From assembly GCF_004011175.1 (NCBI RefSeq), contig NZ_RQXX01000004.1, positions 124,001 through 188,000 of the forward strand: a stretch of 64,000 bases of DNA, written 5' to 3'. The stretch comes from Mesobaculum littorinae (GTDB taxonomy: Bacteria; Pseudomonadota; Alphaproteobacteria; Rhodobacterales; Rhodobacteraceae). Every line of letters starts with the position of its first letter. Position 1 is the stretch's first letter. Below the pieces are notes generated by a model that saw only the letters and a program-made list of their open reading frames with translations, was not told where the DNA came from and made no database searches. Below are positions 1-64,000 of this stretch, piece after piece. The translations under genes were made by a program, and so were the position numbers.

Positions 1-970
1 CGGGATCTCGGGCTCGGCCACCGCCGATGCCGCGGCGCTGGGCAACACGCTGGTGCCCGAGATGGAGCGTCAGGGCTATTCGCGCGACTATGCCACCGCG
101 ATCACGGCGGCGTCGTCGATCATCGGGCCGATCATCCCGCCGTCGATCATCCTGATCTTCTACGGCGCACTTTTGAACACCTCGGTCGTGGCGCTGTTCG
201 CGGCGGGCGTGGTGCCGGGCCTTCTGCTTGCCGCCGTGTTGATGGCCGTCAACGCCGTCATGGCGCACCGCTACGACCACCCCGGCGGCAAGGGATCGGA
301 GATCCCTCCGTTCTGGTCATCGCTGGCAACGGCGCTTCCGGCGCTGTCGCTTCCGGTCATCATCCTGTCGGGGATCCTCTTCGGCTTCATGACCCCGGCC
401 GAGGCGGCGGGCGTCGCGTCGCTGGCCGCGCTGGCGGTCGGGATGTTCTACGGCCAGCTGACCTTCCGCGACATCCACGAGGCGCTGCTGCGCACAGTCG
501 TACTGTCGGGCGCGGTATTCATCATCCTCGTGGCGGTGGCGACCTTCGGCTACCTCACCTCGATCGAGCAGTTGCCGCGCAAGCTGGCCGCGCTGATCGG
601 CGAGGTCGGGCTGGACGCCACCGGCTACATGATCGTGCTGAACCTGATCTTCCTGGCCGCGGGGATGATCATGGATGTCAAGGCCGCCGTCGCCCTTCTG
701 GGCCCGCTGCTGATCCCGCCCGCGATCGCGCTGGGCGTGGACCCGGTGCACATGGGTATCCTCGTCGGGTTCAACCTGACCGTGGGGCTGCTGACCCCGC
801 CGCTCGGGGGGGTGCTGCTGATCCTGTCGACGGTGGTCGACATCGGCTACTGGCGCCTCGTCCGGGCGACGCTGCCCTTCCTGATCGTCGAGCTGATCCT
901 GCTGGGCGTGCTGATCTACGTGCCCGCGATTTCCCTGACGCTGCCGAGGTACCTCGGCCTGATCAACTGA
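1..970 (+). CDS. dctM: TRAP transporter large permease DctM (5' partial)
   Basis: The reading frame is open from base 2 and gives the last 322 residues of a DctM-type permease; the family is about 425 residues, so roughly 100 are outside the window. The visible part begins with GISGSATADAAALG, a conserved loop of the large TRAP subunit, followed by many hydrophobic segments and the PxxE-type loop FMTPAEAAGV. It forms the ion-driven channel in the inner membrane that accepts substrate from a periplasmic binding protein. The binding-protein gene starts 21 bases downstream. The substrate is probably a carboxylate or N-acyl acid, inferred from the amidohydrolase at the end of the cluster. Confidence 0.93.
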   Translation, partial: GISGSATADAAALGNTLVPEMERQGYSRDYATAITAASSIIGPIIPPSIILIFYGALLNTSVVALFAAGVVPGLLLAAVLMAVNAVMAHRYDHPGGKGSEIPPFWSSLATALPALSLPVIILSGILFGFMTPAEAAGVASLAALAVGMFYGQLTFRDIHEALLRTVVLSGAVFIILVAVATFGYLTSIEQLPRKLAALIGEVGLDATGYMIVLNLIFLAAGMIMDVKAAVALLGPLLIPPAIALGVDPVHMGILVGFNLTVGLLTPPLGGVLLILSTVVDIGYWRLVRATLPFLIVELILLGVLIYVPAISLTLPRYLGLIN

Positions 971-991
971 CCAACCAACAGGAGAGACAAG

Positions 992-1966
992 ATGAAAAAG
1001 ACCCTTCTCGCCGCGTCCGTCAGCCTGACCGCGCTGACCGGCACCGCCGCACTGGCGATGGATGACGTCATCGTCGCCTTCGCCGGCACCGAAGATCTGC
1101 AGAACGATGCCGAATACGTCTTCATCCATGCCTTCGCGGAAAGCCTTGCCGAACACGACGTCAACGTCGTTGTGCACCCGTCCAACACGCTGGGCAAGGA
1201 AAGCGACCGCTTCGACCAGACCAGCCAGGGGCTGATCGCCGTCAACATCGCCAATGGCGGCTCGCTGATGAAGGCGTCCGACTGGGCCTCGACCCTGTTC
1301 CTGCCCTTCCTGACCTCGGACGAGGCGTCGTTCGACCGTATGGTCGAGGACAGCGATGCGCTGGCCCGCATCAACGAAGAGGCCTCGCGCCTGGGCATCC
1401 GCGTTGCAGGGTTCGCGATGCGCGGCGGCAGCCTTGGGCTGTTCAACACCGAAAAGCCCATCACCCGGCTCGAGGACGTGGCCAACATGCGGCTGCGCGC
1501 GCAGAACGGCGATCAGGTCACCTTCATGTCGGCATGGGGCGCCACGCCCACCGTCGTCAGCTGGGCCGAAACGCCCAACGCCCTGCAGACCGGCGTCGCC
1601 ACGGGCCATTTCAACCCGCCCTCGACCGTCGTCGCCGCGGGTCAGGTCGAACTGCTCGACTACTTCACCCCGCTCGAAGCCGGGCCGGTGCCGAAGGTCA
1701 TCATGGTTTCTGACGACTGGTATTCCTTCCTGACCGAGGAAGAGCAGGGCTGGGTCGACGCGGCCATCGCCGACGGCATCGCCGCCAACCGCGACTGGGC
1801 CCTCGAACAGGTGTCGTATTTCGAGCAGACCATCCAGGACGGCGGCATCGAGATCACCGAGCTCGAAGACGGTGAGCGCGACAAGTTCGTCGAGGCGTCG
1901 CGGTCGGTCTGGAACAAGATCGTGCCGCAGGAAGACGTCGACTACATCTCGCAGTTCGTCGACTGA
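992..1966 (+). CDS. dctP: TRAP transporter substrate-binding protein DctP
   Basis: This 324-residue periplasmic solute receptor starts at an ATG preceded by a strong AGGAG eight bases upstream. Residues 1-22 form a signal peptide (KK, hydrophobic core, cleavage after ALA). The body has the DctP pattern: a segment around residue 65 with NTLGKESDRFDQ, then MRLRAQNGDQVTFMSAWGATPTVVSW, which carries the Arg that normally salt-bridges the substrate carboxylate (described here by its first motif MRLRAQNG). It delivers substrate to the DctM/DctQ permease. Ligand identity cannot be read from sequence. It sits between dctM and dctQ, which is not the commonest gene order. Confidence 0.92.
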   Translation: MKKTLLAASVSLTALTGTAALAMDDVIVAFAGTEDLQNDAEYVFIHAFAESLAEHDVNVVVHPSNTLGKESDRFDQTSQGLIAVNIANGGSLMKASDWASTLFLPFLTSDEASFDRMVEDSDALARINEEASRLGIRVAGFAMRGGSLGLFNTEKPITRLEDVANMRLRAQNGDQVTFMSAWGATPTVVSWAETPNALQTGVATGHFNPPSTVVAAGQVELLDYFTPLEAGPVPKVIMVSDDWYSFLTEEEQGWVDAAIADGIAANRDWALEQVSYFEQTIQDGGIEITELEDGERDKFVEASRSVWNKIVPQEDVDYISQFVD

Positions 1967-2048
1967 CGCGCATCCGTCGCGACGGGGTGGCGGGGCCGCA
2001 GTCCCTGCCCCCCGCCACCGCCCTTCCCGACCAGAGCCGGAGCCCGCC

Positions 2049-2606
2049 ATGTCATCCATCGCGACCTTTCTCGACCGGATCAGCTTTGCCGTCGATCGCG
2101 TGCTGCGCCTGCTGGCGCAGATCGGCGTCGTGATGATGGTCGCATTCATCGCGCTGCAGGTGGTGGCGCGCTACGGCTTTTCCGCCCCGCCCGCCTGGAC
2201 CGAAGAGGCCGCGCGCTACGCGATGGTCTGGGTCGGCCTGCTGGGCGCCGCGGTGTCCTACCGGATCGGCTTCGACCCGCGGCTGGTACACCTGCCGGCC
2301 ACGATGCCGCGCCCGGTGCTGGCGGGGGCCGCCCTGCTGCGCGGGGCCGCCGTCGTCGTCTTTCTCGGGCCGATCCTCTTCTATTCCTTCTACGGCCCGG
2401 GCATGGACCCCGGCCGGTCGTTCCTGGCGCGCAACATCTACACCAGCGCCGAAACCTTCGACATGCCGATGATCTTCGTCGCCGTGACGGTGCCGATCTT
2501 CATCATCGCCATCTTCCTGCACGGGCTCGCGCATTGCGCGCGCGGGCTGGCCGGATTGCAGGCGGAGACCAAGAAAAGAGACCCGAATGCCCAAGATCAC
2601 GCCTGA
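2049..2606 (+). CDS. dctQ: TRAP transporter small permease DctQ
   Basis: The 185-residue protein has four hydrophobic segments. The first (around residues 20-45) ends in ALQVVARYGF, and the EEAARYAMVWVGLLGAA segment is the DctQ family hallmark. It is the small membrane subunit that pairs with DctM. The ATG at 2049 is chosen because GGAG lies just upstream and the TM1 start fits; the frame stays open further upstream to 1872 but that part is arginine-rich and unlike the family. Its last 20 bases overlap the next gene, which indicates translational coupling with the amidohydrolase. Confidence 0.9.
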   Translation: MSSIATFLDRISFAVDRVLRLLAQIGVVMMVAFIALQVVARYGFSAPPAWTEEAARYAMVWVGLLGAAVSYRIGFDPRLVHLPATMPRPVLAGAALLRGAAVVVFLGPILFYSFYGPGMDPGRSFLARNIYTSAETFDMPMIFVAVTVPIFIIAIFLHGLAHCARGLAGLQAETKKRDPNAQDHA

Positions 2607-3777
2607 GACGCTGCGCGAAGACACAGACTTCATCGCGCGTCTGACAGAGCTGCGCCGCGACATCCACCGCCATCCCGAAACCGCGTTCGAAGAGTACCGC
2701 ACCTCGGATCTGGTCGCCGCGCGGCTGACCGAGCTGGGGATCGAGATCGACCGCGGGCTGGGCGGCACCGGTGTCGTCGGCACGCTGCGGGGCAATCGCC
2801 CCGGCCAGCGCGTGATCGCGCTGCGGGCGGACATGGATGCGCTCTTCATCGAAGAGCAGACCGGCCTGCCCTATGCCTCGCAGGTGCCGGGCAAGATGCA
2901 TGCCTGCGGCCATGACGGCCACACCACCATGCTGCTGGGCGCGGCCGAGAAGCTGGCCGCCGATCCCGATTTCGCCGGCACGGTGCACTTCATCTTCCAG
3001 CCCGCCGAAGAGGGCCTGGGCGGCGCCCGCGTGATGATCGAGGACGGCCTTTTCGACCGTTTCCCCTGCGATGCCGTCTATGGCGTCCACAACGGGCCCA
3101 AAGAGCCCCTGGGCCGGGTGCAGACCCGCCCCGGCCCGTTCATGTCCGCCGGCGACACATGGGAGGTGATCTTCGAAGGCACCGGCGGCCACGGCGCGAT
3201 GCCGGACAAGTCGACCGACCCGACGATCGCGGCGGGGCAGTTCATCGCCTCCGTCGCGCAGATCATCTCGCGCAAGGTTCCGGCGACGGATCCGGCGGTG
3301 ATCTCGGTGGGCCACATCGATGCGGGCGACTACAACAGCCCCAACATCATCCCCTCGAAGGTGGTGATCCGCGGCACCGCCCGGTCCTACCGGGCCGAGG
3401 TCCGCGATGCTCTCGAACATTACCTCGGTGCCTTCGCCGAAAGCTGCGCCGCGCCACACGACGTCACGGCCCGGCTGATCTACACCCGCCGCTACCCGCC
3501 GCTGGTCAACACCGCGGACGAGGTCGCGCGCGCCGTCGCCGCGGCGACCGATGTCGTCGGTGCGGATATGGTCGACCCCGAGGCGCCGCTGGCCGGCGGG
3601 TCCGAGGATTTCTCGTTCATGCTGGAAAAGGTGCCGGGGGCCTACGTGATGATCGGCAACGGCGACGGCCCCGGATCGGCCTTCGTCCACACCCCCAAGT
3701 ACGATTTCAACGACGCGCTGATCCCCTTCGGCGTGGCCTACTGGACGAACCTCGTGGCCACCGAGCTGCGCACCTGA
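2587..3777 (+). CDS. M20 family amidohydrolase (hippurate hydrolase-like)
   Basis: A 396-residue M20D metallopeptidase. Visible metal and catalytic motifs are ALRADMDAL (bridging Asp), HACGHDGH (His and Cys of the M20D subgroup), QPAEEG (catalytic and metal Glu), GGHGAMP in the dimerisation domain, GGSEDFSF and the C-terminal FVHTPKYDF (metal His). Family members remove the acyl group from N-acyl amino acids such as hippurate or indoleacetyl-amino acids, or act on carbamoyl and amide substrates, in the cytoplasm. Co-transcription with a TRAP importer suggests that the imported compound is its substrate. The exact substrate is unknown. A strong hairpin follows the stop. Confidence 0.9.
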   Translation: MPKITPETLREDTDFIARLTELRRDIHRHPETAFEEYRTSDLVAARLTELGIEIDRGLGGTGVVGTLRGNRPGQRVIALRADMDALFIEEQTGLPYASQVPGKMHACGHDGHTTMLLGAAEKLAADPDFAGTVHFIFQPAEEGLGGARVMIEDGLFDRFPCDAVYGVHNGPKEPLGRVQTRPGPFMSAGDTWEVIFEGTGGHGAMPDKSTDPTIAAGQFIASVAQIISRKVPATDPAVISVGHIDAGDYNSPNIIPSKVVIRGTARSYRAEVRDALEHYLGAFAESCAAPHDVTARLIYTRRYPPLVNTADEVARAVAAATDVVGADMVDPEAPLAGGSEDFSFMLEKVPGAYVMIGNGDGPGSAFVHTPKYDFNDALIPFGVAYWTNLVATELRT

Positions 3778-3785
3778 GGCCGGCC

Positions 3786-3810
3786 GCCCCCCGCCATCCC
3801 GGCGGGGGGC
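3786..3810 (+). terminator. Hairpin after the TRAP/amidohydrolase operon
   Basis: Perfect 10-bp stem (gccccccgcc, loop atccc, ggcggggggc) beginning eight bases after the stop codon. No T-tract follows (ccctccctctcc), so it is a stable 3' end or Rho-assisted terminator rather than a textbook intrinsic one. Confidence 0.6.
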
Positions 3811-4360
3811 CCTCCCTCTCCGCAGATCCGCGACCGAACGCCTCCGGCGCCGTCAGCGCACCGCCGCGACCACGAGGCCCAAGGCTTTGAACGCATCTGG
3901 GGGTACGGGTGGGGGGCCGCGACGCGACCGGCCCCCGCCCTGGCCCGACGTGGGGCCGACGCGGGTACCCGGGCGCTTGCACTGCGCCCCCTTCATCATC
4001 CGCCATATCGCAAATAGACCCCGCGCTTGGCGGGCTTGCTGACATGCTTTTCGCGGATCGGTGAGTGGCGGCGCGGTGGCTGGCCCGACTTGCTGACTGT
4101 CATCCGGCCCAATGCCTCCTAGCGTAGATGCCTACGGGAAACGCGCTGCGTAGGCCCGTGGGGGACAAGGGCTTCTTCGGCACGACCAAGGCTGCGTCTG
4201 GTCCAGACCGCTCGCCCGGCTCTTCGTATCGGCATCGACCGGTGAGAGGATGGAGGAGGCGCCGTGGCCATAAGGCAGCAGCCCCCGCACCACCGGCAAG
4301 GGGCCTGTAGTGACCTGCAGGACCACCGCAACGGCATCGCGTATCGTTAAAGGGGGGCTT
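3811..4360. other. Gene-poor stretch without a supported gene
   Basis: About 550 bases between the amidohydrolase operon and tRNA-Met. Frames are open only because of high GC; their translations are Arg/Pro/Gly-rich, with no domain and no good ribosome site. I see only small inverted repeats (for example cgtag-atgc-ctacg at 4123-4136). No integrase or direct repeat is visible although a tRNA borders it. Confidence 0.6.
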
Positions 4361-4437
4361 TGGTAGCGGAGGAGGGACTTGAACCCCCGACACGCGGATT
4401 ATGATTCCGCTGCTCTAACCAACTGAGCTACTCCGCC
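4361..4437 (-). tRNA. tRNA-Met (anticodon CAT, elongator type)
   Basis: Reverse strand 77-nt cloverleaf: acceptor GGCGGAG pairs with CTCCGCT (a G-U at the end), D-arm AGCTCAGTTGGTTAGAGC, anticodon stem GCGGA/TCCGC with loop ATCATAA giving anticodon CAT (bases 4401-4403), T-arm with GGTTCAAGTCC and encoded 3' CCA. The weak G1-U72 end and the TAGCTCAG D-arm favour elongator Met over initiator. A CAT anticodon can also belong to Ile2, which only comparison would exclude. Confidence 0.93.
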
Positions 4438-4450
4438 ATGAGCGAGCGCC

Positions 4451-4479
4451 GAAATAGGCGAGGGGCGCGAGGCCGTCAA
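4451..4479 (-). promoter_or_regulatory. Promoter of tRNA-Met
   Basis: On the minus strand TTGACG (4474-4479) is followed by exactly 17 bases and TATTTC (4451-4456), which lies 13 bases before the mature tRNA 5' end. Spacing and -35 match a housekeeping sigma promoter. Confidence 0.65.
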
Positions 4480-4665
4480 GCGAAAACGGATCGCTTGTTT
4501 TCCCTGCCCCAGAGGCACCCGGACGGCGGAGGGGCGCCGGGGGCGCTATAGGCTCTGCCTGTCCCTGCGGTGCACGACGGGCAACGACCTATGGGCAGGC
4601 TCGCCCGCCTTCCCGCATTCTGCGCCGTGGCGGACTTCCCCCAGTTCGGGCCGCGACCCGGAACA

Positions 4666-4701
4666 GCGTCAGGGTCAGGGTCAGCGTCAGGGTCAGGGTC
4701 A
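4666..4701. repeat. Short tandem repeat, 18-bp unit x2 (hexamer based)
   Basis: Two exact copies of an 18-base unit (gcgtca gggtca gggtca) at 4666-4683 and 4684-4701, followed by gggg. It lies between the tRNA and the 3' end of the histidine kinase gene, outside any gene. It is a likely slippage-prone site with no known role. Confidence 0.85.
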
Positions 4702-4782
4702 GGGGACAGGCTTACGGGGGGGCGGTCCTGTCGCGACCACCCCGCGGCTCACCCCAGTCCGGGGCGCTGCTTGTCCCAACCC

Positions 4783-7713
4783 CTACGGACCGCCGGTGCC
4801 GCGCCAGCCCTCGGCCGTCATCAGTCCGGTGCGCGCCGCCTCCCAAAGGGCGGGGATGCGCGCCGCCTCTCTCTCTGCCCGGTCGATATCGCCCGAGCGA
4901 TAGGCGTTGCCGGCGGTGACCAGGACCGACCGGATCTCCTCGAGCCCAAGGGCGCCGGCGGTGCCGCAGAAATGGTGCAGCCGCGCGGCAAGCTCGGCCT
5001 CCATGGGCTCGCTGCCGCGCTTGTGCAGGGCGTCGACGATGGCATTCCCCTCGGCCACGGCAAGTTGCATCAGGGCGCCAATACCGGCCTCGGCGGCCTC
5101 TTCGGTCGCATGATCCTGCGGGTGAAAGGTGATGACCGAAGCCGAGGTGCGCTCGGCCACGCTTTCCTGCCCGGCGGGCATGGCGGGCTGCCGAAGCGCA
5201 GTCCCTTCGGCCATCGCCCCCTGATCGGCGGCCTGGACGCCCATCCCGGCCGCCTCCGCGTGCAGCGGGACGGCGACATCCGCCTCCGCCTGCCCTGCGC
5301 CCGGCAACAGCGCATGGGGCTGGGCGTCCTCGTCCGCCGCGTCGCGCCCCGAGGCCAGCCGGGCGATCACCCGCGCCAGCGACGTGCGATCGACCGGCTT
5401 CACGATCACGTCGTCCATGCCCGCAGAGCGGAAGCTCTGGACCTCGTCGCGCAAGGCGTGCGCCGTGACCGCGACGATGGGCGTGTCCGCCGACCGGCCC
5501 AAGCCCCCGCGGATTTCGCGGGTGGCCGAGGGCCCGTCGAGCACCGGCATCGAGATATCCATCAGGATCAGGTCGAAGCGATGCGCCGCGGCCAGCTGCA
5601 CGCCCTGTTCGCCATCCGTCGCCTCGACAAAGGAGTGGCCGGCGGCGCGCAGCATGCCGCCCAGGACCTTCCTGTTTATCAGGTTGTCCTCGACGATCAG
5701 GATGTCCAGCGCGCGGGGCGCGGCGATCGCGGGCTCGTCCTGCGGCAGGGCGGGCAGCGCCGGTTCCGACGGCGCCTCCGGCGCCGCGGTCTCGATCAGC
5801 GGCAGGATCACGCGGAACTCACTCCCCTCTCCGACCTCGCTGTCGACCTTGATCTCGCCGCCCATCGAATCGACGAGCCGCCGCACGATGCCCAGCCCCA
5901 GTCCCGTCCCGCCGGCACGACGACCGTAAGCGGCGTCGGCCGTCTCGAAATCGCGGAACACACGATCCATATCGGCAGGGTCGATCCCGGCGCCGGTGTC
6001 GCGAATGCGGAACTCGAGATGCGGTTCGTCATGCCGGTCCTGGCGCATCGCGGCGATCTCGACCGCGATCTCGCCGTCCTGGGTGAACTTCGCGGCGTTG
6101 TCGACGAGGTTGAAGAGCACCTGCCGCAGCCGCCCGGGATCGGCGACCATGCCCGGCACGGGGTCGCCCGCCCAGCGCCACCCCAGCGTGTTGCCGTTCG
6201 CATGCGCGCGCGACGCGACCTGGCGCACGACGTCGTCCAGAAGCTGTGCCGGATCGAAGGGTTCCGGCCGGATCGGCATCTTGCCCGCGTCGATGCGCGA
6301 GATGTCGAGCACGTCGTCGACATGGCCAAGCAGCACCTGGCCCGAGGCCTCCATGTCGTCGACATGGCAGCGCTGGGCCGGAGACAGCGTCGTGTAGCGC
6401 AGCAGTTCCAGCGTGCCCAGAAGACCGTTCAGTGGCGTCCGGATCTCGTGGCTCATCACCGCGACGAAATCGGATTTCGCCCGTTCGTTAGCCAGCGCCC
6501 GGTCGCGCGTGCACCGCAGCTCTTCCTCGGCCGCGACCTGCGCGGTGATGTCCCGGATGAAGGCCACGATCAAATCGGCACGCTCGTCGCCCATCGCCTG
6601 GATCGACACCTCGGACGGGAAGGTCCCGCGCTCTCCGCGCCGGGCTTCGAGCCGCACGCGTCCCCCGCCCAGCAGCCGCCGGCGGCGGGTGGCGCGGTAC
6701 CGCGCCAGGGCGGCATCATGCGCGTCGACCTGCGCCGGGGGCACGATGACCTCGTTCAGGTTCCGCCCCACGGCGTCCTCGGCCCGGCATTCGAAGATCT
6801 CTTCGGCGACGGCGTTGAATTCGCGGATCGTCCCGTCCGTTTCGGCCACCACGATGGCGTCGATCGAGGCGTCCAGGATCGCCTGGTTGCGGATCGAAGC
6901 CTCGCGCAGCTCGTCGGCCCGGTTCGCGTTCTGCCGCGACACCCGGTTGAGGCGCAGGGCGATCCCCGCCAGCGCGACACAAAGCAATGCCGACAGCAGG
7001 CCGAAGGCCGTAAGGATCGACGTTATCAGCTGCCCCTTGCGGTCCGACTGCACGCCGAGTTCGACGAACCCCTGGCGGACAAGCTTGGCCACGTCGGGTT
7101 CCATCGCGTCGATCCGCTCCTGCAGCTCGGGCAGGGCACGGCGCATCTCTGCATTCGATTGTGCCATCAGCGTGCCGACCGATCGCGCGGCAGGCCGCAG
7201 CGCGGCCAGCGCCTCTACCACGTCGGGCCGTTCGGCCCGCACGGTCCTGCCGTCAAGCCCCTGCGCGGGGTCGAGTGCGGCGAGTTCGGCCGCGAACGCG
7301 GCCTGGGCCGTGCGCAGGGCCGCCACGTCGGGTTCGTCCCCGGTGATCACGCGCTGCATCCGGCCGAAATAGTGGTCGAGCCGCGAAAGACTCCACTCGG
7401 TCTCGAACGTCGCCTCTTGCAAGGCGGGGGCCAGCGGCACGGTCCCGCCGAACAGGTACGGCGCCCCGGTGCCCACCGCGATGGCAATGGCAAGGGTGCC
7501 GATCAGCGCTATCACCGCATAGCCCAGGCGCCGGATAGGCCCCGCATCGCCATGTCGCTCCCGGGGGTGTGCCACACCGAAGTACCCTGCGCCGGGGTGC
7601 GTCGTATCGGGGTGTGACGGTCCGCTGCCATGGGTTCCGATGCCCCCGGCCCGCAAGACGGCTGACGGCTTCGATGCAGGGGCCTCCTCGAAGGCAGGAT
7701 CGCCGCGATACAT
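4783..7713 (-). CDS. Hybrid sensor histidine kinase with PAS, REC and HPt domains
   Basis: A 976-residue membrane sensor. Domains in order: cytoplasmic N-terminus, TM1 (about 63-82), a periplasmic region of about 145 residues, TM2 (about 230-254), PAS (about 275-390), HisKA with SHEIRTPLNG (phospho-His about 422), HATPase with FNLVDNAAKF and GTGLGLGIV, a receiver (LILMDISMP, Asp about 719) and a C-terminal HPt-like helix bundle with LHHFCGTAGALG (His about 913). The layout implies a His-Asp-His phosphorelay. I start at the ATG at 7713, which has GGAG eight bases upstream; the frame is open to 7833 and a GTG at 7575 is also possible. It is divergent from a LuxR-type regulator that may be its output. 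The signal is unknown. Confidence 0.88.
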   Translation of the reverse strand: MYRGDPAFEEAPASKPSAVLRAGGIGTHGSGPSHPDTTHPGAGYFGVAHPRERHGDAGPIRRLGYAVIALIGTLAIAIAVGTGAPYLFGGTVPLAPALQEATFETEWSLSRLDHYFGRMQRVITGDEPDVAALRTAQAAFAAELAALDPAQGLDGRTVRAERPDVVEALAALRPAARSVGTLMAQSNAEMRRALPELQERIDAMEPDVAKLVRQGFVELGVQSDRKGQLITSILTAFGLLSALLCVALAGIALRLNRVSRQNANRADELREASIRNQAILDASIDAIVVAETDGTIREFNAVAEEIFECRAEDAVGRNLNEVIVPPAQVDAHDAALARYRATRRRRLLGGGRVRLEARRGERGTFPSEVSIQAMGDERADLIVAFIRDITAQVAAEEELRCTRDRALANERAKSDFVAVMSHEIRTPLNGLLGTLELLRYTTLSPAQRCHVDDMEASGQVLLGHVDDVLDISRIDAGKMPIRPEPFDPAQLLDDVVRQVASRAHANGNTLGWRWAGDPVPGMVADPGRLRQVLFNLVDNAAKFTQDGEIAVEIAAMRQDRHDEPHLEFRIRDTGAGIDPADMDRVFRDFETADAAYGRRAGGTGLGLGIVRRLVDSMGGEIKVDSEVGEGSEFRVILPLIETAAPEAPSEPALPALPQDEPAIAAPRALDILIVEDNLINRKVLGGMLRAAGHSFVEATDGEQGVQLAAAHRFDLILMDISMPVLDGPSATREIRGGLGRSADTPIVAVTAHALRDEVQSFRSAGMDDVIVKPVDRTSLARVIARLASGRDAADEDAQPHALLPGAGQAEADVAVPLHAEAAGMGVQAADQGAMAEGTALRQPAMPAGQESVAERTSASVITFHPQDHATEEAAEAGIGALMQLAVAEGNAIVDALHKRGSEPMEAELAARLHHFCGTAGALGLEEIRSVLVTAGNAYRSGDIDRAEREAARIPALWEAARTGLMTAEGWRGTGGP

Positions 7714-7961
7714 CCAGAATGCTCCGCTCAGGTTTCCGAAGCCCCTTTTGTGCCATGGAGCGGCGCATGCGTGGGCAGGGCATTGGGATAGGCAGAGAGG
7801 GCAAAGGGGGAAACTGCGTGCAATTGAATGCAATCCGGTCAGTCAATGTTGAGACTTGCGGCGTATCCCCGGCAGGAAGACAACCGCGCCCCACCGGTGC
7901 GGCTCGGGCATTCGGCACCGGCATCAGAATCGGGACCGTTATCGGCATGAGGGGGCCGGAG

Positions 7962-8573
7962 ATGAGACTCATACTGGCCGACGACCACGCCTTGCTGCGG
8001 GACGCGCTGTCGCAGTGGCTGACCCGGACGCAGGGGCTTGAGGTTGGTACCGCCGCGGACCTGCCCGAGGCGCTGCACCTGGCTGCCGCCCCGGGCGCCG
8101 CCTGGGACGTGGCGCTGCTGGACTACGCGATGCCGGGGATGGAGGGGCTGCGCGGGCTTGACCGGATGATCGCGGCGCGGCCCGAGATGAAGGTGGCGCT
8201 GATGTCGGGTGTCGCCACCTGCGACATCGCTCCGATGGCGCTGTCGCACGGCGCGGCGGGGTTCGTGCCCAAGACGCTGGCCCCCGAAAGCCTGATGCAT
8301 GCGCTGACCTTCATGGCGGCGGGCGAACGCTATCTCCCGCCCGACGCCGTCACGTCCGGGACCCGGGCGGCCGCGCTGGCCCAGCGCCTGTCGGTGCGCG
8401 AACGGCAGGTGCTGAAGGGGCTGAGCCAAGGCAAGAGCAACAAGCTGATCGCCCGGGACCTGCAGCTGAGCGAACCGACGATCAAGCTGCATGTGAAGAC
8501 GCTTTATCGCAAGATGGGCATCTCGAACCGCACCCAGGCGGCGCTGCTCGCCGTGGAAAGGGGGCTGTGCTAG
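7962..8573 (+). CDS. NarL/FixJ-type response regulator
   Basis: A 203-residue protein with an N-terminal receiver (acidic pair ADDH at 7-8, phospho-acceptor Asp 54 in LLDYAMPG, Lys 104 in FVPKTL) and a C-terminal LuxR helix-turn-helix (LSVRERQVLKGL, then SNKLIARDLQLSEPTIKLHV; each block under 21 residues). It is a DNA-binding transcription factor switched by phosphorylation. The ATG at 7962 has GAGGGGG six bases upstream; an in-frame ATG at 7947 lacks a ribosome site. It is transcribed away from the hybrid kinase with a 248-base gap, so the pair probably forms one signalling system. Target genes cannot be inferred. Confidence 0.9.
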   Translation: MRLILADDHALLRDALSQWLTRTQGLEVGTAADLPEALHLAAAPGAAWDVALLDYAMPGMEGLRGLDRMIAARPEMKVALMSGVATCDIAPMALSHGAAGFVPKTLAPESLMHALTFMAAGERYLPPDAVTSGTRAAALAQRLSVRERQVLKGLSQGKSNKLIARDLQLSEPTIKLHVKTLYRKMGISNRTQAALLAVERGLC

Positions 8574-8616
8574 GTCGCGACCCCGGCTTGGGACTGCCGG
8601 GCCTGCGGTCGGGTGG

Positions 8617-9729
8617 TCAGGCGGGGGTCAGCGGCAGCGCGTGGTTGTCCCAGGCCCGCGCGGGGGTGGCCATCAGCTGCGCCTCGGTCCCGTCGTGCAG
8701 GTGCACCGCGCCCGCGCCGTCGGTCACCAAGAACCCCTGCGGCGCCGTGGCCAGCCCGCAGACATCGGCCCGCCGCCAGACATGGGCCAGCGTCCCGGAC
8801 TTGGCATCGAAGACGTGCAGCCGCCCGCCCCGGGGCGAGGTGATGGCGACCAGCCCGCCGCGGCCCGACCAGGCGACCGACCCGGCATACCCCTCCATCG
8901 CGATCTGTTCGCCCAGGTCGCCCGACAGGATGCGGGGCGCCTGCCCGCGTCGGTGCAGCCCCAGAAGCGGCATGCCGTCGGCCACGTCGCCCTGCCACTG
9001 CATGGCAAAGGCGACCTCGTCCCCGGCGGGCGACAGGGCGAGATGGCGGATCGAGTTCAGGCGCATGTCGCGGGGCAGCTCGACCAGCTCGTCGATCCCG
9101 TCATCGGACACATCGCCGCCCCCTGCCCCGAGCGTCACGTAGGCGAGAGACGGGCGCATATCGGGGATGTTCAGCTTGTCCCGCCCCTGGTCGGGATCGG
9201 TGCGGATGCCGCCATTGGCCACGACCACGCCGCCCCCGGGCAGCGCCCGGACATCATGCGGCCCGATGCCGCCGGTCGCGACCTCGCCCACGCGGCGCCA
9301 GCCCGCGCGCCGGTCCCATATCCCCAACCGGCCCGCGCCGTCGGTGTCGTAGGCGTTCTCCGAGGTCACCAGCAGCCGGCCCTCGTCGATGAAACAGCCG
9401 TGGCCGTAGAAATGCCGGCCCTCCGGCGCCTCGAGCCGGGCCGTCTCGCGGCCCGTGGCGCAATCGATCACCACGCCGAACCGCCCCGGCCGGCGGGCGA
9501 AGGCCACGGCAAGCGGCAGGTCGGGGTGGATCGCGGCGGCATGGCCGCGATCGGGCAGCGCGACGCGGAAGCGGTCGCTGCCGTCCGCCCCCAGCCCGTA
9601 AAGCGCGAACTGCCCGTCGGGGTCGCGCGCGGCGGCGACATAGGCGGGGCTGCCCGCCTCGGCCCAGCTGAGCCGCGGCACCGCCGAGGCGGCGGCAAGT
9701 CCGGCGAGAAAGCGGCGACGGCTGGTCAT
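8617..9729 (-). CDS. DUF1513 protein, Tat-exported, iron-uptake operon
   Basis: A 370-residue protein of the DUF1513 family. The N-terminus TSRRRFLAGLAAASA is a twin-arginine signal, so it is exported folded. The rest is a predicted WD40-like beta-propeller with repeated Gly/Asp turns and motifs GHGCFIDEGRL and LNSIRHLALSP. DUF1513 genes usually follow imelysin and di-haem oxidase genes in iron-responsive operons, as here (24-base gap from the imelysin gene). The biochemical role is not established. The 3' end converges on the response regulator with 43 bases between stops. Confidence 0.88.
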   Translation of the reverse strand: MTSRRRFLAGLAAASAVPRLSWAEAGSPAYVAAARDPDGQFALYGLGADGSDRFRVALPDRGHAAAIHPDLPLAVAFARRPGRFGVVIDCATGRETARLEAPEGRHFYGHGCFIDEGRLLVTSENAYDTDGAGRLGIWDRRAGWRRVGEVATGGIGPHDVRALPGGGVVVANGGIRTDPDQGRDKLNIPDMRPSLAYVTLGAGGGDVSDDGIDELVELPRDMRLNSIRHLALSPAGDEVAFAMQWQGDVADGMPLLGLHRRGQAPRILSGDLGEQIAMEGYAGSVAWSGRGGLVAITSPRGGRLHVFDAKSGTLAHVWRRADVCGLATAPQGFLVTDGAGAVHLHDGTEAQLMATPARAWDNHALPLTPA

Positions 9730-9753
9730 GATGGTATCTCCGGTAGCGGCGGG

Positions 9754-10878
9754 TCAGTCCCCGTCCATCGAGTTGAAGCCCGCGGCGACGCCCAGCCGGG
9801 GGCCGATCTCGGTCTCGACCGCCCGGCGTACCGCCTGGATGCGCTGCTGCAGGATCTCGGCCTCGAACCGGCCCTGCGGGTCCTCGACACCGGCGAAGAC
9901 CGGGTCGTTCAGCTGCTGCGCCTCGGCGATGGCGCGGTCGAACGCGGCCAGGGTCTCGGGCACCGGGGCGTCGGTCAGCCGCTGGGCCAGGTCGCGCAGC
10001 GATTCCAGCGACAGGACCACATTGCGCAGCGATCGACCTGCCCGCCATGCCTCGGCCCGCGCGGGGCGCGGCCGCTCGAACGAGCCCAGGGGCCGCCCGA
10101 TCCGCTGGTCGGCGTCGAATTCGAGCCCGGTCAAGAGCACGGTAAACAGCGCCTGCGCCGCTTCGTCCCGCGACAGGTAGCGGCTATTTCCCGCCTCGCC
10201 CGCGGTGGTGAGCGTGGTGGCATAGTCGGGCCATTCGGCGTCGATCTCGGCCGCCATGCGGGCGAGATCCGCGGTGACGGCGCGGGCCAGCGTGCAGGCA
10301 TAGTCGTCGGCACCGTAGTCGCGGAAGTCCGGGTCGTAGATCAGCCGCTCGAGCGCGAAGAGCCCGCGTGCGGCGACGGAGAACTCGGCGAACTCGGCCG
10401 GGTCGGCGACCTCGGGCGGCTGGTCGGCCAGAAGATCGCGCAAGGTTCCCGCCACCATGCCGCGCGTGTCGGGCCAGAAGGCGATGGCCAGCGCACGTCC
10501 GTCCTCTTCAATCGGGCCAAGCCGGATATGCCCGACCCGGGCCCAGGCGTCGAACGCCTCTTGGTAGGGCGCCTCCAACTTGGCAGCGGTGCAGTCCCCC
10601 TGCGCCGCGGTGTCGAGCGTGGCGGTCGCCTGGGCAAAGGCGTCCTGGCGCGGCAGGATGTGCTGGGTCACCGCCTCCTCGACCCCCGCCGACGCGGGCG
10701 CGGCGAGGCCCGCCGCGATCAGCGCCGGGGCGATCAGCCGCACGGGCCAGGCACTCGCGCGCGGAGCACGCGGTGGCGTCGGGTCGGCGACATCAGGGCG
10801 AGCCGTATCGGAAGTGACCGTATCGGAGGTGTCCGTATCGAGGCGGGTGGCAAGGGGGCGGGCGAAACGGGGGCGCAT
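9754..10878 (-). CDS. Imelysin family periplasmic protein (second copy, COG3489-like)
   Basis: A 374-residue imelysin-domain protein. A hydrophobic segment (about residues 46-63, RLIAPALIAAGLAAPASA) with an Ala-Ser-Ala cleavage site marks export. In front of it is an unusual 45-residue tail rich in Thr/Asp/Pro, so the true start could be further in, although the ATG at 10878 has GGAGAG upstream and lies 4 bases after the di-haem gene. Where the first imelysin has GxHxxE, this one reads GLFALERLIYD, so the His is Phe while the Glu is kept. Imelysin proteins act in periplasmic iron uptake. It is co-transcribed with the di-haem oxidase and DUF1513. Confidence 0.85.
   Translation of the reverse strand: MRPRFARPLATRLDTDTSDTVTSDTARPDVADPTPPRAPRASAWPVRLIAPALIAAGLAAPASAGVEEAVTQHILPRQDAFAQATATLDTAAQGDCTAAKLEAPYQEAFDAWARVGHIRLGPIEEDGRALAIAFWPDTRGMVAGTLRDLLADQPPEVADPAEFAEFSVAARGLFALERLIYDPDFRDYGADDYACTLARAVTADLARMAAEIDAEWPDYATTLTTAGEAGNSRYLSRDEAAQALFTVLLTGLEFDADQRIGRPLGSFERPRPARAEAWRAGRSLRNVVLSLESLRDLAQRLTDAPVPETLAAFDRAIAEAQQLNDPVFAGVEDPQGRFEAEILQQRIQAVRRAVETEIGPRLGVAAGFNSMDGD
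10804..10848. repeat. Three 15-bp degenerate tandem repeats in the imelysin N-terminal tail
   Basis: The block cgtatcg recurs at 10804, 10819 and 10834, exactly 15 bases apart, with similar following bases (gaagtgac, gaggtgtc, aggcgggt). It encodes the Thr/Asp-rich stretch at the start of the imelysin protein. Confidence 0.75.
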
Positions 10879-10882
10879 TGGG

Positions 10883-12553
10883 TCAGAGGCTCTCCAGATA
10901 GCGGATCAGGGCGGCGCGGTCGGGCGCGGGCATCGCGACGACCGCCTGCTGTGCCGCCGCAGCTTCGCCACCATGCCACAGGATCGCCTCGAGAAGCGAC
11001 CTTGCGCGACCGTCGTGCAGGAAATTGGTGTGGCCGTTCACCTGTTCGGTCAGGCCGATCCCCCACAGCGGCGGCGTGCGCCATTCGCGTCCCGTGGCGC
11101 GCCCCTCGGGGCGGTGATCGGCCAGCCCTTCGCCCATGTCGTGCAGCAGAAGGTCCGTGTGCGGCCAGATCAGCTGAAAACTCTGCTCGGGCTGATCCTT
11201 CAGCCGGTGGGTCACGTATTTCGGCGTGTGGCACGAGGCGCATCCGGCGTCGTGAAACATCTGCTTGCCCCGCAGCACCTGCGGATCGCCTTCGTCGCGG
11301 CGCGCAGGCACACCCAGGTTGCGGCTGTAGAAGGTGACCAGGTCCAGCCCCTCGACATCGATCTCGGTGCCGCGCGCGTCGTCGTCGCCGTGCGGTGCGT
11401 CCCGGCAGTCCGCCTGCGCCTCGGTGCAGTCGCCCCACGGGGTGTCGAAGATCGGAGACGAGATCCCGATATCGCCGGCAAAGGCGCTGGCGGATTGTTC
11501 GCGGATCGTCGGCGCCCCGGCCTTCCACCCGAACCGGCCCAGCATCGGACGGTCGAATTCGAAGGACCAGACCACCTGCGCCCGACCTGAAATGCCGTCG
11601 CCGTCGGCATCCCCAGGGTCGGCGCCGGCAAGGATGTCCGCGGCCGGGATCGCCTCGAGCAGCCCAAGGCCGATCATCGGCGGGGCAACGCGCGGGCTGA
11701 GCATCGCGCCGGGCGCAAGCGGGCCGTAGCCCAGGTCGGCGGCCGTGTAGCTGGGCACCCGCAGGGTGGCCGTTTCGCCGCCCGACAGCGCGATCTCGCG
11801 CTCGGCATAGGCGACGTCCAGACGGTATTCGGCCGGGTGCCCCGCCACCCCGAAATCCTGCAACTGCCCCCCATAGGTGGGGTCGGGGCGGGTGCGCCGC
11901 GTCTCTTCGCCCAGCGTGACGAGGAACGCCTCGATCTCGCTCATCTCGCTGGCCTCGGGCGCGGGGACCGAGATCCGCAGGAACATCGACACGGCGCTGT
12001 CGTCGGGGCCCGCGGGCGGATGGCCGCGCCCGTCCTTCAGGTGGCACCGTTGGCAGGACCGCGCGTTGTAAAGCGGCCCCAACCCGTCCGACGCCAGGGT
12101 GGACGAGGGCGACGAGACCCAGAGCTTCTTGAAAAGCCCGTTGCCGACCTTGAAGTTCAGCTCGCTCTCGAAGGGCATGTTGGCCGAGGACTGGGAAAAC
12201 GCGTCGGCATCGGTGCGCGCCCGGACGGTGGCGGCGCCGGCCTGGTTCGCCTCGAACCGTTCGGGCGCAGAAAAGTCCCGCGCGGGGGCGGTGACGTCGG
12301 CGATTCGCGCGGTTTCGTCTTCGGTGCGGGGAATGACGTCGAGATGCGGCTCGGCCAGGGCATCGGGCAAGGCTGCGGCGTTGGTCTTGTCCGCCGCCGT
12401 GGTGGGGGCGTAGGTGTCGGAGGGCTGCTCCGCGGCCGCGGTCTGGGCCGTCGCTGCGCCGGTCCCCGCACCCGTCCCTGCCCCCGTGCCCAGGCCGATC
12501 CCGAGCCCGAGCCCGACTGCGACCCATCGTCCGAGAGATGCATTCTTCGCCAT
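10883..12553 (-). CDS. Di-haem c-type oxidoreductase (DUF1111 / COG3488)
   Basis: A 556-residue exported cytochrome with two CxxCH sites (SCQRCH near residue 175, GCASCH near 430). It belongs to the DUF1111 di-haem family, sometimes called thiol oxidoreductase-like or CCP-related, found with imelysin genes in iron-uptake operons, where it may change iron redox state in the periplasm. The ATG at 12553 (MAKNASLGRW) has GGAAGGA upstream and starts a Gly-rich signal peptide with a repeated GTGAGTGAG core; the frame is open to 12835 but that part is Arg-rich. It is the first gene of a three-gene minus-strand operon. The promoter region shared with the divergent gene carries a 13-bp dyad. Confidence 0.9.
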   Translation of the reverse strand: MAKNASLGRWVAVGLGLGIGLGTGAGTGAGTGAATAQTAAAEQPSDTYAPTTAADKTNAAALPDALAEPHLDVIPRTEDETARIADVTAPARDFSAPERFEANQAGAATVRARTDADAFSQSSANMPFESELNFKVGNGLFKKLWVSSPSSTLASDGLGPLYNARSCQRCHLKDGRGHPPAGPDDSAVSMFLRISVPAPEASEMSEIEAFLVTLGEETRRTRPDPTYGGQLQDFGVAGHPAEYRLDVAYAEREIALSGGETATLRVPSYTAADLGYGPLAPGAMLSPRVAPPMIGLGLLEAIPAADILAGADPGDADGDGISGRAQVVWSFEFDRPMLGRFGWKAGAPTIREQSASAFAGDIGISSPIFDTPWGDCTEAQADCRDAPHGDDDARGTEIDVEGLDLVTFYSRNLGVPARRDEGDPQVLRGKQMFHDAGCASCHTPKYVTHRLKDQPEQSFQLIWPHTDLLLHDMGEGLADHRPEGRATGREWRTPPLWGIGLTEQVNGHTNFLHDGRARSLLEAILWHGGEAAAAQQAVVAMPAPDRAALIRYLESL

Positions 12554-12569
12554 TGGGTCCTTCCCGTAC

Positions 12570-12582
12570 CACCTGATAGGTG
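12570..12582. promoter_or_regulatory. 13-bp dyad between divergent genes
   Basis: Perfect inverted repeat CACCT-GAT-AGGTG in the 98-base gap between the di-haem oxidase (minus) and the unknown 142-residue gene (plus), followed by AT-rich gataaatac. A candidate operator; the regulator is unknown. Confidence 0.45.
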
Positions 12583-12651
12583 ATAAATACAGTCGGGAAT
12601 AAGCGATGGCCAGAGGCCTACCGGGCTTCGGGCTGCGTGAAGGAGACGCCG

Positions 12652-13080
12652 ATGACCGCATTGCGCAAGTTCGACCGGACCCCGGATCAGCCGCCCCGCC
12701 CGTGGTTACAGGAGGATGCCCCGCGCCATGCTCTGTTTCACCTGCGGATGGCTGCGCTGAACTGTCGCGCCGCCGCGCGGCTTGACCTGTTCCGCGCCTG
12801 CCAGATGCTGTCGCTGGACCGCGACGCCGCCGCAACCGCCACGGCCGAGGCGCTGGTCCGCACGCTGGGCCAGGCGCTGCACCGCGCTCCGCGGTTCTAC
12901 CGTCCCGGATCGGCCGACATTTCCTTCGACGAATCGTGGCTCGTGTCGCTGATCGGCGCCCTGCAACGGGGCGATGACATGAGCGCGACCTTCCTCCTGC
13001 ATTCGCGCGTTTCGCCCGAAGCGCGCCGCTCTGTCGGTTTTCTCGCGGCGAAGCTTGCAGGGGGGCTTCACTCAGTTTAG
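12652..13080 (+). CDS. Unknown 142-residue protein upstream of dps
   Basis: I do not recognise this family. The ATG at 12652 has AGGAG six bases upstream; the frame extends to 12580 but without a ribosome site. The product is soluble, helical and Arg/Ala-rich (for example NCRAAARLDLFRACQMLSLD), with no signal peptide or membrane segment. It is divergent from the di-haem iron operon and 64 bases ahead of dps; an Irr-like box overlaps its stop codon. Context suggests a link to iron or oxidative stress, possibly a small regulator or adaptor, but that is only inference. Codon usage looks like its neighbours. Confidence 0.72.
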   Translation: MTALRKFDRTPDQPPRPWLQEDAPRHALFHLRMAALNCRAAARLDLFRACQMLSLDRDAAATATAEALVRTLGQALHRAPRFYRPGSADISFDESWLVSLIGALQRGDDMSATFLLHSRVSPEARRSVGFLAAKLAGGLHSV

Positions 13081-13092
13081 AATTATTCTATA
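13076..13092. promoter_or_regulatory. Irr-box-like (ICE) operator upstream of dps
   Basis: TTTAGAA-TTA-TTCTATA: 6 of 7 arm positions are symmetric and it matches the AT-rich ICE/Irr box of alphaproteobacteria (TTTAGAA-N3-TTCTAAA type). It is an AT island in GC-rich DNA, starts inside the stop codon of the upstream gene and lies 53 bases before the dps ATG. It overlaps a possible -10 (TATATT, 13089-13094), so binding could repress dps. Confidence 0.6.
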
Positions 13093-13144
13093 TTTAAACT
13101 GGAACGCCGGATCGCCCCGGCAATCTAAGAACTAGGAGCCATTT

Positions 13145-13615
13145 ATGACCCAGACTGCAAGCGATCTGAGCCCCTCTGCCACCCAAGCGATCGCCGAGGC
13201 GCTGAGCCAGGCCGTCTCCGAAACCGTCGTGACGACGATGCTGGCGCAGAACTTCCACTGGAACGTGACCGGCATGGCCTTCGGCCCGCTGCACGCGCTG
13301 TTCCAAGAGATCTACGAAGATCACTTCGTCGCGCAGGACGACCTGTCCGAGCGGATCCGCGCGCTGGACATCCACGCCCCGGGCCAGCTGGCCGGCATGC
13401 TGGACCGGTCGAAGGTGAAAGAGCAGGACGGCACCCAGTCCGACAAGGACATGGTGCGGCTGCTGATGGAAGCCGAAGAGACCATTGCCCAGACGCTGGC
13501 CGGTGCCGGTGCGCTGGCCGCCGAACATGGCGACACGCTGACCGAGGATCTGGCGATCGAGCGTGGCCGCACGCACGAGAAATTCGCCTGGATGCTGCGC
13601 TCGCACCTTCAGTAA
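13145..13615 (+). CDS. dps: Dps, ferritin-like DNA-protecting protein
   Basis: A 156-residue ferritin-like four-helix protein. It has the inter-subunit ferroxidase pattern: FHWNVTGMAFGPLH (two His) and, one helix later, EDHFVAQDDLSERIRALD with the DxxxE acidic pair. Dps dodecamers oxidise and store Fe(II) with peroxide and protect DNA. The ATG at 13145 follows an AGGAG. The upstream Irr-like box and position inside an iron-uptake region support iron-linked control. A strong intrinsic terminator follows, so dps is transcribed alone or with the upstream unknown gene. Confidence 0.93.
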   Translation: MTQTASDLSPSATQAIAEALSQAVSETVVTTMLAQNFHWNVTGMAFGPLHALFQEIYEDHFVAQDDLSERIRALDIHAPGQLAGMLDRSKVKEQDGTQSDKDMVRLLMEAEETIAQTLAGAGALAAEHGDTLTEDLAIERGRTHEKFAWMLRSHLQ

Positions 13616-13650
13616 CGACGACAGGCGGCACCCCCCGCCCATGATATGCG

Positions 13651-13685
13651 AAAGGCCCCGGCGCGGCGCGCCCGGGGCCTTTTTC
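13651..13685 (+). terminator. Intrinsic terminator of dps
   Basis: Stem aaaggccccgg (13651-13661) with ccggggccttt (13672-13682), GC-rich loop, then a T-run. A classic Rho-independent terminator 35 bases after the dps stop. Confidence 0.88.
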
Positions 13686-13759
13686 CTGTGCGCCCCCCAG
13701 AGCAGACTGCCGCATCGGGCGGCCGCATCGGGCGGCCGCATCAGGCTGCCGCGCGGAGA

Positions 13760-14014
13760 TCAGACCTCGAACGGCGGGGCGATGCCCTTCTTGGCCAGCT
13801 TCTTCAGGTAGGCCGGGGTCCAGTGACCGTATTTGCCCATGTCGCTTTGCTGGTGGACCAGCATGTCGACGAAGGCATGCTGATGGTCGACCCGCTTCAG
13901 CGACTTGAACATCTTCTTTTGCGTCTTGGTCATAGAACAGCCGATGCAGTGGCCTTCGCGGCGGAACTTGCAGACATCGATGCAGGGGCTGGGCAGTTTC
14001 TTGGCCTTGGCCAT
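13760..14014 (-). CDS. DUF1289 family protein
   Basis: An 84-residue small protein with the DUF1289 start SPCIDVCKF and a second Cys pair in GHCIGCSMTK, four cysteines that could bind a metal. The ATG at 14014 has a perfect AGGAGG six bases upstream. After the Cys block it is basic (KTQKKMFKSLKR), then HWTPAYLKKL. The function of the family is unknown; it is often described as Fe-S or zinc binding. It lies 77 bases downstream of the imelysin gene on the same strand and may be read through from that operon. Confidence 0.8.
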   Translation of the reverse strand: MAKAKKLPSPCIDVCKFRREGHCIGCSMTKTQKKMFKSLKRVDHQHAFVDMLVHQQSDMGKYGHWTPAYLKKLAKKGIAPPFEV

Positions 14015-14091
14015 GGTTGACCTCCTGACGGCGAAGGGCGGCCCCTTTTGCAAGGGACCGCCCGACGTGGCTTGGATATCGGGTCAGACGA

Positions 14092-15351
14092 TTATTGGAA
14101 GACGGCGTCGGGATTGTCGAGGCTGTCCGAGCCTTCGAAGCCGATCTGGTCCTGCCCCAGCGCGGTCACCGCACGCTCGATCTCGCGGGTCTGGGCCACC
14201 AGCGCGTCGACCGCGCCGGTCACCAGCGCTTCGCCCGCGTCGTTGCCGCGTTCGAGCATCATGTCGTAGGACAGCCCGGCCTCGGCCGCGGTCTTGATCT
14301 GGCCAAGTTCGGCCATGGTGTGATCGAGCGCGCCGGTCAGCGCCTCGTCCACGGCCGGATCGGCCTCGGCCACGAGGTCGGACAGCGATTCGCCGGATAC
14401 GACCGACCCGTCGACGCGCACGTATTCGCCCAGATAGACGTTCCGGATGCCCAGCCCGTCGTAGTAGTGGCTGTTATGCGTGTTGTCCGAGAAGCAGTCA
14501 TGCTCTTCCTCGGGGTCGTTCAGCATCAAGCCCAGCTTCATCCGCTCGCCCGCCTGTTCGCCGTAGGACAGCGAGCCCATGCCGGTCAGCATCGCGGTGA
14601 TGCCCGCGGCCTCGTCCTCCATCAGCCCGGTGCGCGCGTCGCCGCCTTCGGCCCACTGCCCGGTCATCCACTCGAGGTCCGACACCAGCAGGTCGGTGGC
14701 GGCCTTCAGGTAGGCGCCGCGGCGGTCGCAGTTGTCGCCGGTGCAATCCTCGCCCGTGGCGTAATCGGTCCAGGGGCGGTCGCCGTTGCCAGCCTCGGTC
14801 CCGTTCAGATCCTGACCCCAGAGCAGGAATTCGATGGCGTGGTAGCCGGTGGCGACGTTCGCCTCGACCTCGTCCGCCTCGTGCAGCTGGCCTTCCAGCA
14901 GGTCAGGCGTGATCTCGGTGGCGTCGATCTCTTCGCCCGACAGCGTGAAGGTCGGGTTCGCGATGACATTCAACGCGGCGTATTCGTTTTCGTCGGTCGC
15001 GCCGCCGTAGCTTTGATCGACATAGTCGATCAGGCCCTCGTCCAGCGGCCATGCATTCACCTTGCCCTCCCAGTCGTCGACGACGGCGTTGCCGAAGCGA
15101 TAAACCTCGGTCTGCTGGTAGGGCACGCGCGCGGCCAGCCACGCCTCTTTCGCGGCCTGCAGCGTGTCGGCCGAAGGCTGGGCGATCAGGTCGTCCACCG
15201 CGGTCTGCAGTCGCTTGGCGGTGGTCAGGCTGTCCTCGTACCCCGCGTGCGCGATGTCGGCATAGGTGGTCAGCACCGCGGCCTGATCGGCGAAAGCCGG
15301 CGCGCCACCGAAGGCGAGCAGCGCGAGGGTGGCGGTCATCGTCCGTTGCAT
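14092..15351 (-). CDS. irpA: Imelysin family iron-regulated protein IrpA
   Basis: A 419-residue periplasmic imelysin (M75) protein. Residues 1-21 form a signal peptide ending AFA. The family signature GxHxxE is intact in TGYHAIEFLLWGQDL, and the conserved HDCFSDNTHNSHYYD segment is present. It is acidic overall and two-domain helical. IrpA-type proteins are induced by iron limitation and needed for iron uptake, although the peptidase label is not proven. It follows hemP and a 166-residue gene; an AGGA lies six bases before the ATG. The di-haem/imelysin/DUF1513 genes that often directly follow it are here 1.5 kb away. Confidence 0.92.
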   Translation of the reverse strand: MQRTMTATLALLAFGGAPAFADQAAVLTTYADIAHAGYEDSLTTAKRLQTAVDDLIAQPSADTLQAAKEAWLAARVPYQQTEVYRFGNAVVDDWEGKVNAWPLDEGLIDYVDQSYGGATDENEYAALNVIANPTFTLSGEEIDATEITPDLLEGQLHEADEVEANVATGYHAIEFLLWGQDLNGTEAGNGDRPWTDYATGEDCTGDNCDRRGAYLKAATDLLVSDLEWMTGQWAEGGDARTGLMEDEAAGITAMLTGMGSLSYGEQAGERMKLGLMLNDPEEEHDCFSDNTHNSHYYDGLGIRNVYLGEYVRVDGSVVSGESLSDLVAEADPAVDEALTGALDHTMAELGQIKTAAEAGLSYDMMLERGNDAGEALVTGAVDALVAQTREIERAVTALGQDQIGFEGSDSLDNPDAVFQ

Positions 15352-15408
15352 GGAATATCCTCTGTTGGGGGAAAGCTTGGGTCGTCTTATGGGGTCGTTG
15401 TTCGGGCG

Positions 15409-15909
15409 TCAGTGGGTGGTGGGCGACATATGCGTGGGGCGTGGGATGCCCGGGCGCAACCGCAGCCCGATCCGCCGGGCCGCCAGGCCGAGGGTCTGCG
15501 CCAGATACGCCGCCTCGGCCATCCGGTCGGCCCGGACCAGCAGAGCGGCCATCAGCATCGCCTCTTCCCGGTCGCCCGTCGCCGCGGTCATGACGAAGTT
15601 GGCAAAGACAGCCTCGTCCGATCCGACGCAGTCGCAGGTGGCGGCATGGCGCATCAGGGGACGGCGCCCCGCCTGCATGATCAATTGCAGCAGGTCCTGC
15701 AGGGCCGTGATGCCGCCCTGCGCAGCCGAAGGCGACAGCGCGGTGGACATCTCGTCCCAGACCGCGGCCTGCCCCTCTGGGCCGTCGCACCACTGCCGCA
15801 GCCAGCGCACCAGCCGGGCATCGGCGTCAGGCCACGCCGCCAGCGCCCCCACCGGGGCGGCGCCGCGGTCGCACCCGACGCGCGACGGCATGCCGGTCAG
15901 GGCGCTCAT
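15409..15909 (-). CDS. Unknown 166-residue protein between hemP and irpA
   Basis: I cannot name this family. The ATG at 15909 overlaps the hemP stop in ATGA, so translation is coupled. It is soluble with no signal peptide. It contains RLVRWLRQWCDGPEGQAAVW, a Cys-Asp-Cys (ATCDCVGSD) and the tail LGLAARRIGLRLRPGIPRP. Genes of this size are found between hemP and imelysin genes in related bacteria, so a role in the haem/iron system is likely but undefined. No catalytic motif is visible. Confidence 0.75.
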   Translation of the reverse strand: MSALTGMPSRVGCDRGAAPVGALAAWPDADARLVRWLRQWCDGPEGQAAVWDEMSTALSPSAAQGGITALQDLLQLIMQAGRRPLMRHAATCDCVGSDEAVFANFVMTAATGDREEAMLMAALLVRADRMAEAAYLAQTLGLAARRIGLRLRPGIPRPTHMSPTTH

Positions 15910-16124
15910 TTCGTGAGGATCAGCTTGCCCGACCGCGTGATGCGCAGGCGGTAATCCATCCCGTCAAGCCGCAGGATGGCCTCGGGCGCGTCACCAGCCA
16001 GTTCACGGGCATCATGGACGCGCAATTGCGGCGGTGTCGCCGGACGCATGGCCATGGCGGCGCCGCGCTCAGGCGCCGGGCCCGGAGTTGCAGTGATCCA
16101 TTCGTCTTGCTTAACGGCGCGCAT
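15906..16124 (-). CDS. hemP: Hemin uptake protein HemP
   Basis: A 72-residue HemP family protein. The C-terminal half carries the signature: VHDARELAGDAPEAILRLDG then YRLRITRSGKLILTK, ending at the last residue as in other HemP proteins. The start is the ATG at 16124, preceded by a perfect AGGAGG seven bases away; the frame remains open to 16187 without a ribosome site. HemP proteins occur with haem and iron uptake genes and in some alphaproteobacteria act as regulators of haem-uptake transcription. It is the first gene of the hemP-orf166-irpA operon. No clear Irr or Fur box could be read upstream. Confidence 0.9.
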   Translation of the reverse strand: MRAVKQDEWITATPGPAPERGAAMAMRPATPPQLRVHDARELAGDAPEAILRLDGMDYRLRITRSGKLILTK

Positions 16125-16238
16125 CAGTCGCCCTCCTGTATCTACGATCCGCCCCGCCGGACATCGCCATCGCGGGATCGCATTCATACCTGAGCGAAAT
16201 CGTCGGACCTGTCAATTCCGATTATTTCAGTCAGGCAT

Positions 16239-16264
16239 AAAAAAGCCCGCGACATGCGCGGGCT
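16239..16264 (-). terminator. Intrinsic terminator of otsB
   Basis: On the minus strand AGCCCGCG, loop CATGT, CGCGGGCT is followed by a six-T run (complement of 16239-16244). It ends the otsB transcript 46 bases past its stop and insulates the hemP promoter region. Confidence 0.88.
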
Positions 16265-16309
16265 CGGGCGGGACGTGGCCGAGGGGCGGGATCAGATGAC
16301 GCGGGGGCT

Positions 16310-17092
16310 TTATCGTCCCAACTGCTCTGATAGGAAGCTTCGCACGAAGGCCGGGTCGGGCACCCGGTACCGGGCGACGGTATCGCCTTCGCCCACCTTT
16401 ACCGCGATGCCGCCGCGCGCGCCGACCCAGGACAGGGCCGGTTCATCGGTCGCGTCGTCGCCGAAGAACACAGGTTTTGTACCGTAAAAGCCCTCCCGGT
16501 CCATAACCCTGCGTATCGCCGCCTCTTTCGAGACGCCGGTCGGTCGCAGTTCATACGCCATCTTGGCGTGATGCAGGCTGAACCCTTCATGGCTGTTGTC
16601 GAGCGCGCGCATGAAATCATAGGCGCGCCCGGCTTCACGCTCGGCCTTGCGGAAATGCAGGACGACTCCGGTAGGTTTGCGTTCGCACAGCATGCCGGCA
16701 TGCGTGGCGCAAAACGCCTCGACCATGTCGCCCAGCCGTTCGACCATCTCGGCACCCGCGATCTTGTGGCGGTGCATCCGGCCCGCGATCCGCTCCTCCG
16801 CGCCATGCCCGGCGATGAGCGTGCCGCGAAAGCCCGGAAGTCGTGCCGCCAGATCGTCGATCCCGCGGCCGGACACAACCACGAGGCGACCCTCGACGCG
16901 GTCCGACAGCTTGGTCAGCAGCGCCGGAAGCTTCGGATCAACCTCGATGGAATCGGGGGTGTCGGCCAGATCGCAAAGAACGCCGTCGAAATCGAGAAAG
17001 AAGCTGGTCGTCGCAAGATTGAGGATCGGAAGGCAATGTTCGCACTCCGACTCGGTGCGGTCGTCGACGAAACCGATCATTTCGTAATACAT
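16310..17092 (-). CDS. otsB: Trehalose-6-phosphate phosphatase OtsB
   Basis: A 260-residue HAD-superfamily phosphatase. Motif I is FFLDFDGVLCD (nucleophile Asp 34, acid Asp 36); motif II VVSGR, the OtsB-specific GHGAEERI block, VLHFRKAE, Lys-containing GVSKEAAI, and motif IV FFGDDATDEPAL follow. It dephosphorylates trehalose-6-phosphate in osmoprotectant synthesis. The ATG at 17092 has GGAGG seven bases upstream. No otsA is seen here; it may be elsewhere or the gene may act alone. A 25-base inverted repeat lies about 110 bases upstream. Confidence 0.9.
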   Translation of the reverse strand: MYYEMIGFVDDRTESECEHCLPILNLATTSFFLDFDGVLCDLADTPDSIEVDPKLPALLTKLSDRVEGRLVVVSGRGIDDLAARLPGFRGTLIAGHGAEERIAGRMHRHKIAGAEMVERLGDMVEAFCATHAGMLCERKPTGVVLHFRKAEREAGRAYDFMRALDNSHEGFSLHHAKMAYELRPTGVSKEAAIRRVMDREGFYGTKPVFFGDDATDEPALSWVGARGGIAVKVGEGDTVARYRVPDPAFVRSFLSEQLGR

Positions 17093-17200
17093 TGAGGATC
17101 CTCCCGCCGGGAAGCGATGCGCGCAAGGATTCGTGCAACCCGCTTCTGAGCATCGTCACCATAACCCGAAAAGGGCGCGCGGTGTTCCAAAAGCTCGAAA

Positions 17201-17225
17201 CCAATTCGCGCCAAAATTGAATTGG
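17201..17225. promoter_or_regulatory. Inverted repeat upstream of otsB
   Basis: Perfect 7-bp arms CCAATTC and GAATTGG separated by 11 bases, in an AT-richer patch ending ggtatattgg. It lies in the 170-base gap between the ABC permease gene end and otsB, so it could be an otsB operator or a hairpin at the permease 3' end. Confidence 0.4.
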
Positions 17226-17262
17226 TATATTGGAAGGGCGGTAAGCTTCGGTGAGACTTGAT

Positions 17263-19794
17263 CTATTCCCGGGCCCGCAGCACCCGGGCGGGCCGAACGG
17301 AAAGCGGGCGCCAGGCGAAAACCAGTCCGGCAAGCAGGGTGAGCCCCGCGCCGCCGGCGACGATCGCCAGCGCCGAAACCGCGTCGAAGACGAATCGGGT
17401 CTCCATCACGAAGCGGCTGACGGCCCACCCCGCAAGGCCGCCCGCGAGTATCGCCACCACCCCCGCCGCCACGCCCAGAAGCGCCGATCGCAGGGCGAAA
17501 CTGGCAAGGATCGTGGCGCGGCGGGCGCCCACCGTCTTCAGCACCGCGGATTCGTAGGCCCGCGCGCGCTGGCCCGCCGCCGCGGCGCCGATCAGCACGA
17601 CCGCCCCGGTGACCAGCGTGGCGAGCGCGCCGTAGGTCACGGCCGCGGCGATGCCGGCCAGAACGCCGGCGACGCGGTCGATGGCCTCGCGCACGCCGAT
17701 GGCGGTGATGTTGGGATAGGCCTGCGCCAGGTCGCGCAGGATCGCGGCTTCGGCCTCGGGCTCTGCATAGATGGTGGCGATGTTGGTGTGCGGCGCACCG
17801 CTCAGCGCGGCGGGGTTCATCGACAGCACGAAGCCGATGCCGGCGGACGAGAAATCCACGTCGCGGAAGCTGGTGATCTCGCCGGTGATGTCGCGGCCCA
17901 GGATGTTGACGGTCAGCGTGTCGCCCAGCTCCAGGCCGATTTCGGCCGCTTCCTCGGCGGCAAAGCTGATCTGCGGTGGGCCGTCATACCCTTCGGGCCA
18001 CCAGTCGCCCGCCGTGACGCGCGCGCCTTCGGGCGGGCGGTCGGAATAGGTCACGCCGCGGTCGCCGGTGATCACCCAGTGATCGCCCGCGACCTCTTGC
18101 GCGGGACGGCTGTTGATCTGCGTGATCACGCCGCGCAGCATCGGCGCGGTTTCGACCGTCTCGACGCCCGGATTGTCGTCCAGCCGCTGCATCACGCCAG
18201 CCAGTTGATCGGGCTGGATATCGACGATGAAATAGCTCGGGGCGATTTCGGGCAGGTCGCGCTGGATGGCGCTGCGCAGGTTCTGGTCGATCTGCCCGAT
18301 GGCCGCCAGCACCGACAGTCCCAGCCCCAGCGACAACACAACCGATGCGGCCTCGCCCCCCGGTCCGCCGACCGAGGCCAGCGCCATGCGCAGCGCGCTG
18401 TGCCCGCGCAGGGCCCGCGCCCGGGCCAGCCGTCGCGCCAACCGCCGGACCACCCAGGCCGCCGCCAGAAGCGCGACAAAGGCCACGCCCAGCCCAAGGG
18501 CGGCCCAGAGCGTCAGCCGCGCCAGCCCCGACAGCCACGCCGCCACGGCGACCAGCGCCGCGACCAGCACGGCCACCAGTGCCACCCAGCGCCAGCCGGG
18601 CAGCACCCGGCGCCGCCCAGCCCCTTCGCGGAACAGCTCGGCGGGACGAATATCGCCGGCGCGCGCCAGAGGCCAGAGCGTGAAGATCAGCGCGGCGAGA
18701 CTTCCGTAGATCCCGGCCTCGACCAGCGGCCGCGCATGCAGCCCCATCTCGACCGGGATCGGCATCTGCGCCTCGATCAGCGGCGCGGCCAAAAGCGGCG
18801 CCAGCGCCCCCAGTACGAGCCCGAGCGCGAGGCCCAGAAGGCCCAGCGCACCGATCTGCAAGAAATAGACCTGGAATATGGTCGACGAGGCTGCACCGAA
18901 GGTCTTGAGCACCGCGATCGTCGGCGTCTTCTCGACCAGATGCGCGCGCACGGCCGAGGCGATTCCGACACCGCCCACCGCAAGGCCCGCGAGCCCCACG
19001 AGAACAAGAAAGGCGGCAAGCCGGCGCACGAATTCCTCGGTGCCCGGCGCGCCGTTGCGGCTGTCGCGCCAGCGGGTGCCGGGGCCCAGCGCCGCCTGCA
19101 CATCCTCTTGCGCGGCGTCGAGGTCGGTGCCCTCGGGCAGCCGCATGCGATATTCGGTCTCGAACAGGGTGCCGGGCTGCAACAGCCCCGACCCGGCCAG
19201 CGCCTCGCGCGCGACCAGCGTGCGCGGGCCCAGCGCAAAGCCGCCCCCCGCATCGTCGGGTTCACGCAGCAGGCGCGCCGTCAGCACGAAATCCCGTGTG
19301 CCCAGCCGAAAGGTATCGCCCACCTCCAGCCCCAGCCGGTCGGCAAGGATCGGCGCCATCACCGCACCTGGCGCGCCCCCCTGCCCCGCCAGGGCCTGCG
19401 ACAGCGGCATCGCGGGGTCGAGCGTGACCGACCCCAGCAGCGGGTAGGCTCCGTCGACGCCCTTGACCTCGGTCAGCGCGCGGTCGGCATCGCCGTCGCG
19501 CGGCACGACGGCCATCGACCGGAACTCGACGATTTCCGAAACGGCGTCGGCCCGCGCGTCGATCGCGGCGCGTTCCCCGGGGTCGGCAAAGCGGTAGGTC
19601 AGTTCGACCGAGGCATCGCCGCCCAGAAGCGTGGCGCCTTCGCGGTCGAGCCCGGCGCGGATCGAATCGCGGACGATCCCGACCGCGGCGATGGCCGCCA
19701 CGCCCAGCGCGAGGCAGGCGAGGAACACGCGAAACCCGCGCAGCCCCCCGCGCAGTTCGCGCCGGGCGATACGGGCGGCGACACGCAGGGTCAT
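17263..19794 (-). CDS. ABC transporter permease, FtsX/YbbP type
   Basis: An 843-residue membrane protein with the layout of the YbbP group: an N-terminal TM (about 23-42), a large periplasmic domain, three TM helices near 260-360 (FtsX domain), further TM segments in the middle, a second periplasmic domain and a C-terminal FtsX domain (about 720-840). YbbA-YbbP-like exporters are placed with lipid or esterase genes; the substrate is unknown. The start ATG at 19794 overlaps the ATPase stop by four bases (ATGA), so the two subunits are coupled. Confidence 0.88.
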   Translation of the reverse strand: MTLRVAARIARRELRGGLRGFRVFLACLALGVAAIAAVGIVRDSIRAGLDREGATLLGGDASVELTYRFADPGERAAIDARADAVSEIVEFRSMAVVPRDGDADRALTEVKGVDGAYPLLGSVTLDPAMPLSQALAGQGGAPGAVMAPILADRLGLEVGDTFRLGTRDFVLTARLLREPDDAGGGFALGPRTLVAREALAGSGLLQPGTLFETEYRMRLPEGTDLDAAQEDVQAALGPGTRWRDSRNGAPGTEEFVRRLAAFLVLVGLAGLAVGGVGIASAVRAHLVEKTPTIAVLKTFGAASSTIFQVYFLQIGALGLLGLALGLVLGALAPLLAAPLIEAQMPIPVEMGLHARPLVEAGIYGSLAALIFTLWPLARAGDIRPAELFREGAGRRRVLPGWRWVALVAVLVAALVAVAAWLSGLARLTLWAALGLGVAFVALLAAAWVVRRLARRLARARALRGHSALRMALASVGGPGGEAASVVLSLGLGLSVLAAIGQIDQNLRSAIQRDLPEIAPSYFIVDIQPDQLAGVMQRLDDNPGVETVETAPMLRGVITQINSRPAQEVAGDHWVITGDRGVTYSDRPPEGARVTAGDWWPEGYDGPPQISFAAEEAAEIGLELGDTLTVNILGRDITGEITSFRDVDFSSAGIGFVLSMNPAALSGAPHTNIATIYAEPEAEAAILRDLAQAYPNITAIGVREAIDRVAGVLAGIAAAVTYGALATLVTGAVVLIGAAAAGQRARAYESAVLKTVGARRATILASFALRSALLGVAAGVVAILAGGLAGWAVSRFVMETRFVFDAVSALAIVAGGAGLTLLAGLVFAWRPLSVRPARVLRARE

Positions 19795-20480
19795 TCCGCC
19801 GCGGCCCGGGCGGGGCCCGACAGGCGGCCATCCTCAAGCGTGATGCGCCTGTCGCAGCGCGCCGCGAGGTCGGGCGCGTGGGTGACGAGGACCAGCGTCG
19901 CACCGTGACGGTCGCGCAGCCCGAACAGCAGATCGACTATGGCCTCTCCGGTGGTGCCGTCGAGGTTGCCGGTGGGCTCGTCCGCCAGAAGGATCTCGGG
20001 CCGCGGCGCGGCGGCGCGGGCCAGCGCGACGCGCTGCTGTTCGCCGCCCGACATCTCGGCCGGGTAGTGACCCGCGCGATGCGACAGGCCCACCGCCGCA
20101 AGCTCTTCCGCCGCGCGGTCGAATGCATCGGCCGCGCCGCCCAGCTCCAGCGGGGTCGCCACGTTTTCCAGCGCGGTCATCGTCGGGATAAGGTGGAAGG
20201 ACTGGAAGACGACCCCCATATGATCGCGGCGGAAGCGCGCCAGGGCGTCTTCGCCCAGCGCACCCAGATCGCGCCCCAGAACGCCGACTTGCCCCGAGGT
20301 GGCGCGGTCCAGCCCGCCCATCAGCATCAGGAGAGACGACTTGCCCGATCCGCTAGGCCCCGTGAGCCCCAAGGTCTCGCCCCGCTCCACATCCAGGCTG
20401 ATCCCCTTCAGGATCTCCACCCGCCCGGCATTGCCGTCAAGCGACAGGCGCACGTCTTTGAGAGAGAGGATCGGATCCAT
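19791..20480 (-). CDS. ABC transporter ATP-binding protein, LolD/YbbA type
   Basis: A 229-residue ATPase. Walker [11 protein letters not shown]-loop [18 protein letters not shown], signature [14 protein letters not shown], Walker [13 protein letters not shown] and H-loop THAPDLA are all intact and of the MacB/LolD/YbbA subgroup. It powers the FtsX-type permease encoded just downstream. The ATG at 20480 has AAGGAG five bases upstream. Its initiator codon overlaps the initiator codon of the divergent tesA-like gene. The same divergent pairing of ybbA-ybbP with tesA is found in Escherichia coli, so this is conserved synteny. Confidence 0.92.
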
Positions 20481-21165
20481 GGTCGCTCCTTTGCGGCACC
20501 CTGCCCGATATGGGGCTGCAGGCGCGGCCCGCAAGCTTGGCGCCGCTTTCATTCTGGCGACGACGGCGTTGCCGGGAATGGCGGCGGCGGAAACCGTGAT
20601 CGCCGCCCTGGGCGACAGCCTGACGCAGGGCTACGGCCTGCCGGTCGAGGACGGCTTCGTGCCGCAGATGCAGCAGTGGCTGCGGGACCGGGGCGAGGAT
20701 GTGCGGCTGATCAACGCGGGCGTGTCGGGCGACACCACGGCGGGGGGGCTGGCCCGCGTCGACTGGACGCTGACGGACGAGGTCGACGGCATGATCGTGG
20801 CACTTGGCGGCAACGACATGCTGCGCGGCATCGACCCCGCCGTCAGCCGCGACAACCTGTCCCGCATCCTCGACGCCGCGGCAGAGGCCGACGTGCCGGT
20901 GCTGCTGGTGGGCCTGACCGCCCCGGGCAATTACGGGCCCGATTTCAAGCAGGCGTTCGACGCGATGTATCCCGAACTGTCGCAGGACTACGGCACGCTC
21001 TACGCCCAAAGCTTCTTTGCCGGGCTCGAAGCGACGGGGGACCGCGATGCGGCGATGCGCGACTACATGCAGGCCGACGGCATCCACCCCAACGCGGACG
21101 GCGTGGCCCTGATTGTCGAGGGGCTGGGCCCGGATGTGCAGGCCCTGATCGACCGTGCCGAGTAA
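20479..21165 (+). CDS. tesA: TesA-like periplasmic GDSL esterase / lysophospholipase
   Basis: A 228-residue SGNH hydrolase. Residues about 19-36 form the signal-peptide core ending GMAAA. The four blocks are clear: ALGDSLTQGYG (nucleophile Ser), GVSGDTTAGG (oxyanion Gly), ALGGNDML (Asn) and ADGIHPNADG (Asp-His). TesA-type enzymes hydrolyse thioesters, lysophospholipids and small esters in the periplasm. The ATG at 20479 follows AGGA eight bases upstream. It is divergent from the ABC exporter with overlapping starts, and followed by a GC-rich palindrome facing hemC. Confidence 0.9.
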   Translation: MVAPLRHPARYGAAGAARKLGAAFILATTALPGMAAAETVIAALGDSLTQGYGLPVEDGFVPQMQQWLRDRGEDVRLINAGVSGDTTAGGLARVDWTLTDEVDGMIVALGGNDMLRGIDPAVSRDNLSRILDAAAEADVPVLLVGLTAPGNYGPDFKQAFDAMYPELSQDYGTLYAQSFFAGLEATGDRDAAMRDYMQADGIHPNADGVALIVEGLGPDVQALIDRAE

Positions 21166-21187
21166 ACCCCGCCCCCCGGCCTGACCG

Positions 21188-21203
21188 GGCCCCGGCCGGG
21201 GCC
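21188..21203. terminator. GC palindrome between convergent tesA and hemC
   Basis: GGCCCCGGCCGGGGCC is a perfect 16-base palindrome inside a longer GC-only run, 22 bases after the tesA stop and 71 before the hemC end. A plausible bidirectional stop without T-tracts. Confidence 0.45.
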
Positions 21204-21274
21204 GGGGCCGGCGTGGCGGCTTGGACCAGCGCGCCCTGTCCCGGCGCCCCGGACCGGGGCGTCCGCCCAGGTGT

Positions 21275-22237
21275 TCAGTCCCGCCAGTCGAAGAAGCCCG
21301 GCGCGGCGCGGGACAGCAGGGTCTCGGCCAGAGCGCGGCCCATCTCCGGGCCATCCTCGACCGGGCCCGAAACCTCGTCCGCCAGGCTTTCGCTGCCGTC
21401 GGGGCGCAGGATCTCGCCGCGCAGGCGCAGGATGCCCGCGTCCTCTTCTGCAAGGCCCGCGATCGGCGTCTCGCACGATCCGTCGAGCCGGGCCAGGAAC
21501 GCCCGCTCGGCCCCGATGCGCCGCGCGGTGTCCGCGTCGTGGATCGCCGCCAGCAGATCGGCTGTCGCGCGATCCTCCAGCCGCCGCTCGATTCCGATCG
21601 CCCCCTGCGCAACTGCCGGCAGCATCTCGTCGGGTTCGACCGGGGTTGCCGGCACGTCGTCACGGCCCAGGCGGTTCAGCCCGGCACAGGCGAGAAACGT
21701 CGCCTCGGCGATGTTATCGGCCAGCTTCTGCAGCCGCGTCTGGACGTTGCCCCGGAACTCGACCACCTGCAGATCGGGGCGCCGGTGCAGCAACTGCGCC
21801 CGCCGCCGCAGGCTTGACGTTCCGACCACCGCGCCTTCGCCCAGCTCAGACAGCAGCCCCCGGTTCAGCGTGACGAAGGCATCGCGCACATCCTCGCGCG
21901 GCAGGTAGGTATCCAGCGTCAGGCCCTGGGGCTGATCGACCGGCATGTCCTTCATAGAATGGACTGCGATGTCGATGCCGCCCGACAGCAGCGCGTCCTC
22001 GATCTCCTTGGTGAACAGCCCCTTGCCGCCGATTTCGCGCAGCGGACGGTCGATGACCCGGTCGCCCGTGGTGCGGATCACCACGATCTGGAACGCCTCC
22101 TGCGGAAGATCCCAGGCCTGCGCCAGCCGGTCGCGCGTCTCGTTGGCCTGCGCAAGCGCAAGCGGCGAGCCCCGCGTGCCGATCTTGAGCGGTGATTGGG
22201 GCGAAGGGCGGGTCGTGGCGGAGGTCAGGCTGGTCAT
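21275..22237 (-). CDS. hemC: Hydroxymethylbilane synthase
   Basis: A 320-residue porphobilinogen deaminase, of normal family length. Visible motifs: IGTRGSPLALAQ at the N-terminus, HSMKDMP, GTSSLRR, EFRGNVQTRL, and Cys 255 in LDGSCETPIA that carries the dipyrromethane cofactor. It joins four porphobilinogen units for haem, cobalamin and bacteriochlorophyll. The ATG at 22237 is chosen by alignment of the conserved N-terminus, although its ribosome site is poor. It is divergent from hemE with 106 bases between them, a common alphaproteobacterial arrangement. Confidence 0.95.
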   Translation of the reverse strand: MTSLTSATTRPSPQSPLKIGTRGSPLALAQANETRDRLAQAWDLPQEAFQIVVIRTTGDRVIDRPLREIGGKGLFTKEIEDALLSGGIDIAVHSMKDMPVDQPQGLTLDTYLPREDVRDAFVTLNRGLLSELGEGAVVGTSSLRRRAQLLHRRPDLQVVEFRGNVQTRLQKLADNIAEATFLACAGLNRLGRDDVPATPVEPDEMLPAVAQGAIGIERRLEDRATADLLAAIHDADTARRIGAERAFLARLDGSCETPIAGLAEEDAGILRLRGEILRPDGSESLADEVSGPVEDGPEMGRALAETLLSRAAPGFFDWRD

Positions 22238-22285
22238 GGGGCAGAGGCATAAGCGCGCGCCCCCGGCTTCGCAATGCCCTGCCGC

Positions 22286-22314
22286 TTGACATTGCGCGCC
22301 CCCGAAGGGACCAG
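22286..22314 (+). promoter_or_regulatory. Possible hemE promoter
   Basis: A perfect -35 TTGACA at 22286-22291, in the hemC/hemE gap. Seventeen bases later the -10 position reads gaccag, which is poor, so only the -35 is convincing. The distance to the hemE ATG (22344) is suitable. Confidence 0.35.
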
Positions 22315-22343
22315 AGCCCGGTGCCAAGCCAAGGGAGCCCCCG

Positions 22344-23369
22344 ATGAAAAAGCTGATGCGCGCGCTGGCCGGTGAGCGCCAGGACATCCCCCCCGTCTGG
22401 CTGATGCGCCAGGCCGGGCGCTACCTGCCCGAGTACCGGGCGACCCGGGAAAAGGCGGGGGACTTCCTCAGCCTGTGCTACACGCCCGAGTTGGCCGCCG
22501 AGGTCACGCTGCAACCGATCCGGCGCTATGGTTTCGATGCGGCGATCCTCTTCGCCGACATCCTGCTGGTGCCACAGGCGCTCGGGGCCGACCTGACCTT
22601 CGTCAAGGGCGAGGGCCCGCGCCTGTCCACCGTGACGACCGAGGCCGATTTCGCCCGCCTCGGCCCCGCCGCCGACGTGCATGCCACCACCGCCCCGATC
22701 TACGAGACCCTGCGCATCCTGCGCGACGCCCTGCCCGCGGATGTCGCGCGCATCGGCTTTGCCGGCGCGCCCTGGACCGTGGCCACCTACATGATCGCTG
22801 GGCGCGGCACCCCCGATCAGGCCCCGGCGCACAAGCTCAAGGACGAGAACCGGCCGCTCTTCGAAGCGCTGATGCAGCGGATCACCGAGGCGACGATCGA
22901 ATACCTCTCGGCGCAGGTCGACGCGGGCGCCGAGGTCATCAAGCTGTTCGACAGCTGGGCCGGATCGCTTTCGGCCGAGGATTTCGACACCTACGCGCTG
23001 GAGCCCGCCCGCGCCATCATCGGCGAGCTCAAGCGCCGCCACCCGGGCCTGCCGGTCATCGCCTTCCCGCGCGAGGCGGGCGCCCGGTTCAAGGGCTTCG
23101 GCCCGGCCACGGGCGCCGACTGCGTCGCGCTCGACACCGCGGTCGATCTGGACTGGGCCGCGCGCGAGGTTCAGAGCGAGGTCTGCGTGCAGGGCAACCT
23201 CGACCCCGCGCTTATGGTCGAAGGCGGGCCGCGCCTGGCCGCCCGCACCCGCGAGATCCGCGATGCCTTCGCGGGCGGTCCGCACGTCTTCAACCTCGGC
23301 CACGGCATCACCCCCGATGCCGACCCCGACCACGTGCACATCATGCTGGACGCCCTGCGCGGGTCCTGA
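22344..23369 (+). CDS. hemE: Uroporphyrinogen decarboxylase
   Basis: A 341-residue TIM-barrel enzyme with the two family signatures [17 protein letters not shown] near the start and [13 protein letters not shown] around residue 140, plus IKLFDSWAG and the C-terminal NLGHGI. It removes four acetate carboxyls from uroporphyrinogen III to give coproporphyrinogen III, the substrate of the neighbouring HemF. The ATG at 22344 has AGGGAG upstream. It is divergent from hemC and convergent with hemF. Confidence 0.97.
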
Positions 23370-23444
23370 CCCGGCAGCCGGGGGGCCGGGAGAGGGGGCG
23401 CGCCGGATCCCGACGCGTCCCCCTGCCCCACGATCAGACCCCGG

Positions 23445-24338
23445 TCAGATCCACTTCGCCAGCGGCGGCAGGCTCATCAGCACCGCATCGGGGTCATGCC
23501 CCGTCGAAAGCCCGAACTTGGTGCCCCGGTCGTAGACCAAGTTGTACTCGGCATAGAGCCCGCGATGCACCAGCTGCGCCTCGCGGTCCTCGGCCGTCCA
23601 GGGGGTGTCGCGCCGCCGGGCGACGAGCGGAAGGTATGCGGCCAGGAAGGCCCGCCCGACATCCTGCGTCAGCGCGAAATCCGCGTCCCAGTCGCCACTG
23701 CAATGATCGTCGTAGAAGATGCCGCCCACGCCCCGGGCCCGCCCGCGGTGGGGAATGTAGAAATACTCGTCCGCCCACGCCTTGTAGCGGGGATAGAGGT
23801 CCTGCCCGTGCGGCGCGCAGTGGCGCTCCAGAACCGCGTGGAAATCAGCGGTGTCCTCGGCGTAGTCCAGGCAGGGGTTCAGGTCGGCGCCGCCGCCGAA
23901 CCACCAGCCATGCGGGGTCCAGAACATCCGCGTGTTCATGTGCACCGCCGGCACGTGCGGGTTCTGCATATGCGCCACCAGCGAAATCCCCGAGGCCCAG
24001 AACCGCGGATCCTCGGCCATGCCCGGCAGCCCCTTGCGCGCCGCCATCGCGGTCTGCGCGGCCTCGCCCAGGGCCCCGTAGACGGTCGAGACGTTGACGC
24101 CGACCTTCTCGAACACCCGGCCGCCGCGCATCACGCTCATCAGCCCGCCCCCGGCGTCCGATCCGTCCTGCGCCGTGCGCACCGTCTCGCGCACGTCGAA
24201 CGCCCCGGGCCCGCCAGCCGCGCCGGGCCCCGCGTGGCTCGCTTCGATCCCCTCGAAGGCGGCCACGATCTCGTCCCGCAACGCCCGGAACCAGGATGAG
24301 GCCCGTGCCTTCTCCTCCGCCATCGTCTCAGCGGTCAT
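23445..24338 (-). CDS. hemF: Oxygen-dependent coproporphyrinogen III oxidase
   Basis: A 297-residue HemF. Conserved blocks are GVNVSTVYG, HMQNPHVPAVHMNTRMF, WWFGGGADLNPC, YIPHRGRARGVGGIFYDD and EYNLVYDRGTKFGL. It converts coproporphyrinogen III to protoporphyrinogen IX using O2, which indicates aerobic haem synthesis. The ATG at 24338 has GGGGGA upstream; the frame is open to 24386 but that part lies in a repeat element. An 88-base hairpin-bearing repeat occupies its upstream region. Confidence 0.96.
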   Translation of the reverse strand: MTAETMAEEKARASSWFRALRDEIVAAFEGIEASHAGPGAAGGPGAFDVRETVRTAQDGSDAGGGLMSVMRGGRVFEKVGVNVSTVYGALGEAAQTAMAARKGLPGMAEDPRFWASGISLVAHMQNPHVPAVHMNTRMFWTPHGWWFGGGADLNPCLDYAEDTADFHAVLERHCAPHGQDLYPRYKAWADEYFYIPHRGRARGVGGIFYDDHCSGDWDADFALTQDVGRAFLAAYLPLVARRRDTPWTAEDREAQLVHRGLYAEYNLVYDRGTKFGLSTGHDPDAVLMSLPPLAKWI

Positions 24339-24351
24339 ACCGTCCCCCAAA

Positions 24352-24439
24352 CTTCTTCTCTTTGAAAATACTCCCGCCGGAGGCACCGCGCAGCGCGCCA
24401 GCGCGGCGCAAAATGCATAGGCGTGCGCCGCAGGCGCTC
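24352..24439 (-). repeat. Bipartite hairpin repeat, copy A
   Basis: Plus-strand blocks at 24352-24388 (37 bases, cttcttctc start, ctcccgccggaggcaccg end) and 24420-24439 (20 bases, contains gcgcc-gca-ggcgc) match copy B at 40697-40780 in 35/37 and 20/20 positions. The sequence between them differs but in both copies folds into a hairpin (here ccgcgc/gcgcgg). It fills the gap between the SDR stop and hemF start. Confidence 0.8.
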
Positions 24440-24457
24440 ATGCTCGGTCGCGGCGGC

Positions 24458-25264
24458 TCAGTGCGCGGGCGCGTCCACCACGTCGATCAGCGTGCGGCCG
24501 CCGTCGATGGTCAGGATCTGCCCGGTCATGAAACCCGATCCGTCCGACGCCAGGAACTGCACCGCCTCGGCCACCTCGCCCGGCGAAGCGATGCGCGACA
24601 GCGGCGTGTGTTCGATGATCTCGGCACGGAACTTGGCGTGTTCCTTGATCGCGCCGCGCAGCGATGCCGACATCACCGACCCGAAGGCCACCGCGTTCAC
24701 CCGGATGCGATGCTGCGCCAGGGCGACGGCCAGAGACCGCGTCGCCTGGTCCAGCGCCGCCGAGGACACCGAGTAGGCCAGAAGCTCGGGATGCGTGCGC
24801 CGCGCCGCGATCGACGACAGGTTGATGATCGACCCCGCCGGCCCCTCGGACTCGTCCTCTTCCGCCTGCCGGATCATCCGACGCGCGAAGCTCTGGCTCA
24901 GCCGCAGCGAGGTCATCAGGTTCTGCTGCATCAGCGATTCGACCGCGTCGTCGTCGGGGTTCAGCGGATCGCTCAGCACCATCTGGCGCGATGCGTTGAC
25001 TAGGATGTCGACCCGGTCGAAGGCGTCGATCGTCGCCGACAGCAGGTTCGCCACGGCCAGCTTTTCGCGCAGGTCCCCCGCGAAATAGCGGGCGTGATCG
25101 GCTTCGTCCCCGCGCGCGCCGACCTCGTCGACCAGCCGTGCCTCGTCCATGTCTGCGAACATCACGTTCGCCCCCTCGTCGAGGAAATGCCGCGCGATGG
25201 CGAGACCGACGCCGTTGGCCGCCCCTGTCACAACCGCGGTCTTGCCGGAAATCGAAAACGACAT
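24458..25264 (-). CDS. SDR family oxidoreductase lacking the catalytic Lys
   Basis: A 268-residue short-chain dehydrogenase fold: VTGAANGVGLA (cofactor), DILVNASRQ where NAG is usual, INLSSIAAR (Ser), AYSVSS with Tyr 164, and the C-terminal GQILTIDGG. The YxxxK Lys is Ser 168, so normal hydride-transfer chemistry is doubtful. The ATG at 25264 has GGGAGG eight bases upstream, and no frameshift is evident. It might bind a nucleotide without catalysis or use another base. The following gene is hemF, 120 bases away across the repeat. The substrate is unknown. Confidence 0.85.
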   Translation of the reverse strand: MSFSISGKTAVVTGAANGVGLAIARHFLDEGANVMFADMDEARLVDEVGARGDEADHARYFAGDLREKLAVANLLSATIDAFDRVDILVNASRQMVLSDPLNPDDDAVESLMQQNLMTSLRLSQSFARRMIRQAEEDESEGPAGSIINLSSIAARRTHPELLAYSVSSAALDQATRSLAVALAQHRIRVNAVAFGSVMSASLRGAIKEHAKFRAEIIEHTPLSRIASPGEVAEAVQFLASDGSGFMTGQILTIDGGRTLIDVVDAPAH

Positions 25265-25327
25265 TGATCGTGCCTCCCGGGGCCGGGTGGCGGGGCGGCT
25301 AAGGCCCACCCGCCCGGCGCCTGACTG

Positions 25328-26317
25328 TCACCGCCCGCGGCGGGGCTTTTCGCAGCGATAGAGCTTGAACGCGGTATCGCCGCCCAGATCCTCGATTCGC
25401 GCAAAGCGATCCGAGAGCGCGCTCTCATAGGGCAGATGCCGGTTCGCGACCAGCCACAGCGTGCCCGACGGCGCAAGCGCCGCGGCCGCCGCGGCGATGA
25501 AGGCCCGCCCCAGACCCGGATCCGCCGCGCGGCCCTGGTGGAAAGGCGGGTTCATGATGACATGGTCCAGAAGCTCGGCCGGTTTCCAGCGCGTCACATC
25601 TGCCCAGTGAAAGGCCGCGCGCGGGTCGGTGACGTTCTGCCGGGCCGCCTGCACCGCGGCATGCTCGGCCTCGACCAGATCGACCGAGACGACCTTGGGC
25701 GCGTCCTTCAGCAGCCGCGCCGAAAGATAGCCCCACCCGGCGCCCAGGTCGGCGACCCGGCCTTTCAGCCCCGCGGCAACCAGCGCATCGGCCAGCAGGG
25801 CCGACCCGCGGTCAACCCCGTCGGCAGAGAACACGCCCGGCGCGGTCAGGTAGCCATCCAAGACGCGCTGCGGCTCGGCCCGCCACCGCGCGACCGAGGC
25901 GTTGCGCAGCCGGAAGATCTTGCCATGCGCTTTCGAGATCACCTCGTCGACGTCGCCCTGCGCGCGACAGTCGCGCAGCAGCGCGTCGATGCCTTCCGTC
26001 TTCTGCCCGTCGACGAAGACCGGGCCGCCCTGGACCAGGTCCGCGGCCCGCGCGATGCGGTCGCGCGCGGCCTCCTTCGATCGCGGCAGGACGACCAGCG
26101 CCGTGCGAACCCCGGGCTCGACCGCGCCAATCTCGGGCACGACGGTCAGACCCCGGCGCGACAGCGCCTGGTGATCGGCAGCGAAGCCCTGCACGACGAC
26201 GACATCGTCGCCCAGGGGCGTCAGGTCGTCGCCGCCCCGCGCACCCAGCACGCAGACCCGGCCGGCATCCTCGAATAGACCACGCTCGGCGGCCAGCGGC
26301 AGACGTTTGGACAGCAT
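25328..26317 (-). CDS. RsmC-like class I SAM methyltransferase
   Basis: A 329-residue protein with an N-terminal degenerate methyltransferase-like domain and a C-terminal Rossmann domain carrying VADLGAGWGYLS (SAM site) and IMNPPFHQG (NPPF motif of N-methylating enzymes). This matches RsmC, which methylates G1207 of 16S rRNA at N2, or the related RlmG. The ATG at 26317 fits the conserved start SKRLPLAAERG. It lies between clpS and the SDR on the same strand, separated by 22 and 63 bases. Confidence 0.85.
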   Translation of the reverse strand: MLSKRLPLAAERGLFEDAGRVCVLGARGGDDLTPLGDDVVVVQGFAADHQALSRRGLTVVPEIGAVEPGVRTALVVLPRSKEAARDRIARAADLVQGGPVFVDGQKTEGIDALLRDCRAQGDVDEVISKAHGKIFRLRNASVARWRAEPQRVLDGYLTAPGVFSADGVDRGSALLADALVAAGLKGRVADLGAGWGYLSARLLKDAPKVVSVDLVEAEHAAVQAARQNVTDPRAAFHWADVTRWKPAELLDHVIMNPPFHQGRAADPGLGRAFIAAAAAALAPSGTLWLVANRHLPYESALSDRFARIEDLGGDTAFKLYRCEKPRRGR

Positions 26318-26339
26318 GGGATCGGGGCCCGGGGCCCCT

Positions 26340-26681
26340 CTACTCCTTTTCCATGGTGCATTGCAGCGGATGCTGGTGACGGCGGGCAAAGTCCATGACC
26401 TGCGCCACCTTGGTCTCGGCCACCTCGAACGAGAAGACGCCGACCACCGCGACCCCCTTCTTGTGCACGGTCAGCATGACCTCGAAGGCCTGCGCGTGGG
26501 TCAGTCCGAAGAACCGCTCAAGCACGTGGACCACGAATTCCATCGGGGTGTAGTCGTCGTTCAGGATCAGCACCTTGTAAAGCGGAGGGCGCTGCGTTTT
26601 CGTCCGGGTTTCCAGAACCACGTCGCCATCGCCGTGGCGCGGATCGTCTGGTCCCGACATGGTATGAGGCTGGACCGTCAA
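26340..26681 (-). CDS. clpS: ATP-dependent Clp protease adaptor ClpS
   Basis: A 113-residue Clp[21 protein letters not shown] is the N-degron pocket block, followed by [19 protein letters not shown]. ClpS hands N-end-rule substrates to ClpAP. The reading starts at a TTG (26681) because GGGAG lies seven bases before it; the internal ATG at 26660 has no ribosome site and would give 106 residues. clpA is not in the window. It is divergent from a HAD hydrolase gene. Confidence 0.93.
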
Positions 26682-26820
26682 GCCGTATCTCCCGCGGGTC
26701 TGAGCTGATTATCGGATTTGCTGGATGCACGTCGTCCGATCCGACTATATAAGGATGGCCCGCGGAGTGAAAAGGGGCCCCGCGGCATCGCAGCGACGGC
26801 ATCCGCGAGGTTTCGGCACT

Positions 26821-27555
26821 TTGGCACGGCTCACCACCATCGGCTTCGACGCCGACGACACCCTGTGGCACAACGAACAGTTCTACCGGCTGACGCAGGA
26901 CCGCTTTGCCGCCCTGCTGGCCGACCATGCCGACCGCGACCACCTGGAGACCCGACTGCTGGCGGCCGAGCGGCGCAACCTCGGGCGCTACGGCTTCGGC
27001 ATCAAGGGGTTCATGCTGTCGATGATCGAAACCGCGATCGAGGTGACCGAGGATCGCGTGCCCGCCACAGTCATCCGCCAGATCATCGAGGCGGGGCAGG
27101 ACATGCTGGCCCACCCCGTCGACCTGCTGCCCCACGCCCGCGCGGCGGTCGAATCAGCGGCCCAAGATCACCGCGTTCTGCTGATCACCAAGGGCGATCT
27201 TCTGGATCAGGAGCGCAAGCTGGCGCAATCGGGCCTGGGCGATCTGTTCGACGGGGTCGAGATCGTGTCGGACAAGACCGCGCCGGTCTATGCGCGCATC
27301 TTCGCCGAACATGGCGACGGGTCGGACCGGGCGGTGATGATCGGCAATTCGATGAAATCCGACGTGCTGCCCGTGATCGAGGCCGGCGGCCATGGTGTCT
27401 TTGTGCCACATGGCCATGTCTGGGCGCTGGAGGCCGCGGATCCTCCCGAGAACAACCCGAAATTCCACGAGATTCCCGATCTGGGCGCGCTGCCGGATTT
27501 GCTTGAAAAACTGGCAGAGCCGGAATTGCGTAAATCTGTCGGAACAAAGATCTAG
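26821..27555 (+). CDS. HAD family hydrolase
   Basis: A roughly 244-residue HAD phosphatase. Motif I is IGFDADDTLWHNE (nucleophile Asp with DxD), motif II is LLITKG, and motif III/IV are the Lys in VSDKTAPVY and IGNSMKSDVLPV. A helical cap lies between motifs I and II. The substrate is unknown. The start is uncertain: a TTG at 26821 gives the natural beginning (ARLTTIGFDAD), while an ATG at 26755 adds a basic tail and has AAGG directly against it. It is divergent from clpS. Confidence 0.82.
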   Translation: MARLTTIGFDADDTLWHNEQFYRLTQDRFAALLADHADRDHLETRLLAAERRNLGRYGFGIKGFMLSMIETAIEVTEDRVPATVIRQIIEAGQDMLAHPVDLLPHARAAVESAAQDHRVLLITKGDLLDQERKLAQSGLGDLFDGVEIVSDKTAPVYARIFAEHGDGSDRAVMIGNSMKSDVLPVIEAGGHGVFVPHGHVWALEAADPPENNPKFHEIPDLGALPDLLEKLAEPELRKSVGTKI

Positions 27556-27683
27556 CGGCCCGCGGCGATTCCGCGTCAATATCTGCCAATGCCTGAACCG
27601 CGTGGGCTAGCCCCCTGAAACGCGGCTATTTTCCAACGGGAAATGCCGTGCTATCATCTGGTCCATAACGCGGATCGGACAGC

Positions 27684-27701
27684 GTGACACGCCCGTGTCA
27701 C
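27684..27701. promoter_or_regulatory. Perfect 18-base dyad upstream of the carboxypeptidase gene
   Basis: GTGACAC-GCCC-GTGTCAC, 45 bases before the GTG start, in a 190-base intergenic gap. Position and symmetry fit an operator for a dimeric repressor; a small RNA hairpin is the alternative. Confidence 0.45.
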
Positions 27702-27745
27702 ATAGAAGACTCGGCCGCGGAGGCAGATAAAAAGGCAGTGATCCC

Positions 27746-29083
27746 GTGGAACGTACAGGGCAGTTCTTCCGCGGCCGGTTCAATGCGGCCGCATATCTTC
27801 TAGCATTCGTCGTCACGACAGCCGTCGCCGCGTCCGGCGCCGTTGCCGCGCCTTTCGCGGCCATGGTGATCGACGCCCGCTCGGGCGAGGTGCTCCATGC
27901 GGAAAACGCGGATGCACGGCTGCATCCGGCCTCGCTGACCAAGATGATGACACTCTACATCGCGTTCGAGGCGGTGAAACGCGGCGAAATCAGCCTCGAC
28001 ACCCAGGTCCGCATCTCGCAGAAGGCCGCGGCCGAACCGCCCTCGAAGCTGGGGCTGCGCTCGGGCCAGCAGATCGCGTTCCGCTATCTGATCCGCGCCG
28101 CGTCGGTGAAATCGGCCAATGATGCCGCCACCGCGATCGGCGAAGCGATCGAGGGGTCCGAAGCCGCCTTTGCCCGCCGCATGAACCGCACCGCCCAGGC
28201 ACTGGGGATGACGCGCACGACCTTCCGCAACGCCCACGGCCTGACGGAAGAGGGGCACCTGTCGACCGCCCGCGACATGACCCTGCTGGGCCGGCATCTG
28301 TTCTACGACTACCCCGAGTACTACAACCTGTTCTCGCGTCAGACGACCAACGCGGGCATCCGCGACGTGTCCAACACCAACCGGCGGTTCCTGTCGGATT
28401 ACCCCGGCGCCGACGGCATCAAGACCGGGTACACCAACGCGGCGGGCTTCAACCTGGTCGCCTCGGCCCAACATGGTCAGGAGCGGATCATCGCCACGGT
28501 GTTCGGCGAAAGGTCGACGCCCGCGCGCAACGCCAAGGTGGCCAGCCTGCTCGACCTAGGGTTCGAAAAGGCCGCGACGCAGGTCGCCGTGCGTTTGCCC
28601 GCGCCGCCGAACTACGCCGCCCTGCCCGACCCCGCCGCTGGCGCAGCCCCCGGCATGACGGTCGTGAAGATCTCGCGCCGTCCGATGGCGCGCCCGCTGC
28701 GCGGCACGATGATGGTCGCCTCGGCCGACGGGATGGTGCCGATGGGCGCCGCGGGGGCGGCGACGATCGACCCGCGTGCCCGGCCAGAGGATCTTGTCGG
28801 CGAAGAGATCGCGCGCGAGGTCGTCACCCGGCTTTCCACGTCGGGCGGGCGGCACTTCGGCATCAACGTCGGCAAGTACGGGTCGCGCTATCAGGCCGAG
28901 CGGGTTCTGCTGAAGACCGCACTGGTCGAGCTGGGCACGCTGGACGATGCGTTGCGCAAGGTGGTGCACGGCAATGGCGGCTACGAGGCGAATTTCGTCG
29001 GCATGACGCAGGAATCAGCCGCCCTGGCCTGCCGCCGCCTGGCCGCCCGCGACATCGAGTGTTCGACGATCAATCCCGGCTGA
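27746..29083 (+). CDS. D-alanyl-D-alanine carboxypeptidase (S11) with C-terminal SPOR domain
   Basis: A 445-residue low-molecular-weight penicillin-binding protein. After a signal/anchor (about 14-35) come the three active-site motifs SLTK (Ser 63, Lys 66), SAN (123-125) and KTG (226-228). A Pro/Ala linker (about 290-360) leads to a SPOR-like domain (about 365-440, FGINVGKYGSRYQAERVLLK), which binds denuded septal peptidoglycan. It trims the terminal D-Ala from stem peptides in the periplasm, probably at division sites. The start is a GTG with a weak AAGG. It lacks the usual C-terminal amphipathic anchor. Confidence 0.92.
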   Translation: MERTGQFFRGRFNAAAYLLAFVVTTAVAASGAVAAPFAAMVIDARSGEVLHAENADARLHPASLTKMMTLYIAFEAVKRGEISLDTQVRISQKAAAEPPSKLGLRSGQQIAFRYLIRAASVKSANDAATAIGEAIEGSEAAFARRMNRTAQALGMTRTTFRNAHGLTEEGHLSTARDMTLLGRHLFYDYPEYYNLFSRQTTNAGIRDVSNTNRRFLSDYPGADGIKTGYTNAAGFNLVASAQHGQERIIATVFGERSTPARNAKVASLLDLGFEKAATQVAVRLPAPPNYAALPDPAAGAAPGMTVVKISRRPMARPLRGTMMVASADGMVPMGAAGAATIDPRARPEDLVGEEIAREVVTRLSTSGGRHFGINVGKYGSRYQAERVLLKTALVELGTLDDALRKVVHGNGGYEANFVGMTQESAALACRRLAARDIECSTINPG

Positions 29084-29124
29084 GGGGCGCAACATAAACA
29101 GGTGGGGCTTTCCCCTGTCGTCAG

Positions 29125-29152
29125 AAAGGCGCCGATGTCCGGCGCCTTTTTT
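29125..29152 (+). terminator. Intrinsic terminator of the carboxypeptidase gene
   Basis: Perfect 10-bp stem aaaggcgccg / cggcgccttt with loop atgtc and trailing T's, 42 bases after the stop. Confidence 0.9.
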
Positions 29153-29204
29153 CATGCCGATCACAACCATTCCGAGCCGACCGAAGATCGCCCCCCTGCG
29201 CCGC

Positions 29205-30815
29205 TCAGGCGACCGGCGCGTCCGAGGCCTTGAGGTCGAAGGCCGCCGCCATCAGAGCGCGGGTATAGTCCGTCTTCGGCGCATCGAAGATCTCGTCCGC
29301 CGGGCCGGCCTCGACCACGTCGCCGCGCTTCATCACCATCACCTTGTGGCTGAGCGCGCGCACGACCTTCAGGTCGTGGCTGATGAACAGGTAGGCAAGG
29401 TCGTGCTTCTGCTGCAGGTCGCGCAGCAGGTTCACGATCTGCACCTGCACCGTCATGTCGAGCGCCGAGGTCGGTTCGTCCAGCACGACCAGCTTCGGGC
29501 TCAGGATCATCGCCCGGGCGATGGCGATCCGCTGCCGCTGCCCGCCCGAGAATTCGTGCGGATAGCGATGCATCGTCGCGGGATCCAGCCCGACCTCGGC
29601 CATGATCGCGGCCACCTTGTCGCGCTTTTCCGCGGCGGTGGGTTTGCCATGGATGCCCAGGCCCTCGGCAATGATCTCCTCGACCGTCATCCGCGGGCTG
29701 AGCGATCCGTAGGGGTCCTGAAACACGATCTGCATGTCGCCGCGAAGCGGGCGCACCGCCTTGGACTTCAACCCCTGGATATCGCGGCCGAGAAACAGGA
29801 TCGGACCCTCGGACGAGATCAGCCGCATGATTGCCAGTGCCAGCGTGGTCTTTCCCGACCCCGATTCGCCGACAATGCCAACGGTTTCGCCCGCCCGCAC
29901 CGTCAGGCTGGCGGCGTTGACCGCCTTCACGTGCCCCACAGTGCGCTTGAGCAGACCGCGCTGGATCGGAAACCAGATGCGCAGATCGCGGGTTTCGGCC
30001 ACCACCGGCGCATCATCGCGCACCGGCACGGGCACGCCGGTCGATTCGGCGGAGAGCAGCATCCGCGTATAGGGATGCTGCGGCGTCTCGAATATCTCGC
30101 GCGTCGGGCCCCGCTCTACGATTTCGCCCTTCTGCATCACGCAGACCCGATCGGCAAAGCGTCGCACGATGCCAAGGTCATGGGTGATGAACAGCATCGA
30201 CATGCCCAGATCGCGCTTGAGCTCGGACAGCAGCTCGAGAATCTGCGCCTGGATCGTGACGTCGAGCGCGGTTGTCGGTTCGTCCGCGATCAGCAGGGTC
30301 GGCCGGTTGGCCAGCGCCATGGCGATCATCACCCGCTGTCGCTGTCCGCCGGACAGCTGGTGCGGGTACGCGGTCAGGCGGCTTTCGGGATCCTGGATGC
30401 CCACCTGCGTCAGAAGCTCGACGATACGCCCCCGCGCGGCGCGCCCCTGCACCCCCTGATGCAGGGCAAGGCTTTCGCCCAGCTGACGCTCGATCGTGTG
30501 CAGCGGGTTGAGCGATGTCATCGGTTCCTGGAAGATGAACGAGATGTCGTTGCCCCGCACCCGGCGCAGCACGTCTTCGCGCGCGCCCAGCAGTTCTTCG
30601 CCGTCGAAGCGGACCGATCCCCCGGTCTGCGCGCTGCTGCCCAAAAGATCGACGGTCGACAGCGCCGTCACCGATTTGCCCGACCCCGATTCGCCAACGA
30701 GGGCGACGGTCTCACCGCGCCCGACCTCGAACGAGACGCCGTGCACGGCGGGGATGACCGCCCCGTCCTGGCGAAAGCTCACGGTCAGGTCGCGGACATC
30801 GAGGACGGCGGTCAT
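29205..30815 (-). CDS. yejF: Oligopeptide/microcin C-type ABC ATPase (two ATPase halves) YejF
   Basis: A 536-residue fused ATPase with two complete cassettes. First half: [35 protein letters not shown]; second half: [35 protein letters not shown]. Each half ends with the oligopeptide-family extension ([20 protein letters not shown]). It drives the YejBE permease for import of peptides. The ATG at 30815 overlaps the yejE stop by four bases (ATGA); the longer frame to 30920 overlaps the permease gene and is rejected. It is the last gene of the operon. Confidence 0.94.
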
Positions 30816-32122
30816 TGGAAGGTCTTTCTGGGGTCGAAGGCGTCGCGGATGCCTTCGAAGATGAAGACCAGAAGCGACAGCATGATCGCGAAGGTGAAGA
30901 ACGCGGTGAACGCCAGCCACGGCGCCTGCAGGTTCTGCTTGGCCTGCAACGTCAGCTCACCCAGGCTGGGGGCCGAGGCGGGCAGGCCGAACCCCAGGAA
31001 ATCGAGAGTCGCGAGGGTCGAGATCGTGCCGGTGATGATGAAGGGCAGCATGGTAACCGTCGCCACCATCGCGTTGGGAAGCATGTGGCGGAACATGATC
31101 TTGGTGCTGGAGACGCCCAGTGCGCGGGCCGCGCGGACGTATTCGAAGTTGCGCGCCCGCAGGAATTCGGCGCGCACGACGCCCACCAGCGCCGGCCAGC
31201 CGAAGAGGACGGTGACGAAGACAAGCAGCCAGAACCCCCGCCCCAGGATCGCGAAGAGGATGATGATCACGTAAAGCTGCGGCGTCGACACCCAGATCTC
31301 GATCACCCGCTGGAACACGAGGTCCAGCCACCCGCCGAAGAAGCCCTGCACGGCGCCTGCGGCGATCCCGACGATCGTGGTCAGGACAGTGACGATCAAG
31401 GTGAAGAAGATCGACAGGCGGAAGCCGTAGATCACCCGGGCCAGCACGTCGCGCGCTGTGTCGTCGGTGCCCAGCAGGTGCGCGCCGTCGGGGGCCGAGG
31501 GTGCGGCGACACCGATGTCGTTGATCGTGTCATAGGAATAGGGAATCGGCGGCCACAGCATCCAGCCCCGCTCGAGCGGCTCGCCGTTGTAGCTGCCCAT
31601 TTCGGCCGCCTGCAGAACCTCTTCGGGCTCGTAAAAGCAATCCTCGACCCCGCCCGAGGCGATCAGGCACTGCACCTCGATATCGGTATAGACGGCCTCG
31701 GTCCGGAAATCGCCGCCGAAGGTCGTTTCGGGGTAGAAGTTGAAGACGGGGGCGTAAAGATCGCCGCGATAGCTGACGAGGATCGGCTTGTCGTTGGCCA
31801 GGAACTCGGCAAAGCACGACAGGCCGAAGAGCAGGACAAACAGCCACAGGCTCCAGAACGCGCGGCCGTTGCGGCGGAAATTGCGCCAGCGCCTCTGGTT
31901 GAGCGGGCTCAGCCACATCCGCCGGCGCCGCGCCGCAGGGCCTCCGGCGGTCACCGTTGACTCGGACGCGGCGGGTTCGGTCGGGGCATCGAGGCCCGGG
32001 CGCACCGGTGGCGGTGCGTCGTGGCCGCCCGGCCCGGGATGGGGCGGCGGCGTCGCGATGCCGGGCTCGGTCGGTTCGGCGGGATCGTGTGGGGCACCGG
32101 GTCGTGGGTCGCGATCGGCCAA
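30812..32122 (-). CDS. yejE: Oligopeptide ABC permease YejE
   Basis: A 436-residue permease. An unusual Pro/Gly/Ala-rich cytoplasmic tail of about 65 residues precedes SPLNQRRWRNFRRNGRAFWS, the conserved start of YejE. TM1 (about 90-110), a periplasmic insert, HLLGTDDTARDVLARVIYG and five more TM segments follow, with the EAA loop ARALGVSSTKIMFRHMLPN. The start is taken as TTG at 32122, one base after the yejB stop, because GGGAG lies seven bases before it. If not, an internal ATG would remove the tail. Confidence 0.92.
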   Translation of the reverse strand: MADRDPRPGAPHDPAEPTEPGIATPPPHPGPGGHDAPPPVRPGLDAPTEPAASESTVTAGGPAARRRRMWLSPLNQRRWRNFRRNGRAFWSLWLFVLLFGLSCFAEFLANDKPILVSYRGDLYAPVFNFYPETTFGGDFRTEAVYTDIEVQCLIASGGVEDCFYEPEEVLQAAEMGSYNGEPLERGWMLWPPIPYSYDTINDIGVAAPSAPDGAHLLGTDDTARDVLARVIYGFRLSIFFTLIVTVLTTIVGIAAGAVQGFFGGWLDLVFQRVIEIWVSTPQLYVIIILFAILGRGFWLLVFVTVLFGWPALVGVVRAEFLRARNFEYVRAARALGVSSTKIMFRHMLPNAMVATVTMLPFIITGTISTLATLDFLGFGLPASAPSLGELTLQAKQNLQAPWLAFTAFFTFAIMLSLLVFIFEGIRDAFDPRKTFQ

Positions 32123-32123
32123 C

Positions 32124-33209
32124 TCAGGTCTCCCGCGAATCGAAGTCGATGCGGGGATCGACGAAGACGTACATCAGGTCGGACAGGATGCCGACGACGA
32201 GGCTGATCAGCCCGAAGAAGAACAGCGTGCCGAAGATCACCGGGTAATCCCGGGCCACCGCCGCCTCGAACCCCAGCCGGCCGATCCCGTCGAGCGAGAA
32301 GATCGTTTCGATGATGATCGAGCCCGAGAAGAACACGCCGATGAAGACCGAAGGAAAGCCCGCGATCACGATCAGCATCGCGTTGCGGAAGACGTGGCCA
32401 TAAAGCACCCGCCCCTCGGGCAGGCCCTTGGCACGTGCGGTGACGACGTACTGCTTCTTGATCTCGTCAAGGAACGAGTTCTTCGTCAGCAGCGTCAGCG
32501 TGGCAAAGGCCGAGATGGTCGAGGCCGCCACCGGCAGCGCGATGTGCCAGAAATAGTCGGCGACCTTGCCCAGAAGGCTGAGCTGATTCCAGTTGTCGCT
32601 GGTCAGCCCGCGCAGCGGAAAGATCTGCCAGTAAGAGCCGCCGGCGAAAAGCACCAGCAGCAGGATCCCGAACAGGAAACCCGGGATCGCGTAGGCGACG
32701 ATGATCACCCCGCTGGTCCAGGTATCGAAGCCCGACCCGTCGCGCACCGCCTTGCGGATGCCAAGAGGGATAGACACGGCATAGGCGATGATCGTCGACC
32801 ACAATCCCAGCGTGATCGATACGGGTAGCTTTTCCCAGACAAGGTCCAGCACGCCGATCGACCGGAAGTAGCTGTCGCCGAAATCGAAGCGCATGTAGTT
32901 CCACATCATCGACAGGAACCGCTCCAGCGGCGGCTTGTCGAACCCGAATTCGCGCTCGAGATCCTCGATGAATTCGGGCGGAAGCCCGCGCGCCCCGGCA
33001 TAGTCCGATGCCGCGCCACCGCCCGGCGCCGCGGCATCGCCCGCGCCGCCCGAGATCCCGGCAAAGACGTCGCCCCCGCCTTCGACCCGCGCGATGATCT
33101 GCTCGATCGGGCCGCCGGGCACGAACTGGGTCAGGGTGAAGTTGACGATCATGATCCCCAGAAGCGTGGGGATGATCAGCAACAGACGTCTGAGGATGTA
33201 GGCGCCCAT
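32124..33209 (-). CDS. yejB: Oligopeptide ABC permease YejB
   Basis: A 361-residue permease with TM1 at residues 6-27 ([20 protein letters not shown]) and the family block [16 protein letters not shown] Gly/Ala-rich insert (about 45-75) is followed by [12 protein letters not shown] and five further TM segments. The EAA loop [20 protein letters not shown] contacts YejF. The ATG at 33209 has GAGGG four bases upstream and lies seven bases after yejA. With YejE it forms the inner-membrane pore. Confidence 0.94.
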
Positions 33210-33216
33210 CAAACCC

Positions 33217-35283
33217 TCAGAGCGCGCCGGAGGCTTTCAGCGCCTCGGCCTTGTCCGCCTCGTACCACCAGAAATCCTCGACCCCCAGCGCGTAGGGCGG
33301 CAGCGGATCGGGATGGCCGTACATGTCGTAATAGGCGACCCAGTAGGCATCGTTATAGTAGGTCGGGATCATGATGTAGCTGTGGCGCAGGATCCGGTCG
33401 ATGGCGCGGACGGCCGCCTGCATCTCGTCCAGCGTTTCGGCATCGATCGTCCGTTCGATCAGGAAATCCACCGCCTCGCTGCAATAGGAGGCCGGGTTGA
33501 ACACGCTGTCGAGGTGATCTTCGCAGCCGAAGCGCTGCCCCGTGCCCAGACCTTCCTCAAGCCCGTTGCGGTAGTAGTCGTAGATCATGTCGAAATCGCC
33601 GTCGCGTTCCCGCGCGGTGTATTGCGCGTCATCGATCCGCGAATAACGGGCATCGACACCCAGACGTTTGAGGTTGTCGACGAAGGGCACGAAGATCCGG
33701 TCGAAGCTGGGATTGCTCTCCAGCAGTTCGACGCTCAGCACCTGGCCGTCCTTGCGGCGCAGGCCGTCCTGCCCGGTCTCCCAACCCGCCTCGTCCAGCA
33801 GGCGCGAGGCTTCGCGCAGGTTGCGCCGGTCCAGCTGACGGTCGCCGCTTTCGTGCGGCATCACCGCGGGCTCGGTCAGGATCTCGGGGTCGATCTTGTC
33901 GGCCACCTTCTCCAGCAACTCAAGCTCGCGCCCCTCGGGCACGCCCTGCGCGGCCAGATCCGAGTTTTGCCAGAAACTGTCGCGCTGCGCGAAGAGACCG
34001 TATTGCAGCGTGTCATTGGTCCAGGTGAAGTTGTACATCAGCCCCAGGGCCCGGCGCACCCGCGGATCCTGAAACTTTTCCTTGCGCAGGTTGAAGACGA
34101 AGCCGGTGGCGGCGGGAAGGCTGCCATCGGCCAGCTCTTCCTTGACGATGCTGCCGTTCTGGATGCCGGGAAACCCGTATTGCGTCGCCCATGTCAGCGA
34201 CGAGGTTTCCTGCCGGAAGGTGTATTCGCCGGCCTTGAACGCCTCGAACGCGGCATTGGTGTCGGCGAAGAACTCCACGCGCATCGTGTCGAAGTTGTTG
34301 CGCCCGACGTTGATCGGCAGGTCTTCGCCCCAGTAATCCGGGTTGCGCCGCACGGTGATGCGGCGGTTCACCTGCACGTCGTCGATCATGTAGGGCCCCG
34401 AGCCCGGCGGCTGGGTCAGGCGGCTCTCATCCAGCCGCGCGCCGGTTTCCTCGAACCAGGCCTTCGACATGACCACCATGGCGCCGGCCTGACCGATCAG
34501 CCCCTTGCGCGGCGCGTCGGGGTTGAAGTGGAATTTCACCCGGTGCTCGTCCAGAACCTCGACCCGCGGAATCAGCCGGCCCACGCTGACGCGGAACGAC
34601 GGCAGACCCTGTTCGACGAAGAGGTTGAAGGTAAAGGCCACGTCTTCGGCGGTGAGCGGCGTACCGTCAGAAAAGGTCGCCTCGGGCCGCAGGTTGAAGA
34701 TCACCCAGTCCTGGGTTTCGGGGTATTCCAGCGTTTCGCAAAGCAGGCAGTAGCTGGCATAGGCGTCGTCGGCGGTCGACGTCATGATCGATTCGTAGGG
34801 CAACGTTGAATAGGCATGCGCCCGCCCCTGCCGGGTGTAGGGGTTCATGCTGTCGAAGGTGCCGCGCGCCCAGGTCGACAGCTCACCTCCCTTGGGGGCG
34901 TCTGGATTGACGTATTCGAGATGCTCGAAATCGGGGCCATACTTGATGTCGCCCAGGTCCGAGAACGCATGCGCGGTGATGATCGCGCCCTCGACGGCGG
35001 CGTCCGTCGCGGTTTCATCGGCGGTGTCGGTCGTCCCGGCCCCGGGCGCCGTCGCGGCGTCAGCACCTTCGGTCGTGCCGGCGGGGGCAGCGCCCTCGGC
35101 CCCTGTGTCGGGGTCCGCCTGAAGCGTGCCCGCCGCGCTTTGCGCCTGCGTCTCGACATCGGGCTCCTGCGCCTGGGCGGGCTGGGCCAGCGGGACCAGG
35201 ACGGTCAGCGCGACCCCCGCGAGAAGGCCGGCAAGCCCGCGCGACACGGCGGAGGGACTGCGGAGACAGGGGTGCTTCGGCAT
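33217..35283 (-). CDS. yejA: ABC transporter extracellular substrate-binding protein YejA
   Basis: A 688-residue SBP family 5 protein. Residues 1-38 form a signal peptide ending PAQAQ. A low-complexity Ala/Thr/Asp/Gly linker (about 39-100) is longer than usual. The mature domain starts [20 protein letters not shown] and contains [21 protein letters not shown] in two adjoining blocks and [16 protein letters not shown]. It captures oligopeptides (in Escherichia coli, YejABEF imports microcin C) for YejBE. It is the first gene of the yejABEF operon; AAGGGAAG precedes the ATG. Confidence 0.93.
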
Positions 35284-35391
35284 GGCGGACTTCCCTTTCT
35301 GGGACGGACCTCGGACTAGGATCCCGAGGACGCTACGAGGCCAGTGGACGGGGGTTCAAGTTGAAATTCCGTGAACACGGGCCCCGGGAAT

Positions 35392-35420
35392 CGAAAACGC
35401 CGGCCCAATGGACCGGCGTT
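35392..35420 (-). terminator. Intrinsic terminator of cycM
   Basis: On the minus strand AACGCCGG, a 9-base loop and CCGGCGTT, then TTTC. It lies 26 bases beyond the cytochrome stop and before the yejA promoter region. Confidence 0.75.
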
Positions 35421-35446
35421 GAAGACGTGTCGGATCGGCGATCGGA

Positions 35447-35971
35447 TCAGCCGCCCGTCGACTCGAGATAGGCAATGACGTTGGCGCGGTCCTCGGCGCT
35501 CGGCAGGCCCGAGAAGCTCATCGCCGTGCCGGGGGCAAAATTCCGGGGGCTTTCGAGGAAGTGGAACAGGTTCTCGGGCGTCCAGACGTCGGCCGCCTCT
35601 TCCAGCGCGCCGGAATAGCCGAAATCGGCCACGGCATCGACTTCGCGGTTCACGACGCCGTCCAGGTGCGGACCCGTGGCGTTGGTGCCGTCGACCTTGT
35701 GGCAGGCCTTGCACTTGCCGAAGACACGGGCGCCCGCATCGGCATCGGCCTGCTCCATCAGGGTCGCGAAATCGACCTCTTCCTCTTCGGCACCGCCGCC
35801 GCCGTCTTCGGACACTTCCATGGCATAGGCCATTTCCGCACCCTCGGCATCGCCATGCGCCGTCCCGCCGACGTGATACAGGGCCTCGCCGGCCCAGTTC
35901 CCCAGAAGAAAGATCAGAAGCGTGCCGCAGAAGCCGCCCACGATCTTAACGCCGGTCATTGTGTCGAACAT
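35447..35971 (-). CDS. cycM: Membrane-anchored cytochrome c552 CycM-like
   Basis: A 174-residue class I c-type cytochrome. An uncleaved N-terminal helix (about 9-27, VGGFCGTLLIFLLGNWAGEA) anchors it in the membrane; an acidic linker with EEEE follows; the haem site is KCKACH and the distal Met is in GTAMSFSG. In alphaproteobacteria CycM carries electrons from the bc1 complex to cytochrome c oxidase. The ATG at 35971 is preferred; the frame opens to a GTG at 35992. It is divergent from pheA, the usual alphaproteobacterial pairing. Confidence 0.93.
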   Translation of the reverse strand: MFDTMTGVKIVGGFCGTLLIFLLGNWAGEALYHVGGTAHGDAEGAEMAYAMEVSEDGGGGAEEEEVDFATLMEQADADAGARVFGKCKACHKVDGTNATGPHLDGVVNREVDAVADFGYSGALEEAADVWTPENLFHFLESPRNFAPGTAMSFSGLPSAEDRANVIAYLESTGG

Positions 35972-36135
35972 GTCGCGTTCCGCTCCCGTCACGAATTCCG
36001 CCGCTATCTACCCGTTTCCTTCCCCGGCTTTCAAGCGATATGCCCGCGACGAAACGCCCTTGTGTCTCGTCCGCCGCGACGCATCGTCTGTGCGAGGCCG
36101 TTCGGGCGCCCCGATCCGGACCAGTGGGAGGCATC

Positions 36136-36969
36136 ATGATAGGACGCATCGCGTTCCAGGGAGAGCCCGGCGCCTATTCGCATCAGGCCTGCCGCGAATA
36201 CCGCCCCGAATTCGATGCGATTCCCTGCCGCACCTTCGAGGACGTGATCGAAACGGTGCGCAAGGGCGATGCCGACCTCGCCATGCTGCCGGTCGAGAAT
36301 TCGACCTATGGCCGCGTCGCCGACATCCATTCCCTGCTGCCCTCGTCGGGGCTGCACATCGTCGACGAAGCCTTCGTGCGCGTGCACGTCAACCTTCTGG
36401 TGATTCCCGGCACGCCGCTGGACGACATCGAGACCGCGCTCAGCCACCCGATGCTTCTGGGGCAGTGCCGCGATTTCCTGCGGTCGAACGGCATCCATCC
36501 GGTGGCGGGGTCCGACACCGCCGGGTCGGCGCAGATCGTGGCGGAACGGGGCGACCCCAAGCAGGCGGCACTGGCCTCCGAGCTTGCGGGCGAGATGTAC
36601 GGGCTGACCGTGATCGCCCGCCATATCGAGGATCAGAAGACCAACACGACGCGATTCCTGGTGATGTCGCGCGAGGCGGATTTCAAACGCCGCGGCAGCG
36701 CGGGCATGATCACCTCGTTCGTGTTCCGGGTGCGCAACATCCCGGCGGCGCTGTACAAGGCGATGGGTGGCTTCGCGACCAATGGCGTCAACATGACCAA
36801 GCTTGAAAGCTACATGGTCAACGGCAACTTCACCGCGACGCAGTTCTACGCCGATATCGAAGGCCACCCCGACGACCTGAATGTTCAGCGCGCGCTGGAA
36901 GAGCTGGACTACTTCACGTCCGAGCTGCGGATGCTGGGCGTCTATCCCGCCGATTCCCGCCGCCGCTGA
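36136..36969 (+). CDS. pheA: Prephenate dehydratase
   Basis: A 277-residue monofunctional prephenate dehydratase. FQGEPGAYSHQA opens the catalytic domain, LPVENSTYG and NTTRFLVMSR (the Thr-Arg-Phe active-site motif) follow, and residues about 195-270 form a regulatory ACT domain with GVNMTKLESYMV in the Phe-binding position. It converts prephenate to phenylpyruvate for Phe synthesis, normally feedback-inhibited by Phe. The ATG at 36136 has GGGAGG four bases upstream; the frame opens earlier without support. Confidence 0.95.
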   Translation: MIGRIAFQGEPGAYSHQACREYRPEFDAIPCRTFEDVIETVRKGDADLAMLPVENSTYGRVADIHSLLPSSGLHIVDEAFVRVHVNLLVIPGTPLDDIETALSHPMLLGQCRDFLRSNGIHPVAGSDTAGSAQIVAERGDPKQAALASELAGEMYGLTVIARHIEDQKTNTTRFLVMSREADFKRRGSAGMITSFVFRVRNIPAALYKAMGGFATNGVNMTKLESYMVNGNFTATQFYADIEGHPDDLNVQRALEELDYFTSELRMLGVYPADSRRR

Positions 36970-36984
36970 CCGCCTTGCCCCGGC

Positions 36985-37458
36985 TCAGGCGGGGCGGCCC
37001 CGGCGATACCGGTCTTCGATCGTCGCGGCATAATCCTCGACCCGCTTGGCAAAGCGGCGGTTCAGCGATCCCTTGGCCAGCTTCAGCGACTGCACCATCA
37101 GCCGCGCCGAAAAGGTCAGCGGCTTCAGCTCGGAGGCCACGAACATCCGCGTATGCGTGCGCGAGAGGGCCATCAGCTCGACCGTGAAATCGATGTCGAT
37201 CCCCTCGGACACACCCCGCAGCGCAAACTTTTCGGGGGCATCGAAGGCGGTCACCTTGGCCTCGACCTTGCGGGTCGTGCCGCGGAACGGCACGCGCGCG
37301 GTCCAGGCCAGCCCCATGCCCGGCGCACCGGGGCCCGACACGCGCTCAAGATCGACGCCACGCCGCATCACCTGACGCTCGAAGGAATCGACATCCGTCA
37401 CCGCCTCGAAGACGCTCTGCTGCGGCGCCGCGATATCCTGCCTTGTCGAAAACTTCAT
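36985..37458 (-). CDS. SRPBCC (START-like) family protein
   Basis: A 157-residue SRPBCC-fold protein: it begins MKFSTRQDIAAPQQSVFEAV, the strand-helix start typical of the polyketide-cyclase/START-like group, then alternating strands with WTARVPFRGTTRKVEAKV. These domains form a hydrophobic cavity. No specific ligand is known and no membrane segment is present. It ends in a basic helix (LNRRFAKRVEDYA). It is convergent with pheA (15-base gap) and 47 bases downstream of nudC on the same strand. Confidence 0.83.
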   Translation of the reverse strand: MKFSTRQDIAAPQQSVFEAVTDVDSFERQVMRRGVDLERVSGPGAPGMGLAWTARVPFRGTTRKVEAKVTAFDAPEKFALRGVSEGIDIDFTVELMALSRTHTRMFVASELKPLTFSARLMVQSLKLAKGSLNRRFAKRVEDYAATIEDRYRRGRPA

Positions 37459-37505
37459 GCCTTCTCCGGTTACGCGGTCCGTTCGTTACGCACCGGACAC
37501 TCGCC

Positions 37506-38480
37506 TCAATCCAAGCGGTCCGCAAGCCAATTGGCCAGAAGGAAGCCCGCGATCGCGCCGCGCCGCGGCGTCCTGATGAGGGGATGCCGGCCCAGGAACG
37601 CCTCGGCCATCTCTTCGCGCGACACCCAGAGCGCGGTCTCGACCTCGACCCCGTCGACGTGGATGTCGCGCGACAGCGCGGTGCCACGACAGCCCAGCAT
37701 CAGCGACGCCGGAAATGGCCAGGGCTGAGAGGCGAGATAGCCGACCTCGCCCACAGGCACGCCGGTTTCCTCCGCCACCTCGCGGCGCACGGCGGCCTCG
37801 ATCCCCTCGCCCGGCTCGACGAACCCGGCCAGAAGCGAGAACATCCCCTCGGGCCAGGCGGGCGAGCGGCCGACCAGCACGTCGTTGCCATGGGTGATCA
37901 GCATGATGACCACCGGGTCGGTGCGCGGGAAATGATGCCGTCCACAGGCGGGGCAGTTGCGCTGCCATCCCGCCATCGCGACATCGCTCGAGGCGCCGCA
38001 ATTGGCGCAGAACCGGTGCGCGCCATGCCACGCCAGAAGTGCCCGTGCGGTCACCGCCAGTTCGGCCGCACGCGGATCGAGGTCCGACATCAGCCCGCGC
38101 AGCTCGGCGAACCGCAGGTGATCCGGCAGATCGGCCGCCCCCTGCGGCGCGGCCGAGAACCCGCCACCCGCGCCCTCGGGCAGGGGATCCAGCGCCCAGT
38201 CCGACACGTCGCAGGCAAAGCGGCCCGCGCCCCCCGGCCCGCCGTCCAACCCCAGGAAGATCCGCGCCCGCCCGGCGAGGCGCGGATCGCCGGGGTCCAG
38301 CCAGCCGGGTTGCGGCGCGCCCTCCCGTCCCATGTCGAAAAGCGGCTTTCCCGCCCAGACCGGCAGCACGCCCGCCCCCTCCTGCCCTGCGAGACCATCC
38401 AGCGCGTCCGCGTCGCCGCGCAGATGCGCCGCGCGGTCCAGGCCCGAGCCTCCGAAGGTCACCGTTTCCGCAAGTTTCAT
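37506..38480 (-). CDS. nudC: NAD(+)/NADH diphosphatase NudC
   Basis: A 324-residue Nudix hydrolase. The zinc ribbon CANCGASSD...CPACGRHHFPRTD (two CxxC pairs) precedes the Nudix box GFVEPGEGIEAAVRREVAEE, and the NudC-specific SQPWPFPASLM follows. It cleaves NADH to NMNH and AMP and can remove NAD caps from RNA. The ATG at 38480 has GGAGG five bases upstream; the frame extends to 38510 without need. The start region is divergent from cpdB. Confidence 0.95.
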   Translation of the reverse strand: MKLAETVTFGGSGLDRAAHLRGDADALDGLAGQEGAGVLPVWAGKPLFDMGREGAPQPGWLDPGDPRLAGRARIFLGLDGGPGGAGRFACDVSDWALDPLPEGAGGGFSAAPQGAADLPDHLRFAELRGLMSDLDPRAAELAVTARALLAWHGAHRFCANCGASSDVAMAGWQRNCPACGRHHFPRTDPVVIMLITHGNDVLVGRSPAWPEGMFSLLAGFVEPGEGIEAAVRREVAEETGVPVGEVGYLASQPWPFPASLMLGCRGTALSRDIHVDGVEVETALWVSREEMAEAFLGRHPLIRTPRRGAIAGFLLANWLADRLD

Positions 38481-38612
38481 TCCCGCCTCCGTGCACCGGG
38501 GTCCGCCCAAGGCATGGGCGCCTACCTCCCCCTTGGCAAGCCGGGCGGTCGGCGGCGTTCGGCCTGACCTTGCGGCACCACGGGCTCATCATGCCCGCTC
38601 AGGGAAAAAGTG

Positions 38613-38641
38613 TTGAGAAGTTGTGACCTCGGTCGTCTACT
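38613..38641 (+). promoter_or_regulatory. Possible cpdB promoter
   Basis: TTGAGA (38613-38618), 17 bases, then TCTACT (38636-38641), which would start RNA about 20 bases before the cpdB ATG at 38670. Both boxes are partial matches. Confidence 0.35.
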
Positions 38642-38669
38642 CGACGCGTCGTCCAGACAGGAGAGACCG

Positions 38670-40646
38670 ATGTCCCGCATGACCCCGCCGATGACCCGGC
38701 GCCAGTTCCTCGCCACCAGCACCGCAGGCTCCGCCTTCGTCCTGCTGCACCCCTATTCCGCCCGCGCCGCGGCGAATCAGGCCCACCTGAGGGTGATGGA
38801 GACGACGGACATCCACGTCCACGTCTATCCCTACGACTACTACGCCGACAAAGAGGTCGATACCGTCGGCCTCGCCCGCACCGCCGCGCATATCGAGAAG
38901 ATCCGCGCCGAGGCGACGAACTCGGTCCTCTACGACAACGGCGACTTTCTTCAGGGCAACCCGATGGGCGACTACATCGCCTACGAGCGGGGCATGAAGG
39001 AGGGCGACATGCACCCGGTGATCACCGCGCTCAATACCGTCGGGATCGAGGCGGCGACGCTGGGCAACCACGAATTCAACTACGGGCTCGATTTCCTGAT
39101 GAAGTCGCTCGCGGGGGCGAATTTCCCCGTCGTCACAGCCAACGTGGCCAAGGAACAGGGCGGCGATCCGACGAAGGACACGACGCTGGTCAAGCCCTAC
39201 GTCATCATGGACAAGCAGCTGACCGACGGCGCCGGCAACACGCACCCGATCAAGATCGGCCTCATCGGCTTCGTTCCGCCGCAGATCATGCAGTGGGATC
39301 GTGCCCACCTCGAAGGCCGCGTGACCGCGCGCGACATTGTCGCCACGGCCAAGGCCTACGTGCCGCAGATGCGCGAGGAAGGCGCCGACATCATCATCGC
39401 GCTCAGCCACTCGGGCATCGGCGCCGCCCAGCCCGAAGAGATGATGGAGAACGCCTCGACCGCGCTCGGTACCGTCGACGGGCTCGACGCCATCCTGACG
39501 GGGCACAGCCACCTCGTCTTCCCCTCGCCCACCTACGACGGCTGGGACGGGCTCAGCGTCGCGGACTCCACTCTGCACGGCACCCCCGCGGTGATGAGCG
39601 GCTTCTGGGGCTCGCACCTGGGCGTCATCGACCTGCTGCTGGAACGCGACGGCAACGAATGGCGCGTGGTCAGCCACTCGGTCGAAACCCGGCCGATCTC
39701 GGAACGCTCCGAGGATGGCGAGGTGACGGCGACGGTGGAAAGCGTGCCCGCCGTGCTGGATGCGGTCGAGACCGAGCACGAGGCGACGCTGGCCTACGTG
39801 CGCCGCGCGGTGGGCAAGACCTCGGCGCCGCTGCACTCCTACTTCGCGCTGGTGGCCGATGACCCCTCGGTGCAGATCGTGTCGAACGCGCAGACCTGGT
39901 ACATCGAACAGATGATGCAGGGGACCGAGAACGAGGGCCTGCCGATCCTCTCGGCCGCGGCGCCGTTCAAGGCCGGGGGCCGCGGCGGGCCCGATTACTA
40001 CACCGACGTTCCCGCGGGCGACATCGCGATCAAGAACGTCTCCGACCTCTACCTCTATCCCAACACCATCCGCGCGGTGAAGATCACCGGCGCGCAGGTG
40101 AAGGACTGGCTGGAACGCTCTGCGGGCATGTTCAACCAGGTGCAGCCGGGCGATGAGGATCCGCAACTCCTCAACCCCGACTTCCCCAGCTACAACTTCG
40201 ACGTCATCGACGGGGTCACCTACCAGATCGACCTCAGCCAACCCTCGAAGTTCGACAGCGACGGCGCGGTCGCGAACCCCGACGCGAGCCGCATCGTGAA
40301 CCTGCAGTACCAGGGCGCCCCGATCGACCCGGCGCAAGAATTCATCGTCGCCACCAACAACTACCGCGCCAGCGGCGGCGGCAGCTTCCCCGGCGCGATG
40401 GGCGATACCATCGTCTTCGAAGGCCCCGACACCAACCGCGACGTGATCGTGCGCTACATCGTCGACCAGGGCACGATCGACCCCAAGGCCGACGGCAACT
40501 GGTCCTTCGCCCCGATGGACGGCCAGTCGGTGATCTTCGAAACCGGCCCCGCCGGCGCCGCCTATGCCGATGCCGTCCCCGGTGCGCAGATCGAACCGGC
40601 GGGCGAAGGCGAAGACGGCTTTGCCCGGTACCGCCCGACGCTCTAG
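38670..40646 (+). CDS. cpdB: 2',3'-cyclic-nucleotide 2'-phosphodiesterase / 3'-nucleotidase, Tat-exported
   Basis: A 658-residue metallophosphoesterase plus 5'-nucleotidase C-terminal domain. [12 protein letters not shown] is a Tat signal. Metal motifs are [16 protein letters not shown] (DxH), [27 protein letters not shown] and TGHSHLVFP; the C-terminal half (about 400-620) has the substrate-binding domain with [10 protein letters not shown]. It hydrolyses cyclic nucleotides and 3'-nucleotides in the periplasm for nucleoside and phosphate scavenging. The ATG at 38670 has AGGAG six bases upstream. A perfect hairpin follows the gene. Confidence 0.93.
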
Positions 40647-40654
40647 GCCTCCTT

Positions 40655-40680
40655 GGGCGGCGCCCCCCACGGCGCCGCCC
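40655..40680 (+). terminator. Hairpin terminator after cpdB
   Basis: Perfect 10-bp stem gggcggcgcc / ggcgccgccc with loop ccccac, 8 bases after the stop. No long T-run follows. Confidence 0.65.
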
Positions 40681-40696
40681 GCCACCTGTTTCGCGC

Positions 40697-40780
40697 CTTC
40701 TTCTCTTCAAAAATACTCCCGCCGGAGGCACCGCCGCCCCGCAGGGGCGGCCCCCGAACAGGCGTGCGCCGCAGGCGCTC
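40697..40780 (-). repeat. Bipartite hairpin repeat, copy B
   Basis: The 37-base block at 40697-40733 and the 20-base block at 40761-40780 match copy A (24352-24439). The bases between form an unrelated hairpin, gccgcccc-gca-ggggcggc. It lies between cpdB and the HAD phosphatase gene. Confidence 0.8.
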
Positions 40781-40828
40781 CGCTCAGATCGCACCGCCTG
40801 CCGCTGGCGCCCCACCGGGGTTTGTCGT

Positions 40829-41518
40829 ATGCCCGCAGACATGAGCAAACGCACCCTGCCCGCCCCCATCGCCGCCGTGATCTTCGACCTCGACGGACTG
40901 CTGCTCGACACCGAGCGCCTCGCACTCGAAGCGGGGGCCGAGGCGATGGCCGAGCTGGGGCACCCCCTCGGCCAGGCGTTCCTGCTCACGCTCGTGGGGG
41001 CAGACGCACAGGCCAACGCGGCGCGCATCAACGCCCATCTCGGCACGGATTACGATGCCGCGCGCATCACCTCGGCCTGGAACGCCGCGCTCGACCGGCG
41101 CACGGCGGTCGCGGGCGTGCCGGTAAAGCCCGGCGCCCCCGGTTTTCTGGCCGACCTCGCCCGGCGCGGCCTGCCCTTCGCGGTGGCCACCAACAGCCAC
41201 ACCGCCAACGCGGAAAGCAAGATCGAGCGGTCCGCGCTGGCCGGGCAGGTCCCGGTGCTGGTGGGGGTCGACCAGGTCCGGGCCGGCAAGCCCGCACCCG
41301 ACGTCTATCTCGAAGCCGCCCGCCGGCTTGGCGTGGCGCCGCGCGATGCGGTGGCCTTCGAGGATTCCGACCTCGGCGCCCGCGCGGCGCGCACGGCGGG
41401 GCTCTTCGTCGTGCAGATCCCCGATGCCACCCGCCCCTCGCCCGGCCTCGCCCACATGGTGGCCGAAACGCTGGGAGACGGGGCACGCGCCGTCGGGCTG
41501 GCTTTCGAAACCTCCTGA
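40829..41518 (+). CDS. HAD phosphatase, beta-phosphoglucomutase-like
   Basis: A 229-residue HAD hydrolase: VIFDLDGLLLDTE (motif I, DxD), a helical cap, FAVATNSH (motif II), GKPAPDVYLEAARRLG (motif III Lys) and AFEDSDLGARAA (motif IV). The DGLLLDTE sequence places it with the phosphoglucomutase/phosphatase subgroup acting on small phosphosugars or FMN-type substrates. The start may be the ATG at 40829 or at 40841; neither has a clear ribosome site. Its stop touches a 20-base palindrome. Confidence 0.85.
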   Translation: MPADMSKRTLPAPIAAVIFDLDGLLLDTERLALEAGAEAMAELGHPLGQAFLLTLVGADAQANAARINAHLGTDYDAARITSAWNAALDRRTAVAGVPVKPGAPGFLADLARRGLPFAVATNSHTANAESKIERSALAGQVPVLVGVDQVRAGKPAPDVYLEAARRLGVAPRDAVAFEDSDLGARAARTAGLFVVQIPDATRPSPGLAHMVAETLGDGARAVGLAFETS

Positions 41519-41519
41519 T

Positions 41520-41539
41520 TTTCGGGCATATGCCCGAAA
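41520..41539. promoter_or_regulatory. Perfect 20-base palindrome upstream of the ABC importer
   Basis: TTTCGGGCATATGCCCGAAA, directly after the HAD stop codon and 122 bases before the binding-protein ATG. Complete symmetry with no loop fits a DNA operator better than an RNA hairpin. No regulator gene is adjacent. Confidence 0.5.
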
Positions 41540-41661
41540 TCGAAGCGGCATTTCCCGGCACATCCCGTCCGGCGGCCCGCCAACGCTCCTGCACGCTCGC
41601 GATCCGGGCGGGCGGGGTGCTGAATGGCAGGGACAGATTGCCGACGTGGAGACCCCGTTAC

Positions 41662-42675
41662 ATGTATCTCAAGCCCCTCTCCTTTGCCGCCGCCGTTGCG
41701 ACCCTCGCGGGCCCAGTGGCGGCGCAGGAGCTGACCGACGTGCCCTTCGCTCTCGACTGGAAATTCGAGGGCCCCGCCGCGCCCTATTTCCTCGCCATCG
41801 ACGACGGGCTGTTTAAGGCTGAGGGGCTGGAGGTCGAGATCTCCGCCGGCCAGGGGTCGCTGGACGCGATCCCCAAGGTGGCGACGGGCGCCTACCCGGT
41901 AGGCTTTGCCGACATCAACAGCCTGATCAAGTTCCTCGACCAGAACCCCGACGCCCCCGTCACCGCGGTGATGATGATCTATGACAAGCCGCCCTTCGCG
42001 GTGATCGGCCGGGTCAGCCAGGGGATCGAGACCCCGGCCGACCTGGAAGGCAAGATCCTGGGCGCGCCGCCACCCGATGGCGCCTGGGCGCAGTTTCCCG
42101 CCTTCGCGCTGGCGAACGATCTCGACATGGACGCGATCGAGGTCGAGCCGGTGGGCTTCCCCACCCGCGAGCCGATGCTGGCCGAGGGCAAGGTCGACGC
42201 GATCACCGGGTTCAACTTCTCCTCCTACCTCAACCTCGTGCGGCTGGGGGTCGAAGAGGACGACATCTCGACCATCCTGATGGCCGACCACGGGCTTCAG
42301 CTTTACGGCAACGCGATCATCGCCAACACCGACTATGCCGAGGAGAACCCGCAGGTCGTCACGGGTTTCCTGTCGGCCGTGGCCCTTGGCTGGTCGGCCG
42401 CGATGCAGGATCCCGACGCCGCGATCGAGGCCCTGATCGCGCGCAACCCGGCCTCGGACGCCGAGCTGGAAAAGCGACGGTTGCAGATGTCGATCGACGC
42501 CAACGTCGCCACCCCTTGGGTGCTAGAAAACGGCATGGGCGGGATCGATGCCGACCGCTTCGACGCGGGGCTGGAGCAGATCGCCCAGAATTACGAGTTT
42601 CAGGGCGACGCGAACGCCGCCCTGTATTTCACGGATGCATACCTGCCCGATGACGGCAGCCTGATGCTGAAGTGA
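41662..42675 (+). CDS. ABC substrate-binding protein, NMT1/THI5 family
   Basis: A 337-residue periplasmic protein. Residues 1-21 form a signal peptide ending PVAAQ. VPFALDWKFEGPAAPYFLAI is the NMT1/THI5-like start, with DDGLFKAEGLEVEISAGQGS, the typical Gly-Gln-Gly segment, following. Family members bind pyrimidine thiamin precursors, nitrate, sulfonates or riboflavin-like compounds; sequence alone does not decide. The ATG at 41662 has GGAG ten bases upstream. It is followed by its ATPase and permease genes. No THI-element riboswitch was recognised upstream. Confidence 0.9.
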   Translation: MYLKPLSFAAAVATLAGPVAAQELTDVPFALDWKFEGPAAPYFLAIDDGLFKAEGLEVEISAGQGSLDAIPKVATGAYPVGFADINSLIKFLDQNPDAPVTAVMMIYDKPPFAVIGRVSQGIETPADLEGKILGAPPPDGAWAQFPAFALANDLDMDAIEVEPVGFPTREPMLAEGKVDAITGFNFSSYLNLVRLGVEEDDISTILMADHGLQLYGNAIIANTDYAEENPQVVTGFLSAVALGWSAAMQDPDAAIEALIARNPASDAELEKRRLQMSIDANVATPWVLENGMGGIDADRFDAGLEQIAQNYEFQGDANAALYFTDAYLPDDGSLMLK

Positions 42676-42738
42676 AATCCCTCGCGCGGGCGGGCTCTCT
42701 CTCTCCTCCCTTCCTCCCGTCCGCGCGTCTTTTTTCTC

Positions 42739-43620
42739 ATGACTGATCTCATCGACATCGCCGGCGTGACCCACGCCTATCGCACCGATGCCGGCCCGCT
42801 GCCGGTTCTGCGCGACCTCGACATCGCGGTCCCCGAGGGCGGGTTCGCCGCCGTCGTTGGCCCCTCGGGATGCGGCAAATCCACCCTGACGCGCCTGATC
42901 GCGGGTCTGATGCGGCCCGACCGGGGCGAAGTGCGCCTGCATGGCGAACCGGTCCGCTCCCCCCGCGCGACCGTGGGCATGGCGTTCCAGAACCCCGTGC
43001 TTCTGGAATGGCGGACGATCCTCGACAACGTCGTGCTGCCGCTGGAAATCGTGCCCAACAAGCTGAGCCGCCGCCAGCGCGAAGACAGGGCGCGCGAGCT
43101 TCTGGCGCTGGTCGGGCTCGCAGGGTTCGAGGACAAGCGCCCGTCCGAGCTGTCGGGCGGCATGCGCCAGCGCGCCTCGCTGTGCCGCGCGCTCGTCCAC
43201 AAGCCCGAGGTCCTGATCCTCGACGAACCCTTCGGCGCGCTCGACGCCTTCACCCGCGAAGACCTGTGGCAGACCATGCACGCGCTGCGGGCCGAGCAGC
43301 CCTTCACCGCGGTCCTGATCACGCATGACCTGCGCGAATCGATCTTCCTGGCCGACGAGATCTTCGTGCTGTCGGGCCGCCCGGCCACGGTGCAGCACCG
43401 GATGCGGGTGCCCGATACCGGGCCGCGCACGCTGGACGATCTTTATACGCCCGAGGCCGCCCGGATGCTGAACGTGCTGCGCCACCAGATCCAGATCGCG
43501 CAGGGCCGCGAAGCCCCCGAGGACCGGCAACCCCAAACGTCCACGCCACCCGCACCGACGCCCGATCCCGCCCCGGGCCAGCGCGCGACCCCCGCAACCC
43601 TGCCGGAGCGGATGCCATGA
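42739..43620 (+). CDS. ABC transporter ATP-binding protein, nitrate/sulfonate/pyrimidine type
   Basis: A 293-residue ATPase of the SsuB/TauB/ThiZ group. Walker A GPSGCGKST, Q-loop MAFQNPVLLEWRTILDNV, signature LSGGMRQRASLCRA, Walker B VLILDEPFGALD and H-loop ITHDLRES are intact. The C-terminal 50 residues are a Pro/Thr-rich tail. The ATG at 42739 has no ribosome site: the 60 bases before it are a pyrimidine-rich tract ending tcttttttctc. The stop overlaps the permease start in ATGA. Confidence 0.92.
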   Translation: MTDLIDIAGVTHAYRTDAGPLPVLRDLDIAVPEGGFAAVVGPSGCGKSTLTRLIAGLMRPDRGEVRLHGEPVRSPRATVGMAFQNPVLLEWRTILDNVVLPLEIVPNKLSRRQREDRARELLALVGLAGFEDKRPSELSGGMRQRASLCRALVHKPEVLILDEPFGALDAFTREDLWQTMHALRAEQPFTAVLITHDLRESIFLADEIFVLSGRPATVQHRMRVPDTGPRTLDDLYTPEAARMLNVLRHQIQIAQGREAPEDRQPQTSTPPAPTPDPAPGQRATPATLPERMP

Positions 43621-44390
43621 CGCGCACGAAACTCTGGCAGAAGGTCGGCGTGCCGCTGACCGCGATGGTGATATTCCTGGCTCTGTGGGAGGCGCTCGTC
43701 TGGGTCAACGGCTGGCCGGACTACAAGATGGCGTCGCCCAGCGACCTCTGGCCCGCCTTCTGGAAATACAAGGAGCTGTTCCTGATCTACGGCTGGCAGA
43801 CGCTGTGGCGCACGGTGGCGGGGCTGGTGCTGGCCGTGGTCTTCGGTGTCGGCCTCGGCACGCTCATGGGGTTTTCGCGCACCATGCGCGATGCGCTCTA
43901 TCCCCTGCTCGTGGGCTTCAACGCGATCCCGAAGGCGACCGTGGTGCCGATCATCGCGCTGATCTTCATCGGCGCGGATGATTTCAACACGGTGCTGATC
44001 GCCTTCCTGATCTCGTTCTTTCCCATCGCCGTGTCGGTGGCGATCGGACTGTCGACGCTGGAACCCGAGTACCGCGACATCCTGCGGTCGCTGGGCGCCA
44101 GCCAGGTCACGATCTTCTGGAAGATCGCGCTGCCCAAGACGCTGCCCGAATTCTTCGGCGCGCTGAAGGTCGCGGTGACGCTGGCCTTCATCGGCACCAA
44201 CCTGATGGAGATCGTCGAACCCCACGGCAAGGGGCTGGGTCATCTCTTCGATTCAGGCAAGATCAACGCGGATTACCCGCTGATGTTCGCGGTGCTGATC
44301 GCGCTGGGGCTATTGGGCATCCTGCTTTACTACATCGTCGTCGCGTTCGAGAGGACCTTCGCCGGCTGGGCCGACCGCACGCCGGGCTAG
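43617..44390 (+). CDS. ABC transporter permease, SsuC/TauC/ThiX type
   Basis: A 257-residue BPD-type permease with six predicted TM segments. It starts with a TM at residues 11-30, then QTLWRTVAGLVLAVVFGVGL, and has the EAA loop DILRSLGASQVTIFWKIALP that contacts the ATPase. It completes the importer with the THI5-type binding protein. The ATG at 43617 overlaps the ATPase stop by four bases. A strong hairpin lies downstream facing the convergent SDR gene. Confidence 0.92.
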   Translation: MTRTKLWQKVGVPLTAMVIFLALWEALVWVNGWPDYKMASPSDLWPAFWKYKELFLIYGWQTLWRTVAGLVLAVVFGVGLGTLMGFSRTMRDALYPLLVGFNAIPKATVVPIIALIFIGADDFNTVLIAFLISFFPIAVSVAIGLSTLEPEYRDILRSLGASQVTIFWKIALPKTLPEFFGALKVAVTLAFIGTNLMEIVEPHGKGLGHLFDSGKINADYPLMFAVLIALGLLGILLYYIVVAFERTFAGWADRTPG

Positions 44391-44407
44391 CCGTGGCGCG
44401 TCGGCCC

Positions 44408-44430
44408 GGCCCCCGGCGCTGCCGGGGGCC
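44408..44430. terminator. Perfect hairpin between convergent genes
   Basis: ggccccccgg-type 10-bp stem: ggcccccggc, loop gct, gccgggggcc, 17 bases after the permease stop and 41 before the SDR end. It could serve both strands. Confidence 0.65.
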
Positions 44431-44471
44431 TTGCGCAAGAGGTCCCTGAACGGGCCTGACGCGCGCGAGGC

Positions 44472-45254
44472 TCAGACGTTGATCGATCCGACGGCGCCCC
44501 CGTCCACACGCCAGTTCGCCCCGGTGACAAAGCTTGCCAGCTCGGAACACAGAAGCGCGACGACGGGCGCGACCTCCTCGGGCTTGCCGCGCCGTTTCAG
44601 CACCAGGTAGGGGCGCTGTTCTTCGAGGAAGCTCTCGATCGCCTCGTCCTTCGACACGCCCATGCTGTCGGCGCGTTTCTCCATCATCCCGTCCGTCATC
44701 GGCGTCTCGATGAAGGCCGGCGCCACGCAGTTTACCAGCAGGCCGCTGCCGGAATGCTGCATGGCAATCGACTTGGCAAAGCTCAAAAGCGCCGATTTCG
44801 CCGCGTTGTAGACCGTTTCGTCCGGGTAGGGCTGCGCCACGTTTTCCGAGGTGATGAAGACCATCCGCCCCCAGCCCTTGTCGACCATCTTCGGCCCGAT
44901 CCGCCGAGCCAGGCGCACCGCCGACAGGAAATCGATATCGAGCGCGTGCGCCCAGTCCTCTTCGCTCATTTTCAGCGGATCGCCCTTGGCACCGGTCACG
45001 CCCGCAAGGTGGCACAGGATGTCCGGGGCATCGCCCACCTCGTCGAGGAACGCGGTCACCCCCTCGGGCGTCGAAAGGTCGGCCGCCACGCCCTTTGCGT
45101 CGAACTGCCGCGCGGCATCGGCCACCTTGTCCTTGTCGACATCCGTCATGATCAGCTTTGCGCCCGCCTCGGCCAGCCGCTGCGCCGTGGCCATGCCGAT
45201 GCCGCCCGAGGCGCCGGTGATGATGGCCGTCTTGCCTTGAATTCCGAGGTCCAT
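44472..45254 (-). CDS. SDR family oxidoreductase
   Basis: A 260-residue classical short-chain dehydrogenase: ITGASGGIGMA (NAD(P) binding), an acidic residue after strand 2 (TDVDKD, suggesting NAD), HLAGVTG, ITSEN (Ser), VYNAAKSA (Tyr and Lys of YxxxK) and the C-terminal WRVDGGAVGSINV. The catalytic triad is complete, unlike the SDR at 24.5 kb. The substrate is unknown. The ATG at 45254 has GGGAG upstream; the frame opens to 45320 without support. It is divergent from the SRP RNA gene. Confidence 0.88.
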   Translation of the reverse strand: MDLGIQGKTAIITGASGGIGMATAQRLAEAGAKLIMTDVDKDKVADAARQFDAKGVAADLSTPEGVTAFLDEVGDAPDILCHLAGVTGAKGDPLKMSEEDWAHALDIDFLSAVRLARRIGPKMVDKGWGRMVFITSENVAQPYPDETVYNAAKSALLSFAKSIAMQHSGSGLLVNCVAPAFIETPMTDGMMEKRADSMGVSKDEAIESFLEEQRPYLVLKRRGKPEEVAPVVALLCSELASFVTGANWRVDGGAVGSINV

Positions 45255-45331
45255 GAGGCCTCTCCCTTTCGTCTTGTGTCCGGCGGGGAACGCCGCGCTG
45301 GCCGGAAGGTTCACGGACATACGCCGGGGGA

Positions 45332-45360
45332 TTGAAGACCGGGCCCCGATCGACTAGATG
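45332..45360 (+). promoter_or_regulatory. Promoter of the SRP RNA gene
   Basis: TTGAAG (45332-45337), exactly 17 bases, then TAGATG (45355-45360), placing the start about 5-7 bases on, at the beginning of the RNA (45365). Spacing and position fit well, though the -10 is weak. Confidence 0.5.
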
Positions 45361-45364
45361 GGGC

Positions 45365-45463
45365 GGTGAGAGGTTGGCGCGGGCAAGCACCTCGCCAACC
45401 CGGTCAGGTCCGGAAGGAAGCAGCCGTAACGAGCCTCGCTTGGGTCGTTGTCAGCCTCTCACC
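45365..45463 (+). ncRNA. ffs: Signal recognition particle RNA, small bacterial type (4.5S)
   Basis: About 99 nucleotides. The ends ggtgagagg and cctctcacc pair perfectly, and the domain IV core reads ggtcaggtccggaaggaagc then agcc, with the GGAA tetraloop and symmetric loop that bind Ffh. The RNA with Ffh targets nascent membrane proteins to the inner membrane. Position just ahead of dnaX is common in alphaproteobacteria. Confidence 0.95.
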
Positions 45464-45599
45464 ATTTCCCTCATGCATATGCCAGCCAGCCTTCGCGACC
45501 CGCCAAGGCCGCCAGCCCCCCTGTTCGGGCGCGTCGGACAGCCTGCCGCGCGACACGAAATCGCTCGCCATCCCGCCCTTCCGCAGACTAGGCTGGGCC

Positions 45600-46004
45600 A
45601 TGGCCAAGGATACCGCCACTGCCGCCAAGTCGGGCGAGCACGCCGACAAGCAGGCGCTTGCCGAAGAGCGCACGGATTGGGCCGAGGACCGCACGATTCT
45701 CGCCAACGAAAGGACGTTCGCGGGATGGATGCGCACGGGAATGGGCGCGATCGCCATCGCCGTCGGCCTCCGCGCGATCTTCGGCCAAACCGCGATGGGC
45801 TATGCGCCCGCGCGCATCGCCGCGACGTTCTTCTGCCTCGTGGCGATCTATATCTTCTGGGCGGCCCGGCAAAAGGCCTGCGCCACCGTGGGCCGCCTGC
45901 GTGCCCACCAGGCCCGCCCGCTGCCGACGCGGTCGGTCACGATCATATCGACGGCGCTGTCGGTGGGCGCGGCCGGAACCGCCGGATTGCTGTGGCTGGT
46001 CTGA
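45600..46004 (+). CDS. DUF202 (YidH-like) membrane protein
   Basis: A 134-residue protein. RTILANERTFAGWMRTGMGA is the DUF202 signature; three hydrophobic segments follow (about 48-64, 72-90, 110-132), with a short charged N-terminus. Function of the family is unknown. The ATG at 45600 is chosen because it directly precedes AKDTATAAKSGE; the frame opens back through the SRP RNA and is not coding there. It stands between ffs and dnaX, perhaps as a single gene. Confidence 0.85.
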   Translation: MAKDTATAAKSGEHADKQALAEERTDWAEDRTILANERTFAGWMRTGMGAIAIAVGLRAIFGQTAMGYAPARIAATFFCLVAIYIFWAARQKACATVGRLRAHQARPLPTRSVTIISTALSVGAAGTAGLLWLV

Positions 46005-46134
46005 CCGGCCGGGCGACCGCGCGCTAAGGGCCGGGCCGCGCCGGGGACGGCTGGACCCCGCCGCCCCGTGCGCCTACCTTGGGCGCGACCGCCATTCGCC
46101 CCACCTGCACCGCAGCAAAGACCGCAAGGCCCCC

Positions 46135-47919
46135 ATGTCCGACGATGCCCCCGCCTATCAGGTGCTCGCCCGCAAGTACCGCCCCGAGACCTTTGCCGAT
46201 CTCGTGGGTCAGCAGGCGATGGTCCGCACGCTGAAGAACGCGTTCGAAAGCGACCGCATCGCGCAGGCCTTCATCATGACGGGCATCCGCGGCACCGGGA
46301 AGACGACAACCGCCCGCATCATCGCAAAGGGGCTGAACTGCGTGGGCCCCGATGGCAACGGCGGCCCGACCACGACCCCCTGCGGGGTCTGCGAACCCTG
46401 CCGCCGGATCTCGGAAGGCCGGTTCATCGACGTGCTCGAAATCGACGCGGCATCGTCGACCGGCGTCGATTCGATCCGCGAGATCAACCGAATGGCCGAG
46501 GGCCGCCCGGCGCAGGGCCGGTTCAAGGTCTTCATCATCGACGAGGTGCACATGCTGTCCACCTCAGCCTTCAACGCGATGCTGAAGACGCTCGAGGAAC
46601 CGCGCCCGCACACCAAGTTCATCCTCGCCACGACCGAGATCCGCAAGGTCCCCGTCACCGTCCTGTCGCGCTGCCAGCGCTTCGACCTGCGCCGGATCGA
46701 GCCCGAGGAGATGCTGGCCATGCTGCGCCGCATCGCCGGGGCCGAGGGCGCCGAGATTACCGACGAGGCGCTGATGCTGATCACCCGCGCCGCCGAAGGT
46801 TCGGCGCGCGACGCGCAGTCGCTGCTCGACCAGGCGATCAGCCATGGCGCTGGGGAAACCACCGCCGAACAGGTGCGCGCGATGCTGGGCCTGGCCGATC
46901 GCGGCCGCGTCCTGGACCTTTTCGACATGGTCATGGCGGGCGACGCGCCCGGAGCGCTGACCGAGCTTTCCAGCCAGTATGCCGAGGGCGCCGACCCGAT
47001 GGCGGTGCTGCGCGACCTGGCCGAGATCACGCACTGGATCTCGGTCATCAAGATCACGCCCGACGCGGCCGAGGATCCGACGGTCGGCCCCGACGAACGC
47101 GCCCGCGGCCTGTCGATGGCCGAAAAGCTGCCGATGCGGGTGATGACGCGGATGTGGCAGATGCTGCTGAAATCGCTTGAGGAAGTGGCAGGCGCCCCCA
47201 ACGCGATGATGGCAGCCGAGATGGCGATCATCCGCCTGACCCATGTGGCCGACCTGCCCACCCCGGGCGATCTGGTGCGCAAGCTGCAGGACAGCCCCCG
47301 CCCCGAGGCGCCCGCGCCACAGGGCGGCCCGGGCCCGCAGGGCGCGGGGTCCGGTGGTGGTGGCGGGGGCGGTGGCAGCGGGGCCGGCCATGCGGGCACC
47401 GCGCAGGGCTATGTCAGCCGATCCGCTCCGCAGGGCCCCTCGGGCGCGGCCACCGCGCAGGCACAGGCGCCCGACGCGGGCCTTGCCCGGTTCCACAGCT
47501 TCCCCGCGGTGGTCGAACTGATCCGCGCCAACCGCGACGCCAAGCTTCTGATCGAGGTCGAGACCTGCGTGCGTCTTGCCGCCTATGCGCCCGGCCGGAT
47601 CGAGTTCGAGCCGACCGAGGATGCCCCCCGCGACCTCGCCGCCCGGCTGGCGCAGCGACTGCAGATGTGGACCGGCGTCCGCTGGGCGGTGTCGGTCGTG
47701 GGCCGCGGCGGCGCCAAGACTATCGCCGAAGAGCGCGACGCCGAAGAGCTGGCCATGCGCGCCGAGGCCGAGCGGCACCCGCTGGTGCAGGCGGCGCTGT
47801 CGGCTTTTCCCGGCGCGAAGATCCGCGAGATCCGCACCGCCCAGGAGATCGAGGCCGAGGCGGCGGCAGAGGCCCTGCCCGAGGTCGATGAGGAATGGGA
47901 TCCGTTCGAAGAGGATTGA
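46135..47919 (+). CDS. dnaX: DNA polymerase III subunits gamma/tau
   Basis: A 594-residue clamp-loader ATPase. [17 protein letters not shown] opens the AAA domain; Walker A is [11 protein letters not shown] (about 50-60), a zinc-binding Cys cluster (C-x-GPDGNG..CGVCEPC) follows, then [10 protein letters not shown] and the SRC motif [11 protein letters not shown]. The C-terminal part has a Gly/Pro linker with eight glycines in a row (about residue 407-414) and a tau-like tail. It loads the beta clamp and ties polymerase to helicase. The ATG at 46135 has AAGG upstream. It is followed by ybaB and recR. Confidence 0.96.
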
Positions 47920-47975
47920 ACACCCCCCGCAGGCACGCCACATGGGGGCAAACGAGGTTTCAGGGAGACGACGCG

Positions 47976-48320
47976 ATGTTCAAGGGATTGGGCGGGCTCG
48001 GCGATATGGGCAAGATGATGAAGGCGGCCCAGGAGATGCAGGGCAAGATGGCCGAGATGCAGGAAGAGCTGGAGCGGATCACCGTCACCGGCGAGTCCGG
48101 CACCGGCCTCGTCAAGGCGACGGCCACGGCCAAGGGCGAGCTGACCGCGCTCGACATCGATCCGTCGATCTTCAATCCAGACGAGAAGGAAGTGGTCGAG
48201 GATCTGATCCTCGCCGCGATCAAGGACGCCCAGCAAAAGGCCCAGACCCGAAGCCAGGAAGAGATGGCCAAGGTCACCGACGGGCTTGGCCTGCCGCCCG
48301 GCATGAAGATGCCGTTCTGA
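47976..48320 (+). CDS. YbaB/EbfC nucleoid-associated protein
   Basis: A 114-residue YbaB family protein: [20 protein letters not shown] is the amphipathic start, and [20 protein letters not shown] leads into the DNA-binding strands; it ends [12 protein letters not shown]. It forms dimers that bind DNA and affect nucleoid structure. The ATG at 47976 follows AGGGAG eight bases away. dnaX-ybaB-recR is a widely conserved order; recR begins 5 bases after its stop. Confidence 0.94.
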
Positions 48321-48325
48321 GGCCT

Positions 48326-48949
48326 ATGGACGACCGCCCCGGCGCCCCCCGCCAGAACGCCTCGGAAGAGATCGAGGCGCTTATCACGCTGATGGCGAAG
48401 CTGCCGGGCCTTGGGCCCCGGTCGGCGCGGCGTGCCGTGCTGCACCTTGTCAAGAAGCGCGCGCTGCTGATGACGCCGCTGGCCGACGCGATGCACAACG
48501 TGGCGGCCAGTGCGCGCGAATGCCTTGTCTGCGGCAACATCTCGGGCGCCGAGGTCTGCCATATCTGCCGCAACGAAAAGCGCGCGACCGGCGAAATCTG
48601 CGTGGTCGAAGACGTCGCGGACCTGTGGGCCATGGAACGCGCGCAGGTCTTCGGCGGGCGCTATCACGTTCTGGGCGGCACCCTGTCCGCGCTGGATTCG
48701 ATCGGGCCCGAGGATCTGCGCATCCCCAAGCTGGTGCAGCGCGTCGCGGACGAGGGGGTGAGCGAGGTGATCCTTGCCCTTGGCGCCACCGTCGACGGCC
48801 AGACCACGGCGCATTACATCGCCGATGCGCTGGAGGGGACCGGCGCGCGCCTGACTTCGCTGGCACAGGGCGTGCCCATCGGCGGCGAGCTCGATTACCT
48901 CGACGATGGCACCATCACCGCCGCCCTGCGCGCCCGCCGCAGCTTCTAG
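48326..48949 (+). CDS. recR: Recombination protein RecR
   Basis: A 207-residue Rec[19 protein letters not shown] is the helix-hairpin-helix, [16 protein letters not shown] is the four-Cys zinc finger, and [12 protein letters not shown] followed by [14 protein letters not shown] and [15 protein letters not shown] form the Toprim domain. RecR works with RecO/RecF in gap repair. The ATG at 48326 is five bases from the ybaB stop, with GAGG inside that gene's end. It converges on parC across about 290 bases without a gene. Confidence 0.95.
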
Positions 48950-49198
48950 GGCCGTATCCCGCGAGAGCGCGGAACCGGCACTTCGGTGTGCATTCCGCCC
49001 CAGAAGTCCGGCGCGACCCGCGTGAAAAGTCGTGTCCCGAGTCATCATCGATGACCACGCCCCGACCTGTCCGCACCGTTCCGGGGGCATCGCCCTGCAC
49101 CCGGGCGCGGCACTCTCGGCCCGGAAAACGAACGGCGGGCAGCCTTGCGCAGGCGGACGCGGCGGAGGCCCTCAGGCGCGGCCCGGAAGCTACCGAAC

Positions 49199-49231
49199 AG
49201 AAAGGGCGGCGCAGGGCAACGCCGCGCCGCC
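49199..49231 (-). terminator. Terminator of parC
   Basis: On the minus strand GGCGGCGC, an 11-base loop and GCGCCGCC, then CCTTTCTG. It starts 9 bases after the parC stop. The remaining bases to recR (48950-49198) show nothing recognisable. Confidence 0.6.
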
Positions 49232-49239
49232 GACCTTGC

Positions 49240-51621
49240 TCAGGTAAAACGATTGTCGCGCGGGAAGCCGCGCGGCGCCATGCGGCCGGCGCTGGCGCGC
49301 TTTGCAATCCATTCGTCCAGCACGGGTTCGCGCCGGGTCCGGCCACCGGCATCCTGCCACGACAGGCCGTCGGCCAGCGCGAAGGTGATCGCGTCGGACA
49401 GGCCGCCATCCTTGTATTTCTGCAGCCGCACGCCCTTGCCGCGCGTCATCTCGGGCAGCTCGGACAACGGGAAGACCAGCATCTTGCGGTTCTCGCCCAC
49501 CACCGCGACATGGTCGCCCGTAACTGCGGTGCAGATCTTGGCGCGCACCTCGTCGCCGCGCACGTTCAGGACCTGCCGCCCCGCGCGGGTCTGCGCCGCG
49601 ATCTCGGCCTCAGGCACGATGAACCCGTCCCCCGCCGAGGATGCCACCAGCAGCTTGCGGGTCTTGTCGTGGGTGAAGATCGTGACGATGTCGGCTTCGT
49701 TCGGCAGATCGACCATCAGCCGCACCGGCTCGCCCATGCTGCGCCCGCCCGGCAGGTTCGCCGCCGACAGGGTGTAGAACCGCCCGTTGGTGCCCATGAC
49801 CAGCAGCCGGTCGGTGGTTTCGGCATGGAAGATGAAGCGCGGGCCGTCGCCGTCCTTGAACTTCAGCTCGCCATCCAGCGCGATATGGCCCTTCATCGCC
49901 CGGATCCAGCCCATCTTCGAGCAGACGACCGTGATCGGTTCGCGATCGATCATCGCCTCGATCGGCACCTCCTCGACCACGCCCGCCTCGGCAAGCTGGG
50001 TCAGGCGCTGACCGCGCGGCGTGTCGCGTCCGAACTGCTTGCGCACCTCGCGCAGTTCCTCGCCGATACGGACCCATTGCAGCTCTTCCGAGCCGAGGAG
50101 TTCCTCGATCCCCGCGCGCTCGTCCATCAGCGCGTCGCGTTCGCGCCGCAACTCGATCTCTTCGAGACGGCGCAGGCTGCGCAGCCGCATGTTGAGAATG
50201 GCCTCGACCTGCACGTCCGACAGATCGCGGCCCGGGAAACGCTTGGGCGCCTCTTCGCCCGCGGCCGGGTCGGGCTGCGTGACCAGCGTGTCGGGCGCGA
50301 CGCCCGCCAGGGGCGAACGATACTCGGCCTCGGTCATCGCGCGCGGGATGCCCGCCTGGTGCGCGGTCGACCAGTCCTCGTACATCAGCGCGGTCTTTGG
50401 ATCGTTGTCGTAGCGGATGATGTCGATCACCCGGTCGAGGTTGAGGAAGGCGAGGATGAAGCCGCCCAGCACCTCGAGCCGCCGGTCGATCTTGGCCAGC
50501 CGGTGGCGCGACCGGCGCTGCAGCACGTCGCGGCGGTGATCCAGAAACGCGCGCAGAACCTCCTTCAGCGAACAGACCTTGGGCGTGCGCCCGTCGATCA
50601 AAACGTTCATGTTGAGCGAGAACCGCACCTCGAGATCCGAGTTGCGGTAAAGCATGTTCATCAGCACGTCCGGGTCGACGCTGCGCGACCGCGGTTCGAG
50701 GATCATCCGCACGTCGTCGGCGCTTTCATCCCGGATGTCGGCGAGGATCGGCACCTTCTTGGTCTGGATCAGCTCGGCGATGCGTTCGACCAGCTTCGAC
50801 TTCTGCACCTGGAACGGAATTTCGGTGATGACGATCTGCCATTGCCCGCGGCCCAGGTCCTCCTTCTCCCACCGGCAGCGCAGACGGAAGGCGCCGCGCC
50901 CGGTCCGGTAGGTCTCGGCGATCGATTCGGGCGGCTCGACCAGCACGCCGCCGGTGGGGAAATCGGGCCCCTTCACGTAATTCAGAAGCGTGTCGTCGCG
51001 CGCATCCGGCGTCTTGATCAGGTGCAGGCAGGCACCGACCAGCTCGTCGATGTTGTGCGGCGGGATATTGGTGGCCATGCCCACCGCGATCCCGCTCGAC
51101 CCGTTGGCCAGCAGGTTCGGGAAGGCGGCGGGCAGCACCACGGGTTCGCTGAGCGTGCCGTCGTAATTTTCGCGGTAATCCACCGCGTCCTCGGCCAGCC
51201 CTTCCAGCAGCGCCTCGGCCGCGGCGGTCATCCGCGCTTCGGTATAGCGCGAGGCGGCCGGGTTATCGCCGTCGATGTTGCCGAAGTTGCCCTGCCCGTC
51301 GACCAGCGGGTAGCGGACGTTGAAATCCTGCGCCAGCCGCGCCATCGCGTCGTAGATCGCGGCGTCGCCGTGCGGGTGGTAGTTCCCCATCACGTCACCG
51401 GCGATCTTGGCCGATTTCCTGAACCCTCCGGTGGAACCCAGTCGCAATTCGCGCATTGCATAAAGGATTCGACGATGCACGGGCTTCAGACCGTCGCGGG
51501 CGTCGGGAAGCGCGCGATGCATGATCGTGCTAAGCGCATACTGAAGATAGCGCTCGCCAATGGCGCGACGAAGAGGTTCGGACAGGTCGCTGGAGATTGG
51601 GCCGGAATCTGTGTCGCTCAT
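49240..51621 (-). CDS. parC: DNA topoisomerase IV subunit A
   Basis: A 793-residue type IIA topoisomerase subunit. [17 protein letters not shown] and the catalytic Tyr 126 in [10 protein letters not shown] are clear; the quinolone region reads [16 protein letters not shown] coiled coil (about 440-500) with [20 protein letters not shown] and a divergent C-terminal propeller follow, without the GyrA box, so ParC rather than GyrA. It decatenates daughter chromosomes with ParE (not here). The start ATG at 51621 lies divergent from the SH3 gene. Confidence 0.95.
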
Positions 51622-51746
51622 ACCGGTTGGATAGCCGCCGGGATCGTTGGCGTAAAGCGGTGGGATAGGAACAGGCGGACGACGGTCCGTGGCGTCATCG
51701 CGGCGCCGCGCCGTTCGAACTGTGCCAAGTGACGAGGGAACGAGAC

Positions 51747-52268
51747 ATGATCCGGCTGACGGCTATGCTGATTGCGGGACTTTACATCACCATGGCCGTG
51801 GCAGGCGGGGACCGCCCCGTCGACGTCGCCGGGGTCGAGGTGACGCGGGGCGGCGACATCGGCGGTGGCCTTCTGGGTGCCGCCAACGCGTCCGAGGTCG
51901 ATCCGGCCACCGGCGAGCCCAAGCAAGACCGCCTGGCAATCGACGATTACGATGGCGCCGTCGCGCGGGCCATCGCCGCATCTCAAAGCTATGAGCGCCC
52001 TGCCCCGGCCCGGGTCGCCGTTGTCGAACCCGCCTCCGCGGCTCCGACGCAGGCCGAAGCTGCGGCCGCAAAGGATCTGTGGTACGTGAGCGGCAGCAAC
52101 GTGAACCTGCGTTCCGGCCCTTCGACCAGCAATCCGGTCGTCGGCAGAGCGGCCGAGGGTGACAGGGCCGAGATGCTGGAACAAGAGGGCGGCTGGTACC
52201 GCATCCGCCTGGAAACCGGCAAGACCGCGTATATCTACGGTAAGTTCCTCGATAGTCGTCAGGGCTGA
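51747..52268 (+). CDS. SH3 domain-containing exported protein
   Basis: A 173-residue protein: a short hydrophobic start (residues 3-19, probable signal peptide), an Ala/Pro linker, and a C-terminal bacterial SH3 domain (about 112-170) with [20 protein letters not shown] and [20 protein letters not shown]. Such domains bind peptidoglycan or metal-linked peptides, so a cell-wall location is likely. The ATG at 51747 has AGGGA seven bases upstream. A terminator follows. Confidence 0.85.
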
Positions 52269-52303
52269 TCCGGCTCGGGCACCCGAGAATCGAATGAACG
52301 ACG

Positions 52304-52329
52304 GGGCCGCCTGTAACGGGCGGCCCTTT
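52304..52329 (+). terminator. Hairpin terminator of the SH3 gene
   Basis: Stem gggccgcc / ggcggccc, loop tgtaacg, then ttt, 35 bases after the stop. Confidence 0.72.
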
Positions 52330-52372
52330 CGGCATGAAAAGCATGGCACAGGGCCGCGGACAGGGGTGCGGT

Positions 52373-53203
52373 ATGGCGCGCAGAAGCATTCTGATCACCG
52401 GGTGTTCCAGCGGGATCGGCCGCGACGCCGCGCTGGGTCTGTCGCGTAACGGGTGGCGCGTCTTCGCCACCTGCCGAAACCCCGAGGACTGCGCGGGCCT
52501 CGCGGCGGAAGGTCTTGAGAGTTTCCCGCTGGACTATGCCGATCCCGCCTCGATCGAGGCGGCGCTGGCGCGGGTGATCGACGCCACCGGCGGCACGCTC
52601 GACGCGCTGTACAACAATGGTGCCTACGCGATCCCGGGCGCGGTCGAGGATCTGCCGCGCGATGCGCTGCGGTCCATCTTCGAATCGAACCTGTTCGGCT
52701 GGCATGACCTGACTCGCCGCGTGATCCCCGTGATGCGGGCACAGGGGCACGGGCGCATCCTGAATTGCTCGTCGGTGCTGGGCTACGTCTCGACCCCGTG
52801 GCGCGGCGCGTACTCCGCGACGAAATTCGCGCTGGAAGGACTGACAGACGCGCTGCGGCTGGAAATGCGGGACACGCCGATAAAGGTCATCCTGATCCAG
52901 CCGGGCCCCATCGGCACGGCGTTCCGGCAGAACGCCATCAAGCAGTTCGAACGCTGGATCGACTGGGAGGGGTCGGCCCGGGCCGAGCAATACCGCAATT
53001 CGCTCCTCAAACGGCTCTACGGCACAGATACCGGCGACCGCTTCGAATTGCCGCCCGAGGCGGTGACGGCGGTGATTTCCCGTGCGCTCGACCACCCGCG
53101 CCCCCGCGCGCGCTACCGCGTGACGGTCCCGGCCAAGGGTGCCGGCCTCCTGCGCCGCGCCCTGCCCGACCCGCTGCTGGACCGGGTTCTGTCACGCAGC
53201 TAG
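52373..53203 (+). CDS. SDR family oxidoreductase
   Basis: A 276-residue classical SDR: LITGCSSGIGRDAA, LYNNGAYAIPG (NNG), LNCSSVLG (Ser) and AYSATKFALEG (YxxxK) are complete. TGCSSGIG and LRLEMRDTPIKVILIQPGPI are of the retinol/hydroxysteroid-dehydrogenase-like group; the substrate is unknown. The ATG at 52373 has AGGGG six bases upstream, while an upstream ATG at 52334 lacks one and would overlap the terminator. The 183 bases after it up to 53387 hold nothing I recognise. Confidence 0.88.
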   Translation: MARRSILITGCSSGIGRDAALGLSRNGWRVFATCRNPEDCAGLAAEGLESFPLDYADPASIEAALARVIDATGGTLDALYNNGAYAIPGAVEDLPRDALRSIFESNLFGWHDLTRRVIPVMRAQGHGRILNCSSVLGYVSTPWRGAYSATKFALEGLTDALRLEMRDTPIKVILIQPGPIGTAFRQNAIKQFERWIDWEGSARAEQYRNSLLKRLYGTDTGDRFELPPEAVTAVISRALDHPRPRARYRVTVPAKGAGLLRRALPDPLLDRVLSRS

Positions 53204-53386
53204 CAACCGGGCCACAGGCAGCGATCCGCCGCCACCGCGCCCTGCGAAGACACGCGCCCTCCGAAGACACCTGCATTTCTGCCGTCGACGCCTGGCCCAG
53301 CCGGGGCGCGCAGCGGGACGATCCGCCACGGTCGCCAAAGCCCGCGAACCGGGCTATGTCAGGCCGGAACAGGAACGGAGGTTCGC

Positions 53387-53596
53387 ATGGGCAAGGATCC
53401 CCTCTTCATCGTCGCCGCCATCGCGGTGATCGGGGTGCTGTGCATCCTGATGGTCGGCATCGGCGGCTTCGCCAAGGGCGGTGAGTTCAACAGGCGCCAC
53501 GCCAACCGGATCATGCGGCTGCGCATCATCGCGCAGGCTGTTGCCGTCGGGCTGATCCTGCTTTTCGTCTTTGTCCGCAGCCTCGGGGGAAGCTGA
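53387..53596 (+). CDS. Twin transmembrane helix small protein
   Basis: A 69-residue membrane protein of two helices (about 6-26 and 46-64) joined by the basic loop GGEFNRRHANRIMRLR, the pattern of the HIG1-like/DUF2909-type small proteins in Rhodobacteraceae. HIG1 relatives stabilise cytochrome oxidase complexes, but that role is not shown here. GGAGG lies five bases before the ATG. The next gene begins one base after its stop, so they share a transcript. Confidence 0.82.
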   Translation: MGKDPLFIVAAIAVIGVLCILMVGIGGFAKGGEFNRRHANRIMRLRIIAQAVAVGLILLFVFVRSLGGS

Positions 53597-53597
53597 G

Positions 53598-54170
53598 ATG
53601 GTCGTCCTGAACCGCATCTACACCCGCACCGGCGACAGCGGAGAGACCGCGCTGGGCAACGGTACGCGGGTGCGCAAGGATTCCCTGCGGGTCGAGGCCT
53701 ACGGCACGGTCGACGAGCTGAACGCGACGCTGGGCATGGCCCGGCAGCACGCAGCCGACGACGGCGACGCCCGGCTGGCGGCGATCCAGAACGACCTGTT
53801 CGACCTGGGCGCAGATCTCTGCCGCCCGGCCCGCGAAGGCGAAGAGACAGAAGACCATCCGCCGCTGCGCATGTCCGACGCCCAGACCGGTCGGCTGGAA
53901 TCCGAGATCGACGCGATGAACGCCAATCTCGAACCGCTGCGCAGCTTTGTCCTGCCTGGCGGGTCGGCGCTGGCCGCGCACCTGCACCTGGCCCGCACGG
54001 TCGCGCGGCGGGCCGAGCGCCTGACCGTGGCGCTGGCCAATGAAGAGCCCGTGACCGAGGCCGCGATCCGCTACCTCAACCGCCTGTCGGACTGGCTGTT
54101 CGTGGCCGCGCGCATGGCCAATGACGGTGGCCGCGACGACGTGCTCTGGACCCCCGGCGCCAACCGCTAG
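53598..54170 (+). CDS. Cob(I)alamin adenosyltransferase, PduO type
   Basis: A 190-residue PduO-type adenosyltransferase. NRIYTRTGDSGETALGNG is the ATP-binding N-terminus; VEAYGTVDELNATLG, FVLPGGS and the helix ARTVARRAERLTVAL complete the signature, with RYLNRLSDWLFVAARM at the end. It makes adenosylcobalamin from cob(I)alamin and ATP. The ATG at 53598 is one base after the preceding stop; the frame extends further back without need. etfB follows after 171 bases. Confidence 0.93.
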   Translation: MVVLNRIYTRTGDSGETALGNGTRVRKDSLRVEAYGTVDELNATLGMARQHAADDGDARLAAIQNDLFDLGADLCRPAREGEETEDHPPLRMSDAQTGRLESEIDAMNANLEPLRSFVLPGGSALAAHLHLARTVARRAERLTVALANEEPVTEAAIRYLNRLSDWLFVAARMANDGGRDDVLWTPGANR

Positions 54171-54341
54171 ACTGGTCGGCCAGGCGTGCCCCGGCGCCCG
54201 TCCGACGCGACGTTTTCGGGGCGCGCGACGGGTTCGGGCCCGCATTCGTCGCAAGCGTCTTGTTGACCGGCGCAGAGGCGGTTTAGGTTCCGCTGCGACA
54301 CGGGCCCGCTCCGGCCCGGTGCAGGAAAGGGAGAGCTGCGG

Positions 54342-55100
54342 ATGAAAATCCTCGTGCCCGTGAAGCGGGTGATCGACTACAACGTGAAGGTCCGGGTGAA
54401 ATCGGACGGCTCGGGCGTCGATCTGGCCAACGTCAAGATGTCGATGAACCCCTTCGACGAAATCGCCGTCGAAGAGGCCATCCGCCTCAAGGAAAAGGGC
54501 ACAGCGGACGAGGTCATCGCCGTGTCGATCGGCGTGAAGCAGGCGCAGGAAACCCTGCGCACCGCGCTGGCGATGGGCGCCGACAGGGCGATCCTGGTGG
54601 TTGCCGCCGACGACGTGCACCAGGATATCGAACCCCTCGCCGTCGCCAAGATCCTGAAGGCCGTGATCGACGAGGAACAGCCGGGCCTCGTGCTTTGCGG
54701 CAAGCAGGCCATCGACAACGACATGAACGCCACCGGCCAGATGCTGGCCGCGCTTTTGGGCTGGAGCCAGGCCACCTTTGCCAGCAAGCTCGAGATCGAG
54801 GGCGAGGCCGCCAAGGTCACCCGCGAAGTCGACGGCGGGCTGCAGACGATCGAGGTCAAGATGCCCGCCATCGTGTCGGTCGATTTGCGCCTGAACGAGC
54901 CGCGCTACGCGTCGCTGCCCAACATCATGAAGGCCAAGAAGAAGCCGCTGGACGAAAAGACCGCCGCCGATGTCGGTGTCGACGTCGCGCCGCGGCTCGA
55001 AGTGGTGAAGACGACCGAACCGGCCGAACGTCAGGCCGGACAGATTGTGGGGTCGGTTGACGAACTCGTCACGCAACTCAAAGAAAAGGGGCTGGTCTGA
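54342..55100 (+). CDS. etfB: Electron transfer flavoprotein subunit beta
   Basis: A 252-residue EtfB of normal length. [20 protein letters not shown] is the conserved start; [18 protein letters not shown] and [20 protein letters not shown] form the AMP-binding fold, and [20 protein letters not shown] the family signature. With EtfA it shuttles electrons from acyl-CoA dehydrogenases to ETF-ubiquinone oxidoreductase. AGGGAGA lies upstream. Its stop overlaps the etfA start by one base. Confidence 0.97.
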
Positions 55101-56026
55101 TGGCTGTTCTGATGCTGGCCGAGGTCACCGACGGCGCCCTCGCCATGGATGCCACCGCCAAGGCCGTAGCCGCCGCGAAACCGCTGGGCGACATCACGCT
55201 TCTGTGCTGCGGCGAGACGGCGAAGGACGCCGCAGCCCAGGCCGCGACTATCGACGGCGTGGCCAAGGTGCTGGTCGCGGAAGATGCGCTTTACGGTCAC
55301 CGCCTCGCCGAGCCCACCGCGGCACTTCTGGTGAGCCTTGCGGGCGATTACGACCATATCGCGGCGCCCGCCACCACGGATGCCAAGAACATCCTGCCCC
55401 GTGTCGCGGCGCTTCTGGATGTGATGGTGATCTCGGACGTGTCGGGCGTGATCGACGCCGACACCTTCGAGCGCCCCGTTTATGCCGGCAACGCCGTGCA
55501 GACGGTGAAATCGAAGGACGCCAAGAAAGTCCTGACGATCCGCACCTCGTCCTTCGACGCCGCCGCTACGGGCGGGCAGGCTCCGGTCGAGGATGTCGCG
55601 ACCGGCGAAGATCCCGGCCTGTCGTCCTGGGTCGAGGACAAGGTCGCCGAAAGCGATCGGCCGGACCTAACGAGCGCCAGCATCGTCGTCTCGGGCGGCC
55701 GCGGCATCGGTTCGGAAGAGAATTTCCAGCTGATCGAGAAACTGGCCGACAAGCTGGGCGCCGCGGTGGGCGCGTCGCGCGCGGCGGTGGATTCCGGCTA
55801 CGCCCCGAACGACTGGCAGGTGGGCCAGACCGGCAAGGTGGTGGCGCCCGACCTTTATATCGCCGTCGGCATCTCGGGCGCGATCCAGCACCTTGCGGGG
55901 ATGAAGGACAGCAAGGTGATCGTCGCGATCAACAAGGACGAGGAGGCGCCGATCTTCCAGGTGGCCGACCTTGGGCTTGTGGGCGACCTGTTCGAGCTGC
56001 TGCCGGACCTGACCGAAAAGCTGTGA
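55100..56026 (+). CDS. etfA: Electron transfer flavoprotein subunit alpha
   Basis: A 308-residue EtfA. The N-terminal domain starts [20 protein letters not shown]; the C-terminal FAD domain has [52 protein letters not shown] and [14 protein letters not shown]. It holds the FAD of the heterodimer. It is coupled to etfB through a 1-base stop/start overlap. Two hairpins and a partial copy of the intergenic repeat lie downstream. Confidence 0.97.
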
Positions 56027-56064
56027 CGGACGGCCGCGGGGGTTTCACACCCCCGCACCCCCGT

Positions 56065-56087
56065 GGAGTATTTCAGAAGAGAAGAAG
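56065..56087 (+). repeat. Partial copy C of the intergenic repeat
   Basis: ggagtatttcagaagagaag followed by aag: 20 of 23 positions match the same strand-oriented tail of copies A and B. It is preceded by a perfect hairpin gcggggg-tttcaca-cccccgc (56036-56056), as in the other copies, but lacks the 20-base block. Confidence 0.7.
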
Positions 56088-56117
56088 CAGGGGTCCCGCG
56101 GGGCCCCTGTTTCGTTT
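56088..56117 (+). terminator. Intrinsic terminator after etfBA
   Basis: Stem cagggg(t)ccc / gggcccctg with one bulged t, then tttcgttt. It directly abuts repeat copy C. Confidence 0.7.
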
Positions 56118-56156
56118 CCCGTGGACCCTCCGGGCTGGACGGGCGGCGGGCTGTGT

Positions 56157-56166
56157 GGGGGGGGGG
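56157..56166. repeat. Ten-guanine homopolymer
   Basis: A run of 10 G in the 324-base region between etfA and rpsU, outside genes. The region otherwise holds repeat copy C, two hairpins and the rpsU terminator. Such tracts can vary in length. Confidence 0.8.
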
Positions 56167-56274
56167 AGCCAAGTCGGTCATGGCCGGCGGCCCGGACGGA
56201 GACCAGTCCGTTCGCGGCAGCACAGCTTTCTGCTTGCGGCTGCGCGGACGCCGTCTGCCATCCCTTAAAAACGA

Positions 56275-56303
56275 CAAACCCCCGAAGCGGTAAGCCCGGG
56301 GGT
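56275..56303 (-). terminator. Terminator of rpsU
   Basis: On the minus strand ACCCCCG, 12-base loop and CGGGGGT, followed by TTGTCGTTTTTAAG. It lies about 48 bases after the rpsU stop. Confidence 0.55.
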
Positions 56304-56350
56304 CGTCTCGACGAAGCCGTGACGGCCCCGAAGCGTTCAGTGATGCGGCC

Positions 56351-56557
56351 TCAGAGAAGACCTTCGCGTTGCGCCTTCTTGCGCGCAAGCTTGCGTTGAC
56401 GGCGGACGGCCTCGGCCTTCTCGCGCGCCTTCTTCTCGGAGGGCTTCTCGAAATGTTGCCGAAGCTTCATCTCGCGGAAGACGCCCTCACGCTGCAGCTT
56501 CTTTTTCAGGGCCCGGAGGGCCTGATCGACATTGTTGTCGCGAACGCTGACCTGCAT
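56351..56557 (-). CDS. rpsU: 30S ribosomal protein S21
   Basis: A 68-residue S21: [40 protein letters not shown] and a basic tail [15 protein letters not shown] are typical. It is the small-subunit protein that helps initiation at the anti-Shine-Dalgarno region. AAAGGTGG lies upstream of the ATG at 56557. A good promoter is 56 bases before the start codon. It is divergent from coq9. Confidence 0.96.
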
Positions 56558-56612
56558 GTGGTTGTCACCACCTTTCTAAGTTAGGGTTTCGGGAAATATT
56601 GCAGGAAGTGGC

Positions 56613-56641
56613 CATATAGCAAACCAACCCTAGTTTGTCCA
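56613..56641 (-). promoter_or_regulatory. Promoter of rpsU inside a nested dyad
   Basis: On the minus strand TGGACA (56636-56641), exactly 17 bases, then TATATG (56613-56618). It is enclosed by inverted arms ggaagtgg (56604-56611) and ccacttcc (56642-56649) and an inner pair caaac/gtttg (56620-56624, 56633-56637). Confidence 0.65.
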
Positions 56642-56671
56642 CCACTTCCGCCGCCAACTGGAGGAGATGCA

Positions 56672-57598
56672 ATGACCGATGGCCCCGAAGCCGGCCCCGT
56701 CCCGGGCCCCGTGCCCACCCCCGGCGCCGATCCTGAGACCACTCCCGGGCCCGAGACCAGCCCCGGGCCCGAAACCCCCCGCGCTGCCGCCGGCCCTGCC
56801 CGCGAGGATCTGTCCGCGCAGGACCGGTTTTCCGCCGGCGGAGCTGCGGGCGCCACCATGGGCGAGGGACGGATCCATGTCGAGCCGCGGGACGCCATCC
56901 TCGACGCGGCGCTGATGCACGTGGCCTTCGACGGCTGGTCGACCGCCACCCTGATCGGGGCCGCCCGCGACGCCGACGTACCGCTGCACGAGGCGCGCGC
57001 CTTGTTCCCGCGGGGCGGCGTCGACCTTGCGCTGGCCTTCCATCGCCGCGGCGACGACCGCATGGCGGACCGGCTGGCCGCGGAACGGCTGGACGACCTG
57101 CGGTTTCGCGACCGCATCGCCCGGGCGGTGCGCATCCGGCTGGAACTGGTCCCAGACCGCGAGGCTGTGCGCCGCGCCGCGACGCTCTTTGCCCTGCCTG
57201 TGCATGCCGGCGACGGGGCGCGCGCCGTCTGGCAGACCGCCGACCGGATCTGGACCGAGCTTGGCGACACCTCGACCGATGCCAACTGGTACACCAAGCG
57301 CGCGACGCTGTCGGGCGTCTACGGTGCCACGCTCCTGTTCTGGCTGGGCGACGATTCGCCCGGACAACGGGACACGTGGGACTTTCTCGAGCGCCGCATC
57401 GACGAGGTGATGAAGATCGAAACCTTCAAGGCGCAGACCCGCAAAAATCCGGTCCTGAAGGTTCTCTTTGCCGGGCCCAACTGGGCAATGTCACGCGTCA
57501 AGCCGCCGCGCCGCGGCCCCCTGCCCGGGCGCTGGCCCGGATCGCGGGCGCCTCAAGGCGCGGCTCCGGGCTCTGCCGCCCCGGGGGGGCGCCGCTGA
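56672..57598 (+). CDS. COQ9 family protein with Pro-rich extension
   Basis: A 308-residue COQ9-like protein. Residues about 70-285 match the family: ILDAALMHVAFDGWSTATLI (TetR-like helices), RLELVPDREAVRRAATLFAL, NWYTKRATLSGVYGATLLFW and DEVMKIETFK. COQ9 binds lipids and assists ubiquinone hydroxylation with COQ7. Residues 1-50 are an unusual repeat of Pro-Gly-Pro with Thr/Glu, and the C-terminus is also Pro/Gly/Arg-rich. GGAGGAG precedes the ATG. The stop overlaps the next start by one base. Confidence 0.88.
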   Translation: MTDGPEAGPVPGPVPTPGADPETTPGPETSPGPETPRAAAGPAREDLSAQDRFSAGGAAGATMGEGRIHVEPRDAILDAALMHVAFDGWSTATLIGAARDADVPLHEARALFPRGGVDLALAFHRRGDDRMADRLAAERLDDLRFRDRIARAVRIRLELVPDREAVRRAATLFALPVHAGDGARAVWQTADRIWTELGDTSTDANWYTKRATLSGVYGATLLFWLGDDSPGQRDTWDFLERRIDEVMKIETFKAQTRKNPVLKVLFAGPNWAMSRVKPPRRGPLPGRWPGSRAPQGAAPGSAAPGGRR

Positions 57599-58602
57599 TG
57601 CCGCTGGAGCTGCCGCAGAGCATGCGCGCCGTCGAAATCTCGGAACCGGGCGGCCCCGAGGTCCTGACGCCGGTCACCCGACCGGTGCCGCAACCCGGCG
57701 CCGGTCGCATCGTGATCCGCGTCGACTGGGCCGGGGTGAACCGACCCGATGCGCTGCAGCGCGCGGGTGCCTACGCGCCGCCGCCAGGGGCCAGCGATCT
57801 TCCCGGGCTGGAGGCGTCGGGGACCGTCGCGGCCGTCGGCGCGGGCGTGGCGCAGTGGCAGGTGGGCGACCGGGTCTGCGCGTTGCTGCCCGGCGGCGGC
57901 TATGCCGAGTTCGCCGAAACCGACGCCGCCCACGCCCTGCCCGTCCCCGACGGCATGTCGCTGCGCGAAGCCGCCTGCCTGCCCGAGACGTTCTTTACCG
58001 TCTGGAGCAATGTTTTCGACCGGGGCGGATTGCAGGCGGGCGAACGGTTCCTGGTCCACGGCGGGTCTTCGGGCATTGGCACCGTGGCGATCCAGCTGGC
58101 CCACGCGCTGGGGGTCCGGGTCTTTGCCACCGCCGGATCGGCCGAGAAATGCGCCGCCTGCGAAAGGCTCGGGGCCGAGCGGGCCATCAACTACCGCGAG
58201 GAGGATTTCGAGGAGATCCTGGGCGCCGAAGGCGGCGCGAACCTGATCCTCGACATGGTGGGAGGCGACTACATCCCGCGCAACGTGCGCACGCTGGCGC
58301 CCGACGGGCGGCTGGTGATGATCGCCTTCCTCGGCGGTCCGAAGGCCGAGCTGAACTTTGCCCAGGTCATGGCAAAGCGGCTGACGCTGACCGGATCGAC
58401 GCTGCGCCCGCAAAGCGACCTGGCCAAGGCACGGATTGCCGAGAACCTGCTGGCGCATGCCTGGCCTCTGCTGACCGCGGGCCGCGTGGCGCCGGTGATG
58501 GATTCCGAGTTCCCGCTGGAGGAGGCCGCGCAGGCACATGCGCGCATGGAGACCTCGTCCCATATCGGCAAGATCGTCCTGAAGGTCGCGGGCGGCGCGT
58601 GA
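57598..58602 (+). CDS. NAD(P)H-quinone oxidoreductase, zinc-free MDR family
   Basis: A 334-residue medium-chain reductase of the quinone oxidoreductase (PIG3/QOR) type: MRAVEISEPGGPEVL start, VDWAGVNRPDALQRAGAY, VHGGSSGIGTVAIQLAHALG (NADPH binding), INYREEDF and NLILDMVGGDYI. No zinc-ligand cysteines are present. It reduces quinones or enones with NADPH. The ATG at 57598 overlaps the COQ9 stop, so the two are translated together, which suggests a shared link to quinones. Confidence 0.9.
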   Translation: MPLELPQSMRAVEISEPGGPEVLTPVTRPVPQPGAGRIVIRVDWAGVNRPDALQRAGAYAPPPGASDLPGLEASGTVAAVGAGVAQWQVGDRVCALLPGGGYAEFAETDAAHALPVPDGMSLREAACLPETFFTVWSNVFDRGGLQAGERFLVHGGSSGIGTVAIQLAHALGVRVFATAGSAEKCAACERLGAERAINYREEDFEEILGAEGGANLILDMVGGDYIPRNVRTLAPDGRLVMIAFLGGPKAELNFAQVMAKRLTLTGSTLRPQSDLAKARIAENLLAHAWPLLTAGRVAPVMDSEFPLEEAAQAHARMETSSHIGKIVLKVAGGA

Positions 58603-58621
58603 CGCTTCGGCGCCGGTCCCG

Positions 58622-59269
58622 TCAGGGGATCGGCGCCATCAGCGCATCCTGCGCGGTGCAGTCGCGGATCACATCCGCGCCGCAGATCCGCGGATCCAGC
58701 CCATCCCGCGACAGGCAGACACGCGCCTCGCGGATGCGGTCGCCCTTGCAGGTGATCGTGATCATGTCGGCCGACAGTCCGGCATTGGCCTCGAGAAACG
58801 CCTCCTCGACCACCGCGGTCGGCATCCGCAGCGGGTCGGTCATCCGGGCAAAGACGTCGGGCTTGATCACCGCGTCGAAGGCGGCGCGCGCCGTGTCGTA
58901 GTAGGCGCCGGGCGCCATGCCCGAGCAGCGCCCGTGCTTCTTCCATTGGTACCACGCCGCATCCGCGTCGCCGAACAGGTCGGCCCGCTGCCCGGTTTCG
59001 GCGCGTGACGGGTCCTGCGCGGCGCCCGAGCAGTATGAGGGCCAGCCGGCCTCATACTGCGGCCAGAGCCCGTGCAGCACCCAGCCGCGCGCCGCCTCGG
59101 GATCGCACTGCTCCGATCCGCGGGCCGCGCCTTCGGTCGCGCACCAGTTGGGCGACCACGACAAGGCGAGCACCCAGTAGTCGAAGGCGCCCGCACGCTC
59201 GCCCTCGGCCAGGATCGGCGCGGGCAAAAACGCCAGTCCGCACAGCAGAGTGACAAGAAAGCGTTGCAT
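58622..59269 (-). CDS. Ribonuclease T2 family protein with altered second active-site motif
   Basis: A 215-residue exported protein: signal peptide residues 1-21 (ending ILA), DYWVLALSWSPNWC, first active site WVLHGLWPQY (His 66), second YQWKKHGRC (His 112), and paired cysteines. T2 RNases cut RNA through 2',3'-cyclic phosphates in the periplasm. The second motif normally reads HEWxKHGTC; here the Glu is Gln 108. The enzyme may be weakened or tuned. The start ATG at 59269 is divergent from trcR. Confidence 0.88.
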   Translation of the reverse strand: MQRFLVTLLCGLAFLPAPILAEGERAGAFDYWVLALSWSPNWCATEGAARGSEQCDPEAARGWVLHGLWPQYEAGWPSYCSGAAQDPSRAETGQRADLFGDADAAWYQWKKHGRCSGMAPGAYYDTARAAFDAVIKPDVFARMTDPLRMPTAVVEEAFLEANAGLSADMITITCKGDRIREARVCLSRDGLDPRICGADVIRDCTAQDALMAPIP

Positions 59270-59439
59270 TTCGGCTTTTCTCCGCTGGATCGGGCGACTA
59301 TATGGGAATCAACTTCCCCGAAAACGAGGATATGGTCCAGCCGGACCGGCCGTTTTCCCCGGCCAAGGCCTCATTGGGCGGCGACGCCCGCCACGGGGAG
59401 CCCGAGGACCGGACGGGGAGCCCGAAGGAGAGTCACGCG

Positions 59440-60198
59440 ATGAACAAACCGATCATGGCCAAGGCCACCGCCGTCTGGCTTGTCGACAACACCACGCTCA
59501 GCTTCAAGCAGATCGCCGAGTTCTGCGGGCTGCACGAACTTGAGGTTCAGGGCATCGCCGACGGCGACGTCGCCGCGGGCGTGAAAGGGTTCGACCCGGT
59601 CCAGAACAACCAGCTGGAACAGTCCGAGATCGACAAGGCCGAGGCCGATCCGCTGCACCGCCTGAAGCTCAAGTTCAACCTTGCCGCCGTCGGCGAGGAA
59701 AAGCGCCGCGGCCCCCGCTACACCCCGCTGTCCAAGCGGCAGGACCGGCCCGCGTCGATCCTGTGGCTGGTGAAGTTCCACCCCGAACTGGCGGATTCGC
59801 AGATTGCCAAGCTGGTGGGCACCACCAAGCCGACGATCCAGTCGATCCGCGACCGCAGCCACTGGAACATCCAGAACATCCAGCCGATCGACCCCGTGGC
59901 GCTGGGTCTGTGCCGGCAGTCCGAACTGGACGCCGCCGTCCAGAAGGCCGCCGCCAAGAAGGCCCGCGAAGGCGCGGTGATGACCGACGACGAACGCCGG
60001 CGTCTGGTTTCGACCGAGCAGAGCCTCGAAATGGGCGACGAGCCCAAGGTTCCCAGCTCGATCTCGGGTCTGGAGACCTTCACGCTGTCCAATTCGGGCG
60101 AGGAACTGAAGGAAGATGAGCGCGACGTCGCCGACGCCGACAGCTTTTTCAACCTGCCCAACGACGCGGACGACGAGGATGAGGACGACCGGGACTGA
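59440..60198 (+). CDS. trcR: Cell-cycle transcriptional regulator TrcR (DUF1013)
   Basis: A 252-residue DUF1013 protein. The start MAKATAVWLVDNTTLSFKQI with AEFCGLHELEVQGIADGD is a helix-turn-helix-like region; a second one is KFHPELADSQIAKLVGTTKP with TIQSIRDRSHWNI. The C-terminus is strongly acidic (DDEDEDDRD). The family is conserved in alphaproteobacteria and reported as TrcR, an RNA-polymerase-associated cell-cycle regulator. The ATG at 59440 follows AGGAG; another ATG at 59455 is possible. Confidence 0.9.
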   Translation: MNKPIMAKATAVWLVDNTTLSFKQIAEFCGLHELEVQGIADGDVAAGVKGFDPVQNNQLEQSEIDKAEADPLHRLKLKFNLAAVGEEKRRGPRYTPLSKRQDRPASILWLVKFHPELADSQIAKLVGTTKPTIQSIRDRSHWNIQNIQPIDPVALGLCRQSELDAAVQKAAAKKAREGAVMTDDERRRLVSTEQSLEMGDEPKVPSSISGLETFTLSNSGEELKEDERDVADADSFFNLPNDADDEDEDDRD

Positions 60199-60244
60199 TC
60201 CCGGTCGCCCCGCGCACGACTTCCCGTGGAAAAGGGGCACGCCC

Positions 60245-61585
60245 ATGCGCCTGACGCATCTGCAATCGGCCAGTGTCATCGTCGAGGCGGGCGGCCAGCG
60301 CATCCTGACCGACCCGTGGCTTGTGCAGGGCGAATATTACGGGTCGTGGTATCACTACCCGCCCCTGCCCATGGCACCCGAGGATCTGGAGTATGACTGG
60401 ATCTACGTCAGTCACATCCACCCCGACCACATGAGCCGCAAGACGCTGGAGCGGCTCGATCGCACCAAGCCCGTTCTGATCCATAAGTTCGACGAAAAGT
60501 TCCTGAAACGGAACATCGAATCGCTGGGCTTCGAGGTGATCGAGCTGCCGCATGGTGCGCCCTTCGACCTGGGCGGCGGCGCCAGCATCGAAATCTTCGC
60601 CGCCGACGACTGCGACCCCGAGCTCTGCGGCAAGTTCTTCGGCTGCGCCCCGGTGGAACGCGACTTCAGGTTCACCCAGATCGACAGCCTCGCCGTGATC
60701 TCGGACGGCATGCACGCGTTGCTGAACACCAACGACTGCCCCTACGAGCTTGCCACCCGCGTGCTGGACAAGGTGAAGGCCCGCCATCCCCGCATCGATT
60801 GCCTGTTGGTCGGCTATGCCGGGGCCGGTCCCTTCCCGCAGTGCTTTACCTTTTCGGATGATGCGCTGAAATCCCGCGCGGCCGAGCGCAAGCACGACCA
60901 GTTCATCGCCCAGGCGGTCAAGTATATCCGTCATGTCGAGCCTTCGTCCTACATGCCCTTCGCCGGCACCTACGTGCTGGGCGGGCGTCTGGGGCCGCTC
61001 AACGCCCATCGCGGGGTCCCTGCGCTCGACACCGCGCTGGCGGAGATCGAAGAGCGGCTGGGCAAGAGCGGCGCCCCCACCGGGCGGGGCTTCCTTCTGA
61101 ACGCGGGCAAGGGATTCGATGTCGACCGCGGCGAGGCCGAGGCGCCCTATCGCCCCGCGTCGGCCGAGGACGTGGCCGCCTTCGTCGAAAGCACGCGCGC
61201 CGCGCCCTATGACTTCGACGAAGACGCGGTCGAAGACGACGCCACGCTCTTCGACCTGGCCGCGGCGGCCTGGCCGCGCTTTGCGCGCAAGGCCGACCAG
61301 ATCGGCTTTGCCTCGGGCACCCGGATCGTCGTGGGCGACGGCAACGGCTTTGCGGTGGACTTCACCGCGACACGCCCGCCCCGGACCGTGCCGGCGGACG
61401 CCGCCCCCGACGACGGCCCGGTGGTCCAGATCGCCTGCGACCGGCGGCTTTTGGGGCGGCTGCTGCGCGGTCCCCGCTTCGCCCACTGGAACAACGCCGA
61501 GATCGGCTCGCACCTTGCGTTCCGGCGCGATCCGGACGTGTTCGAGCGCGGGCTCTACTACTGCCTCTCGGCCTTTCACGCCTAG
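60245..61585 (+). CDS. MBL-fold hydrolase resembling the CMAH/UlaG branch
   Basis: A 446-residue metallo-beta-lactamase-fold protein. MRLTHLQSASVIVEAGGQRI and LTDPWL open the fold; YVSHIHPDHMS carries HxHxDH (His 57, His 59, Asp 61, His 62), and LLNTNDCPY with Asp 164 supplies the next metal ligand. NTNDC is characteristic of the CMP-N-acetylneuraminate hydroxylase branch, but no Rieske domain is present. The C-terminal 120 residues are extra. AAGGGG lies before the ATG. It follows trcR after 46 bases. Substrate unknown. Confidence 0.8.
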   Translation: MRLTHLQSASVIVEAGGQRILTDPWLVQGEYYGSWYHYPPLPMAPEDLEYDWIYVSHIHPDHMSRKTLERLDRTKPVLIHKFDEKFLKRNIESLGFEVIELPHGAPFDLGGGASIEIFAADDCDPELCGKFFGCAPVERDFRFTQIDSLAVISDGMHALLNTNDCPYELATRVLDKVKARHPRIDCLLVGYAGAGPFPQCFTFSDDALKSRAAERKHDQFIAQAVKYIRHVEPSSYMPFAGTYVLGGRLGPLNAHRGVPALDTALAEIEERLGKSGAPTGRGFLLNAGKGFDVDRGEAEAPYRPASAEDVAAFVESTRAAPYDFDEDAVEDDATLFDLAAAAWPRFARKADQIGFASGTRIVVGDGNGFAVDFTATRPPRTVPADAAPDDGPVVQIACDRRLLGRLLRGPRFAHWNNAEIGSHLAFRRDPDVFERGLYYCLSAFHA

Positions 61586-61723
61586 TCCGGCCCGCGCTTG
61601 CCCCTGCCTCTTCGGCAACGGCATGGCGACCGCTCTTAAGCAAAAATTAAGGATACCGGGCTCTTCTGGGGCTGCGGCTCCGGGGGCTGGGAAACCAAGG
61701 GGCCGTGTCTTCAGCTACCAGAC

Positions 61724-61770
61724 GCGCCCCGCGGCCAGCATGTACAGGGAACCTCTGGCCCGCGGGGCGC
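61724..61770. terminator. Long imperfect hairpin between convergent genes
   Basis: Arms gcgccccgcggccag (61724-61738) and ctggcccgcggggcgc (61755-61770) pair over 15 bases with one bulged c and a 16-base loop. It lies 139 bases after the MBL stop. A probable bidirectional transcript end. Confidence 0.45.
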
Positions 61771-61783
61771 TGACCTTCGCTTT

Positions 61784-61799
61784 TGTGCCACGTGAAACG
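61784..61799. promoter_or_regulatory. parS-like sequence
   Basis: TGTGCCACGTGAAACG matches the ParB site TGTTTCACGTGAAACA at 13 of 16 positions, with the right half CACGTGAAAC intact. It lies in a non-coding gap between convergent genes, where parS sites can occur. parA/parB are not in the window and chance similarity is possible. Confidence 0.35.
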
Positions 61800-61860
61800 G
61801 CAGCCTCCCCTGTCCGCCGCGTCCGCGATGGCCTCCAATGGCCCGCCGCGGCGGCGTGGA

Positions 61861-62193
61861 TCAGTCAGACAGGCCCGGTTCGTCCAGAAGATGGCGTCCG
61901 GCACGATCCTCGACCTCGATGACCCAGAGATCGGGGTCGCTGCGGCGCTGCCGTTCGATCGTGGCGTCGACCTCGGCCTCCGCGCCCTCGGCCAGCACGA
62001 CCCAGCGGCGATCCCCGGTCATCAGGTCGAAGCTGCGCTGATAGAGCGTCGCCATCCCGTCCAGTGTCGCCTGCTTCACGATCACGGCCCCGGCCGTGGC
62101 ATCCCCCCGGGCGACGACGAAGGCCGGAATATCGGCCAGCCGCAGACGCGCCAAGTAGGCATGCACCCAGAAATCGGCGGTCAGCCGGGCCAC
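61861..62193 (-). CDS. DUF1491 family protein
   Basis: A 110-residue DUF1491 protein: FWVHAYLARLRLADIPAFVV, RGDATAGAVIVKQ, and LWVIEVEDRAGRHLLDEPG. It is soluble. Its function is unknown; the family is limited to alphaproteobacteria and is typically encoded directly after era, as here (9 bases apart on the minus strand). It is the last gene of the lepB-rnc-era unit. Confidence 0.9.
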   Translation of the reverse strand: MARLTADFWVHAYLARLRLADIPAFVVARGDATAGAVIVKQATLDGMATLYQRSFDLMTGDRRWVVLAEGAEAEVDATIERQRRSDPDLWVIEVEDRAGRHLLDEPGLSD

Positions 62194-62202
62194 GGGCAGT
62201 CC

Positions 62203-63126
62203 TCAGCTCCCTTCGCCGAAATCGAGCCCCATCTCGGAATAGCGCTCGGCCTCTTCCAGCCAGTTGGGCCGCACGCGGACCTGCAGGAACAGATGCACCT
62301 TGCGGCCCAGGAACTCTTCCAGATCCGTCCGGGCCGCCTGGCCCACGGCCTTGACCGTCTCGCCCTTGCGGCCCAGCACGATGCCCTTGTGGCCGTCGCG
62401 GGCGACATAGATCACCTGCTCGATCCGGGCCGAGCCGTCGTCCTTTTCCTCCCAGCTCTCGGTTTCGACCGTCAGCTGGTAGGGCAGTTCCTGGTGCAGG
62501 CGCAGGGTCAGCTTTTCGCGCGTCACCTCGGCCGCGATCATGCGCATCGGCAGATCGGCGATCTGGTCCTCGGGATACAGCCACGGCCCCTCGGGCAACG
62601 CACCGGCGAGGTGGACGCGCAGGTCGGCGACGCCATAGCCCTTCTCGGCCGAGATCATGAAGGTCTCGGCAAAGGCGAAGCGCTGGTTCAGCTCGGCCGT
62701 CAGGGCCAGAAGCCTGGGTCGCTCGACACGGTCGATCTTGTTGATGGCCAGAAGCACGGGGCGCCCCGTCAGCTGCTCGTCCAGCGCGATCAGGATCGCC
62801 TCGACCCCCGGGGTGATCCCGCGATGCGCCTCGACCAGCAGCACCACGACATCGGCATCCGCCGCCCCGCCCCACGCGGCGGCGACCATCGACCGGTCCA
62901 GCCGGCGCCGTGGGCGGAAGATGCCCGGCGTGTCGACAAAGACGATCTGCGCCGCGCCTTCCAGCGCCACGCCGCGGATCCGCGCCCGCGTCGTCTGCAC
63001 CTTGTGCGTGACGATCGAGACCTTGGCCCCGACCATCCGGTTCAGCAGCGTGGACTTGCCCGCGTTGGGCTCGCCGATCAGCGCGACGAACCCGGCCCGC
63101 GTCGGGGTGTCTTGGGTGTCATTCAT
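62203..63126 (-). CDS. era: GTPase Era
   Basis: A 307-residue GTPase with G1 [14 protein letters not shown]3 [11 protein letters not shown]4 NKIDRV, and a C-terminal KH domain (about 210-300) with [20 protein letters not shown]. It binds the 3' end of 16S rRNA for 30S assembly. The ATG at 63126 lies 8 bases inside the rnc end, so translation is coupled. Confidence 0.96.
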
Positions 63127-63805
63127 GTCCGGTCACCTTGTCCAACAGCGCCCGCGCGGCGGCCTGCTCGGCGGCCCGTTTCGACCCCGCCTCGGCCACC
63201 GCAGTCTGGCCGCCGGCCAGCCGCGCCTCGATCGTGAAGACCGGCGCGTGGTCCGGCCCGGTCCGCGCCGTTTCGGTATAGACCGGCGGCGGCTCGCCCC
63301 GGCCCTGCGCCCATTCCTGCAGGCTGGTCTTGGGATCGCGTGCGTCGGCCTCGACCGTGTCGATCCGGCTGCCCCAGAGCCGCAGGATCACCTGCCGCGC
63401 CGCGTCGAGCCCGGCATCGAGGTAGACCGCCGCGATCACCGCCTCCATCGCGTCGCCCAGGAGCGCCGCCTTGCGCCGCCCGCCCGACATCTGCTCGGAC
63501 CGGCCAAGCTTGAGCACCTGCCCCAGCCCGATCTGGGAGGCGATGTCGGCGCAGGTCTCCTTGCGCACCAGCGCGTTGAAGCGCGGCGCCAGCAGCCCCT
63601 CGGCCGCGGCGCGATCGGCCCGCAGCAGCGCGTCGGCCATGACCAGCCCCAGCACCCGGTCACCCAGGAATTCCAGCCTCTGGTTGTCGGGGCGCGACAG
63701 CGACGAGATCGAAGAATGCGTCAGGGCCCGACGCAAAAGCTCGGGCCGCGCGAAATCGTGGCCCAGCCTGCCGGCAAAGGCGCTCAGCTCGGCCGATAGC
63801 GTCAC
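63119..63805 (-). CDS. rnc: Ribonuclease III
   Basis: A 228-residue RNase [23 protein letters not shown] is the signature, [16 protein letters not shown] holds the second acidic cluster, and the C-terminal dsRNA-binding domain (about 155-222) ends [19 protein letters not shown]. It cuts double-stranded RNA, including rRNA precursors. The ATG at 63805 overlaps the lepB stop by four bases (ATGA). Confidence 0.96.
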
Positions 63806-64000
63806 TCGATCGCCTCGAAGAAGCGGTCGCCGCGCCAGGTCCAGAAGTAGAGCATCCGCCGCCCCGCCGAGGAAAAGATCACCCGGTCGGCCCGGCCGAT
63901 CAGGTTTTCCTCGGGCACGAAGCCCACGCCCATGGCATTCGGGCTGACCCGGCTGTCGGTCGAGTTGTCGCGGTTGTCGCCCATGAAGAAGTAGTGCCCT
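63802..64000 (-). CDS. lepB: Signal peptidase I (C-terminal part)
   Basis: The frame is open to the window end and gives the last 65 residues. [17 protein letters not shown] is the conserved box E of signal peptidase I (Gly-Asp-Asn with Ser/Asp-Ser-Arg), followed by [17 protein letters not shown]. The catalytic Ser and Lys lie outside the window. It cleaves signal peptides of exported proteins. It begins the lepB-rnc-era-DUF1491 unit. Confidence 0.95.

Follow-up and report, generated by a model that had tools for sequence, protein, structure and literature searches.

A gene-end module of Rhodobacteraceae with a family-wide core and species-specific tails, most likely a putative transcription terminator of unusual build

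Two similar intergenic stretches in the window, by which is meant the whole 64,000-nucleotide stretch of Mesobaculum littorinae DNA analysed here, raise the question of what kind of element is repeated at these sites and what has conserved it. The first-pass annotation described copy A (24352–24439) and copy B (40697–40780) as a bipartite element with conserved flanks and a changing hairpin, and proposed structure-based selection acting on a structured RNA or a REP-like mobile repeat. The observation itself was confirmed. Both copies lie at these coordinates, their 37-base blocks agree at all but 2 positions (35/37) and their 20-base blocks at every position, while the centre differs in sequence yet forms a hairpin in both; the small stems reported in the end blocks are the small hairpin GAGCGCCTGCGGCGCACGCC of block 2 and a constant hairpin, GCCTCCGGCGGGAG. 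The interpretation placed upon it was supported in part.

The informative direction proved to be the minus strand, on which the parts follow in the order block 2, variable hairpin, constant hairpin, TATTT, a spacer of two to three weakly conserved bases and a purine-rich tail, RAAGAGAAGAAG. In copy A, block 2 occupies 24420–24439, the variable hairpin CCGCGC...GCGCGG 24386–24406, the constant (type 1) hairpin 24371–24384, TATTT, a candidate U-tract, 24366–24370 and the tail in the species dialect, AAGAGAAGAAG, 24352–24362, all on the minus strand. The corresponding parts of copy B, likewise on the minus strand, are block 2 at 40761–40780, a variable hairpin GCCGCCCC...GGGGCGGC at 40733–40751, the constant hairpin at 40716–40729, TATTT at 40711–40715 and the same tail at 40697–40707. 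A third module in the window lies on the plus strand in a convergent gap and has a different, type 2 hairpin, CCGCGGGGG...CCCCCGTGG, followed by AG (56034–56068), then TATTT, spacer and tail as in copies A and B (56069–56087). Copy A lies in sense orientation beyond the 3' end of a short-chain dehydrogenase (SDR) gene (24458–25264, minus strand, PF13561).

A search of the organism's own genome (3.97 Mb, 23 contigs) with the hairpin 18-mer AATACTCCCGCCGGAGGC yielded 53 matches at ≤2 mismatches (46 exact, 3 with one and 4 with two), and none for the reversed control. At the same threshold TATTTNNRAAGAGAAGAA gave 69 matches and the 20-base block 11, again with no control matches, and by coordinates all 11 blocks stood beside a module. 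The tail word AAGAGAAGAAR was found at 67 sites and its control at 10; two tail words checked outside modules were both within called genes. In all, 75 distinct modules were collected, of which 62 contained AAGAGAAGAA. Around the first T of TATTT, their information content was high from −14 to +17 and at background on both sides, and the constant hairpin, TATTT and tail form a sharply bounded 32-base module; within it, position +6 was nearly free and positions +5 and +7 were weak. A segmental duplication was rejected as the source of the match: nothing beyond the module is common to the copies, and information drops to background on either side. The bipartite description holds for a minority, as most modules lack the 20-base block (present in 16 of 75 when scored with up to 6 substitutions).

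The part before TATTT was of type 1, the constant hairpin, in 53 of the 75 modules, of type 2, a G-tract hairpin followed by ACCCCCG and GAG, in 16, and of type 3, ending CACCCCGGAG, in one; a hairpin stood directly before TATTT in the 53 type 1 and 16 type 2 modules. The five others comprised two that resemble type 1 variants and three without a clear hairpin. One tail was common to different hairpin types in this genome. In other genera the core was seen with types 1, 2 and 3, and several copies in genome G296 had no clear hairpin.

Of the 16 copies with the 20-base block, 15 had a perfect ≥6-bp stem in the 30 bases leading up to the constant hairpin, against 12% of shuffles, and all 16 hairpin sequences differed. 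Copies without the block had such a stem in 25 of 59 cases, against 7% of shuffles. Because these copies are different loci, pairing has been kept among paralogues, for which template switching may be the cause. To this extent the proposal of structure-based selection stands, the central stem being kept while its sequence changes, but it does not extend to the constant hairpin and the tail, which are conserved as sequence: the constant hairpin hardly varies, and the tail, for which no pairing role emerged, is about equally conserved. The strongest constraint on the module is on sequence, not structure. Whole-element RNA folding was unexceptional (z of −1.08 for copy A and −0.14 for copy B), and no Y1 transposase, as REP-like mobility would call for, was detected in the genome; the copies are indeed dispersed, structured and intergenic. 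A second hairpin just past the tail, which would make a copy a bidirectional terminator, received no clear support (mean z −0.65 for convergent gaps, then −0.20, −0.34 and −0.36).

Within the genus, copy numbers were 49, 16 and 5 at ≤1 mismatch. For the survey of the family, one genome per genus was sampled from 295 genera; the family is read as Rhodobacteraceae because the hemF relatives retrieved are, with few exceptions, from Rhodobacteraceae/Roseobacter genera, and because the gene transfer agent cluster described below fits. At ≤1 mismatch the hairpin 18-mer matched in 167 of the 295 genera with up to 73 copies, and controls gave two matches in all; CACCCCGGAGTATTT matched in 140 of 295, many with a single match, for a control of approximately 13 matches in 12 genomes. 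Among 385 genomes of the class, the 18-mer matched in 4 of 5 family members and, with one match each, in 3 of the 380 others, alongside 2 control matches. In these samples the hairpin–TATTT core is restricted to Rhodobacteraceae and is at background level outside the family. A tail-consensus search of the class matched 66 of 385 genomes, mostly with one to three background matches, and gave zero in the M. littorinae genome, whose dialect differs. One 1.4-Mb genome from another family of the class (G406) carried an unrelated repeat, GACTATTTTACACAATATGAAG, at 13 places, and all ten copies among the matches listed were identical.

Tails differ between genomes as dialects. Typical forms are GAAGAGAAGAA in M. 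littorinae, CAAGAGGAAG in G001, CGAAGATGAAG in G002, GAACAATGAA in G221 and GAAAnTCGAA in G003, with more than one tail in G012, G130 and G221. For 114 hairpin-selected modules from seven genomes, with kinship among the genomes uncorrected, tail mismatch per site was 0.269 within and 0.495 between genomes, and none of 1000 permutations was as extreme. Spacer mismatch was 0.594 within and 0.655 between genomes (1 of 1000 permutations as extreme), indicating that the spacer also carries a slight genome signal; in the 26 bases upstream the values were 0.641 and 0.673, with no permutation. That the spacer is shared less strongly than the tail speaks against the copies being mere recent duplicates. 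Since the lineage tails are common to most sites, the tail may be recognised by a factor acting in trans, or by some feature of the polymerase, that co-evolves with it. In one tail-to-tail pair (L031) both tails had the deviant dialect version GAAGAAGAGAA, as if copied locally.

The dialects keep about equal spacing, even in orthologous gaps that have retained a module. One gene gap held a module in each of the three congeners, the tail being different in every one; a second held a tail-to-tail pair in two congeners, the left partner differing before TATTT; and in a third the module was reversed between two species. Both flanking genes were shared with a module of the M. littorinae genome at 4 of 15 G001 loci and 2 of 5 G002 loci examined, and some orthologous modules were kept where the remaining gap failed to align. 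The position of copy A directly upstream of hemF, to which the first-pass annotation drew attention, is incidental. In the congener G001 the SDR gene is followed by a sense module, with the hairpin starting 32 bases past the stop codon, and hemF is on another contig; in the congener G002 no module separates the dehydrogenase from the neighbouring hemF. Copy A is therefore a feature of the dehydrogenase 3' end that has been gained or lost. Among 80 named hemF loci only two combined the core with the expected tail, and one more came close; the remaining matches to the core lay mostly inside hemF. On the gene orders in G001 and G002 and these 80 loci, regulation of hemF was rejected.

Position relative to genes was determined with genes called by a codon-bias script rather than taken from curated annotation, and for the orientation counts the coding model of the M. 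littorinae genome was also applied to G003, G296 and G077. The 75 modules were distributed as 35 in convergent gaps, 21 in tandem gaps in the module direction, 16 in tandem gaps in the opposite direction, 2 in divergent gaps and 1 overlapping a called gene. The ratio of 35 convergent to 2 divergent has a binomial p of about 1e-8, whereas gaps of ≥60 bases in the window fell almost equally into the four kinds (10, 9, 10, 9). None of 52 matches fell within called genes. Among fetched genome loci, with each site counted once, single copies were convergent in 51 cases and divergent in 3; in tandem gaps 46 were sense and 32 antisense (p = 0.14). Pairs in convergent gaps were tail-to-tail, that is, sense for both genes, in 10 cases and head-to-head in none, and those in tandem gaps were tail-to-tail in 9 and head-to-head in 3. 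Location at gene ends is thus firm; a preference for the sense orientation is seen in pairs, whereas single copies do not establish one. The head-to-head pairs L292, L303 and L320, and L181 on a viral contig, have a T-to-T spacing of 47–48 bases; a pair so spaced would fold into a long hairpin, its loop being about 19 bases.

The 18-mer also occurred exactly in twenty contigs of a viral collection. Nine of the eleven that were read show the gene-size order typical of the Rhodobacter gene transfer agent cluster (L171, L176, L178, L180–L183, L186 and L188). Most of their modules, which occur singly or in pairs and in either orientation, lie in the gap separating terminase from portal. Pfam confirms terminase and portal on L183 only. 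The module of L180 is antisense; single copies on viral contigs were sense in 10 cases and antisense in 1. A sample of terminase–portal gaps drawn via the portal gene (80 loci fetched, 67 with a readable gap) contained a module match by a loose criterion in 13 of 67, all 13 sense; several of these cores had one mismatch, and L427 and L428 were identical and had no recognisable tail. Replacement of the module by canonical terminators in the other 54 gaps was considered and rejected, with 6 sense and 4 antisense and hence no sense preference; terminator-like sites in these gaps exceeded shuffles (2.2%) on both strands.

The reading favoured here, tentatively and at a probability of roughly 45%, is that the module marks the ends of transcription units in Rhodobacteraceae and is most likely a putative terminator of unusual build. 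Its design would usually start with at least one hairpin that ends in GAG; a short U-tract, UAUUU, would come next, and a conserved tail some 10 bases further downstream. With RNA polymerase at the U-tract, the hairpin would loosen the transcript, while the tail, lying at the front edge of the polymerase or at a bound protein, may help to hold the polymerase there; the factor or polymerase feature proposed above would read the tail and co-evolve with it. Like intrinsic (Rho-independent) terminators, the module places a hairpin and then a T-tract at the 3' ends of genes and forms tail-to-tail pairs in convergent gaps. It differs from them in a short invariant stem, an A in the T-tract and a conserved lineage tail beyond it; ordinary terminators are not known to have a lineage-specific tail in that position. 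Terminators are normally conserved as structure. In favour of a terminator are the many convergent and few divergent positions, the hairpins directly before TATTT, the sharp edges of the block, the 10:0 tail-to-tail pairs, the sense matches in terminase–portal gaps, the variable stems before the constant hairpin, the dialects, the orthologous gaps that keep the core and differ in the tail, and the restriction to the family. Against it stand the single copies without significant sense bias, copy B, which is antisense to both neighbouring genes, the constant stem of only 4 bp, the A in the U-tract, the unexceptional folding, the copies without a hairpin and the one reversed orthologous module. 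A terminator scan over 10 kb did not flag copy A and found 3 sites where 3.9 were expected. Modules also lie inside what appear to be operons, the gene transfer agent cluster among them, and the remaining terminase–portal gaps do not clearly have canonical sense terminators in their place.

The main rival, which we consider unlikely, is that the module is a REP-like repetitive extragenic palindrome. Such a short, non-autonomous element would owe its spread to a transposase, would be tolerated chiefly away from promoters and would acquire its lineage-specific sequence through turnover of copies. REPs are dispersed palindromic extragenic repeats that are lineage-specific, form inverted pairs and avoid divergent gaps. 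The module resembles REP/REPIN elements with their RAYT in being an extragenic palindromic repeat that avoids divergent gaps and forms inverted pairs, and its dispersed copies, the lack of significant orientation bias in single copies, a copy number that varies within the genus, presence or absence at orthologous gaps and lineage-specific tails would all be expected of such an element. The transposase, Y1_Tnp (PF01797), was however not detected in the genome, in a search that did find it in 5 of 14 known genomes used as control. Recent copies would not be expected to have a nearly free spacer within an otherwise fixed block, and one tail stands behind different hairpin types; the core is family-wide, and some modules persist at orthologous sites although the remaining gap does not align.

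Two further explanations appear improbable, to about the same degree. The module might be a stabiliser or processing site at mRNA 3' ends, where the hairpin would block exonucleases and GUAUU would be cleaved, so that genes of an operon differ in mRNA stability. GUAUU is an RNase E-type cleavage site, and a hairpin immediately 5' of an AU-rich site, like the modules inside gene transfer agent clusters and in short tandem gaps, is consistent with such a role, which leaves the conserved tail, its dialects and the antisense copies unexplained. Alternatively, a protein that structures the chromosome, or some other DNA-binding protein, might bind the module at gene ends independently of termination. 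Conservation of TATTT and tail as sequence about one helical turn apart, the near orientation neutrality of single copies and dialects suggestive of a co-evolving binder would accord with this; the hairpins with their preserved pairing and the 10:0 arrangement of pairs in convergent gaps would not. That the tail is conserved only through base pairing between the facing tails of tail-to-tail pairs is highly improbable, despite near-perfect inverted repeats in several pairs (e.g. L186 and L179), and is largely refuted by the comparison of spacers, in which partners showed no excess matching (0.21 in 16 pairs and 0.31 over all 24, against 0.30 in 108 comparisons of same-genome non-partners), besides which most sites are single copies.

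Among other known systems, the DNA uptake sequences of Neisseriaceae and Pasteurellaceae have lineage dialects and inverted pairs at gene ends and occur in 1000 or more copies. The module shares the dialects and the inverted pairs, and differs in having about 70 copies (53–69 matches per pattern) that are nearly all intergenic, 1 of 75 overlapping a called gene. In the window, Rfam at gathering score gave no match to the module and only a tRNA gene (4364–4437, minus strand) and a bacterial small SRP RNA (45367–45464, plus strand); at six module loci it gave two sub-threshold matches to unrelated families (E of 0.2 and 0.83). No description of the module was found in Rfam or, with motif strings included in the search, in the open-access literature, and one may exist elsewhere. 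The passages of PMC5089854 that deal with the UpsM/mraZ leader terminator present one terminator, located in a 5' leader and giving rise to an sRNA, like the module peculiar to Rhodobacteraceae and unlike it not dispersed at gene ends, and do not mention a tail motif. Passages of PMC5107571 and PMC5089854 treat terminators or sRNAs of Rhodobacteraceae, the gene-end module not among them, and searches by term within the REP surveys PMC12306157 and PMC3733652 returned nothing relevant to it.

With the terminator reading goes a bolder idea that is possible but doubtful, namely that the module is a two-part code in which a family-wide hairpin–GAGTATTT core is joined to a species "password" of about ten bases, read by a co-evolving factor, so that dialects would shift genome-wide. 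At approximately 70 sites per genome the tail is near-exact and stands beside a nearly free spacer, and it differs between relatives at orthologous sites; a tail so shared beside a spacer so free points to something that reads the tail in trans. If confirmed, this would imply a missing factor in termination, or in another process at gene ends, for a bacterial family of major ecological importance. It would also provide a simple sequence rule by which to mark transcript ends in Rhodobacteraceae.
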